Below, piece after piece: positions 1 to 64,000 of a DNA stretch of 64,000 nucleotides. How positions within the stretch are numbered: the stretch's first letter is position 1; every line of letters starts with the position of its first letter. Origin of the DNA: Deltaproteobacteria bacterium (GTDB lineage: Bacteria; Desulfobacterota; Syntrophobacteria; Syntrophobacterales; Syntrophobacteraceae). The notes beneath the pieces were generated by a model, which did not search any database, was not told the DNA's origin, and worked only from the letters and a program-made list of their open reading frames with translations. The translations under genes were made by a program, and so were the position numbers. The stretch spans positions 1 to 64,000 of the forward strand of contig JAAYVE010000021.1 of NCBI GenBank assembly GCA_012517315.1, read 5' to 3'.

Positions 1-1
1 A

Positions 2-178
2 ATATCCCTGAATGCCTACCCGACCACTTTGCGCAGGAAGATCATTGACATCGCCGTTAAGGTAGTGCGGCATGCCGGAAGGGTGATCCTCAAGGTTCCC
101 GAGGCGCTCTGGAATCATCTGCATTTTGATCAGCTCTGGCGACGCTCTGCTCAACCGCCGCTATTTGCATGGATGTAA
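2..178 (+). mobile_element. IS1380-like transposase, C-terminal end (partial)
   Basis: An open frame enters from the left edge and stops at 176-178. The 58 visible residues are basic, with pattern TLRRKIIDIAVKVVRHAGRV-ILKVP, then a tryptophan-rich tail (LWNH, QLWRR). This resembles the C-terminus of IS1380-type (DDE_Tnp_1 group) transposases, where an arginine-rich segment ends in L-x-L-P and a WPW-like stretch. The catalytic DDE residues lie outside the window, so activity cannot be judged. No terminal inverted repeat could be confirmed, because only one end is visible. It sits 44 bases from a degraded gene, which fits local rearrangement or decay. Confidence 0.6.
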
Positions 179-221
179 ATATCAACACCTGCCGCGGAAG
201 AATCGCTCAATTTAGGTCGGA

Positions 222-3200
222 ATGAGACCGTTTCAGTGTTTCAAAAGGCAGTGGAGACTGTTCCTTGTAGCCCTGTTCCTGCTACCGTGGGTCAAGGTGA
301 TTGATGCGTTCGCCGAGGACTCCGTTTGTGCGCGGGTAAAGATGGAAGTCGCCCAGGAGTTGATCCTCGAGAGGCAGGCTTTTGACACCCACATGCGCAT
401 CAACAATGGTCTCGATTCCATCACCCTCGAAAATGTGAACGTCGAAGTGACTTTTCTCGACAAGGACGGGAAAACTGTCCGGGCGAGTGTCAATCCCGCA
501 GACAACTCAGCCCTTTTCTTCATTCGACTCCAATCCCTGGAGAACATCACGAGGGTGGACGGCCTGGGAACGGTTTCACCCAGGACAAGCGCGGATATGC
601 ACTGGCTCATCATTCCTGCACCCGGTGCTTCCAGAAAGGTCGAGGCGGGGACCCTCTACCATGTGGGTGCAACGCTCACCTACACTATCGGAGGTGAGAG
701 CCACTCCACGGAAGTTATCCCGGACCAGATCTTGGTGAAACCCATGCCCGAGATGGTGTTGGACTACTTCCTCCCTTGCGACGTATACGGGGACGATCCC
801 TTCACCCCCGAAATCGAACCGCCTGTGACTTTTTCCTTGGGGCTCCGCATCAAGAACAACGGGGGCGGCACCGCAAGGAACGTGAAGATCGATTCCGCCC
901 AGCCGAGGATCGTGGAAAACGCTCAGGGACTCCCCATCAACTTCACCATCACCGGCTCCGAAGTCAACGGGAGCAAGGTGACCAACAGCCTGCTCGCCTC
1001 TCTCGGGGATATCCGCCCCGATAACAGCGCCAACGCCCGCCCGTTGGACCATGATTTGTCCTCTCAGTGGGAGGTTTGTTGCCTTCGATGCCGAGTTCTC
1101 CCACGCAGATGAGCTCGGAGGCGAACTCACCTCGCTTATCGGGTCCGTCGACACCCATCTTCTCCTTAGAGACGTCCTGGTGGATCTGCCGGGAAGAGAC
1201 AGCGTCAGGGATTTCCTGGCGAAAGACGGAGATGTGCTCAGGGATTACGAGTCCCAAAATGTGGACACGGTCGTCCCTGACTTCTCTTCCTCAGCTGCAC
1301 TTGAGTTTGAAGGTCAAACCGAATCACTGCAAATCTATTCCCTTTCCACGCCCGAGACGGTGGGATTCATGCTGGTCCAGCTGAATGATCTCAATGGAGG
1401 CCAAAGAGTCCTTAAGGAAGTCCTGCGCTCGGATGGGAAGCGCATCAAAACTGAAAACTGCTGGCTAACGTCCAATCGAACGGCCGACCATTCGATGCGG
1501 CATACCTTGAGTCTTTTTGACGCGAACCCTACGGGCTCGTATCGCATCGTCTTCCAGGATCCAGGGAGCCAGCCGAAACCACCCGTCCTCGAAGCGATTG
1601 CCGATCGAACGGTGGTGGAAGGGCAAATTGTCTCTTTCAGCGTTGCCGCCGCAGACCCGGACGGGACTGTCCCGAGTCTTGCTGCATCTCCTCTTCCCGC
1701 CACGGCGCAATTCACGGACGAGGGATGCGGCCGGGGCATTTTTTCCTGGTTTCCCTCTGTCGGACAGGCGGGAAGCTATACCATCATCTTCTCTGCGTTC
1801 GACGGAACGTTCACGGTGACCCGGCGTGCGACTATCAACGTATGTTCCGAGGGGGATTCCGATTGTGACGGTATGACGGATTCCTGGGAGCTTCTTTGCT
1901 TTGGATCCCTGTCGAGGGACGGGAGGGGAGATTTTGACGGGGACGGCGCTACGGATTTTGACGAATTCTGGAGGAATTCGGACCCGACCCGGAGCAATGC
2001 TCCCGGCATTCCACAGATCGTGTCGCCAGCGGACAAGTCACAGGTTGAGGACGTTTCGCCCGAGATCACCGTTCGTAACGGGAAGGATCCCGACCCGGAA
2101 GACATCATCACACATGAATTCGAACTCTACGGGGAAAACCCGGCATGGTCACGCTCCTCGCAAGGGGAGAAGGCCTTGCGGGGAGCGATGAGACGACCAG
2201 CTGGTCCGTTCCCGGTCCCCTTCGGGAGAACAGTTGGTACTTCTTCCGGGTTCGAGCGACCGACGGAAGGAGTTTCAGCCCGTGGGCCTACGGAAGCTTC
2301 CTCATGAACACGATAAACGAGGCTCCTGCCGCATGCCACATCAGCAGTCCAAGGGATAAGGCGGAAGTGAGTTCGACCACTCCAATCCTCCAGGTGACCA
2401 ACACCACCGATCCCGACGGGGACCTGCCCATCACTGTCTTCCAGGTCTTTTCCAGTGACATGAGCACTGTGGTGGCCCAGTCTCCGGACTTGTTTCAGGG
2501 AGAAGCAGGAACCACGTCGTGGGAAATGAATCCGCGGCTCAGCGAGAACACTCTTTATCTCTGGCAGGTCGTCTCCACAGACGGCCACGGAGTGTTTGCC
2601 GCCTCCCCCGTTGTCTCCTTTTACGTCAACACGGCAAACGACGCACCTCCGGCACCCGTGATCACATCGCCTGAAGCATCAGCCGAAGTGACGGAGAAGG
2701 AAGTGAGGATCGTGATCATCAATTCCCTCGACCCGGAGGGAAATCCGGTCAGCCACCTTTTTGAGTGCGACATTGTGAGCACGTTCGACAGTCCCTGGAA
2801 AATTGTTTCGGGGACTGTCCCCGAAGGTCTCGATACGACCGCATGGGATGTATCGGCCCTTTGCGACAATACGGAATACTTCTTCCGAGAGAAAGCAACA
2901 GATGGTGCTGCGGAAAGTCCCTGGGTCCAGGGGAGCTTTTTTGTGAACACGGCAAACGACAGACCCTTGCCCCCCACTCTGAGAAACCCCGGGGACGGCG
3001 CCTGGGTTGCGGCCCTGAAACCGACTCTGGAGGTCAATGCAGCGAGTGACCCGGACCATGATCTCCTCACTTACCGTTTTCAAGTCTATGAAGATTCATC
3101 CCTGGCGGACCTGGTTTCGCAAGGTGAATCGGATGTGCCGGCTTGGTTCGTGCCAACGCCTCTCACCGACCACGAAAGGTACGCCTGGAGGGCGCGGGCC

Positions 3201-3969
3201 GAAGACGAGCATGGGGAGGCGAGTGAATGGACGCAGGTCTCGTGGTTTCTCGTGGACAACAACGGCGTGGACGATCCGCCGGAGGTCACGCTTTTGGAGC
3301 CTGCAGTCGCCATAAAAGGCGATGTGCAAAATGTTCTCATTCGCTGGGTGGATGCGGATCCCGAAAACGAAGCTTACGTGGATCTTTAATTACAAAACGC
3401 ATCGTACGCGAACAGAAGGGACTCTCATCACGGGGGGAATCCCCCTTTCCCTGAACGGCAGCGGTGGGAGTATTCTGTGGGAGGTTTCCAATCTCCCCAA
3501 TGGAACATACCATGTTTTTGCGACCATTGCAGACAGGAGCAACTCGCGGACGGTCTTTGCGCCTGGGGCCATTGTCATCATGAGGCGGGCAAGGCACTGC
3601 CGGCTGGATGAGGTGGTGATGCGCACGGGTCTGTACGCCATCGATTTCAAGGGCAATGCCGGCGGAAGGCGCAATTTGGGGCTACGGCTCTTTTCCCACG
3701 GGACAGTGAGCAGCGGCCCCGATGGAGAGACGTACTCCGTGTGGAGCGTACGCAACGGATCGAAGAGCGACAGGGTCGTGTCCGTGGACGGCTATGGAGG
3801 TCCGTTCAACATCACCTTCACGGCCAAGGCTCAGTCGGAGACCTTTTTCAGAAGCGGTTCCCCAATCGTTCCTGCAATTCACAGACTGTTTTGCGAAGGC
3901 ATGCTGTTGGACATGAAGGCAAGCAGCCGCAAGACCTATCGAGACGATCGGAAGGTGTCTTGCCCCTGA
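222..3969 (+). pseudogene. Frameshifted gene for a large secreted Ig/FnIII-like repeat protein
   Basis: Four consecutive same-strand open frames (222-1112, 1051-2307, 2145-3389, 3322-3969) read as one protein of about 1,240 residues with frame changes near 1040, 2145 and 3388. The first piece begins with a signal peptide (RLFLVALFLLPWVKVIDAFA). The second carries a putative Ig domain (AIADRTVVEGQIVSFSVAAADPDG) and an Asp-rich thrombospondin-3-like stretch (DSDCDGMTDSWE, DFDGDGATDFDE) expected to bind calcium. The third holds about three FnIII/cadherin-like repeats (A..SPVVSFYVNTANDAPPAP, then WVQGSFFVNTANDRPLPP). The pieces join smoothly once one base is added or removed at each junction. No other long gene in the window shows frame changes, so genuine decay is more likely than poor sequence, but assembly error cannot be excluded. 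Confidence 0.75.
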
Positions 3970-4100
3970 ACCTCAACCCCCCTCAAAAGACATGGGAGGA
4001 TGTGCATTCTGGAGCAAATGGCTCAGACTTGAAAAGCAAGAGCCGCCGGGCACCCTTTCGGAAACCGGGACAGAGAATGAAATCCCGGCTTTGCGCCGGT

Positions 4101-5054
4101 TTATTGCTGCTTTGTTTGCATTCCTTCTCCTGCCGAAACGCTAATTTCCTGAAGTCCCAACCGGTCCAGAAACTTCCTGTAACGAGCCGCCTCCCTTTTG
4201 CCCACCTCCAGCCTGAAAGCCATTCTGAGGTGCAGCAAGGTGTTCTCCATGAGGGCCTCCTCCCCCTTTTCCAGTGGGATTTCCCGGTTCGTCCTCGCTT
4301 CGTAGAGCTTCCGGGGCTTCCAGTAGTAGACGTAAGGGCCCACAGTGGAACAGGCTATGGGGGCTTCCCACCTTTCAATGAAGCCCATGTCGGGGTTGCA
4401 CGGGGTCTTGCTCTTCCGCACGATGAACTGGTAGCCGCTATGAAGAATCTTCAGTTCATCACCGAAGAGACGGACGAAGACATCGATAGCGTACTCGGGT
4501 CTCAGTTCTATGGGGAGATCGGGAGGATAACGATAGTCGTCGAAGATGAGGATTCCCCCCTCCTTGAGGAGATCCCAGGAGAGGAGCGCGTCCGTGAGCA
4601 CCGCCTTGCTCTTGTGATCCCCGTCGATGTAGATGAGATCCATGGTGTTGAGTTCAAGGTCCCTCAGCTTCTGCTGGGAAAAACCCTTGATGACCCTGAC
4701 CCTGGATGCGTGCCCAGAGCGCTCCAGGTTTTGGCGGAACCGTTGTTCCTCGTCACCGAAGAAGACGTCAAGAGCGATGGCTTTGGAAGAAGGGTGCGTC
4801 AGGATGTTGTCCAGCACCCAGAAAAAAGAGCGTCCCTCCCAGACACCGACTTCCAGGTAGTTCAGGTCGGGTTTGCCTTTCAGTTCGGAGAGGACGTGAG
4901 TCCAGGTGGGGATGTGCTTGGTGAACCAGTCGGTGGTGTAGGCGTATTTCCCGCCAGATTGTCCCGGCTCTTCTACGCATAGGGTCGACTCGAAGCTGGA
5001 GAGCAGCAGAAGACCCGTCACCAGGAAAATGAATGGATTGCGGCTTGTTTTCAT
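4101..5054 (-). CDS. Class I SAM methyltransferase-fold protein with N-terminal signal sequence
   Basis: The 317-residue product has a Methyltransf_24-type core: a glycine motif (YLEVGVWEGRS, about residues 66-76), an acidic strand end (AIALDVFFGD), and the IYIDGDH and LIFDDY strands typical of this family. The start at 5054 is supported by an AGGAG ribosome site 7 bases upstream; a longer frame to 5201 has no such support. The first 25 residues (KTSRNPFIFLVTGLLLLSS) look like a signal peptide or membrane anchor. That is odd, because S-adenosylmethionine is not expected outside the cytoplasm. The catalytic domain may instead stay inside behind an anchor, or the protein may have lost activity. 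The substrate is unknown. It stands alone, convergent with the broken gene to its left. Confidence 0.7.
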   Translation of the reverse strand: MKTSRNPFIFLVTGLLLLSSFESTLCVEEPGQSGGKYAYTTDWFTKHIPTWTHVLSELKGKPDLNYLEVGVWEGRSFFWVLDNILTHPSSKAIALDVFFGDEEQRFRQNLERSGHASRVRVIKGFSQQKLRDLELNTMDLIYIDGDHKSKAVLTDALLSWDLLKEGGILIFDDYRYPPDLPIELRPEYAIDVFVRLFGDELKILHSGYQFIVRKSKTPCNPDMGFIERWEAPIACSTVGPYVYYWKPRKLYEARTNREIPLEKGEEALMENTLLHLRMAFRLEVGKREAARYRKFLDRLGLQEISVSAGEGMQTKQQ

Positions 5055-5266
5055 TTTCAAGCTCCTGTGAAAAGTGTTGGGACTGAGGCAAGGCGTTCTG
5101 ACCATGGGAGAAAAGACTGTCGACAGGATTCTTGCAACCGTCGCAGCCCCGCAAAGAGGTCGCCTGCAGGCGGATCCCCAGTTTGCCCTCTGCGACGACA
5201 CAACATCCTATCATTCTCAAAGCGCGTGAAGAGCGTGTGGAGGCATAGGGGCGATCCCGGTGGGGG

Positions 5267-6553
5267 TCAGTTCTCGGTGGCTCGCCTGGAGAAGTAGAGA
5301 GCGGCGGCCCGCTGGAGGGAATTCCTGTTGATTTCCGCCGGCTGCTCCTCGTATTCACTGATGGAGATCACGATATTCAAGATGTCCAGGGGGTAGCAGG
5401 CTCGCAGGTCCTTTCTGCCCGAGTGAGCAATGCAAAGCTTTCTCAGGAACTCGAACATGTCGGGCTCGCAGTGAAGATTTCTCTCACGGAGGAGCCTGCG
5501 GAAGACCCTGTCAAAGTCCGAGGGTTCGATGGGGCCGACGAGCACCTTGTTGCGGATACGCCTCAGAAAAGCGTCATCGGCGAGTTTCCCGGGATCCAGG
5601 TTCGTTGCGAAAATCACCATGAGTTCGAAGGGGATCTGGAACTTGACTCCGTAAGCGAGAGTGAGGTAGTCCACCCGGCGGTCCAGGGGGACGATCCAGC
5701 GGTTGAGGAGGTGTTCCGGACGGATGATTTGACGCCCGAAATCGTCGATGAAAAAAATCCCGTTGTTGGCTTTCATCTGGGGCGGGGCGACGTAGGTGCC
5801 GGACAGTTCGTCCCGATGCAGTTCCAGCATGGTCAGATCCAATTCCCCACCGACGGTGATGAAGGGTCGACGGCAGGGTACCCACCGCGGGTCAAGGTCC
5901 GGCGGTGCCCCTTCCACCCTTTCGTGGACCGTGGGGTCGAAGACCAGGATAATCTGCCCGTCCACCTCCACGGCATGAGGGATGACGACGATGTCGTCGT
6001 ATATGCGCGGCAACCTGGAAGCGATGCTCGTCTTGCCGCTTCCCGTGGGGCCGTATAAGAACAGGGAGGACTGTGACGCGATGGCCGGACCCAGCTGGTC
6101 CAGAAACCTTTCAGAGAGCACCAGATCGGAGAGCGCGCGTTTGAGGGACCTGCGGGTGACCCTGGAGGTGGGCCGCTGTGCCTTCACGGCCTGCGTGTAA
6201 CTCTGGAGGGAAACAGGCACCGGACCGATGTATCGGCTCAGGTTGAAGCGCTTCTCCACCATGTCTCTGCCTGCGGCGGTCATGGTGAAAAAATAATTGT
6301 TGCCGACCATGCCTGTCACTTCGAACAGTTGCTGCTGGCGGAGTTTTTGAAACATGGCGTTCACAACGGGAAACAGGAGCTTGAGAGAACGGCTCAAGGA
6401 GACGAGGTCCGCTTTTCCCTTGGTGTAGACCCATCGCAGGATGATGTCCGCCACCACCCAGTCGGGGATGTCCAGGTGATCCAGTTGGAGCGGCGGGGCA
6501 GAGAAAAACCCCGGTTTGAGCACCTCTGACTGATCTCCGATGGCTTCTTGCAT
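5267..6553 (-). CDS. AAA+ ATPase with N-terminal winged-helix-like region
   Basis: The 428-residue product has a clear AAA+ core: Walker A GPTGSGKT at 168-175, Walker B IFFIDD at about 266-271, a sensor-1 type FATN at 315-318 and an arginine-rich LRRIRNK that could supply the arginine finger. The N-terminal 130 residues look helical and winged-helix-like (VSLSRSLKLLFPVVNAMFQKLRQQQLFEVTG). I do not recognise a named family; it is loosely MoxR-like. The start at 6553 has a GGAAGG ribosome site. It is transcribed away from the sensor kinase/NtrC pair that precedes the Tad pilus locus, across a 373-bp region with two dyad sequences, so a role in pilus assembly or its control is possible but inferred from position only. 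Confidence 0.75.
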   Translation of the reverse strand: MQEAIGDQSEVLKPGFFSAPPLQLDHLDIPDWVVADIILRWVYTKGKADLVSLSRSLKLLFPVVNAMFQKLRQQQLFEVTGMVGNNYFFTMTAAGRDMVEKRFNLSRYIGPVPVSLQSYTQAVKAQRPTSRVTRRSLKRALSDLVLSERFLDQLGPAIASQSSLFLYGPTGSGKTSIASRLPRIYDDIVVIPHAVEVDGQIILVFDPTVHERVEGAPPDLDPRWVPCRRPFITVGGELDLTMLELHRDELSGTYVAPPQMKANNGIFFIDDFGRQIIRPEHLLNRWIVPLDRRVDYLTLAYGVKFQIPFELMVIFATNLDPGKLADDAFLRRIRNKVLVGPIEPSDFDRVFRRLLRERNLHCEPDMFEFLRKLCIAHSGRKDLRACYPLDILNIVISISEYEEQPAEINRNSLQRAAALYFSRRATEN

Positions 6554-6926
6554 GAAAAAACCTTCCCTGTGATCGCAAAAAACGCTTGAAGCGAGTTTTC
6601 GTGCCAGCAAAGGCTTGCATCGGGTCGATGCAGGCACGGGCCACGATGATCCCCGGAAGCCGCGATGCAGGGCCGGAATGGCATGGATGTGTCGCTTACC
6701 CTTATGCCTTGCGATCAAAAATGCATGTTACGCGAAGATCGTCCTTGTGTACAGGTCTTCTCGTCCGAAGACCGAGGGTGGACTTCTCCGGGAGACTCCC
6801 CGGCCTGCGACCTCTTGTTTGAAAGCCTTGCGCTCGTCCCTGAGAATATGGATAATGATTTCCCAAGCTTTATGGGCGTCTCATGGTGAGGGCGTCTATC
6901 GACCTTTTTTTGGACAGGACAGACCC
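6554..6926. other. Divergent intergenic region
   Basis: These 373 bp separate the leftward ATPase from the rightward kinase. Apart from the two dyads described separately, I see no RNA gene, no convincing -35/-10 pair and no credible short gene. The kinase frame stays open leftwards to about 6615, but those extra residues have no ribosome site and do not look like protein. Confidence 0.5.
6616..6632. promoter_or_regulatory. 17-bp dyad in divergent promoter region (TGCATCG-GGT-CGATGCA)
   Basis: A perfect 7-bp inverted repeat around a 3-bp centre lies 63 bp upstream of the AAA+ ATPase start. A second dyad, GGTCTTC-TCGTCC-GAAGACC, lies at 6754-6773, nearer the kinase gene. Their size and position suit regulator binding sites, but neither matches a site I can name. 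Confidence 0.35.
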
Positions 6927-8420
6927 ATGATCCCAGCAAACAAGGTTCAGGCGAAGTTGCGCCTCCGTTTGATGATCGGGCTGCCGGCTTTGCTTGCCCT
7001 GTGCATGCTCATCTCAGGATGGATCATCCACCCCGCTCTCTACGAGTGGTTTTTCGATAGTTCCATCGACATGGAAATTTTCCGCAAGGTGAGCCTTGGA
7101 TCGATGCTCCTCATGATCCTGCTCGCCTTCGTGGGAAACCTGGGAGCGGGGATCCTCATCAGCCGCCACATCAACCGGCTCATCGCCAAGCTGGAAGCGT
7201 CTCTGCGGCTGGAGAATCCGTCTCGACCTTTCATTGAGGCAACGGACGAAATCGACGCCCTGGGAATTGTGGTGGACGAGGTGAGTACGACTCTGAGCCG
7301 CTTCGTCAATGACAACTATATCATTGAAAACCTGCCCGAGGGCTTGGTGACCGTGGACTCGGCCCTACAGATCACGCGCATGAACAGCAAGGGGGCGGAA
7401 CTCCTGGGACTCCAGGGGATCCCGGCTGTGGGGAGCAGCCTGACGGAGTTCATTCCCCGCACTACGGTGAACAAGGCTTTCTTTGACATGGTGGAGGCGG
7501 GGGCGAAGTCGGGGCGCATTCCCCTAAGGCTGGTGCCGCTCCTTCTGGGGGATGGCCGTATCCATGAGTACTGGGTGGAGATTCATCCCTTGAAGAGCTG
7601 GAATGCAAAGGGGAGCAAAGATTGCGTCTCCATCAGCATCAAGGATCCGGCGAGCATTCTTGCGGTCAAGAACCAGATCCAGAAAATCGAGCGTCTTGCA
7701 GCGATCGGAGGAGTGGCCTCCAGCATGGCCCATGAGGTGAGGAATCCATTGGGGGCCATACGCACCTTCACGGAGTTGCTTCAGGAGGATCTTCCGCAGG
7801 ACGATGCGAAGAAGCTGCGGTACACAGGCGAGATTCTGCACCAGATCGACCGGCTGAACCAGCTTATCGAAGACATTCTTGCTTTTTCGAGAGATTCCAT
7901 CAAGACTGTGAAGGAAGTCGACGTTGAAGAGTTGCTCTCCAGTGTGGTCCAACTCGTGAAAGCCAAGTTTTCCGATTCCCTTGTGGTCGTCGAGGAGGCC
8001 TACCAGCCGAGTCTTCCCCGGTTGCGCGGCGATCCTGAGAAGCTTTCCCAGGCCTTTGTGAACATGCTCATCAACGCGTTCGAAGCCTGTGGGGACGGCG
8101 GGTCGGTGAAAGTGTCCGCAGAAGGCGAGCCTCGGGTAAACGAGGCCAGCTGCAGTGTTTGCATTCGCATCGAGGACTCAGGAAAAGGGATTCCCCAGGA
8201 AATCATGGGAAAGGTCCTGGATCCGTTCTTTACGACGAAACCCAATGGAACGGGGCTGGGGCTTGCTATCTCCCATAATATTTTGACCGCTCACGGAGGG
8301 ACTGTTCAAGTGACGAGTGAGGTGGGTAAAGGAACCGCTTTCCAGATCGTCCTACCTTGTGGAAAGCAGTCTCCGCAGGGGTTGGTGCATGCAGATCGGA
8401 GTGATACTGTCCATGCCTGA
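6927..8420 (+). CDS. Membrane-bound PAS sensor histidine kinase (NtrB/PilS-like)
   Basis: The 497-residue product has two membrane segments (about 15-34 and 56-78) around a 20-residue periplasmic loop, a HAMP-like linker, a PAS domain (about 128-240, beginning NYIIENLPEGLVTVDSALQI), a HisKA domain with phospho-acceptor His269 in MAHEVRNPLGAI, and a HATPase domain with NMLINAFEA, DSGKGI and GTGLGLAI. This is the plan of kinases paired with sigma-54 activators. Its end overlaps the response-regulator start by 8 bp, so the two are surely co-transcribed. The ATG at 6927 was chosen because TM1 follows at once. The short periplasmic loop suggests it senses a membrane or internal signal rather than a large ligand. 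Confidence 0.9.
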   Translation: MIPANKVQAKLRLRLMIGLPALLALCMLISGWIIHPALYEWFFDSSIDMEIFRKVSLGSMLLMILLAFVGNLGAGILISRHINRLIAKLEASLRLENPSRPFIEATDEIDALGIVVDEVSTTLSRFVNDNYIIENLPEGLVTVDSALQITRMNSKGAELLGLQGIPAVGSSLTEFIPRTTVNKAFFDMVEAGAKSGRIPLRLVPLLLGDGRIHEYWVEIHPLKSWNAKGSKDCVSISIKDPASILAVKNQIQKIERLAAIGGVASSMAHEVRNPLGAIRTFTELLQEDLPQDDAKKLRYTGEILHQIDRLNQLIEDILAFSRDSIKTVKEVDVEELLSSVVQLVKAKFSDSLVVVEEAYQPSLPRLRGDPEKLSQAFVNMLINAFEACGDGGSVKVSAEGEPRVNEASCSVCIRIEDSGKGIPQEIMGKVLDPFFTTKPNGTGLGLAISHNILTAHGGTVQVTSEVGKGTAFQIVLPCGKQSPQGLVHADRSDTVHA

Positions 8421-9807
8421 GCGAATCCTGGTTGTAGATGACGATCCGGGTATGCAGGCCGCTCTGAGGGAAGTCCTGGAGAGGAGGGGGTACGAAGGGG
8501 ATTCCGCCTCTTCCGCAGAGGAGGCCATTCAGAAGGTGAGTCGCAACTCCTATGACCTGATTCTTCTGGACGTGAAGCTGCCGGGAATCTCCGGTATCGA
8601 GGCTATTCCTCTCATCAAGGAGCACGGGGACCAGGGGGACATCATCATGATGACCGCCCACGGTTCAAAAGAAATGGCCCTGGAAGCCATAGGCAAGGGA
8701 GCTTACGATTTCTTCACCAAGCCGTTCAACCTCCAGGAGATGGACATCGTCATCAAGAGAGCCATCGAGCGGCGAAGGCTCAAAAACGAAGTGGAGCATC
8801 TCAAGAACAGGCTCCAGAAGGATGGCGGAATCATCGAGAGAATGGTGGGCGCTAGCCAGTGCATGAAACACGTAAAGGCTTTGATCCAAAGGATCGCCCC
8901 CCTGGAGACGACGGTGCTCATCACGGGGGAGAGCGGTACAGGCAAGGAGTTGGTGGCCGATCTCATCCATTCCCTGAGTCCCAGGGCTTCCGGGCCCTTT
9001 GTGAAGATCAACTGTGCCTCTATTCCCGAAAACCTCCTGGAGAGTGAGCTTTGCGGACATGAAAAAGGGGCGTTTACGGGCGCGGTGTCGGCGAGGGAGG
9101 GTAAATTTGAACTAGCCCACAAGGGGACTATCCTCATGGATGAAATCGGGGAGATGCCTTACGCCCTACAGGCCAAGCTCCTGCGCCTCGTGGAGCAGAA
9201 GCAGTTCGAACACCTGGGAGGGAACAAGCCTATTTCCGTGGACGTTCGGATCATCGCCGCCACCAACCAGGACCTCGCCGCCCTCATCAAGGAAAAGCGT
9301 TTCAGGGAGGATCTCTTCTATCGCCTCAACGTGGGGAGCATTCATGTTCCTCCCCTGAGAGAGCGCAAGGACGATCTGCCGCTCCTCACCGAACATTTCC
9401 TCAAGGAAATCAATGTGAAACTGGGTACCTCCGTCACCGGCACATCCAGAGACGCCATGGAGTTTCTCATGGGATACGATTGGCCGGGAAACGTGCGGGA
9501 ACTGGCCAACGTGCTTGAGCGGGCCGTCATCCTGTGCGGTGGACAAACCCTCTCCGGTGGAGAACTGAACATGGCGTTTCAAAGATCCCCCCGCATCGGC
9601 GACAAACTGAACGGGCAGGCTGTCATTTCTTTGGGCGAGACGTTGGACGAGATCGAAAAAACCCTCATCATCACGGCATTGAGAAAACACCGGGGACGCC
9701 AGTGTGACGCGGCCCGGTCCTTGGGCCTGAACCCCAAAAACCTCTGGAAGAAGATCAGGAAGCACCATATTGAGAAGGTCGTGACCGTGGAGGAACCAGA
9801 GGATTGA
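8413..9807 (+). CDS. NtrC-family sigma-54-dependent response regulator
   Basis: The 464-residue product is a receiver domain (acidic pocket DDD at 9-11, phospho-acceptor Asp53 in LLDVKLPG), then a sigma-54 AAA+ domain with Walker A GESGTGKE at 172-179, the sigma-54-contacting GAFTGA loop and the DEIGEMP strand, then a Fis-type helix-turn-helix (DAARSLGLNPKNLWKKIRKH). All key residues are present, so it should be an active enhancer-binding protein. It is the partner of the overlapping kinase. The next genes are the flp pilin and the rest of the Tad locus, and a sigma-54-like promoter with two matching upstream dyads lies just downstream of this gene, making pilus expression the likely target. 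Confidence 0.93.
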   Translation: MPERILVVDDDPGMQAALREVLERRGYEGDSASSAEEAIQKVSRNSYDLILLDVKLPGISGIEAIPLIKEHGDQGDIIMMTAHGSKEMALEAIGKGAYDFFTKPFNLQEMDIVIKRAIERRRLKNEVEHLKNRLQKDGGIIERMVGASQCMKHVKALIQRIAPLETTVLITGESGTGKELVADLIHSLSPRASGPFVKINCASIPENLLESELCGHEKGAFTGAVSAREGKFELAHKGTILMDEIGEMPYALQAKLLRLVEQKQFEHLGGNKPISVDVRIIAATNQDLAALIKEKRFREDLFYRLNVGSIHVPPLRERKDDLPLLTEHFLKEINVKLGTSVTGTSRDAMEFLMGYDWPGNVRELANVLERAVILCGGQTLSGGELNMAFQRSPRIGDKLNGQAVISLGETLDEIEKTLIITALRKHRGRQCDAARSLGLNPKNLWKKIRKHHIEKVVTVEEPED

Positions 9808-9850
9808 GGCCTGCCGGTGTGCTCGTGATTACCCTATCCGTTGAGTCGAA

Positions 9851-9867
9851 TTCTACTAAAAGTAGAA
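9851..9867. promoter_or_regulatory. Candidate upstream activator site 1 (TTCTACT-AAA-AGTAGAA)
   Basis: This is a perfect 7-bp inverted repeat with a 3-bp centre, 44 bp after the NtrC-type gene and about 233 bp (centre to centre) upstream of the sigma-54-like promoter. Fis-type domains of NtrC regulators bind dyads of this size. A near copy follows 96 bp downstream, about nine helical turns. Confidence 0.55.
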
Positions 9868-9946
9868 ATTCCTTGAATCCCTCACTGGCTACCCGGGCTT
9901 GTAACCTCCGTTTGCTCAAGAGGTCGCGATGAGCCGACCGTATGCG

Positions 9947-9963
9947 ATCTACCAAAAGTAGAA
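9947..9963. promoter_or_regulatory. Candidate upstream activator site 2 (ATCTACC-AAA-AGTAGAA)
   Basis: It matches site 1 at 15 of 17 positions, with the same AAA centre and intact right arm. Its centre lies about 137 bp upstream of the sigma-54-like promoter, within the usual range for enhancer sites. Recurrence of the same dyad argues against chance. Confidence 0.55.
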
Positions 9964-10083
9964 AACAGATCGGACCGTTCCCGGGGTGAATTGGCAAGTT
10001 CGTGAGAGCCGATACTGCTCTTGGCACGGATCGGGGTCTCCAGTTCCCCGCATCATGACGCAAGTTCTGCTTTTTTTGACAAA

Positions 10084-10099
10084 TGGCACATTCCTTTCA
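10084..10099 (+). promoter_or_regulatory. Candidate sigma-54 (-24/-12) promoter for flp
   Basis: TGGCAC, five bases, then TTTCA fits the consensus TGGCAC-N5-TTGCW with a single mismatch (T for G in the -12 GC). It lies 226 bp upstream of the flp start, implying a leader of roughly 215 bases. The two upstream dyads and the adjacent NtrC-family gene support it. Confidence 0.55.
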
Positions 10100-10325
10100 T
10101 GTAATTGCTTTCGCAGTTGTTCGTGCCCGGATGCAGGGCGCTCGGTGCGCCCATTGCGGATGGATCACGGCGGTTGAGGCAGAGGTGAAACCCGTGTTAA
10201 GAATCGGCTGATGTGTTGTTGAGATGCGAGCCGTCATGGGGAGGGGGGTGGTGACCCTCGGCGTATGGGAGATTGAAGGGAGAATGACCAAGGACCATGG
10301 GTCGAATCCCGGAGAGGAGAATTCG

Positions 10326-10514
10326 ATGCTTGAGATGATCAGAAGGTTTCTGAAAGAAGACGACGGAGCGAGCATGGCCGAGTATGCCATTCTGCTCGCC
10401 GTGATCACCGGCGCCCTGGTGACCATCCTCGGGCTTTACACTGAGTCCATGAGCAACATTTTCAACTTCATCAAACAAAAACTCGACGAAGCGCACAATG
10501 CAGCGTCCTCCTAG
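10326..10514 (+). CDS. flp: Flp-type pilin (Tad pilus major subunit)
   Basis: The 62-residue product has the hallmark class IVb prepilin signature: a short charged leader (MLEMIRRFLKEDDG), cleavage after Gly, then ASMAEYAILLAVITGALV with Glu at +5 and Tyr at +6 of the mature protein, and a single hydrophobic helix. After cleavage by the prepilin peptidase encoded 1.25 kb downstream, it would polymerise into thin adhesive Flp pili. The start is set by a GGAGAGGAGA ribosome site; an in-frame extension to 10224 lacks sense. It is the first gene after the sigma-54-like promoter and is followed by a hairpin, which would allow more pilin than assembly-gene transcript. Confidence 0.93.
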   Translation: MLEMIRRFLKEDDGASMAEYAILLAVITGALVTILGLYTESMSNIFNFIKQKLDEAHNAASS

Positions 10515-10546
10515 GATAGGGTCACCGGCGCATTCCGGTCTCAAGG

Positions 10547-10579
10547 CCCTTTGATTACATCCCGGAGTGCATCAAAGGG
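10547..10579 (+). terminator. Hairpin after flp (possible attenuator)
   Basis: CCCTTTGAT at 10547-10555 pairs perfectly with ATCAAAGGG at 10571-10579, with a 15-base loop, 32 bases after the flp stop. No run of T follows, so it is more likely an RNA-stabilising or partial-termination hairpin than a strong intrinsic terminator. Confidence 0.45.
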
Positions 10580-11080
10580 GTTTCTGGATGCGAGGCGCAA
10601 GTGAAGAGCGGGGGGCGCGGGAAAACCGCGTGGGGGTGATTTGATCGGGTTTTTTCCCAGACAGACTTTATCCAGGATACGTCAAGCTGGTCTTCTGTTC
10701 TTCCGGTGAAGTGGAAGTACTTTTCGAGACGGGGATGAGTGCACTGTTGCCTGTGGGAATCGCCCCTCCTGTTTCGTCGCCTGTGCCCGGTATGCGAAAA
10801 GAGGAGCGCTTACAATCGGGGGATGGTCAGGCCGGTTGAGCTTTCACCTCCGGTGGCTTCCCGAGCGCCGGCATTCACACCCTTCCGGTGAGTGTTCATT
10901 TTCAATGATGTCTCCTTAGATGCTCATGGCATGGGTGGGTTTTTCGCAACAACCCAGAGTTGCCAAGGGTGCTATTCCCGTTGCCAAGACCGGCTGACGC
11001 TTTTCCTCCAGCTTTCCGATCTTTTTATGGTTCATTTTCGGACCATTTTTAGCTCCCGATTCCGGTGAAAGAACGAAACC

Positions 11081-11191
11081 ATGCCCTTGAAGCCTTTTGT
11101 ACTGGGATTTTCTCTAGGAGTGCTCCTAGTCTTTTTGTGTGTTCCGGTCTCTGGGAGGATCCAGCGGATTTGCAGTCGCCGGGAGAAATGA
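11081..11191 (+). CDS. Possible 36-residue membrane peptide
   Basis: An ATG frame encodes a Lys-containing N-terminus followed by a hydrophobic run (FVLGFSLGVLLVFLCVPV) and a basic tail (RIQRICSRREK), the shape of a single-pass micropeptide. The ribosome site is weak (GGTGAAAG, 8-9 bases upstream). A competing 98-codon frame overlaps it but is not protein-like. Only the hydrophobic pattern supports this call. Confidence 0.25.
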   Translation: MPLKPFVLGFSLGVLLVFLCVPVSGRIQRICSRREK

Positions 11192-11443
11192 GTGCCGGAC
11201 GCACCCGTCATCGAGTGCCTCCCATTTCGACATCCGTATTGGAGCGCCTTTCTAATGGGACGTTCCAGATCACATCTTTGAATTCCCAAAATGCCCCCCC
11301 CATTCCTCCCTCAGTTCTCTTGCCCGGGATAAATTTTGACTCGCCCGAGACACTGAGATAATCTGTCACTACAGGACTGATCTTTTCAAGGACTGCTCTC
11401 TGCAACCAGGATTTGGCTCTATCCGATGGAATGGATACAAGAA

Positions 11444-11638
11444 ATGCTGGTATTCTGGTTCATTGTGGGTTTGGTGTCCGGCGTTGTCATGGGCATTCTG
11501 GTGGTGGCTTTGTGCGCCATGGCATCAGACCGCCATCGCCCCAGACCGAATCATGTTCCTATCACCGGTGTCCCTGAGAGTCCGGGGAGTGCTCAGGATG
11601 ATGATGAAGATGGAAACAGGAAAGGTTTTTACCACTAA
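11444..11638 (+). CDS. Small single-pass membrane protein
   Basis: The 64-residue product starts with a strong hydrophobic segment (VFWFIVGLVSGVVMGILVV) and continues with a short acidic, Pro-rich tail (ASDRHRPRPN, DDDEDGNRKG). It resembles the small DUF3789-like class of one-helix proteins, but that match is from memory of shape only. An alternative ATG at 11426 adds six residues; neither start has a strong ribosome site. It lies within the Tad locus just before the prepilin peptidase gene, so a role in pilus biogenesis is possible. Confidence 0.4.
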   Translation: MLVFWFIVGLVSGVVMGILVVALCAMASDRHRPRPNHVPITGVPESPGSAQDDDEDGNRKGFYH

Positions 11639-11765
11639 AGGGGTGTATTCACCTCCTCATCGGGGTGTGGGAAGTTTTCCAGGCGGGGGGAGTTGCGTGC
11701 CGGTCAGCAGGCGGCAAGCAATGGGTTTTGTTGTCTTATTGTCTGATCCGTGAGGGAGCCACTTC

Positions 11766-12368
11766 ATGAGTTCCTTCGCTCCCTTCATCCTCGCCGTATT
11801 CCTAGCGGTCTGCGCAGTTTTTGATCTCTTTTACCGAAGAATTCCCAACTGGCTCACTTACCCGGCCATGACGGCGGCTTTGATCTTCCGGGGGATCAAT
11901 GGAGGGGTGGACGAACTGCTGCAGGGGCTTAGCGGGTTGGCGGTTGGCATGGCTTTGTTGATGCCTGTTTACCTGGTGAAAGGCATGGGGGCTGGAGATG
12001 TGAAGCTCATGGGAGTGGTGGGCGCCTTCCTCGGCCCGAAGGAGGCGTTTGTCGCTTTTCTCTGGACCGGGGTCACAGGAGGCGTCTATGCGTTGATTTT
12101 ACTTGCATTGCATCCGCATCAACTTGTAATATTTCTGAAAAAATGCCTACAAAAGTTTGTATTTATCGGAAAAGTCTTGTTCTACGGGGTGAGCGGGGCG
12201 CATGCTCTTTCACCGTTTGATGAGGAACCGGCGCATCAGGGCGAGGGTCTCAAAGTATGCTATGGGGTGGCCATCGCGGTGGGAACCATGGGCTACTTGC
12301 TGTGCAAGGGGGGAGGGCACTCCAGCTGGCCTCCTTTCGTATGTGCCTTGAGTAGCAGGTTTTTTTAG
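11766..12368 (+). CDS. cpaA: Prepilin peptidase, TadV/CpaA type (A24 family)
   Basis: The 200-residue polytopic membrane protein carries both catalytic aspartates of A24 peptidases: Asp20 in FDLFYRRIPNWL and Asp78 in GMGAGDVKLM. It lacks the N-terminal methyltransferase domain of PilD, as is usual for TadV/CpaA. It should cut the leader from Flp and the TadE/TadG-type pseudopilins at the inner membrane. The C-terminal part (GLKVCYGVAIAVGTMGYLL) is the normal last helix; the final 25 residues (KGGGHSSWPPF...) extend slightly past family length. It is followed after 13 bp by cpaB, and the stretch near 12120-12180 between helices is noticeably richer in A+T. Confidence 0.9.
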   Translation: MSSFAPFILAVFLAVCAVFDLFYRRIPNWLTYPAMTAALIFRGINGGVDELLQGLSGLAVGMALLMPVYLVKGMGAGDVKLMGVVGAFLGPKEAFVAFLWTGVTGGVYALILLALHPHQLVIFLKKCLQKFVFIGKVLFYGVSGAHALSPFDEEPAHQGEGLKVCYGVAIAVGTMGYLLCKGGGHSSWPPFVCALSSRFF

Positions 12369-12381
12369 GAGAAGGGGATCC

Positions 12382-13233
12382 ATGGGGAAGTTCAAGGCGG
12401 TTATCGCTTTTGTTTTGGCGGTGGTGGTTGCGTTGGTGGCCACCTCCATCATTTACCGGTGGGTCCAGACCAAGGCAGCTGCCCCCGTGCAAACGGCGTC
12501 CAAGGAGGAGAAGGGCGTGCAGATGGCACTGGCCGCCCGTGATCTCTCCAAGGGGACGAAAATCGGTGCCGGGGACATCAAGATGGTTTCCCTACCGGAA
12601 CAGGCCATTCCCGCAGGCCATTTTAAGGACGCTGCGGCCCTCCAGGGGCGTGTGCTCATTGCTCAGGTGAGGGAAAACGAACCCATCACGGAATCGAAGT
12701 TAGCCCCGGTGAGTGTGACCACGGGGGGTGTTTCCGCCGTGGTTTCGCCCGGAAAGCGGGCCATCGCCGTTGCCGGAGACAAGGTCATCGGCCTTGCCGG
12801 TTTCATTCAGCCGGGGAACCGAGTGGACGTGCTCGTGACCCTGAAGAGCCCCACAAGCGAAAGCCATGTCACAAAGGTTGTGCTGGAAAACATCCTGGTC
12901 CTGGCCACGGGAACGCAAACACTGAACCTGTTTGATGGAAAACCCGGCCCCGTGGATGTGTTCACTCTGGAGGTGACCCCCGAGGAGGCCGAGAAACTTT
13001 CCCTCGCCGCGAGCCAGGGGAAGCTGCATTTTGCCCTGCGAAACGTCACTGACGATTCGGAGGTGACCACTATGGGAACAAGTGTTTCCGAGATCCTGGA
13101 CGGCTACAAGCCCAGGATGCAACTGGTGAAAGAACCGGTGGTGAAACCGCCTCCAGAGCCGAAGGAGCCGGCAAAGCGGGCGGTCGAGATCCAGACCATC
13201 AGGGGGACCAGTGTGACTTCCCAGTCTTTCTGA
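12382..13233 (+). CDS. cpaB: Flp pilus assembly protein CpaB/RcpC
   Basis: The 283-residue product begins with a membrane anchor (VIAFVLAVVVALVATSII, about 6-23), then an SAF domain (VQMALAARDLSKGTKIGAGDIKMVSLP, about 48-75) and the RcpC/CpaB domain (RAIAVAGDKVIGLAGFIQPGNRVDVLVTL). It is a periplasmic protein that works with the outer-membrane secretin CpaC/RcpA, encoded next. The ribosome site is AGGAGAAGGGGAT. The Pro-rich C-terminal linker (KPPPEPKEPAKR) precedes a short tail of unknown role. Family assignment is firm. Confidence 0.92.
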   Translation: MGKFKAVIAFVLAVVVALVATSIIYRWVQTKAAAPVQTASKEEKGVQMALAARDLSKGTKIGAGDIKMVSLPEQAIPAGHFKDAAALQGRVLIAQVRENEPITESKLAPVSVTTGGVSAVVSPGKRAIAVAGDKVIGLAGFIQPGNRVDVLVTLKSPTSESHVTKVVLENILVLATGTQTLNLFDGKPGPVDVFTLEVTPEEAEKLSLAASQGKLHFALRNVTDDSEVTTMGTSVSEILDGYKPRMQLVKEPVVKPPPEPKEPAKRAVEIQTIRGTSVTSQSF

Positions 13234-13430
13234 GGGGTGTCGAGAAGGTTGGCTGGTCCGATGATCTTCAGCAAGTCGCGCCATGGCTTGGAGATCAGCG
13301 AGGAGAGGGATGGCGCTTTTCGCTGGAGGCAGAGAAACTGAATAGGGGGAGTCCGGTCCCGCGGACACTGAGAAGGGGCTGCAGGGGTTTTATGGGACGC
13401 GGTGGAACCGGAGGAGGAAAGGGGGATCTC

Positions 13431-14876
13431 GTGTGTGAGCGGATGTTTCCCGAAAAAAGGGTGGCGGTCCTTTTTTGCCCGTGGCTCCTGGTGGTTCTCG
13501 CGTTTGCGCAGTGCCTGGCTGCGGACGGCGGGCCAAAGGTTGTGCCCGGCAGGGCCCCACAACGGATCAATGTGGAAATCGGAAAATCGGTCATCGTGCA
13601 AACGTCTCGGCCCGTCTCTAGAGTGTCCGTCGCCGAGCCGGCCGTAGCCGATTACATTCTGCTTTCGCCCAACCAAATCTATCTCACCGGCAAGGGCCCC
13701 GGGGTCACGAACATGACCTTATGGGGACCGGACGACAAGATCTCAGCCATTTACGATATCGAATCCCTGCCCGATGTTTCCCGGATTTCGGCGAAACTGC
13801 GCCAGGTGCTACCCGGGGAAAAAGACATCGGCGTTCATGCGGCCCACGATTCCATCACCCTTACGGGGAAGGTGGGAAGCACCAGCAGTGCGGCCCATGC
13901 CCTGGCGGTGGCCGAGGCTTTCAAGACAAGGCCGGAGCAGAAGATCATCAACCTCATCGAGGTGGGCGGGGTGCAACAGGTGATGCTGGAGGTTCGGGTG
14001 GCAGAGATGTCGCGGGCCCTCGGCAGGCGCTTGGGGATCAATTTTGTTGCTGGCAACAACGGCAGCATCGGGACGAGTCTCATCGGGAACCTCGGCAGCA
14101 TCAATGAATTCATCGGCAATGGAACGGCAGGCAGCCTGGACCTCAACTTTTCCCAGGCCGTGAATGCTCTTTTTCACATTGCCGGGGGGGAGTTCACCTT
14201 CACCCAGTTCATGGATGCCCTGAAAGAGGAAGGGCTGGTGAAGATTCTCGCCGAGCCGAACCTCATCACCTTGAGTGGCCAGGAGGCGACCTTTCTGGCG
14301 GGAGGGGAGTTTCCCGTCCCGGTTCCCCAGGGACTGGGGACGGTGGCCATCGAGTACAAGAAATTCGGTGTGGCCCTCTCCTTCACCCCCACGGTGCTGA
14401 GCGACCGGAAGATCAACGTGAAGGTCCAGCCTGAAGTGTCCGATTTGGATTTCACGACGGCCATCAGTATTTCCGGGGTGGCGGTACCCGGTATCACAAC
14501 CCGGCAGGTGACCACGATGATCGAACTGGCCGATGGGCAAAGCTTTGCCATAGCGGGACTCCTGAGGGACTCGGTGAGGGAAACGGTCTCCAAGTTCCCC
14601 TTTCTGGGTGAGATCCCGGTGCTGGGAGCCCTCTTCAGAAGCACCTCGTATCAGAGAAACGAGACGGAACTCATCGTCATCGTGACACCGCACCTGGTGA
14701 AGCCTCTGGACATGGCCAAACAGAAGCTCCCCACGGACAGCTATGTGGACCCGACCGATGCCGAATTCTACCTCCTGGGTCTCCTGAAGGGACGGAAAAC
14801 GCACGCCCCCCCCTCACCCTTTGGGCTCAAAGGGACCATGGAAGGAGAATTCGGGCACGCGGTGCCCAAATACTGA
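13431..14876 (+). CDS. cpaC: Outer-membrane secretin CpaC/RcpA
   Basis: The product has a signal peptide (VAVLFCPWLLVVLAFAQCLA), an N-terminal pilus-secretin domain (INVEIGKSVIVQTSRPVSRVSVAEPAVADY), a BON-like domain (IGVHAAHDSITLTGKVGSTSSAAHAL) and a full secretin domain ending in the conserved VRETVSKFPFLGEIPVLGALF and ETELIVIVTPHLVKP. It forms the outer-membrane pore through which Flp pili emerge. I prefer the GTG at 13431, preceded by AAAGGGGG; ATGs at 13392 and 13443 are alternatives in the same frame. It follows cpaB, the usual Tad order, after a 197-bp gap in which no gene was seen. Confidence 0.92.
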   Translation: MCERMFPEKRVAVLFCPWLLVVLAFAQCLAADGGPKVVPGRAPQRINVEIGKSVIVQTSRPVSRVSVAEPAVADYILLSPNQIYLTGKGPGVTNMTLWGPDDKISAIYDIESLPDVSRISAKLRQVLPGEKDIGVHAAHDSITLTGKVGSTSSAAHALAVAEAFKTRPEQKIINLIEVGGVQQVMLEVRVAEMSRALGRRLGINFVAGNNGSIGTSLIGNLGSINEFIGNGTAGSLDLNFSQAVNALFHIAGGEFTFTQFMDALKEEGLVKILAEPNLITLSGQEATFLAGGEFPVPVPQGLGTVAIEYKKFGVALSFTPTVLSDRKINVKVQPEVSDLDFTTAISISGVAVPGITTRQVTTMIELADGQSFAIAGLLRDSVRETVSKFPFLGEIPVLGALFRSTSYQRNETELIVIVTPHLVKPLDMAKQKLPTDSYVDPTDAEFYLLGLLKGRKTHAPPSPFGLKGTMEGEFGHAVPKY

Positions 14877-15171
14877 GGGAAACCATCGAGTGGGCAAGGG
14901 GTGTGGCACGATTCCTTGGGGGTGCCAACGCCGGTGGTTTCGCTCTCTGTGAGGGCTGCCGGCGGCGATTCAGAAGTTGTTTGGGCGGAGCGGGCTGGGC
15001 AGCTTGAGGGCCCACGGTTTTCCTTGTCGTGGCGCCTGGTTTGGAACGTTCTCGGAGGGGTATACAATGTCGCACCTGCCCTGCGGTCACCTCTTCCCTT
15101 GCCGGGAGCCATGGGAAAAGGCGCTCAGGACCGCCGTCGGCTTTGAAACGGAACCTTGAGAGGAGAGAATC

Positions 15172-15498
15172 ATGCAGGCGCGCTGCGTCCTCACCGTTGC
15201 AGTTTTTCTGTTCCTTTTGGTCTCCCCGGCTCTGGCGGGTTCATACGGACCCTATTTCCCCTGCACCCCTCCTGAAAGAGACACCTTCGGTGATGCGTTC
15301 AGAATGGCCAGGGATAGCCAGGTTCTCAACCCGGATGCCTCGTCGAACCTCGATCCCGTGAAAGGACTGGAAGGTCGGGTGGCGGAGAAGATTCACGAGA
15401 AGTATGTTGATGCCCTGGGAAAGAAAATGGGTGGCGGTACCGGCTCCGGCGGTACGGTGGGGTTTGTTCCGCTCCTCACCGGCGGCATGGGACAGTAG
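15172..15498 (+). CDS. Small secreted protein of the Tad locus
   Basis: The 108-residue product has a clear signal peptide (CVLTVAVFLFLLVSPALAGS) and a strong ribosome site (GAGAGGAGAG). The mature part reads SYGPYFPC, then a motif I recall from small proteins found between secretin and tadZ genes in other proteobacterial Tad loci: FGDAFRMARDSQVLNPDASSNLDPVKGLEGRVAEKIHEKY. The end is Gly-rich (GKKMGGGTGSGG). Its biochemical role is unknown; position and export suggest a periplasmic or outer-membrane accessory of the secretin. The 295 bp before it hold nothing convincing. Confidence 0.7.
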   Translation: MQARCVLTVAVFLFLLVSPALAGSYGPYFPCTPPERDTFGDAFRMARDSQVLNPDASSNLDPVKGLEGRVAEKIHEKYVDALGKKMGGGTGSGGTVGFVPLLTGGMGQ

Positions 15499-16015
15499 CA
15501 AGGACATTGCCCATAGATGCCTGTTGGCCGACATTGGGATTCCTGGATCCTACGGGGAACTGTTACGAGGCTTCATGGGTTGAAGCAATAGAGGGTGTCA
15601 CCCATTGCCCGTTCGTGATGTTTGCCGGTGAAGTGGTGACAGACATCCGGCGGCACACAGGTTGCCCGGGGGCTGTGGCGTGAGAAATCATCCTGAACGA
15701 ATCGGGAATCTGCACCAGCGGGGTTTCTGGAAGGCTGCCCTGCTAGAAGATGCCTCGCTTTTACCCGCCCGTTGATCATTCCAACTTTTCTATCCGGTTA
15801 TCTGCGGGTATACTCCCACAGTAAATTGAATGCGATCGATTCTCCTTGGCGCGGGGGGACTCTCAAGGCGGCGATCCCTGTTGTCTGTCCGCTGACCTAA
15901 TTTGTCCGCTATTGATCATGACGGTCTCGTTTTCGGTTCCTCTGGAGCGGCGGTGATGGGGGGTGACAGCGCTGGGGATGGATGCCGGGAAAGCTTGGGT
16001 GAAGATGGTGAAGTG
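15499..16015. other. Intergenic region inside the Tad locus
   Basis: About 517 bp with no credible gene. The tadE frame stays open leftwards to 15902, but its sequence there is not protein-like. No terminator hairpin with a T-run and no sigma-54 consensus was found. An internal promoter for the tadE-tadD block may lie here, since this is the largest gap inside the assembly genes. Confidence 0.45.
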
Positions 16016-16507
16016 ATGGATCGGATTTCTGAGCGGAGCGTAAAGCGCGGAAGCTGCTTGGCGGGCGAGCGTGGCAGTGCCATGCTGGAGTTTGCCATCA
16101 TCGTTCCGTCGTTGATCCTTTTCTTGTTTTTCATCGTGGAGTTCGCGCTCATCATGTACGACAAGGCGGTCATCACCAATGCGAGCAGGGAAGGGGCGCG
16201 CCTTGCAAGCCTGTATTACCCTGACGCTGGAAACCCCGGCGCCCGGAGACCCGACGGGGAAATCCAGTCGGCGGTGATGGATTATGCGTCCAAATACCTC
16301 ATTACTTTTGGAAACGATACCCTGGACCTCTCCGACATCCAGGTGGTTCGGGAGCAGGACGCCTCCGGAATTTGGGTGGGAAAGGTGATAGTGACCTACC
16401 ACTATGATTTTATGATTCTTCCCAACTTGCTGCAAAACATCACGGGACCGTTCATCCTCTCAGCTGCGACGATCATGCGGGATGAGAATCAGATTCCTCC
16501 GTCCTGA
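16016..16507 (+). CDS. tadE: TadE-like pseudopilin
   Basis: The 163-residue product has a prepilin-like signature: charged leader ending ERG, then SAMLEFAIIVPSLILFLFFIVEFALIMYDKA, with Glu at +5 after the Gly. This is the TadE domain, including the following ITNASREGAR that marks the family. It would be processed by the locus prepilin peptidase and act as a minor pseudopilin in Flp assembly. ATG at 16016 was chosen because longer forms back to 15902 add non-conserved sequence. The next gene encodes a partner TadG-like protein. Confidence 0.88.
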   Translation: MDRISERSVKRGSCLAGERGSAMLEFAIIVPSLILFLFFIVEFALIMYDKAVITNASREGARLASLYYPDAGNPGARRPDGEIQSAVMDYASKYLITFGNDTLDLSDIQVVREQDASGIWVGKVIVTYHYDFMILPNLLQNITGPFILSAATIMRDENQIPPS

Positions 16508-16611
16508 GCCGTCTGATAAGGAATCCAGGAAGTCGGTGTTTGTCCCTCGACGCCATGAGATGGAAGGAAAAAGCCCGTGAATGCCCGGGGACATTTTGAT
16601 TTGGTTCTCAT

Positions 16612-18042
16612 ATGAACCATCGGTGTGGAGGATTCGGGAAGACCTTGAGAGAAGGTCACTTTTGCAGGAGACTCACGGACGAACAGGGTGCGATGATCGG
16701 GGTCCTCGGCATCCTGGTGATCGTGGTCCTCGGTTTTGTCGCCCTCGGCGTGGACGTGGGGCATCTCTATCTCGTGAGAAACGAACTCCAGAACGCGGCC
16801 GATGCGGGGGCCCTTGCGGGGGCGAACGTGCTCTACAGCGAGAACGGAACCCAGGTGAATCCCAATGCCAACCAAGCGGCGTTTGACGCCGCCGTCTCCA
16901 ACCGGGTGACGGTGTTCCCCGCCGGGTGGAGTCCGGTGCAGGTGGATTGGCCGAGCGGCACCAACGACGGGGGTGTTCAGCGGGGGCATTATGATCCTTC
17001 GACGGGCGTCTTCACGTCCAATGCCTCCCTTGAACCTGTGGATCTTCAGAATGGAGCCGAATCGAGTTTGAACGCGGACACGACTTTCGTCAATGCGGTG
17101 AGGGTCATTACGCGAACGTCCACTCGTTCCCTCTTCGCAGGGCTGCTGGGGGTCTCCACATCCAACCTCTCCGCCGAGGCCGTGGCCTACCTGGGTTTCG
17201 CCAGGGAGCTGAATCCCAGGGATGTGGACCAGCCCATCGCCGTCTGCCAGGACTGGCTGTATCCTGCCGATTCATCCCGCAACCCTTGCAACAACTACCC
17301 CAACAGCAGTTACTGGATGGTGCCTGACGGTCCTCATCAGGTTGTGCGATGGATCACTCTCGACCAAGGCCCAACCAGCGATATTTCTTGTGGGCCCATC
17401 CTTGACGGAAATCCTCAACAGGTCATGTTTACCGAAGCGATGCCGACTGTCCCCATAAGCAGTGACCCAACTGCGTTCAATTTCTTTCGTGACCAGAATT
17501 GGCGGCATATTTCACGATGTGCAATGAATGATTCAGACAACGATGGTATCCGGGAAACACCTATTGACTCGAATAACAACACAATCCCAGACAGGCCATG
17601 GATATTCACGTTGCCCGTTATCGATTGTTCAGGCAACCCGTACTCCGTCCCCCCTTTGGGAAGGGTTGTGGTTGAGATGATTTGGATGACTCCAGGTGGG
17701 TCTTATCCAGAACCAGACAATGTGTGTGATGATACGCCGCGCAGGATGTACGACAGGGTGTCCGGAACCGACTGGACGTGCCCCTGGTATCAACCAGGCT
17801 GTGATGATCCGATACAGAGATGGAGTATGTTCGCACAGCGCTTTGAATTTCGCGATTCCACCGGGCCGACTCTTGACTGCACTCAGCCATCTCTAAGAAA
17901 TGTCATGTTTCTCAAGCCTGTGTGCGAGGATGACGATGGCGATGGAACCTATAAGCCCGTCCGCCCCAGGACAGGAAGGACAGGCAGTACCGTCTACGGC
18001 TTGAGGGGGCAACTGGCCAAATACCCCGTGCTCGTCAAATGA
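16612..18042 (+). CDS. tadG: TadG-like protein with Tad domain and Cys-rich C-terminus
   Basis: The 476-residue product begins with a basic leader and a hydrophobic segment (MIGVLGILVIVVLGFVALGVDVGHLYLVRNELQNAADAGALAGA, about 28-70), the signature of the putative Tad-like pilus-assembly domain. The rest is predicted outside the membrane. About ten cysteines lie in the second half (for example AVCQDW, NPCNNY, DISCGP, VIDCSG, TCPWYQPGCDD), along with an Asp-rich DSDNDGIRETPID that could bind calcium. No von Willebrand A domain with MIDAS residues is evident, unlike longer TadG proteins. The start at 16612 lacks a good ribosome site; an ATG at 16693 would begin at MIGVLG. The segment 17,440-17,760 is richer in A+T than its neighbours. 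Confidence 0.78.
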   Translation: MNHRCGGFGKTLREGHFCRRLTDEQGAMIGVLGILVIVVLGFVALGVDVGHLYLVRNELQNAADAGALAGANVLYSENGTQVNPNANQAAFDAAVSNRVTVFPAGWSPVQVDWPSGTNDGGVQRGHYDPSTGVFTSNASLEPVDLQNGAESSLNADTTFVNAVRVITRTSTRSLFAGLLGVSTSNLSAEAVAYLGFARELNPRDVDQPIAVCQDWLYPADSSRNPCNNYPNSSYWMVPDGPHQVVRWITLDQGPTSDISCGPILDGNPQQVMFTEAMPTVPISSDPTAFNFFRDQNWRHISRCAMNDSDNDGIRETPIDSNNNTIPDRPWIFTLPVIDCSGNPYSVPPLGRVVVEMIWMTPGGSYPEPDNVCDDTPRRMYDRVSGTDWTCPWYQPGCDDPIQRWSMFAQRFEFRDSTGPTLDCTQPSLRNVMFLKPVCEDDDGDGTYKPVRPRTGRTGSTVYGLRGQLAKYPVLVK

Positions 18043-18069
18043 ACCAACCCCATTGACAGGGAAAGAACC

Positions 18070-19263
18070 TTGCCAATCAATCCGATCCCCGTTCGACTGG
18101 AACTGAAAACCGACGAGGCCAGAAAGGCCCTAGAGAAAATCCTCCGTGCCCACAGGGACTTTCAGATCCGCAGTTCCGGTGATCCCAAGAGCGCCGAGCT
18201 TTTCATCCTGGAGATCGGGAACCGGCCTGAAACGGATTTTGCCCTGCTACAGCAGATTCTTGCCGCCAATTACGGGGGCGAGGTTTTCATCATCTCCTCG
18301 AGTTCCGACCCCTCCCTTCTCGTACAGGCCCTGAGGTCCGGGGCGAGGGAGTTTCTCTCACAACCCATTGAAGAATCGGAGGTGATCCAGGCCCTCGAGC
18401 GCTTCAAAGCCCGGAGGGAGCAACATCGTGAAGGCCGACGCCCTCATAGGAAAGGCAAAATCATCGATCTCATCGGGAGCAAGGGGGGCGTGGGCAACAC
18501 GACCATCGCGGTCAACCTGGCTACGAACTTGGCTGCCGAAGGGAGCAAGGCCAAAGTGGCCCTCATCGACATGAACCTCCTCTTCGGTGAGGTGCCAATT
18601 TTCCTCGATATCGTCCCGATTTACAGCTGGGGGGAGATCGCCAAGAATATCTCCCGCCTGGATTCCACATTTCTCATGAGCGTGCTTCACGAACATTCCT
18701 CGCGGGTTTATGTCCTGCCGTCACCGAGCCAACTGAGCGGTCACTTCGACGCGACGCCCGAGGTCATCGAGCGACTGCTGGATCTCATGAAGCGCGTTTT
18801 CGATTTCATCGTGGTGGACTCGGGGCATATCACGGACGAAATATCGTTGAAGATCCTGGAAATGGCGGACACGGTCCTGGTGACGGCCATCCTTAGTCTT
18901 CCCTGTCTCACCAACGTTTCACGGATCCTCAGACTCTTTTACGACCTGGGCTACCCCCCTGAGGATCTTGTCAAAGTGGTCATCAACCGTTACATGAAAA
19001 ATTCGGAAATTTCGCTGAAGGACGCGGAAAAGAGCATCGACAAGAAGATCTTCTGGTCCATTCCCAATGACTTTCACCTGAGCATGTCCGCCATCAACCA
19101 GGGAAAACCCCTTAGGGAACTGGCAGCCAACTCACCCCTGTCGAAAAGCATTCAGGAACTGGCGGACATGCTTGCGGAGCACAAGCTCGTTCCCGAAAAA
19201 AGCCCCACGTTCATCGGGAGGCTCTTCGGACAGAAGCTGCCGCTCAAGGCATGGAGGCGATAA
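18070..19263 (+). CDS. tadZ: Pilus polar-localisation ATPase-like protein TadZ/CpaE
   Basis: The 397-residue product has an N-terminal receiver-like domain (to about 120, VFIISSSSDPSLLVQALRSGAREFLSQPI) without an obvious phospho-acceptor pocket, then a ParA/MinD-like domain with IDLIGSKGGVGNTTIAVNLA, ALIDMNLLFGEV and VVDSGH. The second Walker A lysine is replaced by Asn (GVGNTT) while the MinD-type first lysine is kept, a known tendency of TadZ proteins, which localise the pilus machine. Start codon is TTG at 18070 with AGGGAAAG upstream. Only 3 bp separate it from tadA, so the two are translated together. Confidence 0.9.
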   Translation: MPINPIPVRLELKTDEARKALEKILRAHRDFQIRSSGDPKSAELFILEIGNRPETDFALLQQILAANYGGEVFIISSSSDPSLLVQALRSGAREFLSQPIEESEVIQALERFKARREQHREGRRPHRKGKIIDLIGSKGGVGNTTIAVNLATNLAAEGSKAKVALIDMNLLFGEVPIFLDIVPIYSWGEIAKNISRLDSTFLMSVLHEHSSRVYVLPSPSQLSGHFDATPEVIERLLDLMKRVFDFIVVDSGHITDEISLKILEMADTVLVTAILSLPCLTNVSRILRLFYDLGYPPEDLVKVVINRYMKNSEISLKDAEKSIDKKIFWSIPNDFHLSMSAINQGKPLRELAANSPLSKSIQELADMLAEHKLVPEKSPTFIGRLFGQKLPLKAWRR

Positions 19264-19266
19264 ACC

Positions 19267-20679
19267 ATGATCAAGATCCTCAACCGATCTCAAAAGGGAA
19301 ACAGCAAGAACTCAAGCCGGAACCCAGCCGCACCTGCGCCCCCCTTGGTCTCGAAAGGCTTGGAGGACCCTGCAGGGTTCCGTGGAAGGCGAAAGGGCGC
19401 CGGCGCAAACGACTACTATGAACTCAAGACCCGGATCCACGACCGACTCATCGATCTCATGGACCTCAGCCTGCTGGATTCCTTCGACGAGACGACGCTC
19501 GCTCCCCAGATCCGAAGACTCGTGGAGCAGATCCTTCGGGACGAGGCAAACCAGGTGCCTCTCAACCTCAACGAACGGGAAATGCTCTTCAGGGAAATCC
19601 AGGACGAGGTCTTCGGACTGGGGCCTCTGGAACCCTTCCTTCAGGATCCAACCGTTTCGGACATCCTGGTGAACAGCTACCACCAGATCTACGTGGAACG
19701 TTTTGGGAAGCTGGAAATGACGGAGGCGCGCTTCAAGGACGAGGTGCACCTGCGCAAGATCATCGACAAGATCGTCTCCGCTGTGGGAAGAAGGATCGAC
19801 GAGTCTTCTCCCATGGTGGACGCAAGACTCGCCGACGGTTCCCGTGTCAACGCCGTCATTCCCCCTCTTGCCCTGGACGGCTCCGTTTTGTCCATTCGCA
19901 GGTTTTCGAGGGATCCCCTGGAACTGGAAGACCTCATCACCCTCAACACCCTCACGGTGGAAATGGCGGAGATGCTCAAGGGAATCGTTAGATCGAAGCT
20001 CAATGTCCTCATTTCCGGCGGGACGGGAAGTGGAAAGACGACGCTCCTCAACGTGCTCTCCCGCTTCATCCCCAACGATGAACGAATCATCACCATCGAA
20101 GACGCCGCGGAACTGCAATTGAAGCAGGACCATTGCGTCCGGCTGGAAACGCGGCCCCCCAACATCGAGGGCCGGGGTGAAGTCACCCAGCGGGACCTGG
20201 TGCGCAACAGCCTCCGCATGCGACCCGACCGCATCATTGTGGGTGAGGTGAGGGGCCAGGAGTCGTTCGACATGCTCCAGGCCATGAACACCGGACACGA
20301 GGGAAGCCTCACCACCATCCACGCCAACTCGCCCAGGGACGCTCTCATGCGCCTGGAGACGATGGTGGCCATGACGGGCATGGAAATCCCAAGCAACTTC
20401 ATGAGGAGATACATCAGCTCGGCCCTTGATGTGGTGATCCAGGTTGCGCGCCTCGCCGACGGAAGCCGGAAGGTCATGAGCATTCAGGAGATCACGGGGA
20501 TGGAAGGGAGCATGGTGACCCTTCAGGAGATTTTCTGCTTTGAGCAGACGGGTGTGGAGGACGACGGCCGAATCCTCGGCCGGTTCAAGTACTGCGGGAT
20601 CAGGCCACGCTTCACGGAAAAATTCCAGATCATGGGAATCAGCATGCCCAAAGGGATTTTCGAGAGCGTCTCCCATTGA
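19267..20679 (+). CDS. tadA: Pilus assembly ATPase TadA/CpaF
   Basis: The 470-residue product is a full-length type II/IV secretion ATPase of the CpaF family: an N-terminal helical region, the conserved [21 protein letters not shown] segment, Walker [11 protein letters not shown], an Asp box ([11 protein letters not shown]), Walker B region ([27 protein letters not shown]) and the His box ([12 protein letters not shown]). It powers Flp pilus extension at the inner membrane together with TadB and TadC, encoded downstream. All catalytic motifs are intact. The long opposite-strand frame over this gene is a shadow. Confidence 0.95.
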
Positions 20680-20888
20680 TTCGTTGGAACCCAATGCAGG
20701 GGAGGAAATCCAGGGACAGAGTCCTTGAATGGAAATCCGGCATGTAAGTCCTGCGCCCCGGTTCGGAGGGAGGCAAGGGGGTCGAGGGGGGTGACGGAGA
20801 CAATCTTTCCTCTACCCGAACTCATCACCGAGGGAGACGAGGTCTTGGTTCTAGGGTCCTGACCTCTCATGCGCCCTAAAGGAACAGG

Positions 20889-21854
20889 ATGGAAGCCCTT
20901 TTTCCCGTTGCCGTTTTCGTGCTCTGCCTCCTCACCATCGAACTGATCTACTACGGTTTCTCCACCGTGAGGCAGTCGGAAGGTGTGAGGATCAAGAAGC
21001 GTCTCAAAAGTATTCAGGAGGATGCCTCCGGGAGGCATTCCGTCGATATACAAAGAAGACGACGCTTGAGCGACATTCCTTGGCTGGACCGTCTCCTGCG
21101 GTCGGTTCCGGGGATCTGGACCCTGGATGAACTAGTTTTGCAGGCAAACCTCGGCATCCCCGTGGGACTGGCGGTTCTCGTCTCCATACTCCTTTTCTTC
21201 GTGGGGTATACCATCACTTCGAGCTTCCTTAAGATCAGTCTGCTTCCCCTCTTCGTGGGGGTGGTCTTCGCTTCTCTCCCCATCCTTTACATCCGCGTAC
21301 GCAAGCAGCGACGCATGGAGAAATTCCAGAGGCAGCTGCCGGAGGCCCTGGAGATGATCGGGCGGAGTCTCAGGGCCGGTCATGCCTTCTCCAGTGGATT
21401 GAAGATGATCTGCGACGAATTCGACGATCCCATCGGTACCGAATTCCAGAGGACTCTCGACGAAATCAACTTCGGAGTGAGTGTGCCCGATGCCATGAAG
21501 AATCTCGGAAACCGGGTGGACTGCGCGGATTTGAGATTCTTCGTCGTGTCCGTGATCATACAACGGGACACGGGTGGAAACCTCGCAGAAATCGTGGATA
21601 CCATGGGAGGCATCATCCGGGAGAGGTTCAAGCTCAACGGCAAAATCAGGATCCTCACGGCGGAGGGCAGGCTCTCGGCGGTGCTGCTCTGCATGCTGCC
21701 TTTCGTCATGGTTGTTGTGATCCACTTTCTCAATCCCAACCTGATCCGGATCCTCAACGACGATCCCCTGGGGAGAATCCTGTCGGGTATCGCTTTGGGG
21801 CTCATGATCCTGGGGATTGTCATCAGCCGGAAGATGATGCGCATCCGGGTCTGA
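20889..21854 (+). CDS. tadB: Inner-membrane pilus platform protein TadB
   Basis: The 321-residue product has N-terminal membrane segments, a central cytoplasmic GspF-like domain (FQRQLPEALEMIGRSLRAGHAFSSGLKMI, about 139-167) and two C-terminal helices (LSAVLLCMLPFVMVVVIHFL, ILSGIALGLMILGIVIS). This is the TadB pattern; it forms the platform on which TadA acts. It starts at an ATG after AAAGGAACAGG. The 209-bp gap after tadA holds no gene. tadC follows after 183 bp. Confidence 0.92.
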   Translation: MEALFPVAVFVLCLLTIELIYYGFSTVRQSEGVRIKKRLKSIQEDASGRHSVDIQRRRRLSDIPWLDRLLRSVPGIWTLDELVLQANLGIPVGLAVLVSILLFFVGYTITSSFLKISLLPLFVGVVFASLPILYIRVRKQRRMEKFQRQLPEALEMIGRSLRAGHAFSSGLKMICDEFDDPIGTEFQRTLDEINFGVSVPDAMKNLGNRVDCADLRFFVVSVIIQRDTGGNLAEIVDTMGGIIRERFKLNGKIRILTAEGRLSAVLLCMLPFVMVVVIHFLNPNLIRILNDDPLGRILSGIALGLMILGIVISRKMMRIRV

Positions 21855-22037
21855 TACCCATTCCACAGTCCAGGGAGTCTCGCGCTGGGTCTTGTTTCGC
21901 CGGCCTCCACCGCGACCCCCTGAGGCGATTTCCCGTCGGCCCCTTCCCCGACAGGGCCTGAGAGGCTGAACTCCATGAGAGGGAGATCAGGAAGACGGAC
22001 GGAAACAATGATTTCGCCAGGGAGGAAATGAATCGCA

Positions 22038-23003
22038 ATGAGCACGTTGACCAGCCCGCCTTTCATCGCCGCTTCCCTGTTTTTCACTTCGCTGCTCCTC
22101 GCCATGGTTGGGATTTACCTTGTCATTCGAGCACGAAAGAACCGTCTCAGGCTGATTCAAAAAATCAAGGCTGCCACGATTCAAGGGGGATCGGATTCTG
22201 CGGGGGTCAATCAGCACCAGTCTTTGCCCGAGGGGTTTGTTGCACGGTTGCTGGCAAGGCTTGGAAAACCCCTCCAGCCGAAGAAAGCCCAGGAATTTCG
22301 AAGCAAGAACCTGGCCTTCCTCAGGGCTGGGATCAGGAGCAGCACCGCACTGCCCATCTTTTGGGGGGCCAAGTGCGTCCTGGCCCTGGCCCTGGCTGCA
22401 GTCTTCCTTTCCCTGGAGACGCTGCTGTTGGCAAACATCACGGGTGCGGGGTCTCTCGTGCTCAGCCTGCTTGTCGCTCTGGGTGGGTATTTTATTCCTG
22501 ACCTGTGGTTGAGATTGCGCACGGCGGAGCGGATGCGCAGAATCCAGAATGGTCTTCCCGACGCCTTGGACCTCATGGTTGTGTGCGTCGAGGCAGGAAT
22601 GAGCCTGGATGCGGCCACCCACCGGGTGGCCGAAGAGATCCGTCTGCAGCACAAGGAACTGAGCGAGGAGCTGGTCCTCACGAATTTGGAGATCCGGGCC
22701 GGGAAGCTGCGGCGGGATGCCCTGAGAAATCTCGCCTTGCGGACGAATCTCGAGGACGTGAGTGCGCTGGCTTCCCTTCTCATCCAGACGGATCACCTGG
22801 GAACCAGCGTGGCCCAGGCGCTCAGGGTTTATTCCGAGTCCTTTCGGACCCAGAGAATGCAAAAGGCGGAGGAGATTGCTGCTAAGCTCCCGGTGAAACT
22901 CATTCTTCCTCTTGGCCTGTGCATCCTGCCGGCCATTTTCATCGTCGTGGTGGGACCGGCGGTCATTCGGCTGATTCGAGCCCTCTCTGCATTTGGGCGT
23001 TAG
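22038..23003 (+). CDS. tadC: Inner-membrane pilus platform protein TadC
   Basis: The 321-residue product mirrors TadB: an N-terminal helix (FIAASLFFTSLLLAMVGIYLVIRA), paired helices near 110-160, a cytoplasmic GspF-like domain with the typical NGLPDALDLMVVCVEAGMSLDAATHRVAEEI, and C-terminal helices (LPLGLCILPAIFIVVVGPAVI). It should pair with TadB as the pilus platform. The start is supported by GGGAGGAAATG upstream. The next gene, tadD, begins within 150 bp. Confidence 0.92.
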   Translation: MSTLTSPPFIAASLFFTSLLLAMVGIYLVIRARKNRLRLIQKIKAATIQGGSDSAGVNQHQSLPEGFVARLLARLGKPLQPKKAQEFRSKNLAFLRAGIRSSTALPIFWGAKCVLALALAAVFLSLETLLLANITGAGSLVLSLLVALGGYFIPDLWLRLRTAERMRRIQNGLPDALDLMVVCVEAGMSLDAATHRVAEEIRLQHKELSEELVLTNLEIRAGKLRRDALRNLALRTNLEDVSALASLLIQTDHLGTSVAQALRVYSESFRTQRMQKAEEIAAKLPVKLILPLGLCILPAIFIVVVGPAVIRLIRALSAFGR

Positions 23004-23129
23004 CAAAGAGGTGGGAAGAAGATGATGGTGGATTGTGTCCTCGTCCAGAATTTGTCCATGTCACTCGGTGAGTTGTCCTTGGCTGCGTTTTCCCTGGGTG
23101 GGACCGCTGCTCTGCGGCCGGTGCATCGC

Positions 23130-24251
23130 ATGGCGAGTATCAAGAAAAAGATGAGAGATAGGTGCAAAGGAGGATGTCGAGTCTTGGCCTGCCTGATCGG
23201 GGTTTTCTTGGTGGGGGGCGTCGGCGGTTGCGCGAAAAAGGGGGCACAGCACTTTGCGCCCATGGGGAGTATTTTCAGGCAGGATCGCTACGAAAAACTG
23301 CTGGAGAGGCAGGAAGCCGGCATTCCTCCGGAACTGGACGCGGCGAAGAAACTTCCTGCCATGACGGATGCAGACGTGGAGCGAATTGGTGACGGATACT
23401 ACACCGAGAGCAAGTTGGAGATGGCTTTTCTTCAGTATTCCAAGGTGCTTCGCAAGAACCCCCAAAACGAACGGGTGCTGGTCAAAAGGGGGATGATCTT
23501 CCTCAAGAGAGGCTTGAACGAGTCGGCCATGAAGGACTTCCAGGCCGTGCTCGAGAAAAAACCCGATCATGCCGTTGCCCATCAGGGCATGGGACAGGCA
23601 TTCTTCCAGATGAAAAACCACACGGAGGCGGAGAGGCATTTCCTCAAGGCGGTCCGGGCTGACCCCGGCCTGTGGGTTTCTCACAACTACCTGGGAATCC
23701 TCTATGACTATCAGCAGCTGCATGAAAAGGCATTGGAGCATTACACGGCGGCCCTAAGGGCCAGGCAGGATGATGCCTCACTTTACAACAACCTGGGAGT
23801 ATCCTACGCGTTGATGGGTGAGGACGGCAAAGCAGTGGAGGCTTTCCGCAAAGGCTTAAGCCTCAGCCCCAGGGACCGGAGGATCGGCAACAACCTGGGA
23901 ATGTTGCTCTGTAAGCTGGGGAGAGATATGGAAGCCCTAGAGGCCTTCAAGACTTCGGGGGATGAGGCCCAGGCATACAACAACCTCGGATGCGTCTACC
24001 TGGAGGATGGGCAATTGGAAAAGGCCGTTCAGGCTTTTGAGAGAGCCATCCAGCTCCGGCGGGAACCCTACGCTCAAGCGAGCGACAATCTCAGGAAAGC
24101 GGAAATGGCCCTTCAATCCGGCCGGGGAACTGCGGATTCCCCCTCTCGAAAGAGCATTCTGCCTGCGGCCCGCGGCGACTCCTCCGGGAACCCGGAATCC
24201 ATGCACATCGAGATCCAGGAGGCTCCACCTGCAATTCCGACTGCCCCCTAA
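23130..24251 (+). CDS. tadD: TPR lipoprotein TadD
   Basis: The product has a lipoprotein signal (VLACLIGVFLVGGVGGCAKKG, lipobox VGGC) and about six or seven tetratricopeptide repeats, such as AFLQYSKVLRKNPQNERVLVKRGMIFLKRG and ALEHYTAALRARQDDASLYNNLGVSYALMGE. TadD acts as the periplasmic, outer-membrane-anchored pilotin-like partner of the secretin. The start is uncertain: ATGs at 23130 and 23151 place the signal at the N-terminus, whereas the frame continues to an ATG at 23022 with the best ribosome site but would bury the signal. It is the last gene of the Tad locus; no terminator hairpin was found before the convergent gene. Confidence 0.85.
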   Translation: MASIKKKMRDRCKGGCRVLACLIGVFLVGGVGGCAKKGAQHFAPMGSIFRQDRYEKLLERQEAGIPPELDAAKKLPAMTDADVERIGDGYYTESKLEMAFLQYSKVLRKNPQNERVLVKRGMIFLKRGLNESAMKDFQAVLEKKPDHAVAHQGMGQAFFQMKNHTEAERHFLKAVRADPGLWVSHNYLGILYDYQQLHEKALEHYTAALRARQDDASLYNNLGVSYALMGEDGKAVEAFRKGLSLSPRDRRIGNNLGMLLCKLGRDMEALEAFKTSGDEAQAYNNLGCVYLEDGQLEKAVQAFERAIQLRREPYAQASDNLRKAEMALQSGRGTADSPSRKSILPAARGDSSGNPESMHIEIQEAPPAIPTAP

Positions 24252-24323
24252 GAGATCTGTTCCAACTCCAGTTACACATGAGAACCGTTTGGACCGGGGA
24301 GAGCTCTCTAAGGGCCCTGCGGT

Positions 24324-25082
24324 TCAACGTTTTGTCCTGCAAGACCTCTCTTGTGCCTGCTCCGTCAGTTGGAGCAGTTCTGCGGGACTCATCGCGGCCG
24401 TAAGGGAGCCCAGGTCCGTCTTTGCTTCGCCGCTGCCTTTGGAAGCTGCAAGATTGAGCCAGTAGTAGGCTTTGGAAAGATCGCGCTCCACTCCCTCACC
24501 TTTCCAATAGAGGAGCCCCGCTTTGTGCTGCGCCTCCACCAGGCTCTGTCCCGCCGCCCGGAGGTACCACGCCAGGGCTTCCTTCTTGTCTTGGGCGACA
24601 CCCCGTCCCAGTTCGTAGAAGACACCCAGATTGTGCTGTGCATAGAGATGTCCGTTCTCCGCGGCCTGCCTGTACCAATGGAAAGCCGCCCGTTCATCCT
24701 TCGGCCCCCCTTTGCCCTCGTAGTACATCTGGGCCACCATGAACTGGGCCCGCGCATCGCCTTTGCGGGCCGCCCGGTAATACCATTTGAAGGCCTCGCC
24801 GTAATCCCGGGGAAGACCGGCCCCTCCCTCGTACATGTCGGCAAGCAACCGCTGCGCTTCCGCGTTTCCCTTTTCCGCGAGTCTTGTGAATTCATGGAAT
24901 GCGGACGCGTGGTCCCCACGTCCATAGGCCGCCTTGGCGGATTTGAGGTCTGCCGCTGCGTGTTGGGGCAGCCAGCAAGGGAGGGTTGAAAGAAGCAAAG
25001 CCACCATGACGCAGGGCGCCGGCAGGGTGTGAGTTACCGATCCGCCCCGCAGGAAATCTCTCTTGTCGGTGGGTCGGTTCAT
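24324..25082 (-). CDS. Secreted Sel1-repeat protein
   Basis: The 252-residue product has a signal peptide ([23 protein letters not shown]) and four consecutive 36-residue Sel1-like repeats, each with A-x-x-x-L-x-x-x-Y-x-x-G-x-G and A-x-x-W-Y-x-x-A-A (for example [32 protein letters not shown]). Such proteins are periplasmic scaffolds; the partner is unknown. Its ATG overlaps the stop of the oxidoreductase gene in an ATGA, so it ends a four-gene leftward operon with GtrA and a GT-C-like membrane protein. It is convergent with tadD across 72 bp. Confidence 0.85.
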
Positions 25083-26671
25083 TGGCGCTCCTCATGGTAG
25101 ACTTCTTCCGCGTTGACCGCCCAGATGTTTTCCTTGGAGACGCGGTTGGCCACAATGTTGTCTACCGCCGTCATGGCAGCGAGCATGGAGTGATCTTGAT
25201 TATTGTATCGATGCATGCCGTTTCGGCCGATGAGAAAAAGATTTTCCAGACGGTCCACGTAATCGCGGATAAGGTGGAACCTTTCGTAGGATCCGAAATA
25301 GGCCGGATAGGTTTTGGGCATTCTCAGGACGGTTCCGTCCAACACATCCTCCCGGGTGATCCAGCCGAGTCTCAGGAGCTCTTCCACAGCGAGTCTCAGC
25401 ATGCCTTGGTCCGAAAGGCGCCACAGTTCATCCCCCTCGTTGCAGAAATACTCCAGGCCGACCCACACGGTGAAGGGATCCCTCACCAGATGAGGACTCC
25501 AGTTGTTGAAGATCTGTATTCTGCCGACCTTGACGTCCCGCTCCTGGACGTAGATCCAGTGGTCCCTGGGAAAACGCTTTTCATTTCTCTCCCCCCCGGA
25601 GAGGTTGTCTGCCCGAAGCTGTCTCAAGAGGAGACCGACGGTGATGAAGTCACGGTAAATCAAACCTTCGGCGACGCGGCGCACTTCTTCAGGCACCACG
25701 GGGCCCATGGCGCGGATGAGTTCTTTGACCGGCATGGTGGAAAAGAAGTAGTCTCCTTGCCGAACGTGGGTTTTCCCTGTGGATTCGTTTCGGACCGTCG
25801 CTTCCACGATTCTGTTCTCTTGCATCTTCAACCCGGTCACGCGATGTCCCAGGTGGATTTCTCCACCCCGCTGGGAGATGAGGCGGGCCGCCTCCTGCCA
25901 CATCTGTCCCGGCCCGAACTTGGGGTAGAGAAAATGCCCGATAAGGCTCGTCTCCCTCCTCCTCTGACTCAGGGAACTATCCCGGAAAAAGAGGCTGCTT
26001 ATGGCGTGAAGAACGGCACGACCCGTTGAGAGCCCCTTCACCCTCTGGGCACCCCAGTCCGGGGAAATTCTGTGGCAGGGGACTCCCCAGACCTTCTCCG
26101 TATAGTCCTTGAAAAAGGTCTGGTACAGCTCTTCACCAAAACGGTTGATGAGAAAATCCCCCAGGGATCTTTCAGGTTTGATGGGAAAAAGTCTGGAGCG
26201 GAGATAACTCAGGGTGATCCCGGCCGTGCGCTTGGGCCCCAGTTGGAGAAAGGTCCTGGCTGAAAGGGAAATGGGGTAGTGGAAAAACTTCCCCATGTAA
26301 TAGACCCTCGAAACACGGCGGCGAACGAGCATGCCCCGGTCCTCCTTTTCTGGGTCGGTGCCGTCCGGGACTCTGCTCGGCGCGTGGAGATCGGGGACAT
26401 CAGGACCACCTCCCTCAGGAGCGCTCTGGAGAGGAAGGATTTTCAGCCACCAGTCCATGACACGCTCCGACTTTGAAAAGAAACGGTGGCCGCCGATGTC
26501 CATGCGGTTTCCCCGGTGAAGAACTGTCCTGGAGAGTCCTCCCACGGCGTCGTCCATTTCATAGATAACGGGCCGGATACGGGTCCTTTCGGTCAGTTCA
26601 TAGGCCGCGGTGAGTCCTGCAGGGCCGGCCCCGATGATCACGGCGGTCTTTTCGCTCCCGGGTTCACGCAT
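25079..26671 (-). CDS. FAD-dependent oxidoreductase (protoporphyrinogen-oxidase/UDP-galactopyranose-mutase-like)
   Basis: The 530-residue product has an N-terminal dinucleotide motif ([17 protein letters not shown]), a second FAD contact ([13 protein letters not shown]), [12 protein letters not shown], and a C-terminal FAD motif ([22 protein letters not shown]). This arrangement belongs to the amine-oxidase/Glf-like family often found beside glycosyltransferase and GtrA genes, and likely acts on a nucleotide-sugar or lipid-linked substrate rather than on haem. ATG at 26671 was chosen because residues before it are not conserved-looking. Its start overlaps the gtrA-like stop by 8 bp, and its stop overlaps the Sel1 gene start. 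Confidence 0.8.
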
Positions 26672-27152
26672 GTTCTGGTGCCTTATGAAAAAGTAGGTAT
26701 CTTCTTGCGGAAAAATTCCAAAGGTATACAAAAAAGACGGATGCAAGCTTGGATATGAGGTAATGGAGACTGAGTTTCTCCGTAAAGAACCACAGAAGCA
26801 CCTCGGTTAGAAGCAAGCCCACCAAGCCGATGACGGCAAAAACGCCGAATTCCGCAAACCGGTTTTCAAGCCTGTGAACATTGAAAACCCACGAAATGCT
26901 GAGAAGGTAGTTCGTTGCCAGGCCCAGGCCGAAGGCGATCCCCCCGGACAGGAGATAGTGAAGGCCCAGAAAACGGGTCAGGAGAAAGAGCGTTGAAAAG
27001 TCGAGAAGAAACGCGGTGCCTCCCACGACCGTGTATCTGAATAGCTGGATGAAAACACTCTGGGTGCTGTCCCTGAGGAGGCGGCGGGAAAGAGGAACGT
27101 CCCACCGACTGCAACTTTGGGGGAGGCGAAAACCCTTTGGGAATTGGCTCAC
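26664..27152 (-). CDS. GtrA-family membrane protein
   Basis: The 162-residue product has four membrane helices in the GtrA pattern: [93 protein letters not shown]. GtrA proteins are thought to move undecaprenyl-linked sugars across the inner membrane. Here it is translationally coupled on both sides, with an ATGA overlap upstream and an 8-bp overlap downstream, tying it to the GT-C-like protein and the FAD oxidoreductase. Confidence 0.88.
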
Positions 27153-28651
27153 GGCAACACTACCCCCAGAGCGTCCAGTCCTTCAAAGATCCTGTACTTT
27201 TCGTCCTGATAAAGGAGTGCGAACGCATTGTCCCTGGACAAGTAGGTATCCATGAGCGTACCGCGAATGACGAGGTAGTGGGTGAAGCGATACTTTTTTA
27301 CCAAATCCATGTAGTGGACTTTTCCCAGGAGCACCTCGAAGTAATCGTCCAGTATGTCCTCTTTCCCGTTATTGGACTTAAAGAAGACCTCCGCCCTGGA
27401 ATCGATGAATGTTCTGATTCCCTTGAATTCCAAAAAATCCCCCGTGTCGTAGTCGTTGAATAACCTGATGCTTTGTGTATCGAAGTTTTGTAGAAGAAAA
27501 TCAATGGCTCGTGCGGGCACAAAAGTCTCGAAGAACTTCTTTTCGGAGTTCCTCGGGGCTCCAAAGATGATGATGCTGTATAGAATGATCACCAATCCAA
27601 CTTTTGAATAAGTGTAAATATCTGGCTTTTTCTTGTAACAGTTGGTGGCCGCGATGATGTCGAAGTCGCGGTAATAATATGCCAGGAATGGAGCGGTAAG
27701 GAGAAAGTATTGGACGTTTCTAGCAGAAGAGAGCCCCATGTATGCAGTGAGCAATGTGAGAAACACATATCGCATTCGGGAAGTTCCGGCCTTGTTTATT
27801 GCATAAGCGATCGCGACGAAGGCATACATGGCAAAAATGACCAATCCTCTCATGTCCTTGAAAGAAGGCGTCCCCATCTCGATGATAAAAATATTCACAT
27901 ATTTATTTCCATAGGAATTGTAAAAATAGAGCATGGCATCCAGAAAATATGGATTTGCCAATCCAGCCAGAAACGCCAGGATTCCAAAGAGCAGGATGGG
28001 TCTTGCGCCGTATTGGTGAAGGGATGGGGTTTTGATTGGGATCCGCAGTCCATCCAGTACGTATGGGACAAGAAAGACAAAGAAAAGCGGCCAAACAGCG
28101 GCGTGGAGGTTGATCAGCAACAATGAGAGCATGGGTAGAAAAACCAGGTAACCTGATTTTCTCGTCTTGATATGAAGCTCCAGGCAATAGAACTCCGCGA
28201 GGAAGATCAAACCGGAAAAAAGCCATGGTCTCAGAACGATGAAGTAACCCATCCCGACGCACACCAGGAGGGCTGCCGTTGCGGATATAGGCATGTTGTC
28301 ATTGCTGAGAAGCATGCTCAGCCTGTAAGCGGAGTATCCATACAAAACGTAGAGTACAAAAGCCAGAACGTAGAGCCCGTTGTAATCAAACACGCTGTAG
28401 ATGTAATAGAAGATGGAGGCCGTCAGCCACTGCTGCATGACGAAGCGGAGTCCCTCGTGAAACGTGAAGGGTTCCAGGGAGGGGAGTCCATGCTGGAGCA
28501 CGTAACGACCGTGGGAAAGGAGGAAGAACGTGTCGTTATCCAGCGGGACCTGGATCCACAGGCGGAGGGCACAGGGGATGGTGATGAGTAAAAAAACAAG
28601 GAGCCTGTCGCTGCGTTCCCATTTTCTCTCCTGTTGCAGTTCAAATCCCAT
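27149..28651 (-). CDS. Polytopic membrane protein, GT-C glycosyltransferase-like
   Basis: The roughly 500-residue product has about ten membrane helices. Near its N-terminus it has a loop resembling the catalytic acidic loop of GT-C enzymes (IQVPLDNDTFFLLSHGRYVLQHGLPSLEPFTFHEG, where related proteins read D-x-D-x-W-W-H-L). The C-terminal soluble part has LFNDYDTGDFLEFKGIRTFIDSRAEVFF, a pattern recurring in a family of bacterial membrane proteins with glucosyltransferase-like annotation. ATG at 28651 has GAGGTGA upstream; a TTG at 28708 would add 19 residues. Part of the gene (27,550-28,000) is richer in A+T than neighbours, hinting at separate ancestry. Substrate unknown; GtrA partner suggests lipid-linked sugar transfer. 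Confidence 0.72.
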   Translation of the reverse strand: MGFELQQERKWERSDRLLVFLLITIPCALRLWIQVPLDNDTFFLLSHGRYVLQHGLPSLEPFTFHEGLRFVMQQWLTASIFYYIYSVFDYNGLYVLAFVLYVLYGYSAYRLSMLLSNDNMPISATAALLVCVGMGYFIVLRPWLFSGLIFLAEFYCLELHIKTRKSGYLVFLPMLSLLLINLHAAVWPLFFVFLVPYVLDGLRIPIKTPSLHQYGARPILLFGILAFLAGLANPYFLDAMLYFYNSYGNKYVNIFIIEMGTPSFKDMRGLVIFAMYAFVAIAYAINKAGTSRMRYVFLTLLTAYMGLSSARNVQYFLLTAPFLAYYYRDFDIIAATNCYKKKPDIYTYSKVGLVIILYSIIIFGAPRNSEKKFFETFVPARAIDFLLQNFDTQSIRLFNDYDTGDFLEFKGIRTFIDSRAEVFFKSNNGKEDILDDYFEVLLGKVHYMDLVKKYRFTHYLVIRGTLMDTYLSRDNAFALLYQDEKYRIFEGLDALGVVLP

Positions 28652-29034
28652 GGTGAACGCTTCACCTCGTGAGCGTTTGGAACTAGACGCGATTTCTCCG
28701 TCCGTCAACGGATCGTGAGAGGATTGTTTCCAACACGCCTTCGGACGGTTTGGGGTTACAAAGGGTCTGGACGCTGCCGCAAATCTCCGCCGAAGCTTGG
28801 GCAGCCGGGCTGCTTGCTTTGATTATAGGAAATCGAAGGAGTTCATTCTATAAAAATCAAGATCGCGCCGCATCTGCCCGAGCCGAGTCGTGGCGGTGGG
28901 GCAGGTGATGGAAAGCGATGAAGAGTTCACGGAGGGCTTGGATCCCTCTTTGGCGGGAGGCAGCCTCCAGTGCTGCCCGATGGCGAGAGGAAATCACTTT
29001 CCAGGATGCGATGGATAGGGGGAAGGGGGAATCC
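28652..29034. other. Divergent intergenic region
   Basis: About 380 bp between two leftward and rightward membrane-protein operons. The A+T-rich core at 28815-28860 contains a perfect TATAAT on the minus strand (28824-28829) and TATAAA on the plus strand (28849-28854), which may be the -10 elements of divergent promoters; matching -35 boxes are not clear. No gene seen. Confidence 0.4.
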
Positions 29035-31191
29035 ATGACGTCGGCCGGATCCCTAGTGGACGGCTGTCGCCGGCGTTTTCAAGCTGGAGAGGGCTTTCAA
29101 CTGTCTGATGTCTCATTTACGGCCGTTCTTCTGGTTTTGCGCTGCCTCTTTTGGCCTTACCGGGGTCTGGTCCACGATGCGAGACTCTATGCTTTTCAGG
29201 CCTTCAACCGCTATCTGGGCGGAGAGTTTGACCAAGACCTCTTCTTCGCCTTCGGCTCACAGGATGAGTATTCGGCCTTTTCCGTGCTCCTTGCGCCGGC
29301 GGTGGCCTGGCTCGGAGTGAAAGCGGCCTTTTGGGGGGGGTATATGCTTTCCTCGGCCCTCCTGGTTTTCGCCGAAGTGCGCCTGGTGAGGCGGCTTATC
29401 CCGGATCGGTTCCTCGCGGACCTGGGACTCGTTGCCCTCGCTGTTGTAGATCTTCCTTATGGCGGCTGGGGGGCTTTGCTGGTTCACGAGAGTTTCTTTA
29501 CGGCCAGGCTGCCGGCTCAGGCACTGGTGTTAGTGGGGCTTCATGGTGCTCTCCAACAGAAATGGCCCAGGGCGCTCGCCTTCACTGCGGCCGCAATGGC
29601 CCTGCACCCTCTCATGGCGGTGGGAGCGCTGGCAGTGGTGCTCGTCGCCTGGGCAAGAGCTTCATGGCGGTCCGGCACTCTTTTGCATGTCGCATCGCCG
29701 ACCTTTACCATGGCGCCTGCTCTCCTGGTTTTGTTGCGCTGGATGGGGCCTCAGATGCTTGTGGGAGGGATGGATGAGTGGTGGTTCAAAACGGTGGAGG
29801 CGACCAGTTGGATCTGTTTTCCTTCTCAATGGCATTATCTGGACTGGTATTGGATGGTCGGTTCCCTCCTCCTATTGATGGGTGCCAGGAGTGTGTTGGA
29901 GCCTGCAGCAAGGAGAGTGGTGACCCCTGCCGTTTTGGTGTCGATCCTGGGGGTCGGCTCGACGACGGCAGGCGAAGCACTCCGATCGTCCGTGCTCCTG
30001 CAGGGGCAGGGACATCGTTCACTCTGGCTGGTGGAAGTACTCGCAGTCCCCCTTGGGATTCTGCTCGCCGGCCGTCTCCTTCGCGGGGGGAAAATCGGCG
30101 GGCGCCTGGCCGTGCTGGGGATCCTTGTGTTTCTGGGAAACCCCTTCATCCTGAAACCGGGGATCTCCGACTTTCTCCCTTACTTCCTACTGCTCCATCT
30201 CTTCTTGTCCTCCCTCTGGACCTGCTGTTTCATTCGTGAAAACGATGCCAAAGGAATCGAGCCCATTTGGCATGGGTTGCTGTGGGGAACCGTTTCTACG
30301 GCTGGGGTTCTGAGCTTCTTCGTCTTGTTGTCAGCCGTCCACCATAGCTTCACCCGGCCCATTGACCCCATCGAGCTGCATTACACAGCGGCCGTTACGG
30401 CCAGTCGCCTCGTATGGTTTGGCCTCGCTGTCCTCATCCTCATTCTTTGCTCATCCGTCCTGCATGCAAGAAGGAGAGTGACCACGTTTGCGGTGTTGAC
30501 CTGGATTCTCCTCAGCAGTGTCCCGTTTTTCCTTCAGGAGACCCCTCAGTGGCGGAGACGGTTTCAGCCTGGGTATGCCGATCTGGGTTTTATTGCCGAG
30601 GCTCTCAGAGGGAATTCCCATGAGGAGTTCGGCGGCAGGAAGCCGACCGTCTATTGGCCTGTGGATTCCATCCTCATCTGGTTCGATCTCCAAATGAACT
30701 CTTATTATGATTTTCCTCAGCTGTGGGGAATCGTCTTCTTTCGAGACACTGCGGTGGAGGGGCATCGCCGGGCCAAGCTGGTGAAGCCTTTCGAAGTGGC
30801 TCGGATGCGGGCGATGGGACTCCCCGACAACTCCCCCAGTGTGCGAATGCGCCTCGGATTTCTGGAAGCCCGCCTTCAGGAGGGGCCTCCCTCAAGAGCG
30901 GACCTACTGCGACTGACAAGCGATGAACAGCTGGATTGGATTGTGTTGAACGAGGGCTTTGAGGGCCTGTACACCGCCGCCAACGGATCCGTCTATGTTT
31001 ACGACTGCCGCGCCATACGGAGACGCCACCGTGAGCAATTCCTGAACGCCAATCTGGCGCCCGAAGGCAAGCCGTATCCCTCCCCCGGTTTTTCAACGAT
31101 TCAGCATCACCCGCCGCCCGCCCCTGGGGAGGCGACCGGTTCTTCCCGTTCTAAAGATGGATGTCTCTTTGAGCGGGAATCCGTTCGATGA
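29035..31191 (+). CDS. Large polytopic membrane protein of unknown function
   Basis: The 718-residue product has about twelve hydrophobic segments from residue 30 to 500 (VSFTAVLLVLRCLFWPYRGL, AFWGGYMLSSALLVFAEV, LAFTAAAMALHPLMAVGALAVVLVAW) and a C-terminal soluble domain of about 200 residues (YADLGFIAEALRGNSHEEFGGRKPTVYWP). The first loop (VHDARLYAFQAFNRYLGGEFDQDLFFAFGSQDEYS) has acidic residues placed as in GT-C-type enzymes, and the tail may play the usual periplasmic role, but I do not recognise the family. ATG at 29035 has a GGAAGGGGGA ribosome site. Its end overlaps the convergent DUF362 gene by 41 bp. Confidence 0.7.
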   Translation: MTSAGSLVDGCRRRFQAGEGFQLSDVSFTAVLLVLRCLFWPYRGLVHDARLYAFQAFNRYLGGEFDQDLFFAFGSQDEYSAFSVLLAPAVAWLGVKAAFWGGYMLSSALLVFAEVRLVRRLIPDRFLADLGLVALAVVDLPYGGWGALLVHESFFTARLPAQALVLVGLHGALQQKWPRALAFTAAAMALHPLMAVGALAVVLVAWARASWRSGTLLHVASPTFTMAPALLVLLRWMGPQMLVGGMDEWWFKTVEATSWICFPSQWHYLDWYWMVGSLLLLMGARSVLEPAARRVVTPAVLVSILGVGSTTAGEALRSSVLLQGQGHRSLWLVEVLAVPLGILLAGRLLRGGKIGGRLAVLGILVFLGNPFILKPGISDFLPYFLLLHLFLSSLWTCCFIRENDAKGIEPIWHGLLWGTVSTAGVLSFFVLLSAVHHSFTRPIDPIELHYTAAVTASRLVWFGLAVLILILCSSVLHARRRVTTFAVLTWILLSSVPFFLQETPQWRRRFQPGYADLGFIAEALRGNSHEEFGGRKPTVYWPVDSILIWFDLQMNSYYDFPQLWGIVFFRDTAVEGHRRAKLVKPFEVARMRAMGLPDNSPSVRMRLGFLEARLQEGPPSRADLLRLTSDEQLDWIVLNEGFEGLYTAANGSVYVYDCRAIRRRHREQFLNANLAPEGKPYPSPGFSTIQHHPPPAPGEATGSSRSKDGCLFERESVR

Positions 31192-32155
31192 GTCGAAACG
31201 GGGTTTGCACCGCCGCGATCGTTTCGCCCCGCTGAATGATGTGTTTCTCGGCGATGGGGCCCAGCCACCCTGAAGCACCGGCGAGATGCTCGATCCTGGT
31301 CGGGTCGATCCCCATGATGCGGGCACATGTGGCGTCCACGGCGGGGAAGTTGCGACCCATCACAAGTACGCCTACGTGTCGCGGTTGTCCCATGATCGGT
31401 CCGTCCCCTTCCATCCCCACGATGCCATCGACGATGGCCAAATGAGGACGAACCGTCGCATTGATGTCCAGGATGGAGCGGGAGATGCCTTGGTGGTGGA
31501 GGACATTCTTGGGCCATCCGTAGAATTCACCGGGCATGAGCCCAAAGAGGTTTTTCATGGAAAGGGTGACCCCCGTCCAGTGGTGGGTCTTGAGTTTTGG
31601 CATGGAAACCAGAATGTCAAAACGCTGCAGCAGTCGGGGCAGAACGAAGGTCTTGGACTTGGTGCGATTGCCCAGGTTTTCCGTCGTGTAAACGGGATCG
31701 TAATTGAGATCCACAAACGGGATCCCGTCCGATTGGAGAACGGTCGCCAAGCCGGATTCCTCCAGGACGAGCATGGAATCCCGGCTGTGTCCGGCACCTT
31801 CTGCCACGGCCACTTGATCGGCCCCCATGTGAAGAAAGGCCTCCAAAGCGCCCCTCACGACCAATGGATGGGTGTTGATGTGTGCGCAGTCCCTGCGGGG
31901 TTCCACCAGGTTGGGTTTGAGCAGCACCTTTCTGCCGGCGATCTCCTTTTCATTGATGCCCAGTTCCCGCAAGCCGGCGATGATGAGCGAGGCAATCTCC
32001 CCTTCGTAGTCTCCAGCCCTTGCGATGAACGCCGGGGCTCTCATGCCGCCTTCCGTGTATTTTCGTAGAAAGGAGGCTCCCGAAAGGGCGAGGACCGATC
32101 CGCTCAGCAGGCTCAGGACAAATCCTCTGCGTGTCATGCCCCTATCGCCGCTCAT
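31151..32155 (-). CDS. DUF362 protein with Tat signal
   Basis: The 334-residue product begins with a twin-arginine signal (MTRRGFVLSLLSGSVLALSGASFL), followed by the DUF362 core (VLLKPNLVEPRRDCAHINTHPLVVRGALEAF, VSMPKLKTHHWTGVTLSMKNLFG). DUF362 proteins are sometimes fused to ferredoxin domains; none is present here. Export by Tat implies a folded, perhaps cofactor-bearing, periplasmic enzyme; its reaction is unknown. Its ATG overlaps the stop of the terpene-cyclase-like gene by four bases, so they form a pair, and it collides tail to tail with the large membrane-protein gene. Confidence 0.82.
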   Translation of the reverse strand: MSGDRGMTRRGFVLSLLSGSVLALSGASFLRKYTEGGMRAPAFIARAGDYEGEIASLIIAGLRELGINEKEIAGRKVLLKPNLVEPRRDCAHINTHPLVVRGALEAFLHMGADQVAVAEGAGHSRDSMLVLEESGLATVLQSDGIPFVDLNYDPVYTTENLGNRTKSKTFVLPRLLQRFDILVSMPKLKTHHWTGVTLSMKNLFGLMPGEFYGWPKNVLHHQGISRSILDINATVRPHLAIVDGIVGMEGDGPIMGQPRHVGVLVMGRNFPAVDATCARIMGIDPTRIEHLAGASGWLGPIAEKHIIQRGETIAAVQTPFRLIERIPAQRDIHL

Positions 32156-33054
32156 GAGTCTGCACCTTGCCTGGCGATAGATTCAGTGCCCTTCAACGCC
32201 TTGATGAGGCCATTTGCCAAGGCACTGGTCAGGAGCAGAAGGCTCAGGAGTGAGGTTTCGAAAGGGCCGGCCGTTTGCTGCTTCTCAAGAGTCTCGCGAA
32301 TCCAGTCCATACTCTCGGGAGGTTCCTCATTCCATGCTTTGAGGCCGAGCAATCCCCAACCGAGGGAGAGGGGTGTTCTCAAGCGCCTCGTCTCTCTCCG
32401 GAGGTATTGGAGGCTTCTCTCCACCGTTTCCCGAGGGGTCCTTTCAGCAAGGGCCGTGAGGGCCATGCCCGTGGCGTCGACCATGGGCAAGAGCTCCTGC
32501 CCGAAAGTGACCGTGTTTCCGTAGTTCCATCCCCCACTTGGGAGCTGCCGGTCCTGCAGCATGTGCAGCCCCTCACGCACCCTTTCATGGTCTCTCCGTC
32601 CGACGACCGCGAGGGCCATGACCGCGAGAGCGGTGGGTTCAACCCAGGAATGGGTTCCTTCCACCCATGGCCAGCCGCGGATGGAAGTGTCGTGCCCAAT
32701 GTATTCGCTGGATCTGTTCTTCCAGTGCAAGCCGCTTGTTTCCAGTAGAAAACGAACGGCTCGCTCCTGGGCCTCCCGGTGGGCCAGCGCTCCACCCTGC
32801 CAGGCGAGAACGGCCACTGCGGTCGGCCAGTACGCCGATGGATGGCTACTGCTGACGCTCACCCGGCCGTCTCTTTGTTGATCCTCCACGAGTCGGGAGC
32901 GGGCCTTTTCCACGAGATCCCCCCTGGCATGGTGGAAGCGCAGGGCAAGCGCCGCCCAGGCGGAGGCCGCCGGTCGGTACTCGCCTCCCTCGTAGGACGC
33001 AAAACCTCCCTCGGGGAGGCTTCTTCCAATGAGTTCGTCCAGGTACCGGTCCAT
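32152..33054 (-). CDS. Terpene-cyclase/prenyltransferase-fold repeat protein
   Basis: The 300-residue product consists of alpha-alpha barrel repeats typical of the squalene-hopene cyclase and prenyltransferase superfamily: PEGGFASYEGGEYRPAASAWAALAL, WPWVEGTHSWVEPTALAVMALAV, LPSGGWNYGNTVTFGQELLPMVDATGMALTAL. At half the length of squalene-hopene cyclase and without the DXDD catalytic motif, it is probably a single-barrel relative with binding or unknown catalytic function. A hydrophobic stretch near the C-terminus (LLSLLLLTSALANGLI) may anchor it. It shares an ATGA overlap with the DUF362 gene. Confidence 0.72.
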   Translation of the reverse strand: MDRYLDELIGRSLPEGGFASYEGGEYRPAASAWAALALRFHHARGDLVEKARSRLVEDQQRDGRVSVSSSHPSAYWPTAVAVLAWQGGALAHREAQERAVRFLLETSGLHWKNRSSEYIGHDTSIRGWPWVEGTHSWVEPTALAVMALAVVGRRDHERVREGLHMLQDRQLPSGGWNYGNTVTFGQELLPMVDATGMALTALAERTPRETVERSLQYLRRETRRLRTPLSLGWGLLGLKAWNEEPPESMDWIRETLEKQQTAGPFETSLLSLLLLTSALANGLIKALKGTESIARQGADS

Positions 33055-33240
33055 CTGCCTCTCGGTTGCATTGGGGCGAATGAGAATTGTATAAGGATTT
33101 GCGGCCGCCGAGTCCCCCGGGCATGCAGTGAGTCAGGCGATGCCTGCAACCGCACCCGATTCGGTCCTGAGCGAAACTGGGCAACGGCCACGGACACGTT
33201 TCAATATATCGTTTCCACATTTCGGAGTATATGTTTTTGC

Positions 33241-33268
33241 TTGACTGATTTCTTTTGTCTGCTAGCAT
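33241..33268 (+). promoter_or_regulatory. Candidate sigma-70 promoter for ExeA-like gene
   Basis: TTGACT, a 16-bp spacer and TAGCAT lie 70 bp upstream of the ExeA-like start, in the most A+T-rich stretch nearby (33,205-33,305). Confidence 0.5.
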
Positions 33269-33337
33269 TCATATTATCTAATTACCTGAAAGAATTGTCT
33301 AAATTGGAATCGGCACATTTCGCCGGCAAACGGAGGG

Positions 33338-34303
33338 ATGATGTACCCGGAGTTCTACGGCTTCTCGGAGGACCCTTTCGCCCTCACCCCCGATGTCAAG
33401 TTTCTATTCTTGACGGACAATCACCGGAGAATTCTTGACAGTCTTGTCCATGGGATCACGCAAAAAAAGGGTTTTTCGTTGGTGATGGGGGTATTGGGAA
33501 GCGGGAAGACGACTCTCATGCTTCATCTGATATCTATCCTTGATCCACAGGTCAAGACCGTTTTCATCGACAGACCTCCGAGGACATTCGAGGAGTTGCT
33601 TGAAGCGATTCTTCTGGGCCTTGGCCTTCAACCGGAAGGGCCAGACAAGAGTTCCATGCTCTGGCAGTTCAACGCGCATCTGCTAAAAGACCTGGCTCCC
33701 GGGGAGTCGGTTCTGATCTGCGTGGACGAAGCCCAGAACTTGGGTGAAGAGGTGATGGAAGAGTTGCGTCTTCTCGCCAACCCCGACCCGCGAACGCCCG
33801 GTCCGCCGATTGTGCAGGAACTCTTCGTGGGAGATCTGAGCATTGAAGAGAAACTGAAAGCCAGGAACCTGAGGCAGTTGCTCCAAAGGATTACCACAAC
33901 CTGTCGATTGGAGCCCTTGAGCCCAAAGGAGTCGGCGCAGTACATCGCACACCGTCTCAATGGAGCAGGCGGGGTCGATTCGGAAATCTTCACCCCCGAT
34001 GCCGTGGACTCGATCTGCCGAATGAGTGGTGGAATCCCGAGAGCCGTCAACATGTTGTGTTCCCTTGCGCTGTCGGCGGGTTGTGCCGTATCCAGAAAGA
34101 GGGTTGATGCGGAATTGGTGGAGGGAGTTTCCTGGATCCTGCAAGCGGACAAGTCAAGGGAGCGTCGGAGGAGAGAAGCGCCGTGGGGTGGCCTGTTGCG
34201 AAGTCTTGGAGACAGCTCTCCCATCATGAAGGTAACCTATGCCCTGTGGGCTTATTCCCTGCTGGTTCTGGGCGGGGTGTTCTTCCTGAAGGTTTTCTTT
34301 TAG
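33338..34303 (+). CDS. ExeA-like membrane-anchored AAA ATPase, copy 1
   Basis: The 321-residue product starts with the ExeA signature (YPEFYGFSEDPFALTPDVKFLF), then Walker A GVLGSGKTTL (about 50-59), Walker B LICVDEAQNL and the PRAVNMLCSLAL helix. A C-terminal membrane segment (VTYALWAYSLLVLGGVFFLKVFF) follows a basic linker, leaving the ATPase inside. ExeA proteins help secretion or polysaccharide machines cross peptidoglycan. The usual VGQPEL sensor reads VGDLSI here and the preceding loop has extra residues (TPGPPIVQELF), so nucleotide response may differ. Two adjacent ATGs (33338, 33341) follow GGAGGG. A second ExeA-like gene faces it. Confidence 0.88.
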   Translation: MMYPEFYGFSEDPFALTPDVKFLFLTDNHRRILDSLVHGITQKKGFSLVMGVLGSGKTTLMLHLISILDPQVKTVFIDRPPRTFEELLEAILLGLGLQPEGPDKSSMLWQFNAHLLKDLAPGESVLICVDEAQNLGEEVMEELRLLANPDPRTPGPPIVQELFVGDLSIEEKLKARNLRQLLQRITTTCRLEPLSPKESAQYIAHRLNGAGGVDSEIFTPDAVDSICRMSGGIPRAVNMLCSLALSAGCAVSRKRVDAELVEGVSWILQADKSRERRRREAPWGGLLRSLGDSSPIMKVTYALWAYSLLVLGGVFFLKVFF

Positions 34304-34415
34304 AGTGCGACAGGACCTGCGGCAGAATTCCCCGCCTTTCTGAACCTGGGGCATGGGGTTGCCGGTTGCGGTTCGAGGAGCGGAAAAGCCCTGGTGCAGG
34401 CGGGGGAAGCGGTTC

Positions 34416-35372
34416 CTAGACCTGGAAAACCCACTTGGCAAGCATGCCGAGTGAGAAGAAAAAGGCGAGGAAAGCCAGCAGAATGAACAGAATCCGTGCT
34501 CCCCTGCTTTGCATACGCGAAAGGGAGAGGAACGGCGGAAAGCTCTTGTGATTCCAAGGGCGCAGGTGTGCGAGTTCTTTGATCGCTTCCTTGGCGGTCT
34601 TGACATCGATGACGGGGCTGGACTTGACGTATCCGTTCAAAAGGGCCCGGTCGCACACCAGATTGATGACCCGTGGTACCCCTTGAGAAAATTCCCAAAC
34701 GATATCAGGGACCTTTGGGGAAAAGACATGGGAAAGTTCCCTTCCCGCCATTTTCAGGCGGTGAGCAATGTATTCCCTCCCTTCCTCCCGCGTCAGAGGA
34801 GAGATGCGGCAGTGCACCTGCATGAGCTGCCGCAGAGGTCGTAACTTCAATCCCTCCAGTTTCACCTCCAGTTCCGGATGTCCCACCAACAGAATTTGAA
34901 GCGCTCTAGACGCCGGAATATCCGGGCTGCAGAATCGTCCCAACGCCAGGAGCACCTCCTCGTCAAGGTTTTGGGCCTCATCGATGACGACTGCCACGAT
35001 TTCGCCTTGGGCATGACATGCATTGAGATAATCCCGGAATCGGGTCATGAGGGAGAGAAGGTTTTCCTCTTTCTCGCCAAACGGGACGTCCAGGTCTCGA
35101 AGAATGTTTTTGAGGAGGCCTTTCGTCTCAAATCCCGGGTTGAAGATGAAGGCCGTCTTTATTTTTTCGCTGAGGTCCTTGAGGAGTGCGTAGATGAGAA
35201 GGGTCTTTCCCAAGCCGACTTCTCCCGTGACCACAATGATACCTTTTCTTTCCTTGATGCCGGAGAGCATGGAAGAAAGGGTTTCGAAATGACTGCGGGC
35301 CGGGTACAAGAACCTCGGGTCCGGGCTCAGGGCAAAGGGCTCTTCCGAAAACCCGTAGAACTCCGTGTACAT
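34416..35372 (-). CDS. ExeA-like membrane-anchored AAA ATPase, copy 2
   Basis: The 318-residue product begins YTEFYGFSEEPFALSPDPRFLY and has Walker A GEVGLGKTLL, Walker B VVIDEAQNL, an intact VGHPEL sensor, and VINLVCDRALLNGY. Like copy 1 it ends in a membrane helix (ILFILLAFLAFFFSLGMLAKW). Start 35372 has GGAAGGAC upstream; a longer frame to 35522 is unsupported. The two copies are tail to tail, 112 bp apart, and differ clearly in sequence, so they are old paralogs rather than a recent duplication. Confidence 0.88.
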   Translation of the reverse strand: MYTEFYGFSEEPFALSPDPRFLYPARSHFETLSSMLSGIKERKGIIVVTGEVGLGKTLLIYALLKDLSEKIKTAFIFNPGFETKGLLKNILRDLDVPFGEKEENLLSLMTRFRDYLNACHAQGEIVAVVIDEAQNLDEEVLLALGRFCSPDIPASRALQILLVGHPELEVKLEGLKLRPLRQLMQVHCRISPLTREEGREYIAHRLKMAGRELSHVFSPKVPDIVWEFSQGVPRVINLVCDRALLNGYVKSSPVIDVKTAKEAIKELAHLRPWNHKSFPPFLSLSRMQSRGARILFILLAFLAFFFSLGMLAKWVFQV

Positions 35373-36011
35373 GAAACTGTCCTTCCGGGAAAACACCGGA
35401 TTGAATTCGGTCCAGCGGAATCGGGGAAAGTCCCTCAGTTCTCGCGGGGACCTGCCTGCAAGCACCTCTTTGATGCCACCGGTATCCCGTGCCGGCGACG
35501 AAAGCTGCCAAGGTCCAAACAAAGAGCTGGATTATACAAACGTTTTCGGAGAGGGGCAAGAAAACAAGCTTTCGCCTTCCGCCCAAGACGCCGAAGCTCT
35601 TGGCTTTACAGAATCGGCCCCCCGGTGAATGGCTGATCGCTGTTTTCCAAGGACGGAAGCAGGTCCGGGCAGTCTCATCAAGTTCGGGTTAAGGGAAACC
35701 TTCAGGCGCACCGATATGGAAAACAGTGGGTTGGGTTGCTCATCCTGCTTCCGGTCGGGGCCCGATGCAATACCATCCGGAAAAAGGGCGACCATGACCC
35801 CACTTGATTCCGAATGATAAAGAAAACCGGTATGGGGGTCGTCAAGGGAGAGCCCACTTTCCGCTGGAGAGTGGGCTGATATCTCGTTGATCGGCCCTGA
35901 CTCGGACGGCGTGGAGAAAAGGGACCAGCTCGATGATCGTCCGGAGGATGATCGAGCAGCGGGCGATGCTTCAGAGTCGTGGTGACTATTCTCGGGAAGG
36001 TGGACAAGAAC
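35373..36011. other. Intergenic region between ExeA copy 2 and the PilZ gene
   Basis: About 640 bp without a credible gene; several short frames on both strands look like shadows. A perfect 8-bp hairpin, AGCCCACT / AGTGGGCT with an 11-base loop, lies at 35851-35877, without a T-run. No known riboswitch pattern, including the c-di-GMP types, could be recognised. Confidence 0.45.
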
Positions 36012-36443
36012 ATGGAAAAACGAAACTGCACCAGAGTCCCTTTTTCGTCCCGTTTCCTCGTGAAGTCCCGGCGAGGCATCATCGCGGGAGAGTGCTCCAA
36101 TGTAAGCCTCAATGGCGTCTTCCTCAAGACGCCGCGGAAGCTGGATATCGGGGAAAACGTGCTCCTCAGGCTGTGGGTTCCCGCTGACGACTCGGAAGTG
36201 GGGATCGATTTCACCGGGATGGTCGCAAGGCATATGGCGGATGGAATGGCTGTTCAATTTACGGGGATGTGCCTTGAATCCTATGGGCGGCTCAGGAGTG
36301 TCATCGCTTGCCAGGTAGGAGATTCCAAGCAGGTGTTCCAGGAATTCCTCAACCACATGTCCCGGGGATGCGAAGCCAGGCCATTTCACATTCAGCGGGG
36401 ATCAAACGGCGGAGAAGATCTTACGGTGGGGGATTGGCAATGA
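36012..36443 (+). CDS. PilZ domain protein (c-di-GMP receptor-like)
   Basis: The 143-residue product has the two PilZ binding motifs: an arginine cluster (KRNCTRVPF, RxxxR form) near the start and NVSLNGVFLKT (D/N-x-S-x-x-G) about 30 residues later, followed by the beta-barrel (VLLRLWVPADDSEVGIDFTGMVARHMADGMAVQF). It should bind cyclic di-GMP. ATG at 36012 was chosen; a GTG at 35979 adds eleven residues. It is translationally coupled (ATGA) to the coiled-coil gene after it. Target unknown, but pilus and ExeA-like genes are nearby. Confidence 0.85.
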   Translation: MEKRNCTRVPFSSRFLVKSRRGIIAGECSNVSLNGVFLKTPRKLDIGENVLLRLWVPADDSEVGIDFTGMVARHMADGMAVQFTGMCLESYGRLRSVIACQVGDSKQVFQEFLNHMSRGCEARPFHIQRGSNGGEDLTVGDWQ

Positions 36444-36913
36444 GGTCTTTTCAGTCGAAACACATCGTTAAAAGGCCGTCTTATCTCTCCAGGCTTACCC
36501 TGGAGGAAAAGGATGGAGAACCTTCGGCGGCAGAATCGCCTGAGGTTGTGCAATGTTCTCTCCCAGTGCAGGAAGAGTGCGAACTGAATGCTCTGCGGGA
36601 TGCCTACCTGCATCTGCAAGAAACGGTAACCAGGCTCGAAATGGAAAGAAACCGCTACAAGGAGGAAGTCGAAATCTCCCACCAACAAAATCTCGTGCTC
36701 AAGGAGGCTTCGGAGCACCTCAAGCGTGAGTATGACGGGTTCAGGACCGAATTTGACCGGTACGTTGCGGAAAACAAGAAAAAAATCGATGCCTATTACC
36801 GAATGAAGAGACTGATGCAGAACCTGGTGGGCATCCATGGGGAGCGGATCTTCCGCCAAGATGCTTTGAAGTACCGAGAAAAGATAGCCAACATACTTGA
36901 AAAGCTTCCTTGA
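36440..36913 (+). CDS. Coiled-coil protein of unknown function
   Basis: The 157-residue product is soluble, with a predicted long coiled coil from about 45 to 125 (LHLQETVTRLEMERNRYKEE, LKEASEHLKREYDGFRTEFDRYVAENKKKIDAYYRMKRL) and a basic N-terminus. Its ATG overlaps the PilZ stop (ATGA), so the two proteins are probably made together and may interact, for example with the PilZ protein passing the c-di-GMP signal to this rod. I recognise no named family. Confidence 0.7.
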   Translation: MRSFQSKHIVKRPSYLSRLTLEEKDGEPSAAESPEVVQCSLPVQEECELNALRDAYLHLQETVTRLEMERNRYKEEVEISHQQNLVLKEASEHLKREYDGFRTEFDRYVAENKKKIDAYYRMKRLMQNLVGIHGERIFRQDALKYREKIANILEKLP

Positions 36914-37458
36914 GACTTTCCTGCTGAAGAGCATCCTGATCATGGCTGGGGCGAGGTGGCTCTCGGGTTGGAGGATTGGAGCCTGCCGGGATGGAACCCG
37001 CATGCGCAAGATCCTTCCTCAAACAAGCTGTTGACTTGCTTCACGGCATGTGATAGATGCACGGCAAAATCGATTCTCTGTGTTGTTTTTGTCTGCTTTG
37101 TCTTTCCATCTTCAAGACGTGTGAAATAAGTGATCAGACTGCTTTCATGCGGATTCCCCAATCCTTGGAAGCTTGAGTGCATTCACGCGAGTCGCTTTTG
37201 GTTCAACGTGTTGTGCGAGTGAGCAGTCAAGCTCATCTGTGGGCATGTTTCCCAGGGAGTATTGTGTAATCGCCGTGGATTCAACCGTGACGGGAAGAGG
37301 GCGGACCGGACTCACCGGGGCGGATCGCGCGAGGGGCTGTCCACGCCCTGACGCCTCGAGACCGGGCTGGACGTCGCTTTTAAAGGCTCTGTTCAGTTGT
37401 TGACCGGCTCTTGACGAGAATTGAAAACACCAAAACAGTGAGAAAGGAGAATGTGCCC
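36914..37458. other. Intergenic region before the ComEA-like gene
   Basis: About 545 bp with no convincing gene. A possible sigma-70 promoter, TTGACT, 17 bp, TAGATG, lies at 37031-37059 on the plus strand, some 400 bp before the next gene. No terminator or RNA gene was recognised. Confidence 0.4.
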
Positions 37459-37851
37459 ATGGGGAGAGTCAAGAACAGCAACCTGTCGCCGTATTCGGCC
37501 GTCTGTATCGTAATGGTGGTGCTCATTTGCGGCGTGTTTTTCGCCTCTGTTGCCCTTGCAGCCCAGGCCGAGAAAACCCCGACCGCGACGCCGAAGGAAG
37601 TGACGGAGGCCGCAAAGACGCCAGCAGCAGCGAAGAAGGCTGCAGAGGCGCCGAAGCTTGCCCCTGGTGAGAAGGTGAACCTGAACACGGCAAGTAAAGA
37701 GAAACTGGAAGCCCTGCCAGGCATAGGACCGGAAAAAGCGCAGGCCATTATCGACGGACGACCGTATAAGAAAAAGGAGGACGTGACGAAAGTCAAGGGC
37801 ATTGGCGAGGCATCTTACGAAAAGATCAAGGACCACATTACGGTCGACTAG
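37459..37851 (+). CDS. Secreted ComEA-like helix-hairpin-helix protein
   Basis: The 130-residue product has a signal peptide or anchor (AVCIVMVVLICGVFFASVALAA), an Ala/Lys/Thr-rich linker (about 40-70) and a ComEA-type double helix-hairpin-helix (VNLNTASKEKLEALPGIGPEKAQAIIDGRPYKKKEDVTKVKGIGEASYEKIKDHI). Such domains bind double-stranded DNA without sequence preference, and in ComEA they pull DNA into the periplasm. No ComEC/ComF genes are visible here. The ribosome site AAAGGAG precedes the 37459 ATG. A role in DNA uptake with the Tad pilus or another pilus is possible but unproven. Confidence 0.85.
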   Translation: MGRVKNSNLSPYSAVCIVMVVLICGVFFASVALAAQAEKTPTATPKEVTEAAKTPAAAKKAAEAPKLAPGEKVNLNTASKEKLEALPGIGPEKAQAIIDGRPYKKKEDVTKVKGIGEASYEKIKDHITVD

Positions 37852-38150
37852 TTGAAGGTTGACAAGCGATTGCCCGGCGGACTCATGGGAGCGGAACCAT
37901 CTGGTGGCTGGACATCCGTTGAAAAGTCCCGGACGGGAGAGGAGGGGGCTTTTCACTTTGCCTGATGGGGACGTCGGCAGCGAATCGATGTGAGAAAATG
38001 GCAGGCTGCCAAGGGAACGGGGTGTCCTTGGCTCAGGTTCCCGGATCACACGGCTGAACAGGCCGATCGTCCTGGCTGGATGATTTCTGAAGGAACGTCG
38101 AGAGTCGCCGAGGGGCATTGCACAGAAGTCTGCCCCTTTCCAAAGGGGAG

Positions 38151-38182
38151 CGTGGCGGGCTCCATTGAGGGGGACCGCCACG
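38151..38182. repeat. Inverted repeat (CGTGGCGG ... CCGCCACG)
   Basis: The perfect 8-bp arms are 16 bases apart and are flanked by imperfectly complementary CCTTTCCAAAGGGG (left) and ACCCTTTGCCAAAG (right), so a longer cruciform of about 65 bp (38133-38197) can be drawn. Structure and setting recall repetitive extragenic palindromes, but only one copy was noticed in the window. Confidence 0.45.
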
Positions 38183-38200
38183 ACCCTTTGCCAAAGCGGC

Positions 38201-38230
38201 TTGACAGCGTTTGTCTCGGATTGGTATAGG
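38201..38230 (+). promoter_or_regulatory. Candidate sigma-70 promoter upstream of aapJ
   Basis: TTGACA, an 18-bp spacer and TATAGG. It is about 520 bp upstream of aapJ, so it would produce an unusually long leader. Confidence 0.35.
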
Positions 38231-38752
38231 TGGACTGTTCGATTGCCGGCGAAAACAGGTTTCCCTCTGAGATTCAAGCCGTTTTTCATGCCCGTGTGCA
38301 AGGGCACGCAGACCTTGGACGCAACCAGGGCGGCCCGCCTTGATGAGCGCAGAGCAGGCTGATCTGACCATCCCCCTTGAGGTGCTGCACCCTCGGTAAA
38401 ATGACGTCGGTTGCTGTGACGGATGAAGTATCCATCGGGCCGGTGTGAGTTCTCCATCGCGGCAAGAGTTGGGCTGTGCTGCGGGAAAGCGGTCCGTAGC
38501 CCGATCCGTTGGCCGTATTCCGAGAAATGCCGGTGCGGCAGCCGGTCTTCCGGCATCTCCGTTGCCGAATGCTCCCGCTGAAAAGAAACGCCGTTAATGA
38601 ATGCCAACCCCGAGTCAAAGGTTTGCGGGGGTCTTAGGGGTGGTGCAGGGCAAACACGGTGCCGGTCTATGCAGGGCCCGGAAAGAGGCGGCCTGGGATG
38701 TTCCCAGGGTGTGCCTTCATTGCCTTGAACTTTCATACGAGGGAGATGCGTG

Positions 38753-39778
38753 ATGAAGCGAGCCGAGAAGGTGGCAGTGGTCTTGTTTGCGGTTTTCTGC
38801 CTGTTTTCCGTATCCGCCGTACAGGCCGGCGAAACCCTGGATGCCGTCAAGACCCGCGGGTATGTATCCGTTGGCGTCAACGGCGGATTGTTCGGCTTCG
38901 GCATGCCAGATGAAAAGGGGGTCTGGAGGGGTCTGGACGTGGACACGGGACGTGCCGTGGCTGCAGCCGTATTCGGTGATGCGGAGAAGGTGAAGTTTGT
39001 GACCCTCACCACCCAGACCCGATTCACAGCACTGCAATCCAAGGAGATCGACGTCCTGTGCCGGAACGCCACCCGCACCCTGACCCGGGAAACGGACCTG
39101 GGGCTCAACTTTGTCACCGTGAATTATTACGACGGTCAAGGTTTTCTGGTCCCCAAGAAACTGGGCGTCAAGAGCGCAAAGGAACTCAGTGGTGCCAGCG
39201 TCTGCACGCTCCCTGGAACGACGACGGAGCAAAATGTCGGCGATTACTTCAGGGCCAACAACATGACCCTGAAGCCCGTCGTGATTGAGCAGAACACGGA
39301 GTTGAACCAGGCTTTCTTCGCCGGCCGCTGTGACTGTCTCACCTCCGATGCGTCCCAATTGGCGGGGATTCGCGCGGTGGCTCCAAACCCGGACGACTAC
39401 GTGATCCTGCCCGAGATCATCTCCAAAGAACCGCTCGCCCCCGTTGTGCGCCACGGGGACGAGCAGTGGAGGGACATCGTGGATTTCTGTGTTCTGGCCA
39501 TGATTGCTGCAGAAGACATGGGAATCACCTCCAAGAATGTGGAGGAGATGCTCGCCAGCAAAGACCCCAACATTCAGCGGTTCTTGGGTGTGACGCCGGG
39601 GAATGGGAAGGCCTTGGGCCTTGACGAGAAGTGGGCCTACAACATTGTGAAACAAGTTGGCAATTACGGAGAGGTGTTTGAGAGGAATGTCGGAGAAAAG
39701 ACCAAGCTAGGGATCAAACGGGGTCTCAACGCCCAGTGGAGGGACGGTGGTCTCATGTATTCCCCCCCGTTCAAATGA
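38753..39778 (+). CDS. aapJ: General L-amino-acid ABC transporter, substrate-binding protein
   Basis: The 341-residue product has a signal peptide (VAVVLFAVFCLFSVSAVQAG) and the AapJ-type binding-protein fold: TLDAVKTRGYVSVGVNGGLFGFGMPDEKGVWRGLDVDTGRAVAAAVFGD, then TRFTALQSKEIDVLCRNATRTLTRE and GRCDCLTSDASQLAGIR. It binds polar amino acids in the periplasm and delivers them to the permeases encoded next. ATG at 38753 follows GGGAG by 7 bases. First of four genes in the order J-Q-M-P. Confidence 0.93.
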   Translation: MKRAEKVAVVLFAVFCLFSVSAVQAGETLDAVKTRGYVSVGVNGGLFGFGMPDEKGVWRGLDVDTGRAVAAAVFGDAEKVKFVTLTTQTRFTALQSKEIDVLCRNATRTLTRETDLGLNFVTVNYYDGQGFLVPKKLGVKSAKELSGASVCTLPGTTTEQNVGDYFRANNMTLKPVVIEQNTELNQAFFAGRCDCLTSDASQLAGIRAVAPNPDDYVILPEIISKEPLAPVVRHGDEQWRDIVDFCVLAMIAAEDMGITSKNVEEMLASKDPNIQRFLGVTPGNGKALGLDEKWAYNIVKQVGNYGEVFERNVGEKTKLGIKRGLNAQWRDGGLMYSPPFK

Positions 39779-39831
39779 GATGCCGGGGGGGAGGGCTTTC
39801 AACACGTCGCTCCCATGAGGACGGAGAAACC

Positions 39832-41028
39832 ATGGCAGAGGATCTTTCGGCCGGCAATGATGCCTCGGCCTCAGAGGCAGTTCCCTTTTGGCATGATCCC
39901 GCGAAACGGGGGATGGCGTTCCAGGCCGCGTTCCTGATCCTCGTCCTCACCATGGGATACGTCCTGTTCACCATCACGCGTGGGAACCTCGAGCGTCAAT
40001 CCATCGCCACCGGCTTTGATTTTCTCACGCGGGAGGCGGGTTTTGAAATCGGTGAATCCCTCATTGCCTATTCTGCCGCCAACACCTATGCACGGGCCTT
40101 GGTCGTCGGAATTCTCAACACGTTGAAGGTTGCCGTCATCGGGATAGTGATGACCGTTGTCCTGGGTGGACTGGTGGGCGTCGCCCGCCTGTCGGCCAAT
40201 TGGCTCCTTGCGCGGTTGGCCGCAGCATACATCGAGGTGCTTCAGAATATCCCCATCCTGCTGCAGTTGTTTTTCTGGTATGCGATCTTCCGGGAGGTCC
40301 TCCCTTCCCCGCGCCAAACCATGAACCCGATTGCCGGGGTGTATTTCAACAATCGGGGTTTCTTCTTTCCCGTTCCCAAGCACGATCCGGCCCACGAAAT
40401 GATGGCGGCGGCCTTCGTCGCTGCATGGGTCGCGGGATTGTTCCTGCGCCGCTGGGCCAGAAGGCGGCAGGATTTGACGGGTCGGACTTTTCCCGGCTGG
40501 ACTTGCTCCGTCCTTCTCCTCCTCCTGTTTCCTTTTGGGGTCTGGCTGGCTTTCGGGGCACCTTCGGCGATGGAAATTCCCCAACTGAAGGGGTTCAACT
40601 TTGAAGGGGGACTTTCCATCAGCCCTGAATTCGGGGCGTTGCTCCTGGGATTGGTGCTCTACACGTCCGCCTTCGTTGCGGAAATCGTCCGGGCGGGCAT
40701 TCAGGCTGTCTCCCACGGTCAGACAGAGGCCGCCATGAGCATCGGACTGCGCCCGAGTCTTGTCCTGTCGCTCATCGTACTGCCCCAGGCCCTGAGAGTG
40801 ATCATCCCGCCCCTCACGAGCCAGATGCTCAACCTCACCAAGAACAGTTCCCTGGCTGTGGCCATCGGGTACCCGGACGTGGTATCGGTCGTGAACACCA
40901 CCATCAATCAGACAGGCCAGGCCATTGAAGGGGTTTTGATGATCATGACGGTTTATCTCGTCTTGAGCCTCGCCACTTCGGCGTTCATGAACTGGTACAA
41001 TAAAAAAATGGCACTGGTTGAGCGATAG
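39832..41028 (+). CDS. aapQ: Amino-acid ABC transporter permease AapQ
   Basis: The 398-residue permease has an N-terminal helix (FQAAFLILVLTMGYVLFTI), a large periplasmic insert, and the His/Glu/Gln-type permease signature split around an insert: YIEVLQNIPILLQLFFWYAIF and YTSAFVAEIVRAGIQAVSHGQTEAAMSIGLRPSLVLSLIVLPQALRVIIPPL, the latter including the EAA loop that contacts the ATPase. It forms a heterodimer with AapM. ATG at 39832 was chosen over longer frames on the basis of GGACGGAGAAA upstream. Five bases from its stop the aapM start follows. Confidence 0.92.
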   Translation: MAEDLSAGNDASASEAVPFWHDPAKRGMAFQAAFLILVLTMGYVLFTITRGNLERQSIATGFDFLTREAGFEIGESLIAYSAANTYARALVVGILNTLKVAVIGIVMTVVLGGLVGVARLSANWLLARLAAAYIEVLQNIPILLQLFFWYAIFREVLPSPRQTMNPIAGVYFNNRGFFFPVPKHDPAHEMMAAAFVAAWVAGLFLRRWARRRQDLTGRTFPGWTCSVLLLLLFPFGVWLAFGAPSAMEIPQLKGFNFEGGLSISPEFGALLLGLVLYTSAFVAEIVRAGIQAVSHGQTEAAMSIGLRPSLVLSLIVLPQALRVIIPPLTSQMLNLTKNSSLAVAIGYPDVVSVVNTTINQTGQAIEGVLMIMTVYLVLSLATSAFMNWYNKKMALVER

Positions 41029-41032
41029 ACCC

Positions 41033-42115
41033 ATGGAACCCCTTTCTTCTGAAGGCATGGGGGAGATCCTCTCTCCGCCGGCGACCACCCTAGGTTTCGT
41101 GGGTTGGGTTCGACGGAACCTTTTCAACGGGATCTTCAATTCCCTGGTGACCATGGTGGTCCTTGCCGTTCTGATGGCGTTCGTTCCCCGTTTCATCAAA
41201 TGGGCGCTCTTGGACGGTGTGTGGTATTCTTCCGGCCAGGGATGCAGGGAGGCAGGGGGAGCCTGCTGGTCGGTGGTGACCAGGAACCTGCGCTTCATCC
41301 TTTTCGGATTCTATCCCTACGAACAGCAATGGCGGCCCGTCCTATGCGTGGGCCTTTTCATGGGCCTTTTTGCCTTCAGCCGGAAGCCCCGCCATTGGAA
41401 TCGGCGCCTTCTCTACGCCTGGGGAACAGGGCTCTTGATCATGGGGGTGCTGATGCCCGGCGGCATCTTCGGGCTTGATTACATAGAACCCGCGCGGTGG
41501 GGGGGCATTTGCCTCACGTTACTCCTCTCCCTTTTCGGACTCACCGCAGCGTATCCCCTGGGAGTGATTCTGGCGCTGGGTCGACAGTCCAAGCTTCCTG
41601 TCGTCAAGAGCCTCAGCGTGATATACATCGAACTCATCCGGGGTGTGCCCCTCATCAGCCTTCTTTTCATGGCCTCGGTCATGTTTCCACTGTTCCTTCC
41701 TGAGGGGATCACCGTCAACAAAATCCTAAGGGCCCAGGCTGCCATCATTCTGTTTACGGCGGCTTACATTGCCGAGGTGGTGCGCGGCGGCCTTCAGGCC
41801 ATTCCCCGTGGCCAGTATGAAGCGGCGGAGTCCCTCGGCCTGGACTACACTCTAAAGATGCGCCTCATCATCCTGCCACAGGCCCTGAAAATCGTCATCC
41901 CCCCAACGGTGAGCATCCTCATTTCGGCATTCAAGGACACCTCACTCGTGGTCATCATCGGCCTCTTCGACCTGCTCAAGACCACCCAGGTGACACTCGC
42001 CAACCCCGAGTGGATGGGGTTCAGCACGGAGGCTTTCTCTTTCATAGCCGTCATTTATTTCGTTGGGTGCTTTTCCATGTCGAATTTGAGCCGCCGCCTG
42101 GAAAGGGAGCTTTAG
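41033..42115 (+). CDS. aapM: Amino-acid ABC transporter permease AapM
   Basis: The 360-residue permease shows an N-terminal helix (FNSLVTMVVLAVLMAFVPRFI), YIELIRGVPLISLLFMASVMFPLF and the EAA loop (AAYIAEVVRGGLQAIPRGQYEAAESLGLDYTLKMRLIILPQALKIVIPP). It is the partner of AapQ. The ATG at 41033 follows the aapQ stop directly; a TTG at 41018 would overlap aapQ. The ribosome site is weak, consistent with translational coupling. Confidence 0.92.
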   Translation: MEPLSSEGMGEILSPPATTLGFVGWVRRNLFNGIFNSLVTMVVLAVLMAFVPRFIKWALLDGVWYSSGQGCREAGGACWSVVTRNLRFILFGFYPYEQQWRPVLCVGLFMGLFAFSRKPRHWNRRLLYAWGTGLLIMGVLMPGGIFGLDYIEPARWGGICLTLLLSLFGLTAAYPLGVILALGRQSKLPVVKSLSVIYIELIRGVPLISLLFMASVMFPLFLPEGITVNKILRAQAAIILFTAAYIAEVVRGGLQAIPRGQYEAAESLGLDYTLKMRLIILPQALKIVIPPTVSILISAFKDTSLVVIIGLFDLLKTTQVTLANPEWMGFSTEAFSFIAVIYFVGCFSMSNLSRRLEREL

Positions 42116-42206
42116 CGGAGGTTTTTTTGAATGGGAGTGAAAAGCGCAGGCGGCTTTGGCCATGACATGGGAAAATCTGGCTTTTCGAGCCTGGGAAAAG
42201 GAATCC

Positions 42207-42983
42207 ATGATACGGGAATCGTCTGCCACCACTGAGAATCGGGTGTCCACTCAGCCCATCATTCAAATCATTGGACTCCACAAGTGGTTTGGGGAATTCC
42301 ACGTCCTCAGGAACATCAACCTCACGGTGAACAAGGGGGAACGCATCGTCGTTTGCGGACCGTCGGGCTCCGGCAAGTCCACCCTCATTCGCTGCATCAA
42401 CCGCCTGGAAGATCATCAGCGGGGTCGAATCATCGTGGACAATATCGAACTCACCCATGACATCAAAAAAGTGGAGAAGATCAGGGCTGAAGTGGGCATG
42501 GTCTTTCAACATTTCAACCTGTTTCCCCATCTGACCGTCCTGGAAAACCTCACCCTGGGGCCCGTGTGGGTGCGGAAAATACCGAAGGCCGAAGCGGAGG
42601 AGACGGCCATGCTGTTCCTGGAGAAGGTGCACATCGCTGAGCAGGCCCGCAAATACCCCGGTCAGCTTTCGGGAGGCCAGCAACAGCGGGTGGCCATCGC
42701 CAGAAGCCTGTGCATGAAACCGAAGGTCATGCTTTTCGATGAACCCACGAGTGCCCTGGATCCGGAAATGGTCAAGGAAGTGCTCGATGTAATGATTGAG
42801 CTCGCGCAGGATGGAATGACCATGATCGTGGTTTCTCACGAGATGGGTTTTGCCCGAAGCGTGGCTCACCGGGTGCTTTTCATGGATTACGGGCAAATCG
42901 TTGAGGAGAATACCCCCGAAGAGTTTTTTTCAAATCCAAGGCACGAGCGCACCAAGCTCTTTCTAAGCCAGATCCTTCATTGA
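42207..42983 (+). CDS. aapP: Amino-acid ABC transporter ATPase AapP
   Basis: The 258-residue ATPase has Walker [12 protein letters not shown]-loop [17 protein letters not shown], signature [15 protein letters not shown], Walker [15 protein letters not shown] and switch His in VVSHEMGF, all intact. It energises uptake through AapQ/AapM. ATG at 42207 has AAAAGGA upstream; a start at 42156 would add 17 residues. It ends the four-gene transporter operon; no terminator hairpin was seen in the 75 bp before the convergent gene. Confidence 0.94.
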
Positions 42984-43058
42984 TCTGTTTGTCTAATGGA
43001 AGGGCGAAATCCGGTTGCCTTGGACGCATGCGGTTTCGCCATGTTTTGGGCGACCGCT

Positions 43059-44060
43059 TCAGCCCCTGCAGGCGATGGGTCGGACGTCGGCCATGGTGCG
43101 GAGCCCCGGTTCAGCCTCCACCACCACAGGAATGGCATTGGTCATGATGGCGCAGGTGGCCACATCACCGTTTACCCCGTCGGTGATAGTCAGGTCGATG
43201 CGGGGTGAGCCCTCGATGACGATGCGCTCCAAGGGGTTCGGTTCACCAACGGACGCGCGAAAATTCAGGGTGATGACTTCTTCGCCGTTGCGATAGCCGC
43301 GGCCGATCTGGCTGACTCCGCTCGCCTGCCCGGGTTCGATGATGAGATGTTCTGTCGTGATCCTGGACGCCGCTTTCACGGGAGAAAGAATGTCCTCCGT
43401 CCTGTCGAGGGTCCACCCCAGTCCCGAGGCGATAAGGTGGATGGACTCGGTGAGTCCCACATGACGCAGAATCCCCTCCTTCGCTTTGGTCTGGAAGGCT
43501 TCCATGGTGAGTCCTGCTCCGATCTTTTTTTGGAAGGGGAGCCTTCGGTGCCGGGCATCCTGGATCCGTTCCACCCGGATATGCGTCACGTCTTTGCAGA
43601 TCCCGGTCATCACGAGGGGAAGGAAGTCCATGAGAAAGCCGGGGTTGACGCCTGTCGCCAGCACGGAAACGCTGTTCGCCACGGCCGCCTCATGGATCTC
43701 CCATGCGATGGCCGGTTGGGTGATCCAGGGATAGGTCAGTTCCTCGCAGCTGGAAACCACGTTCTTTCCGAAAGAGACGATCTCCAGAATCTGGGGTTTG
43801 ATCTTCTCCAGGGTTGAAGTGGTGGTCAAGACGACCGCATCGGCACCCGTCCGCCTCAAAACATCGGATGCGTCGCCGCTCACCGTGACTCCCAGGGGAG
43901 CGGGCAGACCAGCCAGTTCACCCAGGTCCCTGCCGATCTTTGCCGGATCTGTGTCCACTGCGCCCACAATTTGCAAATGAGACCTGCCTGCAATGTATTC
44001 CACCGCCTTCAGACCGATCGGTCCGGCACCGTACTGAATGACTCTGATCTTCCTCCCCAT
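43059..44060 (-). CDS. DapB-like NAD(P)-dependent dehydrogenase (2,4-diaminopentanoate dehydrogenase-like)
   Basis: The 333-residue product has an N-terminal Rossmann motif (RVIQYGAGPIGLKAVEYIAG, then GAVDTDPAKIGRDLGEL) and a dihydrodipicolinate-reductase-like C-terminal domain. Length and motifs (VVSSCEELTYPW, ATGVNPGFLMDFLPLVMT) match the family that includes ornithine-pathway 2,4-diaminopentanoate dehydrogenase, but many relatives have other amino-acid or keto-acid substrates. Placed between an amino-acid importer and a TAXI-TRAP transporter, it may degrade an imported amino acid. The start has GGAGAGAAGGA upstream. Confidence 0.75.
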   Translation of the reverse strand: MGRKIRVIQYGAGPIGLKAVEYIAGRSHLQIVGAVDTDPAKIGRDLGELAGLPAPLGVTVSGDASDVLRRTGADAVVLTTTSTLEKIKPQILEIVSFGKNVVSSCEELTYPWITQPAIAWEIHEAAVANSVSVLATGVNPGFLMDFLPLVMTGICKDVTHIRVERIQDARHRRLPFQKKIGAGLTMEAFQTKAKEGILRHVGLTESIHLIASGLGWTLDRTEDILSPVKAASRITTEHLIIEPGQASGVSQIGRGYRNGEEVITLNFRASVGEPNPLERIVIEGSPRIDLTITDGVNGDVATCAIMTNAIPVVVEAEPGLRTMADVRPIACRG

Positions 44061-44369
44061 GTTCTTCCTTCTCTCCTCTTTCCGTTGGATGAAAACCTGT
44101 TCGGCCTTCCCTGTGCCGCTTATAATTCATCATATTCAAGCGGTTGGATCAATTGCCTGCTCCGGAGCCTGCAATAACCGGGGGAAAAGCGAATGTCAAC
44201 GGGATTTTCGTTGCCCGTTGGAGCGTGAGTGGATTGACGGGTGTGCTCCGTGAATCTTCTCGGCGAGATTGACACCAGAAGCGTGCTATTCTAATATCAA
44301 GCTCCCTTCAGAAGTGCACGGCGCTGGCCCCATCATTCGTAAACTGACTGCAACAGGAGGAGGTCGATC
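44061..44369. other. Divergent intergenic region
   Basis: About 310 bp between the dehydrogenase and TAXI-TRAP genes. It contains the good sigma-70 promoter listed separately; the rest shows nothing recognisable. Confidence 0.5.
44269..44297 (+). promoter_or_regulatory. Sigma-70 promoter for the TAXI-TRAP operon
   Basis: Perfect TTGACA (44269-44274), a 17-bp spacer and TAATAT (44292-44297), 72 bp upstream of the binding-protein start. This is the best vegetative-type promoter seen in the window. Confidence 0.7.
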
Positions 44370-45320
44370 ATGAAGAAGAGCGTAGTGGGCACCGTATGTT
44401 TTTTGGCCTTGATCGGCATGTTCACGGCGGTCCATGCGGCGGATGTGCAGCTCATTCTTGCCACGGGAGGGACGGCCGGAACGTATTACCCCTTCGGTGG
44501 CGCCATGGCCAAGATCTGGAATTCGAAGATACCCGGCATGAACGTGACCGCCCAGACCACCGGCGCCTCGGCGGAGAATGTCCGGCTTGTCAACAAGAAG
44601 GAGGCGGAACTGGCACTGGTTCAGAGTGACACCCTTGACTTTGCCTTCAACGCAAAGGAGGCTTTCAAGGAGAAGCTCACCGGCATGAAGGCCGTTGCTG
44701 TGTTGTATCCCGAGATCATCCAGGTGGTCGTGGCCGCGGACAGCCCCGTGAAGGATTTTACGGGCCTGAAGGGACTGAAGGTGGGTGTGGGGGCCCCCGG
44801 AAGTGGGACCGAGGCCAACTTCCGACAGCTGTGCGATGCCTACGGCATTTCCAAGGACGACGTGAAGGCCCAGTTCCTCTCCTTTTCCGAAAGTTCCGAG
44901 CAGTTCAAGGACAAGCACATCGATGCCTTCATCGTGACAGCGGGAATCCCCAACTCCGCCATCATGGACATCAGCACGCAGCAAGCCATTCGGATTCTGA
45001 ACATCACGGGGGAGCCGCTGAAACAGCTCGAAAAGAAGTATCCCTTTCTCTCCCCCGCCAAGATTCCCTCCAACACCTATAAGGGAATCACCGAGGACGT
45101 GAACACGGTGGCTGTTAACGCGGTCCTCATCGTGAGTGACGGGGTGAAGGACGACGTCGTCTACTCTCTCACCAAGGCCCTCTTTGAGAATCAGGCCGAA
45201 CTTGCGTCGGCTCATGCCAAGGGCAAAGAGTTGAGACTGGAGAGCGCGGTGAAAGGAGTCTCCATCCCGTTTCATCCCGGGGCCATGAAATACTATAAGG
45301 AAAAGGGACTCATGAAATAA
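44370..45320 (+). CDS. TAXI-family TRAP transporter substrate-binding protein
   Basis: The 316-residue product has a signal peptide (VGTVCFLALIGMFTAVHAA) and the TAXI core: LATGGTAGTYYPFGGAMAKIWNSKIPGMNVTAQTTGASAENVRLV, then DFTGLKGLKVGVGAPGSGTEANFR. TAXI proteins bind small carboxylates such as glutamate or 2-oxoglutarate, but the ligand cannot be read from sequence. The ribosome site AGGAGGAGGT is very strong. The DUF1850 protein and fused permease genes follow, the standard TAXI-TRAP set. Confidence 0.93.
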   Translation: MKKSVVGTVCFLALIGMFTAVHAADVQLILATGGTAGTYYPFGGAMAKIWNSKIPGMNVTAQTTGASAENVRLVNKKEAELALVQSDTLDFAFNAKEAFKEKLTGMKAVAVLYPEIIQVVVAADSPVKDFTGLKGLKVGVGAPGSGTEANFRQLCDAYGISKDDVKAQFLSFSESSEQFKDKHIDAFIVTAGIPNSAIMDISTQQAIRILNITGEPLKQLEKKYPFLSPAKIPSNTYKGITEDVNTVAVNAVLIVSDGVKDDVVYSLTKALFENQAELASAHAKGKELRLESAVKGVSIPFHPGAMKYYKEKGLMK

Positions 45321-45461
45321 GGCGACGTTCAGGGGCGAGCCGCGGGAGGAATAAGACCCTCCCTCGATGCTGCGGCCGTAGACGTGTTTGACGGGAAACC
45401 TCTGTCGCCCTCTCCTTTGCATTCACATCGGGCCGGGGAGAGGGCTCTTCAAAGCTTCCCG

Positions 45462-45983
45462 ATGCGCGAGAGGACAAAGGGTTTTCCAACAGCCATCGCA
45501 ATCTTTTTTTTCGCCGCAGCACTTGTCTGGCTCCTTTTTTTCCGACCTCATGCTCAAGTCCTCGAAATCAGTCTCCTCACCGATCAGCGGGTTGTGTGGC
45601 GTTCCCTGGCGGATCGGGGAGAGGAATTTGTCATCTCCTACGTCCATTCGGTGAACAAACGCCCCGTCTTTGATACGCTGAGGCTGGACGGGGATCGCAT
45701 CGTCATCGTGAAGTCCCGTTTCGACAGCTTCGGCGCCGGCATGCCGGAATCGTCCACGGGAGAGGGAACCCTTGAGTTTGCGCCGAATGGATGGCTCCAG
45801 TGGACGGTGAACCGACCGGTCACCGATTTTGTCGTGCGGGTGGGAAGAGTCGCCGACCACCGTCTTTTTTTCAGGGGAAAGGAGTACCCGCTGTCCGCCA
45901 TAGGGGAACCCGGGAGCGGGCTCCGCTTTCGGGCACGCTGGATGTCACTCTACGAGGCAATGAAAGGCAGGTGTGATTCGTGA
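45462..45983 (+). CDS. DUF1850 membrane-anchored protein of TAXI-TRAP operon
   Basis: The product has an N-terminal anchor (AIAIFFFAAALVWLLFF) followed by the DUF1850 domain (LEISLLTDQRVVWRSLADRGEEFVISYVHSVNKRPVFDTLRLDGDRIVIVKSRFDSFGAGMPE). DUF1850 genes regularly sit between the TAXI binding protein and the TRAP permease; their function is not established. The start at 45462 lacks a clear ribosome site, and a frame to 45384 exists. It overlaps the permease gene by four bases (GTGA). Confidence 0.82.
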   Translation: MRERTKGFPTAIAIFFFAAALVWLLFFRPHAQVLEISLLTDQRVVWRSLADRGEEFVISYVHSVNKRPVFDTLRLDGDRIVIVKSRFDSFGAGMPESSTGEGTLEFAPNGWLQWTVNRPVTDFVVRVGRVADHRLFFRGKEYPLSAIGEPGSGLRFRARWMSLYEAMKGRCDS

Positions 45984-47986
45984 CCACAAAGGAAAAGGCA
46001 AGAGCCGGGGATTCGGATGGGATGGGCGTGAACGTGGATGTGGAGGAGGTCTCCAAGGAGGAACTGGAAGAAATCCTCAGGCATGTGGACCGTGAGTCGG
46101 CGGCCCGCAAGCTGACGGGAATTCCCCGGTGGATCGTCTACTGGATCGGCGTCGCCTTTTCGTGTTTCCAAGTCTACACCGCCGCCTTCGGTCTTCTGCC
46201 CGCCCAGCTGCAGCGTTCCATCCACCTGGCTTTTGCCTTTGTTCTGGTCTTTCTTCTTTTTCCCTTCCGACGCACCGGCTCTGCCGATCGGCTCAAGTGG
46301 TACAACTACCTCACGGCGGTTTTTGCCGCATATGTGGGGCTCTACATGACCCTCAACTACCAGCGTATCATGCAGGCAGGGGGGGACTACGCCACGGTGG
46401 ACTACGTCTTTGCCGGATGCGGCATTCTCTTGACCCTGGAAGCTGCCAGGCGGGTGGTGGGACTTCCCATCATCACCATCGCCGTTGTCTTCCTGCTCTA
46501 TGCCTATTTCGGACCCTATTTCCCGGGCTTTCTCGCCCACCGCGGGTATTCCCTCGAGCGCATCGCGTCCCATATGTACCTGACCACCGAGGGAATCATG
46601 GGGATTCCCCTGGGTGTTTCCGCGTCGTTTATTTATCTTTTTGTGCTCTTCGGGTCTTTCCGGGAAAAGAGCGGACTGGGCCAGTTGTTCATCGACATCT
46701 CCAATGCCGTAGCCGGTTGGGCCTCAGGGGGACCCGCCAAGGTGGCGGTCGTCACGAGCGCCTTGGAAGGGATGGTTTCCGGGAGTTCGGTGGCCAACAC
46801 CGTGGAATCGGGAAGCTTCACCATCCCCATGATGAAGCGGCTCGGATACCGGCCGGAGTTTGCCGCCGCGGTGGAGGCTTCCGCTTCCACCGGGGGGCAG
46901 ATCATGCCTCCCATCATGGGGGCGGCTGCATTCATCATGGCGGAGTTTATCAATATCCCCTATCTGGAAATCGCCAAGGCCGCGGCCATCCCGGCGTGTC
47001 TCTACTTTCTGGGGGTTTTCATTGAGGTGCATTTTGAAGCCAGGCGATGCAAACTTCGGGGGATGAGCCGGGACGAGCTGCCCCGGTTCGGTGCGGTCAT
47101 GATGGAGCGGGGCCATCTCTTCTTACCCCTGGTGGCCATCATCGGTTTTCTGGTTTACGGGTATACCCCCTTGTACGCCGCTCTCATGGGCTTGGTCATC
47201 TGCATTCTTGCGGGGGCGTTGCGTAAGTCCACCCGCATGAGTCTTCGGGACATCGCCGACGGGTTCGAAATGGGGGCTCGCAACGCCATCGGCGTGGCCA
47301 TCGCGTGCGCCACCGCCGGGATCATCATCGGCGTCGTGACGCTGACCGGCCTCGGCCTGAAGCTGGCCCACGGGCTCATAGACCTGGCGGGCGGGTACCT
47401 GCTTCCCACGCTTTTCTTCACCATGATCACGTCCCTCATCCTGGGCATGGGGGCCCCTACCACCGCCAATTACATCATCACCTCCACCATTGCGGCCCCC
47501 GCATTGATCCTTCTGAAGGTCCCCCCCCTTGCGGCGCACATGTTCGTTTTCTACTTCGGTATCGTGGCGGACATCACGCCCCCTGTCGCTCTCGCAGCCT
47601 ATGCGGGATCGGGGATCGCCAAGTCGGATCCCATGAAGACGGGGTTTATCGCCACCAAACTGGCCATTGGTGCTTTCCTGGTCCCCTACATTTTTGTCTA
47701 CAATCCCGCAATGCTCCTCATCAACACCACCGCATTGAAACTTGCTCAGAATCTCGTCACTGCCGCTTGCGGCATGTTCGGGGCGGGGGTGTCCATGATC
47801 GGTTTCTGTTTCGCCCCCATGACATGGTGGGAGCGAGCCTGGTTTTTCGGGGCCGGACTCATGCTCATCGATCCTGGAACCTACACGGACCTCACGGGGC
47901 TTGGTGCACTGGCGGTGGGTGTTCTCTACCAGTTGCGGAAAAAGAAAACCACCGAAGGGGAAGTGGCCCTGGAATGCGCTCCTTGA
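45980..47986 (+). CDS. Fused TRAP transporter permease (4TM-12TM)
   Basis: The 668-residue product combines the small (DctQ-like, about 50-200) and large (DctM-like) permease subunits, as is normal for TAXI systems. Recognisable DctM-like features include FGSFREKSGLGQLFIDISNAVAGWASGGPAKVAVVTSALEGMVSGSSVANTVESGSFTIPMMKRLGY and ITSLILGMGAPTTANYIITS. Transport is driven by an ion gradient together with the upstream binding protein. The start is GTG at 45980, coupled to the DUF1850 stop. A methionine at 46022 gives an alternative start. Confidence 0.93.
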   Translation: MTTKEKARAGDSDGMGVNVDVEEVSKEELEEILRHVDRESAARKLTGIPRWIVYWIGVAFSCFQVYTAAFGLLPAQLQRSIHLAFAFVLVFLLFPFRRTGSADRLKWYNYLTAVFAAYVGLYMTLNYQRIMQAGGDYATVDYVFAGCGILLTLEAARRVVGLPIITIAVVFLLYAYFGPYFPGFLAHRGYSLERIASHMYLTTEGIMGIPLGVSASFIYLFVLFGSFREKSGLGQLFIDISNAVAGWASGGPAKVAVVTSALEGMVSGSSVANTVESGSFTIPMMKRLGYRPEFAAAVEASASTGGQIMPPIMGAAAFIMAEFINIPYLEIAKAAAIPACLYFLGVFIEVHFEARRCKLRGMSRDELPRFGAVMMERGHLFLPLVAIIGFLVYGYTPLYAALMGLVICILAGALRKSTRMSLRDIADGFEMGARNAIGVAIACATAGIIIGVVTLTGLGLKLAHGLIDLAGGYLLPTLFFTMITSLILGMGAPTTANYIITSTIAAPALILLKVPPLAAHMFVFYFGIVADITPPVALAAYAGSGIAKSDPMKTGFIATKLAIGAFLVPYIFVYNPAMLLINTTALKLAQNLVTAACGMFGAGVSMIGFCFAPMTWWERAWFFGAGLMLIDPGTYTDLTGLGALAVGVLYQLRKKKTTEGEVALECAP

Positions 47987-48003
47987 GGCCGGTGGGGCAG
48001 GAG

Positions 48004-51000
48004 TCAGGGGGATGCGTTTCCCCGGGTGATGACTTCCTTGAGGACTCGGCTCAGTTCGGACATTTTGAAGGGCTTGGGAACGACCCCACGGAAACCGAAG
48101 CTCGCGTAATGGGACATGACGACGTCCCCTGAATAGCCGCTGGAGACGATGGCTTTGATGTGAGGATCGATTTCCAGGAGCTTCAGGATGGCCTCGCGTC
48201 CGCCCATCCCCCCAGGAATGGTGAGGTCCATGATCACCGCATCAAAGGTCCGTCCCTGTTCCATGGAGAGGCGATAAGCCTCTACGGCTTCAGCTCCGTC
48301 TTTGGCGAACGAAACCTCGTAGCCCATTTGTTCCAGCATCTCCCCCACCACCTCCCGGACCACTTCTTCGTCGTCCATGATGAGCACTCTATAATGGCCG
48401 TCGGGCATGACGGGAAGGGAATCAACCGTTGAGGGAACTTCCTTTTCCGACGCTGGAAGATAGAGGGTGAAGACCGACCCGAGGCCGAGGATCGACTCCG
48501 CTGTGATGATGCCTCCGTGTTTCTTGATGATGGAGTAGGCCGTAGCCAGTCCCAGGCCGCTTCCCTTCTGTTTGGTCGTGAAATAGGGGTCGAAGATTCG
48601 GGAAAGGTGCTCCCTCGGAATGCCGTACCCCTCGTCACGAATGGAAATCTTGAGATAAGGGCCTGGCTCCAGCGGTAATCCCCTGCCGGTATGGACAAGG
48701 TGATTCTCGGCGAGGATCTGGATGACTCCTCCCTCCGGCATGGCCTGGACCGCGTTCATGACAATGTTGTGAATGGCATGGCTAATCTGCCCCTCGTCCA
48801 CCTCAGCAGCATGGAGATCCGGCGCGATGCTGAACTCACAACGAACGTTGGAACCGCGAAGGGCGAAACGGACCGATTCCTCCAGCAGGCTCGCCATGGA
48901 GACAGTCTTCTTGACGGGTGTGCCTCCGCGAGCAAAGGTCAGGAGTTGCTGAGTGAGGGTCTTGGCCCTGGTGGCCGCCACTTCGGCCTGTTCAAGGCGC
49001 TTGACGATGCGGTCTCCGGGAGAAGCAAACATCTTGGCCAGAGAAATGTTTCCCAGAATCCCCGTGAGAATGTTGTTGTAATCGTGGGCGATCCCCCCGG
49101 CAAGCACGCCCAGCGATTCCAGTTTCTGCCTTGTCAAGAGCTCTGCTTCCGCCTCCTTTTGTTCCGTCAGGTCCAGGACGATTCCCCTCAGGCCGCAGAC
49201 GGCCCCACCGCGTCTCACGGGACTGGAGTAAACAATGGCCGGGAAAACGGTACCGTCTTTCCTGCGAAGGTTACGCTCGGTTTTTCCGGGAGCCTTCTCC
49301 AATAGGGCCCGGATGATGGTTTCGGCCTCATGCTGGTCTTCCGGGGCCAGCCAATGGACCGCGTTCAACTCATGGGGCGCCTCCTCCATCGTGTAGCCGA
49401 AAGTCTCCCGCCCTGCCCGGTTGATGAAGGTGAGCACCCCTTCCAGGTTCATCTCGAAGACAGGCTGGGGGAGGAGGTCCGCCATCTCCCGGTAGCGTTC
49501 CTCACTCTCGCGAAGGGTCTCTTCCACCTTTTCCCGCTCGAGGATCTTCGACTTGAGTTCCGCGTTCATCTGATCCAATTCCATGCTGCGCTTGCTGAGT
49601 TGCTGGAAATGGTCTTCCAGGGCGCGGGACATGATCTGGAAATTGGCCACGAGGGAATGAATCTCCGCATTTTCGCTTTCCGGCCACTCCACGTTCCTTT
49701 GTTCCAGGAGTTTTTCGGGGAGGTTCGTCGTCACCTCAGCCAGGTCCTCGAGGGGTTTGACAATGCGTCGGCTGAGCAGGAGGGCGAGGGGTAGGGAAAG
49801 CAGGGAGAGGATCATCATCGTCGCGAAATTCCGCATGTATCGGGCGAACAGATGCCGCTGCTGAGGTGCAAGAGGCATCTCGACGATGACTTTCCAGGAG
49901 GTCTCCGGGGAAACCGCCGCCTCCTGCACGAAAGAGGTGCTGGTCCATCCCTTCACGGCGGGCGCGCGCCTCCCATGGGGAATCCATTGGTGAACTGAGC
50001 CGCGGACGCGATCGAAGGTGTCCCCCTCTTGGTGGAGTTCGAAAAGGTCCTTGGGTTTTCTGGAAGGGTTGGAAGCCGCCAGCACCCGGTTTTGTGCATC
50101 CACGAGAGTGATCTCCAGCAGGGTCCGCGTCTCCCCCGGCGGCAGGTATTCCTTGACGAGTCGGAGGTCGAAAGCACCCATGGCATAGCCCAGCAAGGCA
50201 TTTCCATCATGGATGGGCATAGACAGCGTGACGAGAGGCAGGTAATCGTCTCCTTTTCTCATGTAGAATACGGACAGGAGAGGATCTCCTGCCTCGAGCA
50301 TTTCTTCCTGGTTTGCCAGAGTCGAAAGGTCGAGTCCGATGTGAGGTTCCCCCTTATCAGCTGTGTGAGGATACACCTCCACCACCTTTCCCTTCTCGTC
50401 CACAATTTTGAACAGCCTGATGTCGGGGTACGCCGACATCAGGAGGTCCACGTATCGTTCCAATTCATCGCCGGGTGTCATCTCCGACTGAACCGCCCCC
50501 ATGACCAGGCCCGACACGGTATGGTAGTGGAGCTGGAGCCAGGACCGGAGATACGCCAGGACGTCGCTGGTCTTTTCTTCCAGCCTGTGAATGGCTTCCG
50601 ATTCGATGCGCTCCTTTTCTTTGCCGGCATTGAGAACGGACACGATGAGGGCGGGCATGATTACGGCCGTGACCATGACATTGAAGAGCGTTTCGTGCAG
50701 GCGGTCCTTCCTCAGGTTGCCCGGGTGGAGAAGCCGCTGGGGAAAGGGCAGGCAGGCCACGAGAAAATTTGCGATGACGGCGTTGGCGATTCCGTTCACC
50801 CCGTGCACGAGGGTGACAAAAAGTGTTTCTGACATTTCCACGTGCATGACGACAAAATGGAAGAACCACACCAGGGGCATACCGACAGAAACCCAAAAAA
50901 GGCCGTCGAGAAGGAGGAGATTCTTGCGAGCCGGTTTGAGAAGGCTTCCCACGAAACCGGCCTCGAGGGCGTAGATGAAGATGGAATAGGGATGCCCCCA

Positions 51001-51216
51001 TAGGAAATAGGTGTAAAAACTTGAAAAGAGTGCACAGAGGATCCCGGGAACCGTCCCGAAGCGGTAGGTGATAAGGAGGATCCCGATGCTTCCGAAGAGA
51101 AAATCCGTGCCGTACAGGATGTTGACGTGCGAAAGGTTGCCAAGAATGGTGAGGCAGAAAAGGGCGAAAAAAAGGAGGAGATCTCTCATGCTGGGTGCAG
51201 CGCGCTTTTCAAACAT
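48004..51216 (-). CDS. Membrane hybrid sensor histidine kinase with PAS and receiver domains
   Basis: The 1,070-residue product has about seven N-terminal helices of MASE1-like type (to about 200), a periplasmic sensory region (about 210-460, Cache-like), a further helix (MILSLLSLPLALLLSRRIV) with HAMP, coiled coil, a PAS domain (YREMADLLPQPVFEMNLEGVLTFINRAGRETFG), a HisKA domain with His711 in AGGIAHDYNN, HATPase (GSGLGLATAYSIIKKHGG) and a C-terminal receiver (VIMDLTIPGGMGG). It lacks a DNA-binding output. ATG at 51216 overlaps the upstream methyltransferase stop by 8 bp; a start at 51252 is possible. The input is unknown. Confidence 0.9.
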   Translation of the reverse strand: MFEKRAAPSMRDLLLFFALFCLTILGNLSHVNILYGTDFLFGSIGILLITYRFGTVPGILCALFSSFYTYFLWGHPYSIFIYALEAGFVGSLLKPARKNLLLLDGLFWVSVGMPLVWFFHFVVMHVEMSETLFVTLVHGVNGIANAVIANFLVACLPFPQRLLHPGNLRKDRLHETLFNVMVTAVIMPALIVSVLNAGKEKERIESEAIHRLEEKTSDVLAYLRSWLQLHYHTVSGLVMGAVQSEMTPGDELERYVDLLMSAYPDIRLFKIVDEKGKVVEVYPHTADKGEPHIGLDLSTLANQEEMLEAGDPLLSVFYMRKGDDYLPLVTLSMPIHDGNALLGYAMGAFDLRLVKEYLPPGETRTLLEITLVDAQNRVLAASNPSRKPKDLFELHQEGDTFDRVRGSVHQWIPHGRRAPAVKGWTSTSFVQEAAVSPETSWKVIVEMPLAPQQRHLFARYMRNFATMMILSLLSLPLALLLSRRIVKPLEDLAEVTTNLPEKLLEQRNVEWPESENAEIHSLVANFQIMSRALEDHFQQLSKRSMELDQMNAELKSKILEREKVEETLRESEERYREMADLLPQPVFEMNLEGVLTFINRAGRETFGYTMEEAPHELNAVHWLAPEDQHEAETIIRALLEKAPGKTERNLRRKDGTVFPAIVYSSPVRRGGAVCGLRGIVLDLTEQKEAEAELLTRQKLESLGVLAGGIAHDYNNILTGILGNISLAKMFASPGDRIVKRLEQAEVAATRAKTLTQQLLTFARGGTPVKKTVSMASLLEESVRFALRGSNVRCEFSIAPDLHAAEVDEGQISHAIHNIVMNAVQAMPEGGVIQILAENHLVHTGRGLPLEPGPYLKISIRDEGYGIPREHLSRIFDPYFTTKQKGSGLGLATAYSIIKKHGGIITAESILGLGSVFTLYLPASEKEVPSTVDSLPVMPDGHYRVLIMDDEEVVREVVGEMLEQMGYEVSFAKDGAEAVEAYRLSMEQGRTFDAVIMDLTIPGGMGGREAILKLLEIDPHIKAIVSSGYSGDVVMSHYASFGFRGVVPKPFKMSELSRVLKEVITRGNASP

Positions 51217-51826
51217 CGTCCGCGATAGTGTCCGTGCCTGGCGGGGCGCCATTGCCGACGGCGTAGGCGGTCATCGTCTCCCTGCCGCATTTCAGTCGGA
51301 AAAAAGGCAAGAGTGTTTCAGGAGGAAAGTGGCTGCCGTAAATGAGAACGGTCCCCGACCACCCCTTTAGAAGGAGTTCCAGATGGGTGACGGGTATCTC
51401 GGGATAGAGATAAAGGCAATCGCCACGCCAGATGTTCTGGTTCCTGTAATCCGCACAAATGAAGCTGACCGTCCCCTCCATGCCCAGGTCTCTGGAAGCC
51501 TTGGCAGCCGTACCGCAAAGGTCCGCATCGATCTCTATTCCCACCGACCGGGTGAAAAGACCCCCCAGGCAGGCCACGATTCCGTCACCGCTCCCAAGAT
51601 CCATGAAAAGCCGGTATCGGGAGAGGTTGACCCGCCGGAGAAAATAGTAAACATGATGCGGCCTGGAACTGGCCCATGCTCCCAGTTGCGTCAGGCGGTA
51701 GGGGAGGAGTCCTTTGCGCCTTAGGTCGTCATGGAGTCGGCCGTAATAACGGGTGATGCACTTGAAACGTTGGATCTGGCTCTTTTCCGTTGTGCGCTGA
51801 TCACCGAATGATGCTGTGCGGTTCAT
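51209..51826 (-). CDS. Class I SAM methyltransferase-like protein
   Basis: The 205-residue product carries a SAM-binding motif (YRLFMDLGSGDGIVACLGGLFTRSVGIEIDADLC), a second strand (TVSFICADYRNQNIW) and a typical late strand (GTVLIYGSHFPPE). Substrate unknown. ATG at 51826 overlaps the preceding beta-helix gene by 26 bp; residues of the longer frame to 51964 are out of keeping with the family. It is coupled to the hybrid kinase gene by an 8-bp overlap. Confidence 0.78.
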   Translation of the reverse strand: MNRTASFGDQRTTEKSQIQRFKCITRYYGRLHDDLRRKGLLPYRLTQLGAWASSRPHHVYYFLRRVNLSRYRLFMDLGSGDGIVACLGGLFTRSVGIEIDADLCGTAAKASRDLGMEGTVSFICADYRNQNIWRGDCLYLYPEIPVTHLELLLKGWSGTVLIYGSHFPPETLLPFFRLKCGRETMTAYAVGNGAPPGTDTIADDV

Positions 51827-52601
51827 GATAGCCTGCGGGGACCAAAGTGAGGGGAAATACCATGCACGATTTGCCCAGCAGAGTTCCCGGGTTGGTGACC
51901 GAGTTGCAGCCGATTTCCACCCCATCTCCGACGACGGCTCCAAACTTCCGGAGCCCCGAATCAATGAATACCCCCTCCACTTTCACCCTCACCGTCCCCG
52001 GCTTGATGCGCAGGTTCGCCAGCTTTGTCCCTGCCCCCAGATTTGTCCCGTTGCCGAGAATGCTGTCACCGATGTAGGCGAAATGGCCGGCTTTGGCCCC
52101 GTTGAGCATGATGCTCGATTTCATCTCCGTCGTGTGTCCCACCACACACCCGTCGCCGATGACGCACTTTCCCCGGATGTATGCGCCTTGACGAATTTCC
52201 GTGTTTGCTCCGATGAGAGTCGGTCCCTTGATGAGGGCTCCCGGTTCCACCATACAGCCCGGGCCGATTTGAACGGCCTCATCCCACAGCACGGCTCCGG
52301 CGCAAAGCACTGTCGCTTCGCTGGTCTCCTCTCCGTTCACCTGAACGCGGAGCTTCCCCTTGGTGATGTCGCCGCCCAGGATGTGAAAACCGCCCGTCCA
52401 CACGCGGTCGCGCCACAGAACCACCGTTTGGCGGAGGGGTTCCCCCAGAGCGCCGATGGCTCCCACGTTGGGAGTCAGGTGTTTGCCGAGGTATGGCGTC
52501 AAGGCCCCGAACACATCCCACACAACAGCGCAGTGGGCGAACAGGTCCCGGTGGGAAAAATCTTCAAGGTCGAAGAAAAGCTCCGGAAGCATGGTACGCA
52601 T
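51801..52601 (-). CDS. Left-handed beta-helix (hexapeptide-repeat) protein, GlmU-C-terminal-like
   Basis: The 266-residue product has many hexapeptide turns (VQIGPGCMVEPGALIKGPTLIGANTEIRQGAYIRGKCVIGDGCVVGHTTEMKSSIMLNGAKAGHFAYIGDSILGNGTNLGAGTKLANLR), the pattern of the acyltransferase half of sugar-nucleotide enzymes such as GlmU. The N-terminal nucleotidyltransferase domain is missing; about 90 residues of other sequence precede the helix. It could be an acyl/acetyl-transferase or a structural relative. No lysine/histidine pair diagnostic of a substrate could be assigned. Confidence 0.8.
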   Translation of the reverse strand: MRTMLPELFFDLEDFSHRDLFAHCAVVWDVFGALTPYLGKHLTPNVGAIGALGEPLRQTVVLWRDRVWTGGFHILGGDITKGKLRVQVNGEETSEATVLCAGAVLWDEAVQIGPGCMVEPGALIKGPTLIGANTEIRQGAYIRGKCVIGDGCVVGHTTEMKSSIMLNGAKAGHFAYIGDSILGNGTNLGAGTKLANLRIKPGTVRVKVEGVFIDSGLRKFGAVVGDGVEIGCNSVTNPGTLLGKSCMVFPLTLVPAGYHEPHSIIR

Positions 52602-52643
52602 GGTTCAGCTCCGTCGGCCTGTAACCGCCCGGGTCCAGGGCCT

Positions 52644-53075
52644 TCAGGGTGTGGAGAGCTTGGAATGTTCGATCTTCATACATTTGTTCATGACGACGGA
52701 AATCCCTCGTTCCCGGGCTCGGCCGGCAGCCTCCTCATGATGGAGGCCGAGCTGCATCCAGACGGCATCGGCGCCCACCTGGATCGCTTCCTCAACGATT
52801 CCTGGAATGGCCTCCACATTTCTGAAAATGTCCACCACGTCGATGTGTTCGGGGACGGACGCGAGGTCGGGGTAGCATGTTTCTCCCAGCACCCGGCTGA
52901 GCTTCGGATTGACGGGAATGATGCGATACCCTTTTTCTTTCAGATACTTGGCAACCTTGTGGCTATCCCTGTCCTCCTTGTCCGAGATTCCCACCACGGC
53001 CACAGTCCTGCTCTTCCTCAGCACCTCGGCTGCGTCCCGGTCCTGAGTGGATCCCATTTCCTGCGTTTCGCTCAT
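52644..53075 (-). CDS. CoA-binding (YccU-type) protein
   Basis: The 143-residue product is one CoA-binding Rossmann domain: TVAVVGISDKEDRDSHKVAKYLKEKGYRIIPVNPKL, then VDIFRNVEAIPGIVEEAIQVGADAVWMQLG and AGRARERGISVVMNKCMKIEH. Family members bind CoA or nucleotide; their role is unclear. ATG at 53075 has GGAAAGG upstream. Confidence 0.88.
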   Translation of the reverse strand: MSETQEMGSTQDRDAAEVLRKSRTVAVVGISDKEDRDSHKVAKYLKEKGYRIIPVNPKLSRVLGETCYPDLASVPEHIDVVDIFRNVEAIPGIVEEAIQVGADAVWMQLGLHHEEAAGRARERGISVVMNKCMKIEHSKLSTP

Positions 53076-53226
53076 TGTCAGTGCACCTTTCCATGCTCGG
53101 TGAGTGCAATCTCCCGCTCTCCTGCCGTTCGAGGCCGCCGTGGGGTCGGCCATTCGACGCAAAAGACGTGTTGCCGTGAGGGGGGTGTGCATGGCCCATT
53201 CCGCTGCGTGTAGGAACTTCCACGGC

Positions 53227-53577
53227 TCAAAGTTCCGGTGCCCCCGCAGGAATCAGGCAGACGAAAGCGAGCGTGTCCCCGCCGGTGTTTCTGATCTGGT
53301 GCGTTTCACCGGGCGGGATGAAGACCGCGTTCCCTTGGGACACGGGAACCCAGTGATCTTCCCGATACACTTCACCCGTTCCGCTATGGAAGAAGATTTC
53401 GTGTTCCCAATCGTGGGAATGAAGGGGTGTGTGGCCCTCTGGTTCCAGTTCGAAGATCCGCATGCAGAAATGGGAAGCTCCGTCGTCCCGCCCGATAAGA
53501 ACCCGCCCCGTAACGCCTTTTGCAGGACCGTTTCGGAAGTATTTAGCTGGAGCGTCTTTATAGTGCTGGATCTTCAT
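53227..53577 (-). CDS. Single-domain cupin
   Basis: The 116-residue product has the two cupin motifs: HTPLHSHDWEHEIFFHSGTGEVY (His, His and Glu metal ligands) and NAVFIPPGETHQIRNTGG (the fourth ligand His). It probably binds a divalent metal; reaction unknown. Its ATG overlaps the stop of the small membrane protein gene by four bases (ATGA). Confidence 0.88.
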   Translation of the reverse strand: MKIQHYKDAPAKYFRNGPAKGVTGRVLIGRDDGASHFCMRIFELEPEGHTPLHSHDWEHEIFFHSGTGEVYREDHWVPVSQGNAVFIPPGETHQIRNTGGDTLAFVCLIPAGAPEL

Positions 53578-53774
53578 GACATGAACTTTCTTTTGAGATC
53601 ATCCCAGGGGGCGAAAGCGGCAAAGACCACGGCGGAGATGAGATAGAACCCGAGGATGGATATGGGGAATGTCAGGTAGAGCAAGGCATAAACCGGAAAC
53701 AAAACTGCGAGGGATATAGCCAGCTTGACGCCCGTTCCGATCCATTGACTCTTTTGATTCTGCTTTTCTTCCAT
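53574..53774 (-). CDS. Small two-helix membrane protein
   Basis: The 66-residue product has a polar N-terminus (MEEKQNQKSQW), two hydrophobic segments (LAISLAVLFPVYALLYL and ISILGFYLISAVVFAAF) and a basic tail (DDLKRKFMS). It is coupled to the cupin gene. I recognise no family. Confidence 0.65.
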   Translation of the reverse strand: MEEKQNQKSQWIGTGVKLAISLAVLFPVYALLYLTFPISILGFYLISAVVFAAFAPWDDLKRKFMS

Positions 53775-54357
53775 TCCTTGTCTCCCGTCTTGACCATGGC
53801 ATTTTGGACAACCCGAACCGTCCCCCTCGAACCAGAGTGAGACTCTTCCCCCTACACCACTCCAATCCTGCGCACCACTGCCGAAGGCTCACGTGGATCA
53901 GTTTGAAAACGCGCGGGACCTGATGCTTTGGCCGACTGAGAACCTGGTGCGCCGCCTAGATGCGCTTCCCGAGACACTCGACCGCCAGGCGCATGGACAG
54001 GGGCTTTCCGACAGCTGTTTCTTGAGTCCATACACTAATGGACGGACAAGAGTTTTTCAAGAGGCATCACCGCGGCTCCACCCGCTCTGATGCTCCTGCG
54101 GTGTTCAAAAAGGGTTGCGTTCACCGGCCAAATCATTTAAAAGCTATTCGGTATTGAGTTTTTGGCTGCATTCACGGGTATTTCTTTTGTTCCTCATCCT
54201 CTTCTTGCATCTATTCTTCCCTTTGGGTATACGAGCGCCATGTCTTGGCAAATCGAGGGGACAGATCCGTGCCGGAGGGAGAGAGAGCTCAACTCGGGAG
54301 ACGGTGCCCTAGCTCTGGTGTAGTTCTCTATATTTCTCACTCATTAGGAGGATAAGC
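53775..54357. other. Regulatory region upstream of qmoABC
   Basis: About 580 bp without a credible gene; a 65-codon plus-strand frame at 53893-54090 is not protein-like. A possible sigma-70 promoter, TTGCAT, 17 bp, TATACG, lies at 54205-54233. The aprBA and sat genes, often found here in sulfate reducers, are absent. Confidence 0.5.
54205..54233 (+). promoter_or_regulatory. Candidate promoter for qmoABC
   Basis: TTGCAT, 17 bp, TATACG, 124 bp upstream of qmoA. The -35 is weak; support comes mainly from spacing and location. Confidence 0.35.
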
Positions 54358-55620
54358 ATGGCAAAGGCAGTAACGGAGAGTATTCTGGTGGTCGGAGGCG
54401 GCATGACGGGGCTCAGCGCCGCCATCGAAGCAGCAGAAGCGGGCCACGAGGTTTTTCTGGTGGAGAAGAACCCCTACCTGGGAGGCCGGGTGGCTCAGCT
54501 TCACAAGTATTTTCCCAAGTTGTGCCCTCCCACCTGCGGACTGGAGATCAATTTCCGCAGAGTCAAGAACAATCCCAGGCTCCATATTTTCACCATGGCC
54601 GAAGTGGAAAAGATCACGGGCCAGGAGGGTAACTGGGACGTGGCCATCAAACTCGCACCCCGGTACGTCAACGAAAAGTGCACCGGCTGCAACAAGTGCA
54701 GCGAGGTCTGCACCATGGAGATCGACAATCCCTTCAACTATGGCATGGACAAGATGAAGGCGGCTTATTTGCCGCATGACATGGCCTTTCCCATGCGATA
54801 TGTCCTCGACCCTGCACTGGTCAAGAGCCCGGAAGCACAGAAGGTGAAGGACGCCTGCCCTTACGGCGCCATTGACCTGGAAATGACCCCCAAGACCCTG
54901 GATCTCAAGGTTGGTGCCATCATTTGGGCCACCGGGTGGAAACCTTACGATGCCGGCAAGCTGGACACATACGGTTTCGGTCAGTACCCCAACGTCATCA
55001 CCAACGTCATGATGGAACGGTTGGCCGCATATAACGGTCCCACCCAGGGGAAGATTCTCCGGCCTTCCGATGGCAAGGAGCCACAAACCATCGCATTTCT
55101 CCAGTGTGCCGGATCCCGGGATGAAAACCATCTTCCTTTCTGCTCCACCATCTGCTGCCTTGCTTCCATGAAACAGGCAACCTACGTGCGGGAGCAATAT
55201 CCCGATGCGAAGATCTACATCTTCTACATCGATATCCGGGCAACGGATCGTCTGGAGGATTTCTACCGAAAGGTGAAAGAGGACCCCAACGTCCAGTTTT
55301 TCAAGGGCAAAGTGGCCAAGATCGAGCAGGACGAGGCCACCAAAGGCCTGATACTCCGCGTGGAAGACACCACTTCCATGACACTCCATGAGGTCCCCGT
55401 GGACCTTGTCGTTCTGGCTACGGGCATGCAGCCGAACACTTCTGAGACGCAGATTCCCTCCGCAGTACAGTATGACGACTATGGATTCGCCGCATCCCTC
55501 GAACCGGCTCCGGGCATTTTTGCCGCCGGTTGTTCGCGGACTCCCTTGGCTGTTTCGGAATCTGTACAAGATGGTACGGCAGCAGCACTCAAAGCCATCC
55601 AATCCGTTCTCAGGAGGTAG
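54358..55620 (+). CDS. qmoA: Quinone-interacting membrane-bound oxidoreductase subunit QmoA
   Basis: The 420-residue flavoprotein is HdrA-like: FAD motif ILVVGGGMTGLSAAIEAAEAGH (10-31), LPTCGLE-like CPPTCGLEINFRR, and a single cysteine cluster C108-x2-C111-x2-C114-x3-C118 (CTGCNKCSEVC). QmoABC links the menaquinone pool to adenylylsulfate reductase in sulfate respiration. Length and motif set match QmoA rather than generic HdrA. The ribosome site is AGGAGG, 7 bases from ATG. It leads the qmoABC operon; qmoB starts 5 bp after its stop. Confidence 0.95.
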   Translation: MAKAVTESILVVGGGMTGLSAAIEAAEAGHEVFLVEKNPYLGGRVAQLHKYFPKLCPPTCGLEINFRRVKNNPRLHIFTMAEVEKITGQEGNWDVAIKLAPRYVNEKCTGCNKCSEVCTMEIDNPFNYGMDKMKAAYLPHDMAFPMRYVLDPALVKSPEAQKVKDACPYGAIDLEMTPKTLDLKVGAIIWATGWKPYDAGKLDTYGFGQYPNVITNVMMERLAAYNGPTQGKILRPSDGKEPQTIAFLQCAGSRDENHLPFCSTICCLASMKQATYVREQYPDAKIYIFYIDIRATDRLEDFYRKVKEDPNVQFFKGKVAKIEQDEATKGLILRVEDTTSMTLHEVPVDLVVLATGMQPNTSETQIPSAVQYDDYGFAASLEPAPGIFAAGCSRTPLAVSESVQDGTAAALKAIQSVLRR

Positions 55621-55625
55621 ACTCA

Positions 55626-57848
55626 ATGGAGAAGAAGTTAGCGGTATACATTTGTTCGGGATGTGGCCTTGGAGAAGCTCTCGACATCGAGAAGCTCAGC
55701 GGAGTTGCTACCAAGGAATGCAAGGCTGCGATCTGCAGGAGCCATCCCAACCTCTGCGGCGAGGAAGGGGTGAAGCTCATCAGGGACGACATTGCCTCCG
55801 AAGGTGTGGATCGCATGGTCATCGGAGCCTGTTCTCCCCGCGTCATGTATGATGTGTTCAATTTCGAGGGATGCGTGGTGGAACGGGCCAACCTGCGGGA
55901 ACAGGTGGTCTGGGCGCAGGAACCGGGTCACGAAGACACGCAGATGATGGCCGAAGACTATCTGCGCATGCACGCGGTGAAGGCGGACCGGAGCGAGGTC
56001 CCCGTTCCATACCAGCCCGAGCAGGAGATGTCAAAGGACATCCTGGTGGTGGGCGGTGGTGTGAGCGGCATGACCGCTGCTCTTGAAGCCGCGGAAGCAG
56101 GGTATGCGGTGACCCTCGTGGAAAAGGAAAAGGAGCTGGGAGGTTTTCAAAAGTACGTGTCCATGAAGGCGACCTTCCCCTACAAGGACATCCAGCCCAA
56201 CACCGTGAATCAGTTGATCGAGAGGGTTTCGAAGAACGACAAGATCAAGGTCATGACCGGGGCGAAGGTGGAAAAGATCGAAGGGGGCCCCTGCGTATTC
56301 AACGTGACGGTGAAACAGAACGGCACGACTTCGGATCACCATATTGGGGCTGTGGTCATGGCCGCCGGGTGGCAGCCTTATGACCCCACAAAGCTCGATC
56401 CGGTGCTGGGTTATGGCAAGTCTCCCGATGTCATCACCAACGTCCAGTTTGAACAGAAATTTCAGTCGGGGCCCATCGTTCGGCCCAGCGACGGCCAGCC
56501 CGTGAAGAACGCCGCGTTCCTGCAGTGTGCCGGCCAGAGGGACCCCGACCACCTCCCGTACTGTTCTTCCGTTTGCTGTTTCACGGCCCTGAAGCAGGCC
56601 ATCCAGATCAAGAGACAGAATGCCGACGCCAATGTGTACGTTTTCTACAAGGAGCTGAGAACCCCCGGACAGGGGGAGGACTTCTATCGGAAGGCCCAGC
56701 AGGAAGGGGTCGTGTTCCTGAGATGCCAGGCGCCGGAGGTCATCACCGGCGGCAGCCGCCTTGCGGTGGAGGGCCACGACGAACTCCTGGGCGAAAAGGT
56801 GACCGTGGAAGACCTGGATCTCGTCGTCCTGGCGACAGGGATGGTGCCTGTGGCCGCTTTTGGGGAGGACTTCAAGGTTAAGGCCCCGGGAGAAGAGGAA
56901 AAGAAGCAGGACGAGATGCAGATGACGCCGGACACCATCTTGGTTTCCGACATTCTCAACCTGCAGTACCGTCAGGGTCCCGAGATGCCGGCCCTGAGGT
57001 ATGGTTTTCCCGATTCCCACTACATCTGCTTCCCCTACGAAAGCCGCAGGACCGGTATCTACGCCGCAGGTCCCGTTCGCCGTCCCATGGGCATCGCAGC
57101 ATCCATTGAAGATGGAATGGGTGCCGCCATGAAAGCGATCCAGTGCGTGGAACTCACCAGCAAGGGACAGGCGGTCCACCCGCGGGCCGGCGACATGTCC
57201 TACCCGGAGTTCTTCATGCAGCGTTGTACCCAGTGCAAGCGTTGCACGGAGGAATGCCCCTTCGGAGCCATCAACGAGGACGAAAAGGGCAACCCTCTGC
57301 CTCAGCCAACCCGGTGCCGCCGCTGCAGCATCTGCATGGGTTCCTGTCCCGAACGCATCATCAGTTTCAAGAATTACTCGGTGGGGATGATCGGGGACAT
57401 GATCAAGTCCATCGAAGTGCCCGAGGAATACGACGAAAAGCCAAGAATTCTCGTCCTCGCCTGCGAAAACGACGCTTACCCGGCGCTGGACATGATCGGC
57501 TTGCGCCGCATGACCTACAATGCATGGGTGAGGGTCATCCAGTTGCGCTGCCTCGGTTCCCTCAACTTGGTTTGGATCGCCGATGCCCTCTCCAAGGGAA
57601 TCGACGGTATCCTCCTTCTGGGTTGCCAGCACGGCGAGGATTACCAGTGCCATTTCATCAGGGGGAGCGAACTGGCTAACATACGCCTCAGCAAGGTGAA
57701 GGAAACCCTGGACCGACTGGTTCTGGAATCGGATCGGGTGCGGTTTGAGACAGTGTCTATCATGGACTGGAACACGCTTCCCGCATTGCTGAACGAATTC
57801 GCCGACCGCCTCAACGAGGTCGGACCGAACCCCTACAAGGGTTACTAA
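55626..57848 (+). CDS. qmoB: Quinone-interacting membrane-bound oxidoreductase subunit QmoB
   Basis: The 740-residue product has an N-terminal CSGCGLGEALD region, an FAD domain (DILVVGGGVSGMTAALEAAEAG, from about 138), two ferredoxin-type clusters (CTQCKRCTEECPFGAI and CRRCSICMGSCPERI) and a C-terminal MvhD-like domain (RILVLACENDAYPALDMIG, then LRCLGSLNLVWIADALSKGIDGILLLGCQHGEDYQCHF). This domain order is that of QmoB; the MvhD-like part passes electrons between flavin and iron-sulfur partners. An AGGAGGT ribosome site precedes ATG 55626. Confidence 0.95.
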   Translation: MEKKLAVYICSGCGLGEALDIEKLSGVATKECKAAICRSHPNLCGEEGVKLIRDDIASEGVDRMVIGACSPRVMYDVFNFEGCVVERANLREQVVWAQEPGHEDTQMMAEDYLRMHAVKADRSEVPVPYQPEQEMSKDILVVGGGVSGMTAALEAAEAGYAVTLVEKEKELGGFQKYVSMKATFPYKDIQPNTVNQLIERVSKNDKIKVMTGAKVEKIEGGPCVFNVTVKQNGTTSDHHIGAVVMAAGWQPYDPTKLDPVLGYGKSPDVITNVQFEQKFQSGPIVRPSDGQPVKNAAFLQCAGQRDPDHLPYCSSVCCFTALKQAIQIKRQNADANVYVFYKELRTPGQGEDFYRKAQQEGVVFLRCQAPEVITGGSRLAVEGHDELLGEKVTVEDLDLVVLATGMVPVAAFGEDFKVKAPGEEEKKQDEMQMTPDTILVSDILNLQYRQGPEMPALRYGFPDSHYICFPYESRRTGIYAAGPVRRPMGIAASIEDGMGAAMKAIQCVELTSKGQAVHPRAGDMSYPEFFMQRCTQCKRCTEECPFGAINEDEKGNPLPQPTRCRRCSICMGSCPERIISFKNYSVGMIGDMIKSIEVPEEYDEKPRILVLACENDAYPALDMIGLRRMTYNAWVRVIQLRCLGSLNLVWIADALSKGIDGILLLGCQHGEDYQCHFIRGSELANIRLSKVKETLDRLVLESDRVRFETVSIMDWNTLPALLNEFADRLNEVGPNPYKGY

Positions 57849-58078
57849 AGAAGGCGCCAGCCTACGACCCTGGGGGACACCCGTCCCCCAGTCGCGCCGC
57901 ATTGGAAAGAACAGAAGTGTTCAAAGCCGGGCGGAGCGTTCCCTCGGACGACCGACCTGGCTTCCGCTCTCTCAAATGGAATGATCAACCTTCGTATGGT
58001 CGTGTGGGCTGCTTGACATAGGCCTTTTGGTTTGCCAGGGTTTTTGAACTTCAACTTCTGGATGTGAGGAGGCTTGGG

Positions 58079-59245
58079 ATGAGCAACAAGGTTGATCCGA
58101 ACCTGATGAAGGAACTCAAGGAGTTTGGACTTACAGACGCTTACAAATGCTACCACTGTGGAAACTGCACGGCTGTTTGCCCGCTCAGTACGCCCGAGAA
58201 CCAGTTTCCACGAAAATTCGTGCGATACATGCAACTGGGCCAGAAAGAAAAGATCCTCAGCTCTCCCGAACCCTGGCTTTGCTACTACTGCGGGACCTGT
58301 TCGGACGTCTGCCCCCGGGGAGCCGAGCCAGGCGAAACCATGATGGTGGCCAGGCGCTGGCTCACCTCCCAGTACGACTGGACAGGGTTCGCCCGCAAAT
58401 TTTATACCTCTGAACGGTTTGAAATCATTGCCATCACCATCGTTGCCATTTTGGTGGGCATTGGGCTGCTCATCTTCAACACGGGAAAGCCCAACTGGGA
58501 TCACGCCCACCTCAACTCCGTTTGGCCCTCGGACAAAATCGAACTGGCTGACCTTGGCATGGCCGCCATTCTCTCGTTTCTCCTCCTGAGCAACGTCTTC
58601 CGGTGCTATAAGTTCGTGATGGGGGACATGGCCGGAAGAATCCCGCTTCGCGTCTACGCCTCCCAGTTGAAGGAACTCATCGTCCACGTCCTCACCCAGA
58701 AGCGGTTCGGACAGTGTGAGGACAAGATGCAATGGTTTGTCCACCTCATGATCATGACGGGCTACTCCTCGGTCTTCCTTCTGGTGGTCGTGCTCATCAA
58801 CGGCCTCACCTTCGAAAACCTCAAGTTTCAGCGAGACCTCCCGGAATATGCACTCTGGCACCCCATCCGCCTGGTGGGCTATTATGCCACCTTCGCCATC
58901 ATGTACGGCACCACGTACGCCATCATCGGCCGACTCAGGAAAAGCAAGTCGGTGTATAAATATTCCCATCCCACCGACTGGATGTTCCTCATCCTCCTCC
59001 AATTGACCACCATGACGGGGATTTTTATCCATTTCACCCGCCTCCTGGATTGGCCGTTCCCCACTTATGCCCTCTACGTCATCCACATGATGGTGGCCGT
59101 TCCCATGCTGGTGCTGGAAGTGCCTTTCGCCAAGTGGGCCCACTTGGCCTACCGCCCCTTCGTTCTGTTTCTCCTCAAGGTGAAGGAGCAGTATGCCAAG
59201 GAGCAGGCGGCGGTGAGAGTTCCGTCCGTCGCCCTCGCCGATTGA
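58079..59245 (+). CDS. qmoC: Quinone-interacting membrane-bound oxidoreductase subunit QmoC
   Basis: The 388-residue product fuses an HdrC-like domain with two cysteine clusters (CYHCGNCTAVCP with C24, C27, C30, C34; and CYYCGTCSDVCPRG) to a haem-b membrane domain of HdrE/NarI type with about six helices (IIAITIVAILVGIGLLIF, FVHLMIMTGYSSVFLLVVVLIN, LYVIHMMVAVPMLVLEV) that carry several histidines suited to haem binding. It is the quinone-side subunit of Qmo. The ribosome site is GAGGAGG. A strong terminator lies 48 bp after its stop. Confidence 0.95.
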   Translation: MSNKVDPNLMKELKEFGLTDAYKCYHCGNCTAVCPLSTPENQFPRKFVRYMQLGQKEKILSSPEPWLCYYCGTCSDVCPRGAEPGETMMVARRWLTSQYDWTGFARKFYTSERFEIIAITIVAILVGIGLLIFNTGKPNWDHAHLNSVWPSDKIELADLGMAAILSFLLLSNVFRCYKFVMGDMAGRIPLRVYASQLKELIVHVLTQKRFGQCEDKMQWFVHLMIMTGYSSVFLLVVVLINGLTFENLKFQRDLPEYALWHPIRLVGYYATFAIMYGTTYAIIGRLRKSKSVYKYSHPTDWMFLILLQLTTMTGIFIHFTRLLDWPFPTYALYVIHMMVAVPMLVLEVPFAKWAHLAYRPFVLFLLKVKEQYAKEQAAVRVPSVALAD

Positions 59246-59552
59246 CGATTGGCGGGGTGGTTTCGAAACCTTGAATGCTGCAGCGCCGAACGGCCCACGG
59301 AGACCCTACGGGGGTTCCGTGGGCTTTTTCTTTCCTGCCGCCCCGAAGAAGGGGGGGAAGGTTTTCAGAAGCGCGGTCGGGTTCCGGGAGAACCGGCCGA
59401 CCTGCAGGTGCATCACCCACGGAGGGAGTCTTTGTCCCGCTGTGTTCGGTGAACGGTGGGATCACCCCTGAAAGCCCTTCCGTTCATGGCGGATTGACGG
59501 TGGCTGGATCGTAGGGGGCGGGAAACCAACGAACGGGAGGGGGTGTTTACCG
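59246..59552. other. Intergenic region after qmoC
   Basis: About 307 bp holding the qmo terminator near its left end. Beyond it nothing is recognisable apart from the GGGAGGGGG ribosome site of the next gene. Confidence 0.5.
59293..59333 (+). terminator. Intrinsic terminator of qmoABC
   Basis: GCCCACGGA (59293-59301) pairs perfectly with TCCGTGGGC (59316-59324); the loop can form an inner ACCC/GGGT stem. A run TTTTTCTTT follows immediately. This is the clearest rho-independent terminator in the window. Confidence 0.88.
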
Positions 59553-59894
59553 ATGGACGATGCATCGACATTTCTGGATGATTTCATTGACCTGCTGCCC
59601 CATCTGGATGTGGTTCATCACATACCGGGACGTGTTCGCCTGAAACTGCGCTTGTCGGGTCTCCCCGTCTTTTCCAGGATGGATGTGGACGAAGTCCTGA
59701 GGCGGATCCCCGGGCTCCTCGGCTTCAGGGTCAAGACACTGTCGCGTTCCGTGGTGGTGGACTACGACCACCAGGTTCTTCCCATGGGGCTGTGGGAGAA
59801 GATGGATCGGTTCAAACGGCAACCGGAATTGGAAGCGGAACTGCGCAGGGAATTGGGAGGGCTCTTCGCTCCCGAACTGGCGAAAGGGGGATGA
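59553..59894 (+). CDS. HMA2-like domain protein
   Basis: The 113-residue product has the HMA2-type motif HHIPGRVRLKLRLSG (about 21-35) and a following alpha/beta region (DVDEVLRRIPGLLGFRVKTLSRSVVVDYDHQVLP), the layout of small metal-binding-like domains beside P-type ATPases. There is no CxxC, so any metal would bind through other residues such as the His pair. A downstream charged helix (WEKMDRFKRQPELEAELRREL) could mediate contacts. It is the first of five same-strand genes ending in a P-type ATPase. Confidence 0.75.
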   Translation: MDDASTFLDDFIDLLPHLDVVHHIPGRVRLKLRLSGLPVFSRMDVDEVLRRIPGLLGFRVKTLSRSVVVDYDHQVLPMGLWEKMDRFKRQPELEAELRRELGGLFAPELAKGG

Positions 59895-60265
59895 ACGCCC
59901 CCGGACAATCGTTTTGCTTGGCGGGCCTCCCTTTATGGGAAGCCGCTGAATGCCCTGCAGGTCCCTTCTCCCCGCCTCACTTACGACCCCTCCCGTGACA
60001 TCGCCCTATAGGTAAGTAATGAATTTGCGGATGGACAGCCTTTTGTCCGGAACTGTACAGTATATCCTCACATCTTGGGGGATTCTCGTTGACAGGGAGG
60101 AAGGGGCTGCTGTAATTTTATGATACATTAACAGGCAGCGAGCAGGTTGTCCTATCTTTCATGTTCTTCCTCATGCCCGTGATTCCATAACCGGAAAGGC
60201 CAACGAACACGTTTTTCTGCTGCGTGGATTGGATAGAACCCAGGCCCAGCGAAAAGGAGGTCGAC
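59895..60265. other. Intergenic region in the metal-ATPase cluster
   Basis: About 370 bp without a credible gene. A possible promoter, TTGACA (60089-60094), 18 bp, TAATTT (60113-60118), lies about 150 bp upstream of the DUF5132-type gene. No operator for a known metal regulator could be recognised. Confidence 0.4.
60089..60118 (+). promoter_or_regulatory. Candidate promoter before the DUF5132-type gene
   Basis: TTGACA, 18 bp, TAATTT in the most A+T-rich stretch of the cluster. The -10 is weak; a better hexamer (TATGAT, 60119-60124) has no well-spaced -35. Confidence 0.4.
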
Positions 60266-60535
60266 ATGGCTCTTTTGGACAACGGATATCGTGTGGGGGC
60301 GGGCCTTGCCGTGGGCATCGGTGCCATTTTGCTTGCTCCGGTCCTGGTTCCGGTGGTGGCCGCGGCCGCCAAACCCATTATCAAGGCGGGCATCAAGGGG
60401 GGAATGCTTCTTTATGCCAAGACCAGGGAGATCATCGCGGAAACCCAGGAGGTGATCGAAGATCTAGCGGCTGAGGCGAAATCGGAGCTTGCCCAGGAGC
60501 AGCAGGTGGTTGTTCCCGAAGTGACCTCAGACTGA
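60266..60535 (+). CDS. DUF5132-like small membrane protein
   Basis: The 89-residue product has a long hydrophobic segment (VGAGLAVGIGAILLAPVLVPVVAAAA, about 10-35), then KPIIKAGIKGGMLLYAKTREIIAETQEVIEDLAAEAKSELAQEQ, the pattern of DUF5132 proteins seen beside metal P-type ATPase and HMA2 genes. Function unknown. The ribosome site AAAAGGAGGT is near-perfect. The next gene starts 12 bp after its stop. Confidence 0.72.
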   Translation: MALLDNGYRVGAGLAVGIGAILLAPVLVPVVAAAAKPIIKAGIKGGMLLYAKTREIIAETQEVIEDLAAEAKSELAQEQQVVVPEVTSD

Positions 60536-60547
60536 AAAAAGGCATTC

Positions 60548-61021
60548 ATGTTGCCCGATGCGTATATTTCCCATCGCACGGAGACCCGACTGCGCATCAA
60601 GATTCCTTGCAAAAGGAAAGACCGCCGCTTTTTCTCCCGGGTCACCGAGGCTCTTTCAGGGCAAGAGGGAATTGAGCGCGTGGTGGTCAACCCTCTCACG
60701 GGGAGTCTTCTACTCATCCACAGGTTGGCGCCGGGAATCGTGGAGGAAAGGTTGCGCCGAGCGCGTCTCTTCTCACTAGACGCGCCTCGGCAAGGGTCTT
60801 CCGGCCTCTTTGAAACGGTCTCGTCCGCCTTCCGCGCTGCAAACGAAACGGTGAAAGAAATCAGCCGGGGTGAGTTGGACATTGCGGGAATTGTGTTCGC
60901 AATTCTGATGTTCTCCGGACTCTATCAGATCAGCAGGGGGAATTTCATGGCCCCTGCATGGTACACGGCCTTCTGGTACGCCATGGGCATCATCATGAAG
61001 GCCGTTCCCGGTAGGGAGTGA
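60548..61021 (+). CDS. HMA2-like domain protein with C-terminal membrane region
   Basis: The 157-residue product has an HMA2-like domain at its N-terminus: AYISHRTETRLRIKIPCKRKDRRFFSRVTEALSGQEGIERVVVNPLTGSLLLIH. The HRTETRLRIKI segment aligns with HHIPGRVRLKL of the first gene and CKIKGRARYKI of the ATPase. Two hydrophobic segments follow (IAGIVFAILMFSGLYQIS and AWYTAFWYAMGIIMKAV), so the domain is tethered to the membrane. It is close behind the DUF5132-type gene and probably co-transcribed. Confidence 0.72.
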   Translation: MLPDAYISHRTETRLRIKIPCKRKDRRFFSRVTEALSGQEGIERVVVNPLTGSLLLIHRLAPGIVEERLRRARLFSLDAPRQGSSGLFETVSSAFRAANETVKEISRGELDIAGIVFAILMFSGLYQISRGNFMAPAWYTAFWYAMGIIMKAVPGRE

Positions 61022-61271
61022 TGGAGGATCACAGAGGGCATGCCCTTGTCCAGTTGCCGTTGATATGGTGGAGACGGAAGGCGCGGAAGGGCTTGCTTGT
61101 CCTTCCCCGTCGGCCCAATGCCCAGGGGGCTTTGGGTTTTCGAGGCCGTGACTTGGAAGGTGCGATCGTCTCCTGAGGGACACGACGAACCTCTCGCCCG
61201 TTCATTCCATGAAAGCGAGGTGTGGCATGGCCGTCAAGAGGGCGAGAAGCCCAAAAAGAAAGGAGGTCATC

Positions 61272-61898
61272 ATGAGTCCTGAAGAAACGACCACGAGGGG
61301 AGCCGGCGAAATGATCAGCAAGGCCGGCGCCGCTGTCAAAGACGGCGTGATCGGTGGTCTGAAGGGAATCTATGAAATCGAATCGCAGATCTTCAGCCTG
61401 GTGCGCAACACGGTCTCGGACGCCCTCAAAACGACGGGAACGGTGGCCGGGGAGGCCCTGAACGTCACGAGGGATGTGCTCAAGGGGACCATCAAGGCGA
61501 GCGAGGAGGTGGGAACCGGGCTGGTGCAAAGTGCCAAGAGCGTGGCCAAGGGATTGATCATGGGTGTCCACGACGTGGGAGGGGACATCCTGTCCACGGC
61601 AAAGCAGGCAATCATGGGAGCCATAAAGGGTGCCGCGGAGGTGGGAGCGGACGTGGGCCAGGTTGCCAGAAACACCGCCGAGGGGATTCTTGAAGCGGCC
61701 AAGGAAGTGGGAGCCAACGTGGCAGAGGTTGCCAAGGTGACGGTGAACGGTGCCATTGAAGCGGCCGGTTCCGTGGGGACCAGTACGGTCAAGGCCGTCA
61801 AGGACGTCTTGGTGGGGGCTGTGGAAGGCGTCAAGGAAGTGGTGGGTGCCGCCTTGCCCAAATCCCGGGGTTCGGGGTCGAGCCCCGGCCCTTCTTAA
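61272..61898 (+). CDS. Protein of six tandem 22-residue amphipathic repeats
   Basis: The 208-residue product has no signal peptide and no continuous membrane helix. From residue 60 to 192 it is six back-to-back 22-residue units (the last has 23), each ending V-G and with small residues at fixed spacing: GEALNVTRDVLKGTIK..VG, TGLVQSAKSVAKGLIM..VG, GDILSTAKQAIMGAIK..VG, ADVGQVARNTAEGILE..VG, ANVAEVAKVTVNGAIE..VG, TSTVKAVKDVLVGAVE..VG. Twenty-two (2 x 11) is the repeat length of apolipoprotein-type amphipathic helices that lie on lipid surfaces. Ribosome site AAAGGAGGT is very strong, implying high expression. Function unknown; the neighbours suggest a membrane-surface role in metal handling. 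Confidence 0.75.
   Translation: MSPEETTTRGAGEMISKAGAAVKDGVIGGLKGIYEIESQIFSLVRNTVSDALKTTGTVAGEALNVTRDVLKGTIKASEEVGTGLVQSAKSVAKGLIMGVHDVGGDILSTAKQAIMGAIKGAAEVGADVGQVARNTAEGILEAAKEVGANVAEVAKVTVNGAIEAAGSVGTSTVKAVKDVLVGAVEGVKEVVGAALPKSRGSGSSPGPS
61449..61847 (+). repeat. Six tandem 66-bp coding repeats
   Basis: Units begin at 61449, 61515, 61581, 61647, 61713 and 61779 and encode the 22-residue helix repeats described for the host gene. They are diverged at DNA level, so this is an old, selected protein repeat rather than a recent tandem duplication. Confidence 0.8.
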
Positions 61899-62216
61899 GA
61901 ATCCAAAGCCGCCCCAGTTCTGGGTGAAGTCAAGCGATCACGATTTCCCGGGAACGGCACGGTCCCTCCATTGCGTCCTCTTCCTTTCCCAGGACGTCTG
62001 TGCCGTTTCATTGCGGAGAATTGACTGTTCCGTGCGGCCTTTGGGGACCGACACGGCAACGCCTCTTCGCCCATCCGGATATAACGATTTCGATCATCAC
62101 CGATGTCGATTCTATTCTCATGCCCTGGCAGGTGAGGGATTCCTCTCTTTCCAGGGCGCCTATCCCGCCCGAGTTTTCCCATAAGGGAATGAGGGCATGG
62201 AAGGCTCCGTCCCGCC
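61899..62216. other. Intergenic region before the P-type ATPase gene
   Basis: About 318 bp. No terminator with a T-run, no clear promoter and no credible short gene were found. Confidence 0.4.
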
Positions 62217-64000
62217 GTGATTCGCATTGTCCATTGTAAAATTAAGGGAAGGGCGAGATACAAGATCCCCGATCTCTATCGCAGCAGGCCCCTGAAGGAA
62301 TACCTGGAAAGCCGCCTTTCCGCCAACGGGGACGTGCTCTCGGTGTTTGCGAGCGATCTCACGGGGAACGTGTTGCTCCTTTTCAACTCGGGCAATTCGT
62401 GGCAATCCATGGGGAAAGTCCTGACGGATCTCATGGAGGAATACCATTCGAGGTCTGCCGCTGCGTCGGGTGGGGTGAAGTGCGGGCTCCATTCCCTTCC
62501 GGCTCAAGAAACCGGGGAAGCGCAGTCGAGGGAGTCCAAAGGGGAGTTGAAGCTTTCCCTCGGGAAGATGTCGAAATCGCTCCTTTCCCTCGTGGGACGA
62601 GAGGAGCAGCCCGCCCATTCATGGCATGCCATGACAGCCGAGGCGGTTCTCTCCGCGTGCCGGTCACGGTGGAAAGAGGGTTTGTCCCAGGAGGAAGCTC
62701 GTGCCGGCCTCCTGAAATACGGCGCCAACGCCCTTCCTGAACCTGCCGTTCGCTCGAGGCTCGGCATGTTTGTGGGGCAGTTCCTGTCCCTCCCTGTGGC
62801 CCTCCTGGGGGCTGCGGCGGCGATTTCCATCGCTACGGGAGGCATTGCCGATGCCCTGGTGATCCTGGGCGTGGTGGGCATCAACGCGGCCATCGGTTTT
62901 GTCACCGAAAGCGAAGCGGAGCGCACCATCGCCTCCCTCAAGCACCTCGTGAAGCCCAACGCCCACGTGATCCGGGAGCGGGTCACGCGGGAGATTCCCG
63001 TGGAAGAGGTGGTGCCGGGGGACCTCGTCGTGCTGCGTCCGGGAACGTATGTGCCTGCGGACGCCCGTGTGGTGGAAGCCTACAATCTCAGTGTGGACGA
63101 GTCGGCCCTCACGGGGGAGAGCCTCCCCGTGCACAAGAGTTGTGAGGCCCTGGCCGGGGAGGACCTCCCCCTCGCGGACCGGGTGAACATGGTCTTCATG
63201 GGGACGCTCGTGACAGGGGGGCAGGGGGTTGCCGTCGTAGTGGCAACGGGCGGGCATGCGGAAATGGGGCGGCTCCAGAGGCTCGTCGGCGAGGCTTCGG
63301 CTCCGGAAACCCCGATGGAGAGGCAGTTGGAGCAGATGGGCAATCAACTGGTCCTCATCAGTGGGGGGGTCTGCGCTGTCGTGTTTTGCATCGGGTTCCT
63401 GAGGGGCTACGGTCTGCTGCAGATGCTCCAGAGTTCCATTTCCCTGGCTGTGGCGGCTGTTCCCGAAGGGCTTCCCACCATCGCCACGATGACCCTCGCC
63501 CTGGGCATCCGTAAGATGCGCCGCCACCAGGTGCTCATTCGCAAGCTGGATGCGGTGGAGACCCTGGGGGCCCTCCAGACCATCTGCTTTGACAAGACGG
63601 GGACGGTCACCGAAAACCGCATGTCCGTGCGCAGGGTGTACGCAGGGATGCGGCACGTGACGGTTGTGGACGGAACCTTTCGATGCGATTCCGGCCCGCT
63701 GGATCTGCATAATTTTGAGGACCTGCGGCAACTTCTGAAGGTGTGCGTCCTATGCAGTGAAACCCACATCATTCGCAAAAACGAAACATACAAGTTGAAG
63801 GGCACTTCCACGGAAAACGCCCTCGTTTGGATGAGTCTCTGTTCCGGGTTGGACGTCGTGGGGCTGCGGCGTGCGCATCCGTTGATCAAAACGCGGCACA
63901 GAACGGAGGACCGCCATTTCATGGCGACCCTCCACCGGATGGAGGACGGCAGGAGGCTCATGGCCGTCAAGGGGAGCCCCCTGGAGGTCCTGGCCATGTG
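62217..64000 (+). CDS. P-type cation ATPase with N-terminal HMA2-like domain (partial)
   Basis: The gene starts at GTG 62217 and runs open past the right edge (at least 594 codons). Residues 1-80 form an HMA2-like domain (CKIKGRARYKI, then DLTGNVLLLFNSGN), followed by a linker. A P-type ATPase follows: N-terminal LSQEEARAGLLKYGANALPE, actuator TGES at 299-302, TM4 motif PEGLP at 416-420, and phosphorylation site DKTGT from Asp459. PEGLP is the hallmark of P2-type (Ca/Na/H-like) pumps, not the CPC/SPC of heavy-metal P1B pumps, so the HMA2-like front end on a P2-like core is notable and resembles the mycobacterial CtpH/CtpI group. The ion is unknown. No good ribosome site was found, though MIRIVHCK as the start fits the domain. 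Confidence 0.88.
   Translation, partial: MIRIVHCKIKGRARYKIPDLYRSRPLKEYLESRLSANGDVLSVFASDLTGNVLLLFNSGNSWQSMGKVLTDLMEEYHSRSAAASGGVKCGLHSLPAQETGEAQSRESKGELKLSLGKMSKSLLSLVGREEQPAHSWHAMTAEAVLSACRSRWKEGLSQEEARAGLLKYGANALPEPAVRSRLGMFVGQFLSLPVALLGAAAAISIATGGIADALVILGVVGINAAIGFVTESEAERTIASLKHLVKPNAHVIRERVTREIPVEEVVPGDLVVLRPGTYVPADARVVEAYNLSVDESALTGESLPVHKSCEALAGEDLPLADRVNMVFMGTLVTGGQGVAVVVATGGHAEMGRLQRLVGEASAPETPMERQLEQMGNQLVLISGGVCAVVFCIGFLRGYGLLQMLQSSISLAVAAVPEGLPTIATMTLALGIRKMRRHQVLIRKLDAVETLGALQTICFDKTGTVTENRMSVRRVYAGMRHVTVVDGTFRCDSGPLDLHNFEDLRQLLKVCVLCSETHIIRKNETYKLKGTSTENALVWMSLCSGLDVVGLRRAHPLIKTRHRTEDRHFMATLHRMEDGRRLMAVKGSPLEVLAM

Follow-up and report, generated by a model that had tools for sequence, protein, structure and literature searches.

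Between the gene of an NtrC-type activator and flp, the pilin gene of an Flp/Tad locus, the window (the whole 64-kb stretch of DNA analyzed here) contains two similar dyads and a -24/-12 element. This arrangement raises the questions of whether these sites constitute the control region of the pilus, which regulator reads them, and whether the circuit stands alone. We consider it highly probable that the sites control, in a sigma-54-dependent manner, a Flp/Tad pilus operon of the DVU2114 type, and that they are the home member of a larger regulon comprising at least four promoters. The features are collected in Table 1.

Table 1. Features of the window and twin-dyad modules of its genome (C, contig).
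Feature	Position	Strand	Evidence and remarks
Sensor histidine kinase	6927..8420	+	Pfam HATPase_c 4.5e-24, HisKA 2.8e-16, PAS 6.9e-6
Sigma-54 response regulator (enhancer-binding protein)	8413..9807	+	Response_reg 7.5e-31, Sigma54_activat 8.3e-70, HTH_8 1.9e-11
Fis-type HTH of the activator, LGLNPKNLWKK region	9640..9765	+	HTH_8, residues 409-450; segment aligned in five orthologs
Distal dyad TTCTACTAAAAGTAGAA, core TCTACTAAAAGTAGA	9851-9867	.	Candidate activator site
Proximal dyad ATCTACCAAAAGTAGAA, core TCTACCAAAAGTAGA	9947-9963	.	Candidate activator site
Candidate sigma-54 -24/-12 element TGGCAC-ATTCC-TTTCA, TGGCACATTCCTTTCA	10084-10099	+	Sequence match
flp, Flp/Tad pilin, 62 aa	10326..10514	+	Flp_Fap E=4.4e-5, Pfam score below gathering; whole-genome search
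tadV-type prepilin peptidase	11766..12368	+	Peptidase_A24 9.9e-24
rcpC/cpaB	12382..13233	+	RcpC 4.6e-30, SAF
rcpA/cpaC secretin	13392..14876	+	Secretin 2.9e-47, T2SS-T3SS_pil_N
tadE-like minor pilin	15902..16507	+	TadE 3.8e-15
tadG-like protein	16612..18042	+	Tad 3.9e-13, Tad_C 1.3e-11
tadZ/cpaE-like ATPase	18070..19263	+	AAA_31, CbiA, partial receiver match
tadA ATPase	19267..20679	+	T2SSE 1.7e-67; TadA-family TIGR03819 1.1e-105, below curated cut-off
tadB	20889-21854	+	T2SSF 6.5e-16
tadC	22038-23003	+	T2SSF 2.4e-19
Module A, ahead of flp	window		Dyad spacing 96 bp; dyad 2 to TGG 136 bp; 1 mismatch to TGGCACNNNNNTTGCW
Module B, ahead of orphan flp2	C34 dyads 126859/126955		Dyad spacing 96 bp; dyad 2 to TGG 139 bp; 1 mismatch to TGGCACNNNNNTTGCW
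Module C, ahead of PilZ-domain gene	C49:23945/24040		Dyad spacing 95 bp; dyad 2 to TGG 128 bp; 1 mismatch to TGGCACNNNNNTTGCW
Module D, ahead of RfaH/UpxY-like gene	C49:79866/79960		Dyad spacing 94 bp; dyad 2 to TGG 135 bp; 2 mismatches to TGGCACNNNNNTTGCW

Probable Control Region Upstream of flp

The preliminary description reported twin dyads TTCTACT-AAA-AGTAGAA, repeated after 96 bp with 15 of 17 positions identical, and direct sequence comparison reproduces both values to the base. The coordinates also agree with the reported position of the dyads upstream of TGGCAC-N5-TTTCA, TGGCACATTCCTTTCA being offset by 233 and 137 bp from the two dyad starts. The order in which the NtrC-type activator with its kinase is followed by the dyads, the promoter, and flp is confirmed by Pfam domains, with the flp match below the cut-off. 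A perfect 7-3-7 dyad accompanied by a second copy with at least 15/17 matches was obtained in none of 1500 dinucleotide shuffles of the 518-bp gap between the activator gene and flp. Taken alone, the dyad pattern at three mismatches is weak evidence (four matches in the window vs. 0.76 expected).

The reference for the promoter was the -24/-12 element TGGCAC-N5-TTGCW. Within one mismatch of TGGCACNNNNNTTGCW, the 64-kb window contains TGGCACATTCCTTTCA only, and a plus-strand element of this quality is seen in 0.7% of 2000 shuffles of the 518-bp gap. The single mismatch affects the G of the -12 GC doublet (TTTCA vs. TTGCA), the -12 part being imperfect. Transcription of flp is predicted to start near position 10110, leaving a leader of 216 bp.

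Kinase, Activator, and Tad Genes

By eye, the N-terminus of the kinase shows hydrophobic stretches; its counterpart in the congener G004 is 66% identical and adjoins the activator of that genome. The activator ATG falls within the 3' end of the kinase gene. Pfam and the alignment assign to the activator a receiver, an AAA+ domain with GAFTGA, and a Fis-type HTH; GAFTGA and the receiver residue D52 are invariant in the alignment of five orthologs. The Fis-type HTH is the probable reader of the dyads. The genome encodes roughly 30 sigma-54 activators, and adjacency together with co-conservation points to the neighboring one, rather than another of these, as the protein that would bind the dyads. 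It also encodes rpoN (Sigma54_DBD 2.8e-64 on contig C54), and the flp promoter is predicted to depend on RpoN.

The gene set of the Flp/Tad locus is complete, comprising flp, tadV, rcpC, rcpA, tadE/G, tadZ, tadA, tadB, and tadC. The stretch of ~1.25 kb between flp and the peptidase gene (10514-11766) holds one small ORF and otherwise no convincing gene, and no Rfam family matches at gathering score in 9700-11800.

Twin-Dyad Modules in the Genome

A genome-wide search for more copies of the dyad, as envisaged in the preliminary description, covered 4,434,934 bases in 61 contigs and yielded 17 sites that differ from TCTACYNNNRGTAGA at one position (11 sites) or at none (six sites). The six exact sites all occur in pairs with a spacing of 94-96 bp, while each of the nine unpaired sites carries a mismatch; the latter were counted as background, their loci not being read singly. 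Base composition predicts 0.72 exact sites vs. the six observed, and among 17 random sites ~1.8e-4 pairs at such spacing are expected vs. four observed. The gapped twin pattern gives three modules on the whole genome and none in the reversed control. Matches with two to three mismatches were examined at C22:52972, C34, and C49.

The region had been presented as a complete circuit. Its parts are indeed present; however, it does not stand alone, being one of four twin modules (A–D). In all four, a -24/-12-like element lies 128-139 bp past the second dyad; its -12 part reads TTGTA in modules B, C, and D and TTTCA in the window.

Module B precedes flp2, an orphan Flp pilin gene (C34:126492-126614 of this genome, G000; L016:6448-6636, minus) whose product resembles the window Flp. 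Behind flp2 lie a small membrane-protein-like ORF and then a CheY-like single-domain receiver, and no Tad machinery gene was noticed in the stretch read around it. The small ORF 3' of flp in the window (11426-11638), with one hydrophobic stretch, looks by eye like the ORF behind flp2 (L016:6062-6289, minus); the two are possibly companions of these pilins. The target of module C has a PilZ domain (E 1.1e-9) and a start codon ~455 bp past the promoter element, with polysaccharide-export and chain-length genes farther on. The best model for the target of module D is RfaH (2e-30, below the curated cut-off), and this gene heads a set of XrtA-type exopolysaccharide genes.

Two of the three Flp-family genes in the genome thus carry the module. 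The third (G000 C3:23571-23702, L041) has neither a dyad nor a -24/-12 element in the fetched upstream stretch. By eye, it sits behind an apparent AraC-type regulator gene, and the Flp genes of this genome seem to be under differing control.

Conservation Within the Family

Orthologs of the activator (E 1e-130 or better) are found in five of 26 family genomes and Flp matches (at 0.01) in six, with four genomes having both. The only genome with an ortholog and no Flp match is G004, an assembly of ~740 contigs; flp was not found in this fragmented assembly, and the activator contig stops just beyond the second dyad. An exact dyad core follows the activator in all four other ortholog loci, and in three of them it stands ahead of flp; with the window included, the dyad is seen with the orthologous activator at 5/5 family loci. 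The preliminary description had named a lack of the dyads at Tad loci of relatives that share the regulator as evidence against its reading; the dyads are present there, an outcome in favor of that reading. Scanning the genome contigs with the HTH alignment yielded three loci (L045-L047), matching the loci of G004, G003, and G005.

The loci differ in detail. In Desulforhabdus sp. TSK (L038), twin dyads with a spacing of 94 bp are located ~4.8 kb past the activator, together with TGGCACAGTCCTCGCA and flp. Syntrophobacter fumaroxidans (L039) has one dyad, TCTACCAATAGTAGA, then TGGCACGGTTGTTGCT 58 bp on, and then flp; MAG Ch74 (L040, G005) has one dyad ahead of flp and no clear -24/-12 element. 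In both S. fumaroxidans and G005, the dyad upstream of flp is single, not twin, within one mismatch. G004 has three twin modules with a spacing of 96-98 bp; two of them reach the contig end, and the third has a promoter 299 bp from dyad 2, its target gene being cut by the contig end. At zero mismatches, the twin pattern is absent from the six tested family genomes lacking the ortholog, and also from the three other genera in which the ortholog occurs. The exact twin arrangement characterizes the genus, and Desulforhabdus has a near version of it.

An extra exact dyad, TCTACTTTCGGTAGA, is seen in MAG Ch74 (L040:475-489) ~2.3 kb 5' of the activator gene, possibly reflecting autoregulation of the two-component genes.

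Conservation Beyond the Family and Possible Origin of the Activator

In the phylum sample, matches at 1e-135 occur in 12 of 395 genomes. The family of one genome, G077, was taken as Desulfovibrionaceae (an inferred assignment), and orthologs of its activator at 1e-160 are found in 22 of 199 genomes of this presumed family. Nineteen of the 22 loci have TGGCAC-N5-TTGCY within 700 bp, followed by flp (identified by sequence pattern at 18 loci and by neighbor labeling at L091); the strict promoter and flp are missing in the other three. Dyad patterns, picked here after inspecting the loci, are found within one mismatch at 16/19 loci for TCYAC-N5-GTRGA (shuffled mean 0.30, maximum 3) and at 17/19 for WTCYAYNNNNNRTRGAW (shuffled mean 0.62, maximum 3), with at least two copies at eight and ten loci, respectively (shuffled maximum 0). 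Similar to the window, the proximal dyad is often 124-152 bp from the -24 part, while the dyad-to-dyad spacing is variable, about 78-158. The match to the -24/-12 element is better at the orthologous loci than in the window.

In the activator tree of 42 rows, a 100/100 branch sets the 21 flp-labeled rows, together with nine unlabeled ones, apart from the rest; labels come from simple text patterns in the available flank, such that L034 and L087, where flp is visible at the loci, are labeled "other." The tree is rooted at the midpoint for display. The flp-linked clade includes the activators of the window and S. fumaroxidans, DVU2114 itself being outside the tree sample. Among the nearest outer rows, four of five distant-homolog loci adjoin a type IV prepilin-like gene, two of them with TGGCAT-N5-TTGCT; the other activators of the window genome are placed farther out. 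The tree fits descent of the activator from a PilR-like regulator, with the link to Flp gained once in the sample, the direction being unproven.

At one of the distant homologs (L062:5173-5260), CTACAAA/TTTGTAG inverted repeats immediately follow the regulator and precede TGGCATGGAGTTTGCT and a prepilin-like gene. They may represent a variant of the site in the pilA-linked branch.

Dyad Spacing

Across eight modules of three genomes, the dyads are spaced by 94-98 bp. The stretches between them show an ungapped identity of 0.17-0.41 over 28 module pairs, which makes recent duplication of one module a doubtful cause of the constant spacing. Some gapped inter-dyad scores exceed those of mononucleotide shuffles (z up to 4.0), and given these, a faint common descent of some modules is conceivable. 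The constancy of the spacing despite diverged intervening sequence leans toward selection on the distance. Its retention, while most of the sequence in between turned over, may point to two dimers joined in one defined loop, as opposed to sites that act independently. The near-constant spacing of ~95 bp is, however, a local habit, since it is variable in the presumed Desulfovibrionaceae.

Alternative Explanations

Chance as the source of the dyads is ruled out by the shuffles, the genome-wide pairing, and the pair expectation; a generic inverted repeat, e.g., a terminator, is ruled out by the recurrence of the pairs genome-wide ahead of sigma-54-like elements. The dyads might instead serve another dimeric regulator, an activator or a repressor, with the adjacent kinase–activator pair acting elsewhere. 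The many further sigma-54 activators of the genome, and the location of three modules on contigs other than that of the activator, speak for this; however, the dyad accompanies the orthologous activator at every family locus (5/5), a variant dyad lies between the ortholog and flp again in the presumed Desulfovibrionaceae, and twin dyads are absent from six family members without the ortholog, although three ortholog-bearing ones likewise have none at zero mismatches. We therefore regard a different reader as very improbable. It is just as hard to maintain that a sigma-70-type promoter within the 216-bp leader drives most flp transcription, the sigma-54 site being vestigial: the -12 GC doublet of the window is damaged and the leader is long, yet the element holds its position in the other modules of the genome, in Desulfovibrionaceae, in S. 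fumaroxidans, and in Desulforhabdus.

A somewhat different doubt concerns the extent of the regulon, as the window and flp2 modules could be the only true targets and the PilZ and RfaH-like modules chance or decayed copies. The second dyads of the latter two have one mismatch each, the RfaH-like -24/-12 element has two, and ~455 bp separate the PilZ ATG from its promoter; still, their spacings (95/94 bp) and promoter distances (128/135 bp) match those of the flp modules, and chance would yield ~1.8e-4 such pairs per genome, which renders the restriction to two targets unlikely. The reading that we prefer remains that of an activator acting at its home flp promoter and at further promoters of the genome.

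Comparison With Known Systems

The preliminary description considered sigma-54 control to be much less familiar for Flp pili than for type IVa pilA. This does not hold in the present group, as the sigma-54 response regulator DVU2114 of Desulfovibrio vulgaris Hildenborough was mapped in 2011 to the pilin genes DORF39640-DVU2116, likened to cpa/Tad, and to a distant pilus operon, DVU3342-3344/5, according to the available text of that study (Rajeev et al., 2011, PMC3333781). The same text gives binding of DVU2114 at its own pilin targets by DAP-chip, describes in general terms how predicted motifs were tested by EMSA, and reports that S. fumaroxidans, a relative of the organism of the window, has a DVU2114 ortholog and carries the DVU2114 motif ahead of pilin genes; we infer that this motif corresponds to the S. 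fumaroxidans site described above. DVU2114 also appears with GAFTGA and the entry "Pili" in the accessible part of a later survey (Kazakov et al., 2015, PMC4641369). Because DVU2114 is mapped to Tad-type pilins and its motif is reported in S. fumaroxidans, the window is assigned to the same kind. Both systems, as far as the available text describes that of D. vulgaris, combine a GAFTGA sigma-54 response regulator acting on a Tad/cpa-type pilin locus with distant targets, although these differ (DVU3342-3344/5 there; flp2, PilZ, and the RfaH-like gene here). The motif TCTACY-N3-RGTAGA also differs from the WTCYAY-N5-RTRGAW class of the Desulfovibrionaceae loci, the comparison being with these loci.

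In Pectobacterium, similarly, a two-component system adjoins the flp/tad cluster and has a positive effect; unlike in the window, no sigma-54 region is described in the available text, and deletion of the sigma-54 activator VasH left flp/tad expression unchanged (PMC3767616).

As in PilS/PilR control of type IVa pilA, a kinase and a sigma-54 response regulator would activate a pilin gene; in contrast to PilR, the target in the window is an Flp/Tad pilin, the neighboring gene is not of the PilA (GFTLxE) type, and the flp-linked activators are set apart in the tree. The two dimer sites 5' of a -24/-12 promoter also resemble an NtrC-type twin enhancer, whose sites are closer together than the 94-98 bp observed here. 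Hence, the kind of circuit is already known, and what is new is the four-promoter regulon with the near-constant dyad spacing of ~9 turns. Among titles and abstracts of the open-licence PMC literature, no account that links Flp, PilZ, and an RfaH-like antiterminator in one sigma-54 regulon was found, nor, in the open-licence PMC literature, a printed account of flp2, PilZ, and RfaH-like targets.

Proposed Mechanism and Implications

The kinase would phosphorylate the receiver of the neighboring activator, whose dimers would then occupy, via the Fis-type HTH, the two TCTACY-N3-RGTAGA dyads ~9 helical turns apart. From there, the AAA+ ring would loop to RNA polymerase–sigma54 at TGGCAC-N5-TTTCA, ~136 bp downstream, and the GAFTGA loop would open the promoter; such looping and opening are the established mechanism of the enhancer-binding protein family. 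Transcription of flp, and probably of the tad genes behind it, would follow. The kinase–activator–enhancer–promoter–pilin circuit put forward in the preliminary description is supported, with rpoN present in the genome, because the module recurs genome-wide and is conserved where the orthologous activator occurs. Since the same twin-dyad module precedes flp2, PilZ, and the RfaH-like gene, one signal may set pilus and matrix jointly.

A broader reading, for which we see even chances, is that a PilR-derived Flp activator has widened in this genus into a master switch of matrix and attachment, governing through two-dimer enhancers ~9 turns apart the Tad pilus, the second Flp pilin, the PilZ protein, and an RfaH-like antiterminator that would read through the XrtA-type exopolysaccharide locus.

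The motif, as TCTACY-N3-RGTAGA or WTCYAY-N5-RTRGAW, can be used for regulon calling in genomes, and the near-constant spacing of the dyads allows a clean test of whether enhancer pairs depend on a fixed distance. The predicted wiring would connect the pilus directly to exopolysaccharide and to a PilZ protein. More generally, the results indicate that sigma-54 control of Flp/Tad pili is no oddity but is recurrent, and probably old, in these sulfate-reducing and syntrophic bacteria.

Follow-up and report, generated by a model that had tools for sequence, protein, structure and literature searches.

A conserved DUF5132-HMA2 gene cluster with a Ca2+-type P-type ATPase and a MetK-like protein in sulfur-cycling bacteria

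Layout of the cluster

The window analysed here is a stretch of 64,000 nucleotides from a deltaproteobacterium of the Syntrophobacteraceae (contig JAAYVE010000021.1, positions 1 to 64,000). Near its end, 3' of the qmo genes, lie five plus-strand genes, and open reading frames and Pfam profiles leave all of them on the strand and at the positions where an earlier note, made from the sequence alone, had first read them. A terminator scan finds a terminator-like hairpin and T-run 3' of qmoC (59305..59323, plus strand), dividing the cluster from qmoABC. The first gene, HMA2a (59553..59894), encodes a small HMA2-like protein of 113 aa with the motif HHIPGRVRLKL. It is followed by DUF5132-A (60266..60535; 89 aa), which has a single transmembrane (TM) helix bearing a conserved Gly17 and then an acidic, E/A-rich helix, and by HMA2b (60548..61021; 157 aa), which joins an HMA2 domain to a membrane hairpin and carries a C-terminal APAWYTAFWYA signature. 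The fourth gene encodes REP (61272..61898; 208 aa), an accessory amphipathic repeat protein whose seven repeats of 22 residues (2x11) span 61404..61865. The fifth, as had been expected, is a P-type ATPase (P2A-type, 1021 aa), which begins at 62217 and runs past the window end at 64000 to contig position 65282.

Successive genes in this genome, from HMA2a to the pump, are separated by 371, 12, 250 and 318 nt, and the five genes are not one tight operon. The cluster extends beyond the window: reading the rest of the ATPase gene and its downstream neighbours revealed a Ca2+-type pump whose stop overlaps a MetK-like gene (the second MetK of the genome), followed 3' by a further DUF5132 gene and a P1B pump with a CPC motif. 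The MetK-like gene, located just past the window end, is the most informative component. A link to the upstream qmo genes was rejected, because the terminator intervenes and no qmo families occur among the families common to at least 4 relatives' loci. The sole Rfam match in the cluster was a sub-threshold CRISPR repeat, and it therefore holds no known SAM or metal riboswitch.

Co-occurrence and distribution

The earlier note would have dropped the idea of a system had the genes not co-occurred in other genomes; they do. Across 60 related genomes, HMA_2 was found in 19/19 DUF5132-positive versus 1/41 DUF5132-negative genomes (Fisher p=1e-14), the MetK-like gene in 17/19 versus 1/41 (p=8e-12) and REP in 16/19 versus 0/41 (p=6e-12). 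The recurrent order is DUF5132, HMA2b, sometimes the repeat protein, the pump and the MetK-like gene, with a median gap of 3 nt between DUF5132 and HMA2b (31 pairs) and of -4 nt between the P2A pump and MetK (24 pairs). At 45 distinct DUF5132 loci the partners were P2A (34), HMA2b (33, a count inflated by the 21 loci that were located via HMA2b), MetK-like (25), zinc-ribbon protein (20), REP (17) and P1B (7). The conserved core is a syntenic operon of DUF5132, HMA2b, P2A ATPase and MetK-like genes, carried by Desulfobacterota and Nitrospirota; the cultivated strain NaphS2 is one of its hosts. Genes for a small zinc-ribbon protein and for additional HMA2 proteins usually adjoin the core, and some loci also have REP, a P1B pump or another P2A-like ATPase, one without its ion ligands. 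The proposal that the five families belong together is borne out by strong co-occurrence and by synteny across genera and phyla, and the cluster is apparently a conserved ion-pump module, not described before, of many sulfur-cycling bacteria.

Not every member is indispensable. The MetK-like gene is not obligatory, as it is missing in two DUF5132-positive relatives among the 60 and none was found in the version of the cluster on a Microvirga megaplasmid. REP is absent from most Desulfobacterales loci and for that reason cannot be a central part of the system.

HMA2-like domains, DUF5132 and the repeat protein

HMA2b matches PF19991 at 54.7 bits against a cut-off of 30. Taken alone, HMA2a (22.5 bits) and the N-terminus of the ATPase (17.8 bits; 62217..62396, with KGRARYKI) fall short of that cut-off; a family profile recovers both. 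The short motif previously noticed in three of the proteins proved to be a family trait, H-x5-G-R-x-R-x-K, in which, across 109 domains, each of the first two arginines is kept in 99% and the third residue is basic in 92%. The CxxC ligands of the classical HMA metal-binding domain, by contrast, occur in just 2/109. An AlphaFold2 model of HMA2b (mean pLDDT 84) returned HMA domains among weak matches in a fold search, none with E below 0.004, which supports an HMA fold but does not prove it.

The reading of the second gene as a small one-helix DUF5132-type protein is confirmed by its match to PF17195 (41 bits, cut-off 25), a profile matched by 17/17 DUF5132 members. Their alignment contains one hydrophobic segment with an invariant G17 and with Lys or Arg at position 9 in most, not all, members; E59, D66, E70 and E74 are invariant, the tail is acidic in 17/17 (net charge -1 to -11) and no His motif was found in the tails. 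DUF5132 gave no DUF1490 match at E<=10, and homology to DUF1490/PacL was not supported by hhalign (probabilities of 0.3-3%, with shuffled controls run). A search of 5.39 million open papers turned up no mention of DUF5132.

The 22-residue amphipathic repeat of REP exceeds chance, as first suspected: self-identity reaches 29% at lag 22, and lag 44 gives the next peak. The hydrophobic moment is highest (0.389) at 98 degrees per residue, the periodicity of an 11/3 helix, and none of 1000 shuffles exceeded 0.213. Weak Pfam matches to Senescence, Phasin_2, Synuclein and ApoLp-III place it with proteins of the membrane surface, which supports that part of the role first imagined for REP. With phasin-, synuclein- and senescence-type proteins REP shares 11/22-residue amphipathic repeats and 11/3-helix periodicity; it differs from them in being tied to the DUF5132 cluster in the genomes searched, and the profile matches are weak. 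Its AlphaFold2 model is all-helical and of low confidence (mean pLDDT 43), and we therefore make no claim on its fold.

The pump and the MetK-like protein

The nearest solved relatives of the cluster pump are SPCA1, LMCA1 (lmo0841) and SERCA, with which it shares the overall fold, DKTGT (63591..63605), PEGL (within PEGLP of TM4, 63462..63476, where the equivalent of SERCA Glu309 lies) and the ligands N768, E771, N796 and D800. In SERCA numbering, the Ca2+ ligands E309, N768, E771, N796 and D800 are identical in 15/15 cluster pumps from outside this genome and in the window's own. At two positions of SERCA site I all 16 differ, with Gln in place of Glu908 and Ser in place of Thr799, and the Gln may mean that one Ca2+ site of the two has changed. 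Its residues class the pump as a P2A ATPase of the Ca2+ type, with Ca2+ (or Mn2+) as the predicted ion, and not as an iron or P1B pump. What sets it apart from LMCA1, SPCA1 and SERCA, besides that Gln, is an N-terminal HMA2-like domain with a long linker and an operon shared with scaffold-like proteins and the MetK-like protein.

All three S-AdoMet_synt profiles (N, M and C domains) match the MetK-like protein far above cut-off, and in a tree it forms a deep clade separate from canonical MetK (support 100/100). In common with E. coli MetK are the three-domain family, the Mg2+ (D16) and K+ (E42) ligands and most of the triphosphate site: across 40 sequences D16, K17, E42, R244, K245, K265 and D271 are invariant, with the catalytic H14 kept in 39/40 and K165 in 34/40. 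The methionine contacts, in contrast, are all replaced (E55 to R in 39/40, D238 to H and K269 to R in 40/40, Q98 lost in 40/40), their roles being taken from published work (PMC1282579, PMC3853416). D118 has given way to N, Q or S in 35/40, and the adenine-stacking F230 is retained in only 12/40. With all four methionine contacts replaced, while most residues of the Mg, K and triphosphate sites are kept, the protein is not expected to synthesise SAM by the normal route, and because both acidic amino-group ligands have become basic residues its substrate is probably something other than an alpha-amino acid. In a search for plasmid relatives of the MetK-like protein, the best match, from Anoxybacillus, turned out to be a canonical MetK. 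Searched by title, the open literature held no relevant link between MetK and P-type ATPases.

Discussion

The closest parallel in design comes from the PacL/CtpC effluxosomes of mycobacteria, in which PacL1 Glu55/59/71 are required for contact with the CtpC N-terminus (PMC9374683) and the PacL TM residues K9, G17 and G20 for clustering (PMC13043812). In both systems the gene of a P-type ATPase is preceded by that of a small protein with one TM helix, which in PacL has Lys9 and a GxxG groove, and with a cytoplasmic helix that is acidic and E/A-rich. The N-terminus of the partner ATPase is also alike: in a Rhodococcus ATPase adjoining a DUF1490 gene it is HMA2-like with GRxR, as in the cluster pump (GRARYKI), with an E value of 5e-9 against the family profile and of 1.7e-5 against PF19991 (25.2 bits, cut-off 30). 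There are also differences. DUF5132 shows no detectable homology to PacL (DUF1490) and lacks a His motif at its C-terminus; the core pump here is P2A and that of the mycobacterial platforms P1B; the additional HMA2 adaptors, the repeat protein and the MetK-like enzyme go beyond the mycobacterial platform; and the cluster occurs in other phyla. As no homology is detectable, a scaffold role for DUF5132 is proposed by analogy.

By that analogy, DUF5132 would anchor in the membrane, self-associate through its glycine-bearing TM helix and present an acidic helix, which would bind the HMA2 domains of pump and adaptors at their basic H...GRxRxK strand, so that pumps collect in a patch of membrane, much as CtpC does through PacL1. 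From the cytosol the pump would then carry Ca2+ (or Mn2+) into the periplasm or an internal membrane space, and REP, where present, would lie along that membrane with its amphipathic 11/3 helix. The MetK-like protein, whose translation is probably coupled to that of the pump, might keep ATP/triphosphate chemistry on a changed substrate, or alternatively act as an ATP- or tripolyphosphate-hydrolysing or -sensing partner of the pump. To the model as a whole, a conserved Ca2+-type pump module with a DUF5132 scaffold, HMA2 docking and a MetK-like partner, we assign a probability of about 0.5. It is a more tentative proposal that the scaffolded pump is coupled to a methionine-independent MetK-fold enzyme and that ion loading is driven or regulated by a triphosphate reaction of this enzyme or by a product that it makes from ATP, and it is similarly doubtful that such loading serves a membrane domain or compartment, which would make the cluster a bacterial membrane machine of a new kind.

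A simpler account, which we think possible though the odds run against it, is plain export and homeostasis of Ca2+/Mn2+ or heavy metals. In this reading the periplasm receives what the pump exports, the HMA2 and DUF5132 proteins serve as regulators or chaperones, and there is neither a special membrane patch nor a compartment. The Ca2+-type pump with its catalytic and ion residues intact would suit it, as would the CPC-bearing P1B pump at some loci and the zinc-ribbon protein, which may be a regulator; several HMA2 proteins per locus, an acidic single-TM DUF5132, a membrane-surface REP and an altered MetK-like protein would all go unexplained. An internal Ca2+ store is unlikely. Here acidocalcisome-like vesicles or granules, possibly with polyphosphate, would be filled by the P2A pump and accompanied in part of the family by a membrane-coating repeat protein, with the MetK-like protein, which retains most triphosphate-site residues and loses the methionine site, as a tripolyphosphatase. 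CYTH is a domain of triphosphate-cleaving enzymes, and two CYTH-domain genes adjoin the Microvirga version; as none occurs at any other locus searched, CYTH triphosphatases were rejected as a regular partner. The clusters showed no sign of a proton pump or of a polyphosphate kinase, and nothing relevant on Ca granules in sulfate reducers appeared, by title, in the open literature.

That the MetK-like protein is just an additional, separately controlled SAM synthase with no special meaning for the pump is very unlikely: its three S-AdoMet_synt domains are intact, but nearly every relative searched, and the host genome itself, already has a canonical MetK (39-44% identical to the cluster copy in the relatives), and the four methionine contacts are consistently replaced. 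Least plausible of all is the direction in which the earlier note had leaned, a ferrosome-like iron storage organelle whose pump loads iron into vesicles shaped by REP. In its favour, the hosts are anaerobes, REP resembles lipid-surface proteins, and the operons of ferrosome (Fez) clusters, some of them in Desulfobacterota, likewise pair small membrane proteins with a P-type ATPase. Against it, the conserved pump belongs to P2A, its Ca2+ ligands invariant, and not to P1B-6 like FezB, the P1B pump occurs in just 7/45 loci and has a CPC motif in the source genome, REP is missing from most loci, the HMA2 domains are without metal cysteines and no DUF4405 (FezC-type cytochrome) lies in the cluster, the single match in the genome being on another contig (C22).

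Conclusions

The cluster gives the DUF5132 family its first functional context. Beside it stands a large and consistent family annotated as SAM synthase in which every methionine contact has been lost, an annotation that is probably wrong. If the scaffolded-pump model is true, the gathering of pumps by small membrane scaffolds would not be peculiar to mycobacteria, and would recur in anaerobic sulfur-cycling bacteria with a different class of pump and an unrelated scaffold.

Gene content and conservation

All five genes that the earlier note claimed are present at the positions and on the strand it described, with a terminator-like hairpin (59305-59323) separating them from qmoC. Pfam scores exceed the cut-off for DUF5132 (60266-60535) and for the HMA_2 domain of the membrane-hairpin protein HMA2b (60548-61021), with weaker HMA_2 matches in the first protein of the cluster and in the ATPase N-terminus. 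On contig C47 the cluster continues past the window: the P2A ATPase ends at 65282, overlapping a gene for a MetK-like protein (65272-66507) that starts inside its 3' end. Beyond it, on the minus strand, a diverged second DUF5132 copy (C47:66597-66851; locus L006:11597-11851) stands divergent to a P1B ATPase whose N-terminus is an HMA2 domain (67112-69340), an arrangement suggesting that each of the pumps may be paired with a DUF5132 of its own. Genome-wide, just two DUF5132 genes score above cut-off, both inside this cluster.

Co-occurrence across genomes, on which the proposal of a system depended, is borne out. DUF5132 occurs in 19 of 60 related genomes, all 19 among the 20 that are HMA_2-positive (p=1e-14); 16 of the 60 encode the repeat protein, every one DUF5132-positive, and the MetK-like gene is present in 17/19 DUF5132 genomes versus 1/41 others. 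Across 45 distinct loci, 21 of them supplied by the HMA2b query, the order DUF5132 - HMA2b - (repeat protein) - P2A - MetK-like recurs. DUF5132 and HMA2b are separated by a median of 3 nt, and for P2A and MetK-like the median gap is -4 nt; such spacing points to translational coupling. Phylum-wide, distribution is patchy (11/197 genomes have DUF5132); hosts include Syntrophobacteraceae, Desulfosoma, Desulfomonile, Desulfatibacillum and strain NaphS2, as well as Thermodesulfovibrionales in the Nitrospirota. The cluster is a real, conserved and apparently undescribed system, and we are about 95% certain that its genes belong together.

Several neighbouring observations deserve mention. A Microvirga megaplasmid (sp. 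VF16, pMVF16-1) carries two DUF5132 genes, two HMA2 proteins and a P2A pump bearing an HMA2 domain, but no gene for a MetK-like protein turned up on it. Immediately upstream lie two CYTH-domain genes (L129:4728-6339), of a kind found at none of the other loci searched. The closest relative, from the same genus (G001), has a MetK-like gene and an HMA2-bearing frame of ~1012 aa (C230:2439-3629 and C469:1457-1627); its assembly, in 740 contigs, lacks a DUF5132 match, and the gene may simply be missing from it. Some 30 kb from the cluster, an HMA2 gene whose product has a C-terminal hydrophobic stretch overlaps an InsA/IS1595-like zinc-ribbon gene (C47:97597-98263; L018:7597-8263). This pair, a possible regulator of the system, recurs at loci L071, L077, L084, L089-L091 and L093, in other genomes often convergent with the main operon. 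A DUF4405 (FezC/cytochrome-like) gene lies elsewhere in the same genome (C22:10826-11026).

The pump and its variant

The nearest solved structures to the cluster pump are SPCA1, LMCA1 and SERCA. Equivalents of SERCA E309, N768, E771, N796 and D800 are identical in 15/15 cluster pumps and likewise in the pump of the window, with Ser at the T799 position and Gln at E908. Conservation of these ion ligands marks it, as judged from sequence, as a Ca2+-type (possibly Mn2+) pump. Tested for ferrosome membership, the cluster does not qualify: the conserved pump is not of the P1B heavy-metal or iron type, and the iron-loading direction taken earlier is not supported.

A second P2A-like ATPase, with an HMA2 N-terminus, stands by itself on contig C59 of the window's genome (G000, C59:20159-23302; L017:8159-11302) and adjoins the main cluster in three Desulfobacterales loci (L081:15804-18839; L089:16251-19307; L093:16427-19342). 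It keeps the catalytic Asp and the TGES Glu and carries PSGL/PAGL in place of PEGL; in none of the four cases are E309 and D800 retained. It is possibly a regulatory or non-transporting pump.

The repeat protein

The repeat protein (61272-61898) contains seven 22-residue units. Its hydrophobic periodicity, at 98 degrees per residue, far exceeds that of 1000 shuffles and corresponds to the 11/3 helix familiar from synuclein and apolipoproteins. Weak Pfam matches are to Senescence, Phasin_2, Synuclein and ApoLp-III. Its membrane-surface character stands as first described. It is an accessory rather than the central part of the system, and in some members of the family its role may be to coat the membrane or give it shape.

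A probably repurposed MetK fold

Matches to the MetK-like protein are bimodal, at 60-100% identity within the cluster clade and 39-44% to canonical MetK, which nearly all relatives also possess; a tree splits the two with 100/100 support. In E. coli MetK, E55, Q98, D238 and K269 bind methionine (PMC1282579, PMC3853416). Among 40 MetK-like rows, some of which repeat a gene fetched more than once (36 are distinct in the tree), E55 is Arg in 39/40, D238 is His and K269 Arg in 40/40, and Gln is never found at position 98 (0/40). H14 (39/40), D16, K17, E42, R244, K245, K265 and D271 are retained, as is K165 in 34/40; D118 and F230 are mostly altered. Triphosphate binding should therefore persist in this protein, but the established mode of methionine binding should not. 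Both acidic amino-group ligands have turned basic, which makes it more likely that the enzyme acts on a substrate lacking an amino group or simply carries out triphosphate chemistry.

A proposed platform resembling PacL/CtpC

The 109 HMA2 domains share the motif H-x5-G-R-x-R-x-K, and just two have CxxC; they probably serve for docking, not for carrying metal. The HMA2b model (mean pLDDT 84) predicts a ferredoxin-like domain, then an amphipathic helix plus a pair of membrane helices, and its structural matches include, weakly, HMA domains. DUF5132 combines a single membrane helix, in which one glycine is invariant, with an acidic tail. In mycobacterial PacL1, Glu55, Glu59 and Glu71 are required for contact with the CtpC N-terminus (PMC9374683), and PacL transmembrane residues for clustering (PMC13043812). 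Among plasmid sequences, the P1B pump of the cluster has its best relatives in Rhodococcus ATPases; the one whose locus was inspected is encoded directly 3' of a DUF1490 gene and has an HMA2-like N-terminus (25.2 bits, under the PF19991 cut-off of 30). Like PacL, DUF5132 is encoded beside an ATPase with such an N-terminus. The contact precedent and this Rhodococcus arrangement make it likely, by analogy, that the DUF5132/HMA2 cluster shares the working principle of PacL/CtpC, although DUF5132 has no detectable homology to DUF1490. In the mechanism we favour, at roughly even odds, the Ca2+-type pump would be held in a scaffolded platform in the PacL/CtpC manner, with the MetK-fold protein repurposed as its partner.
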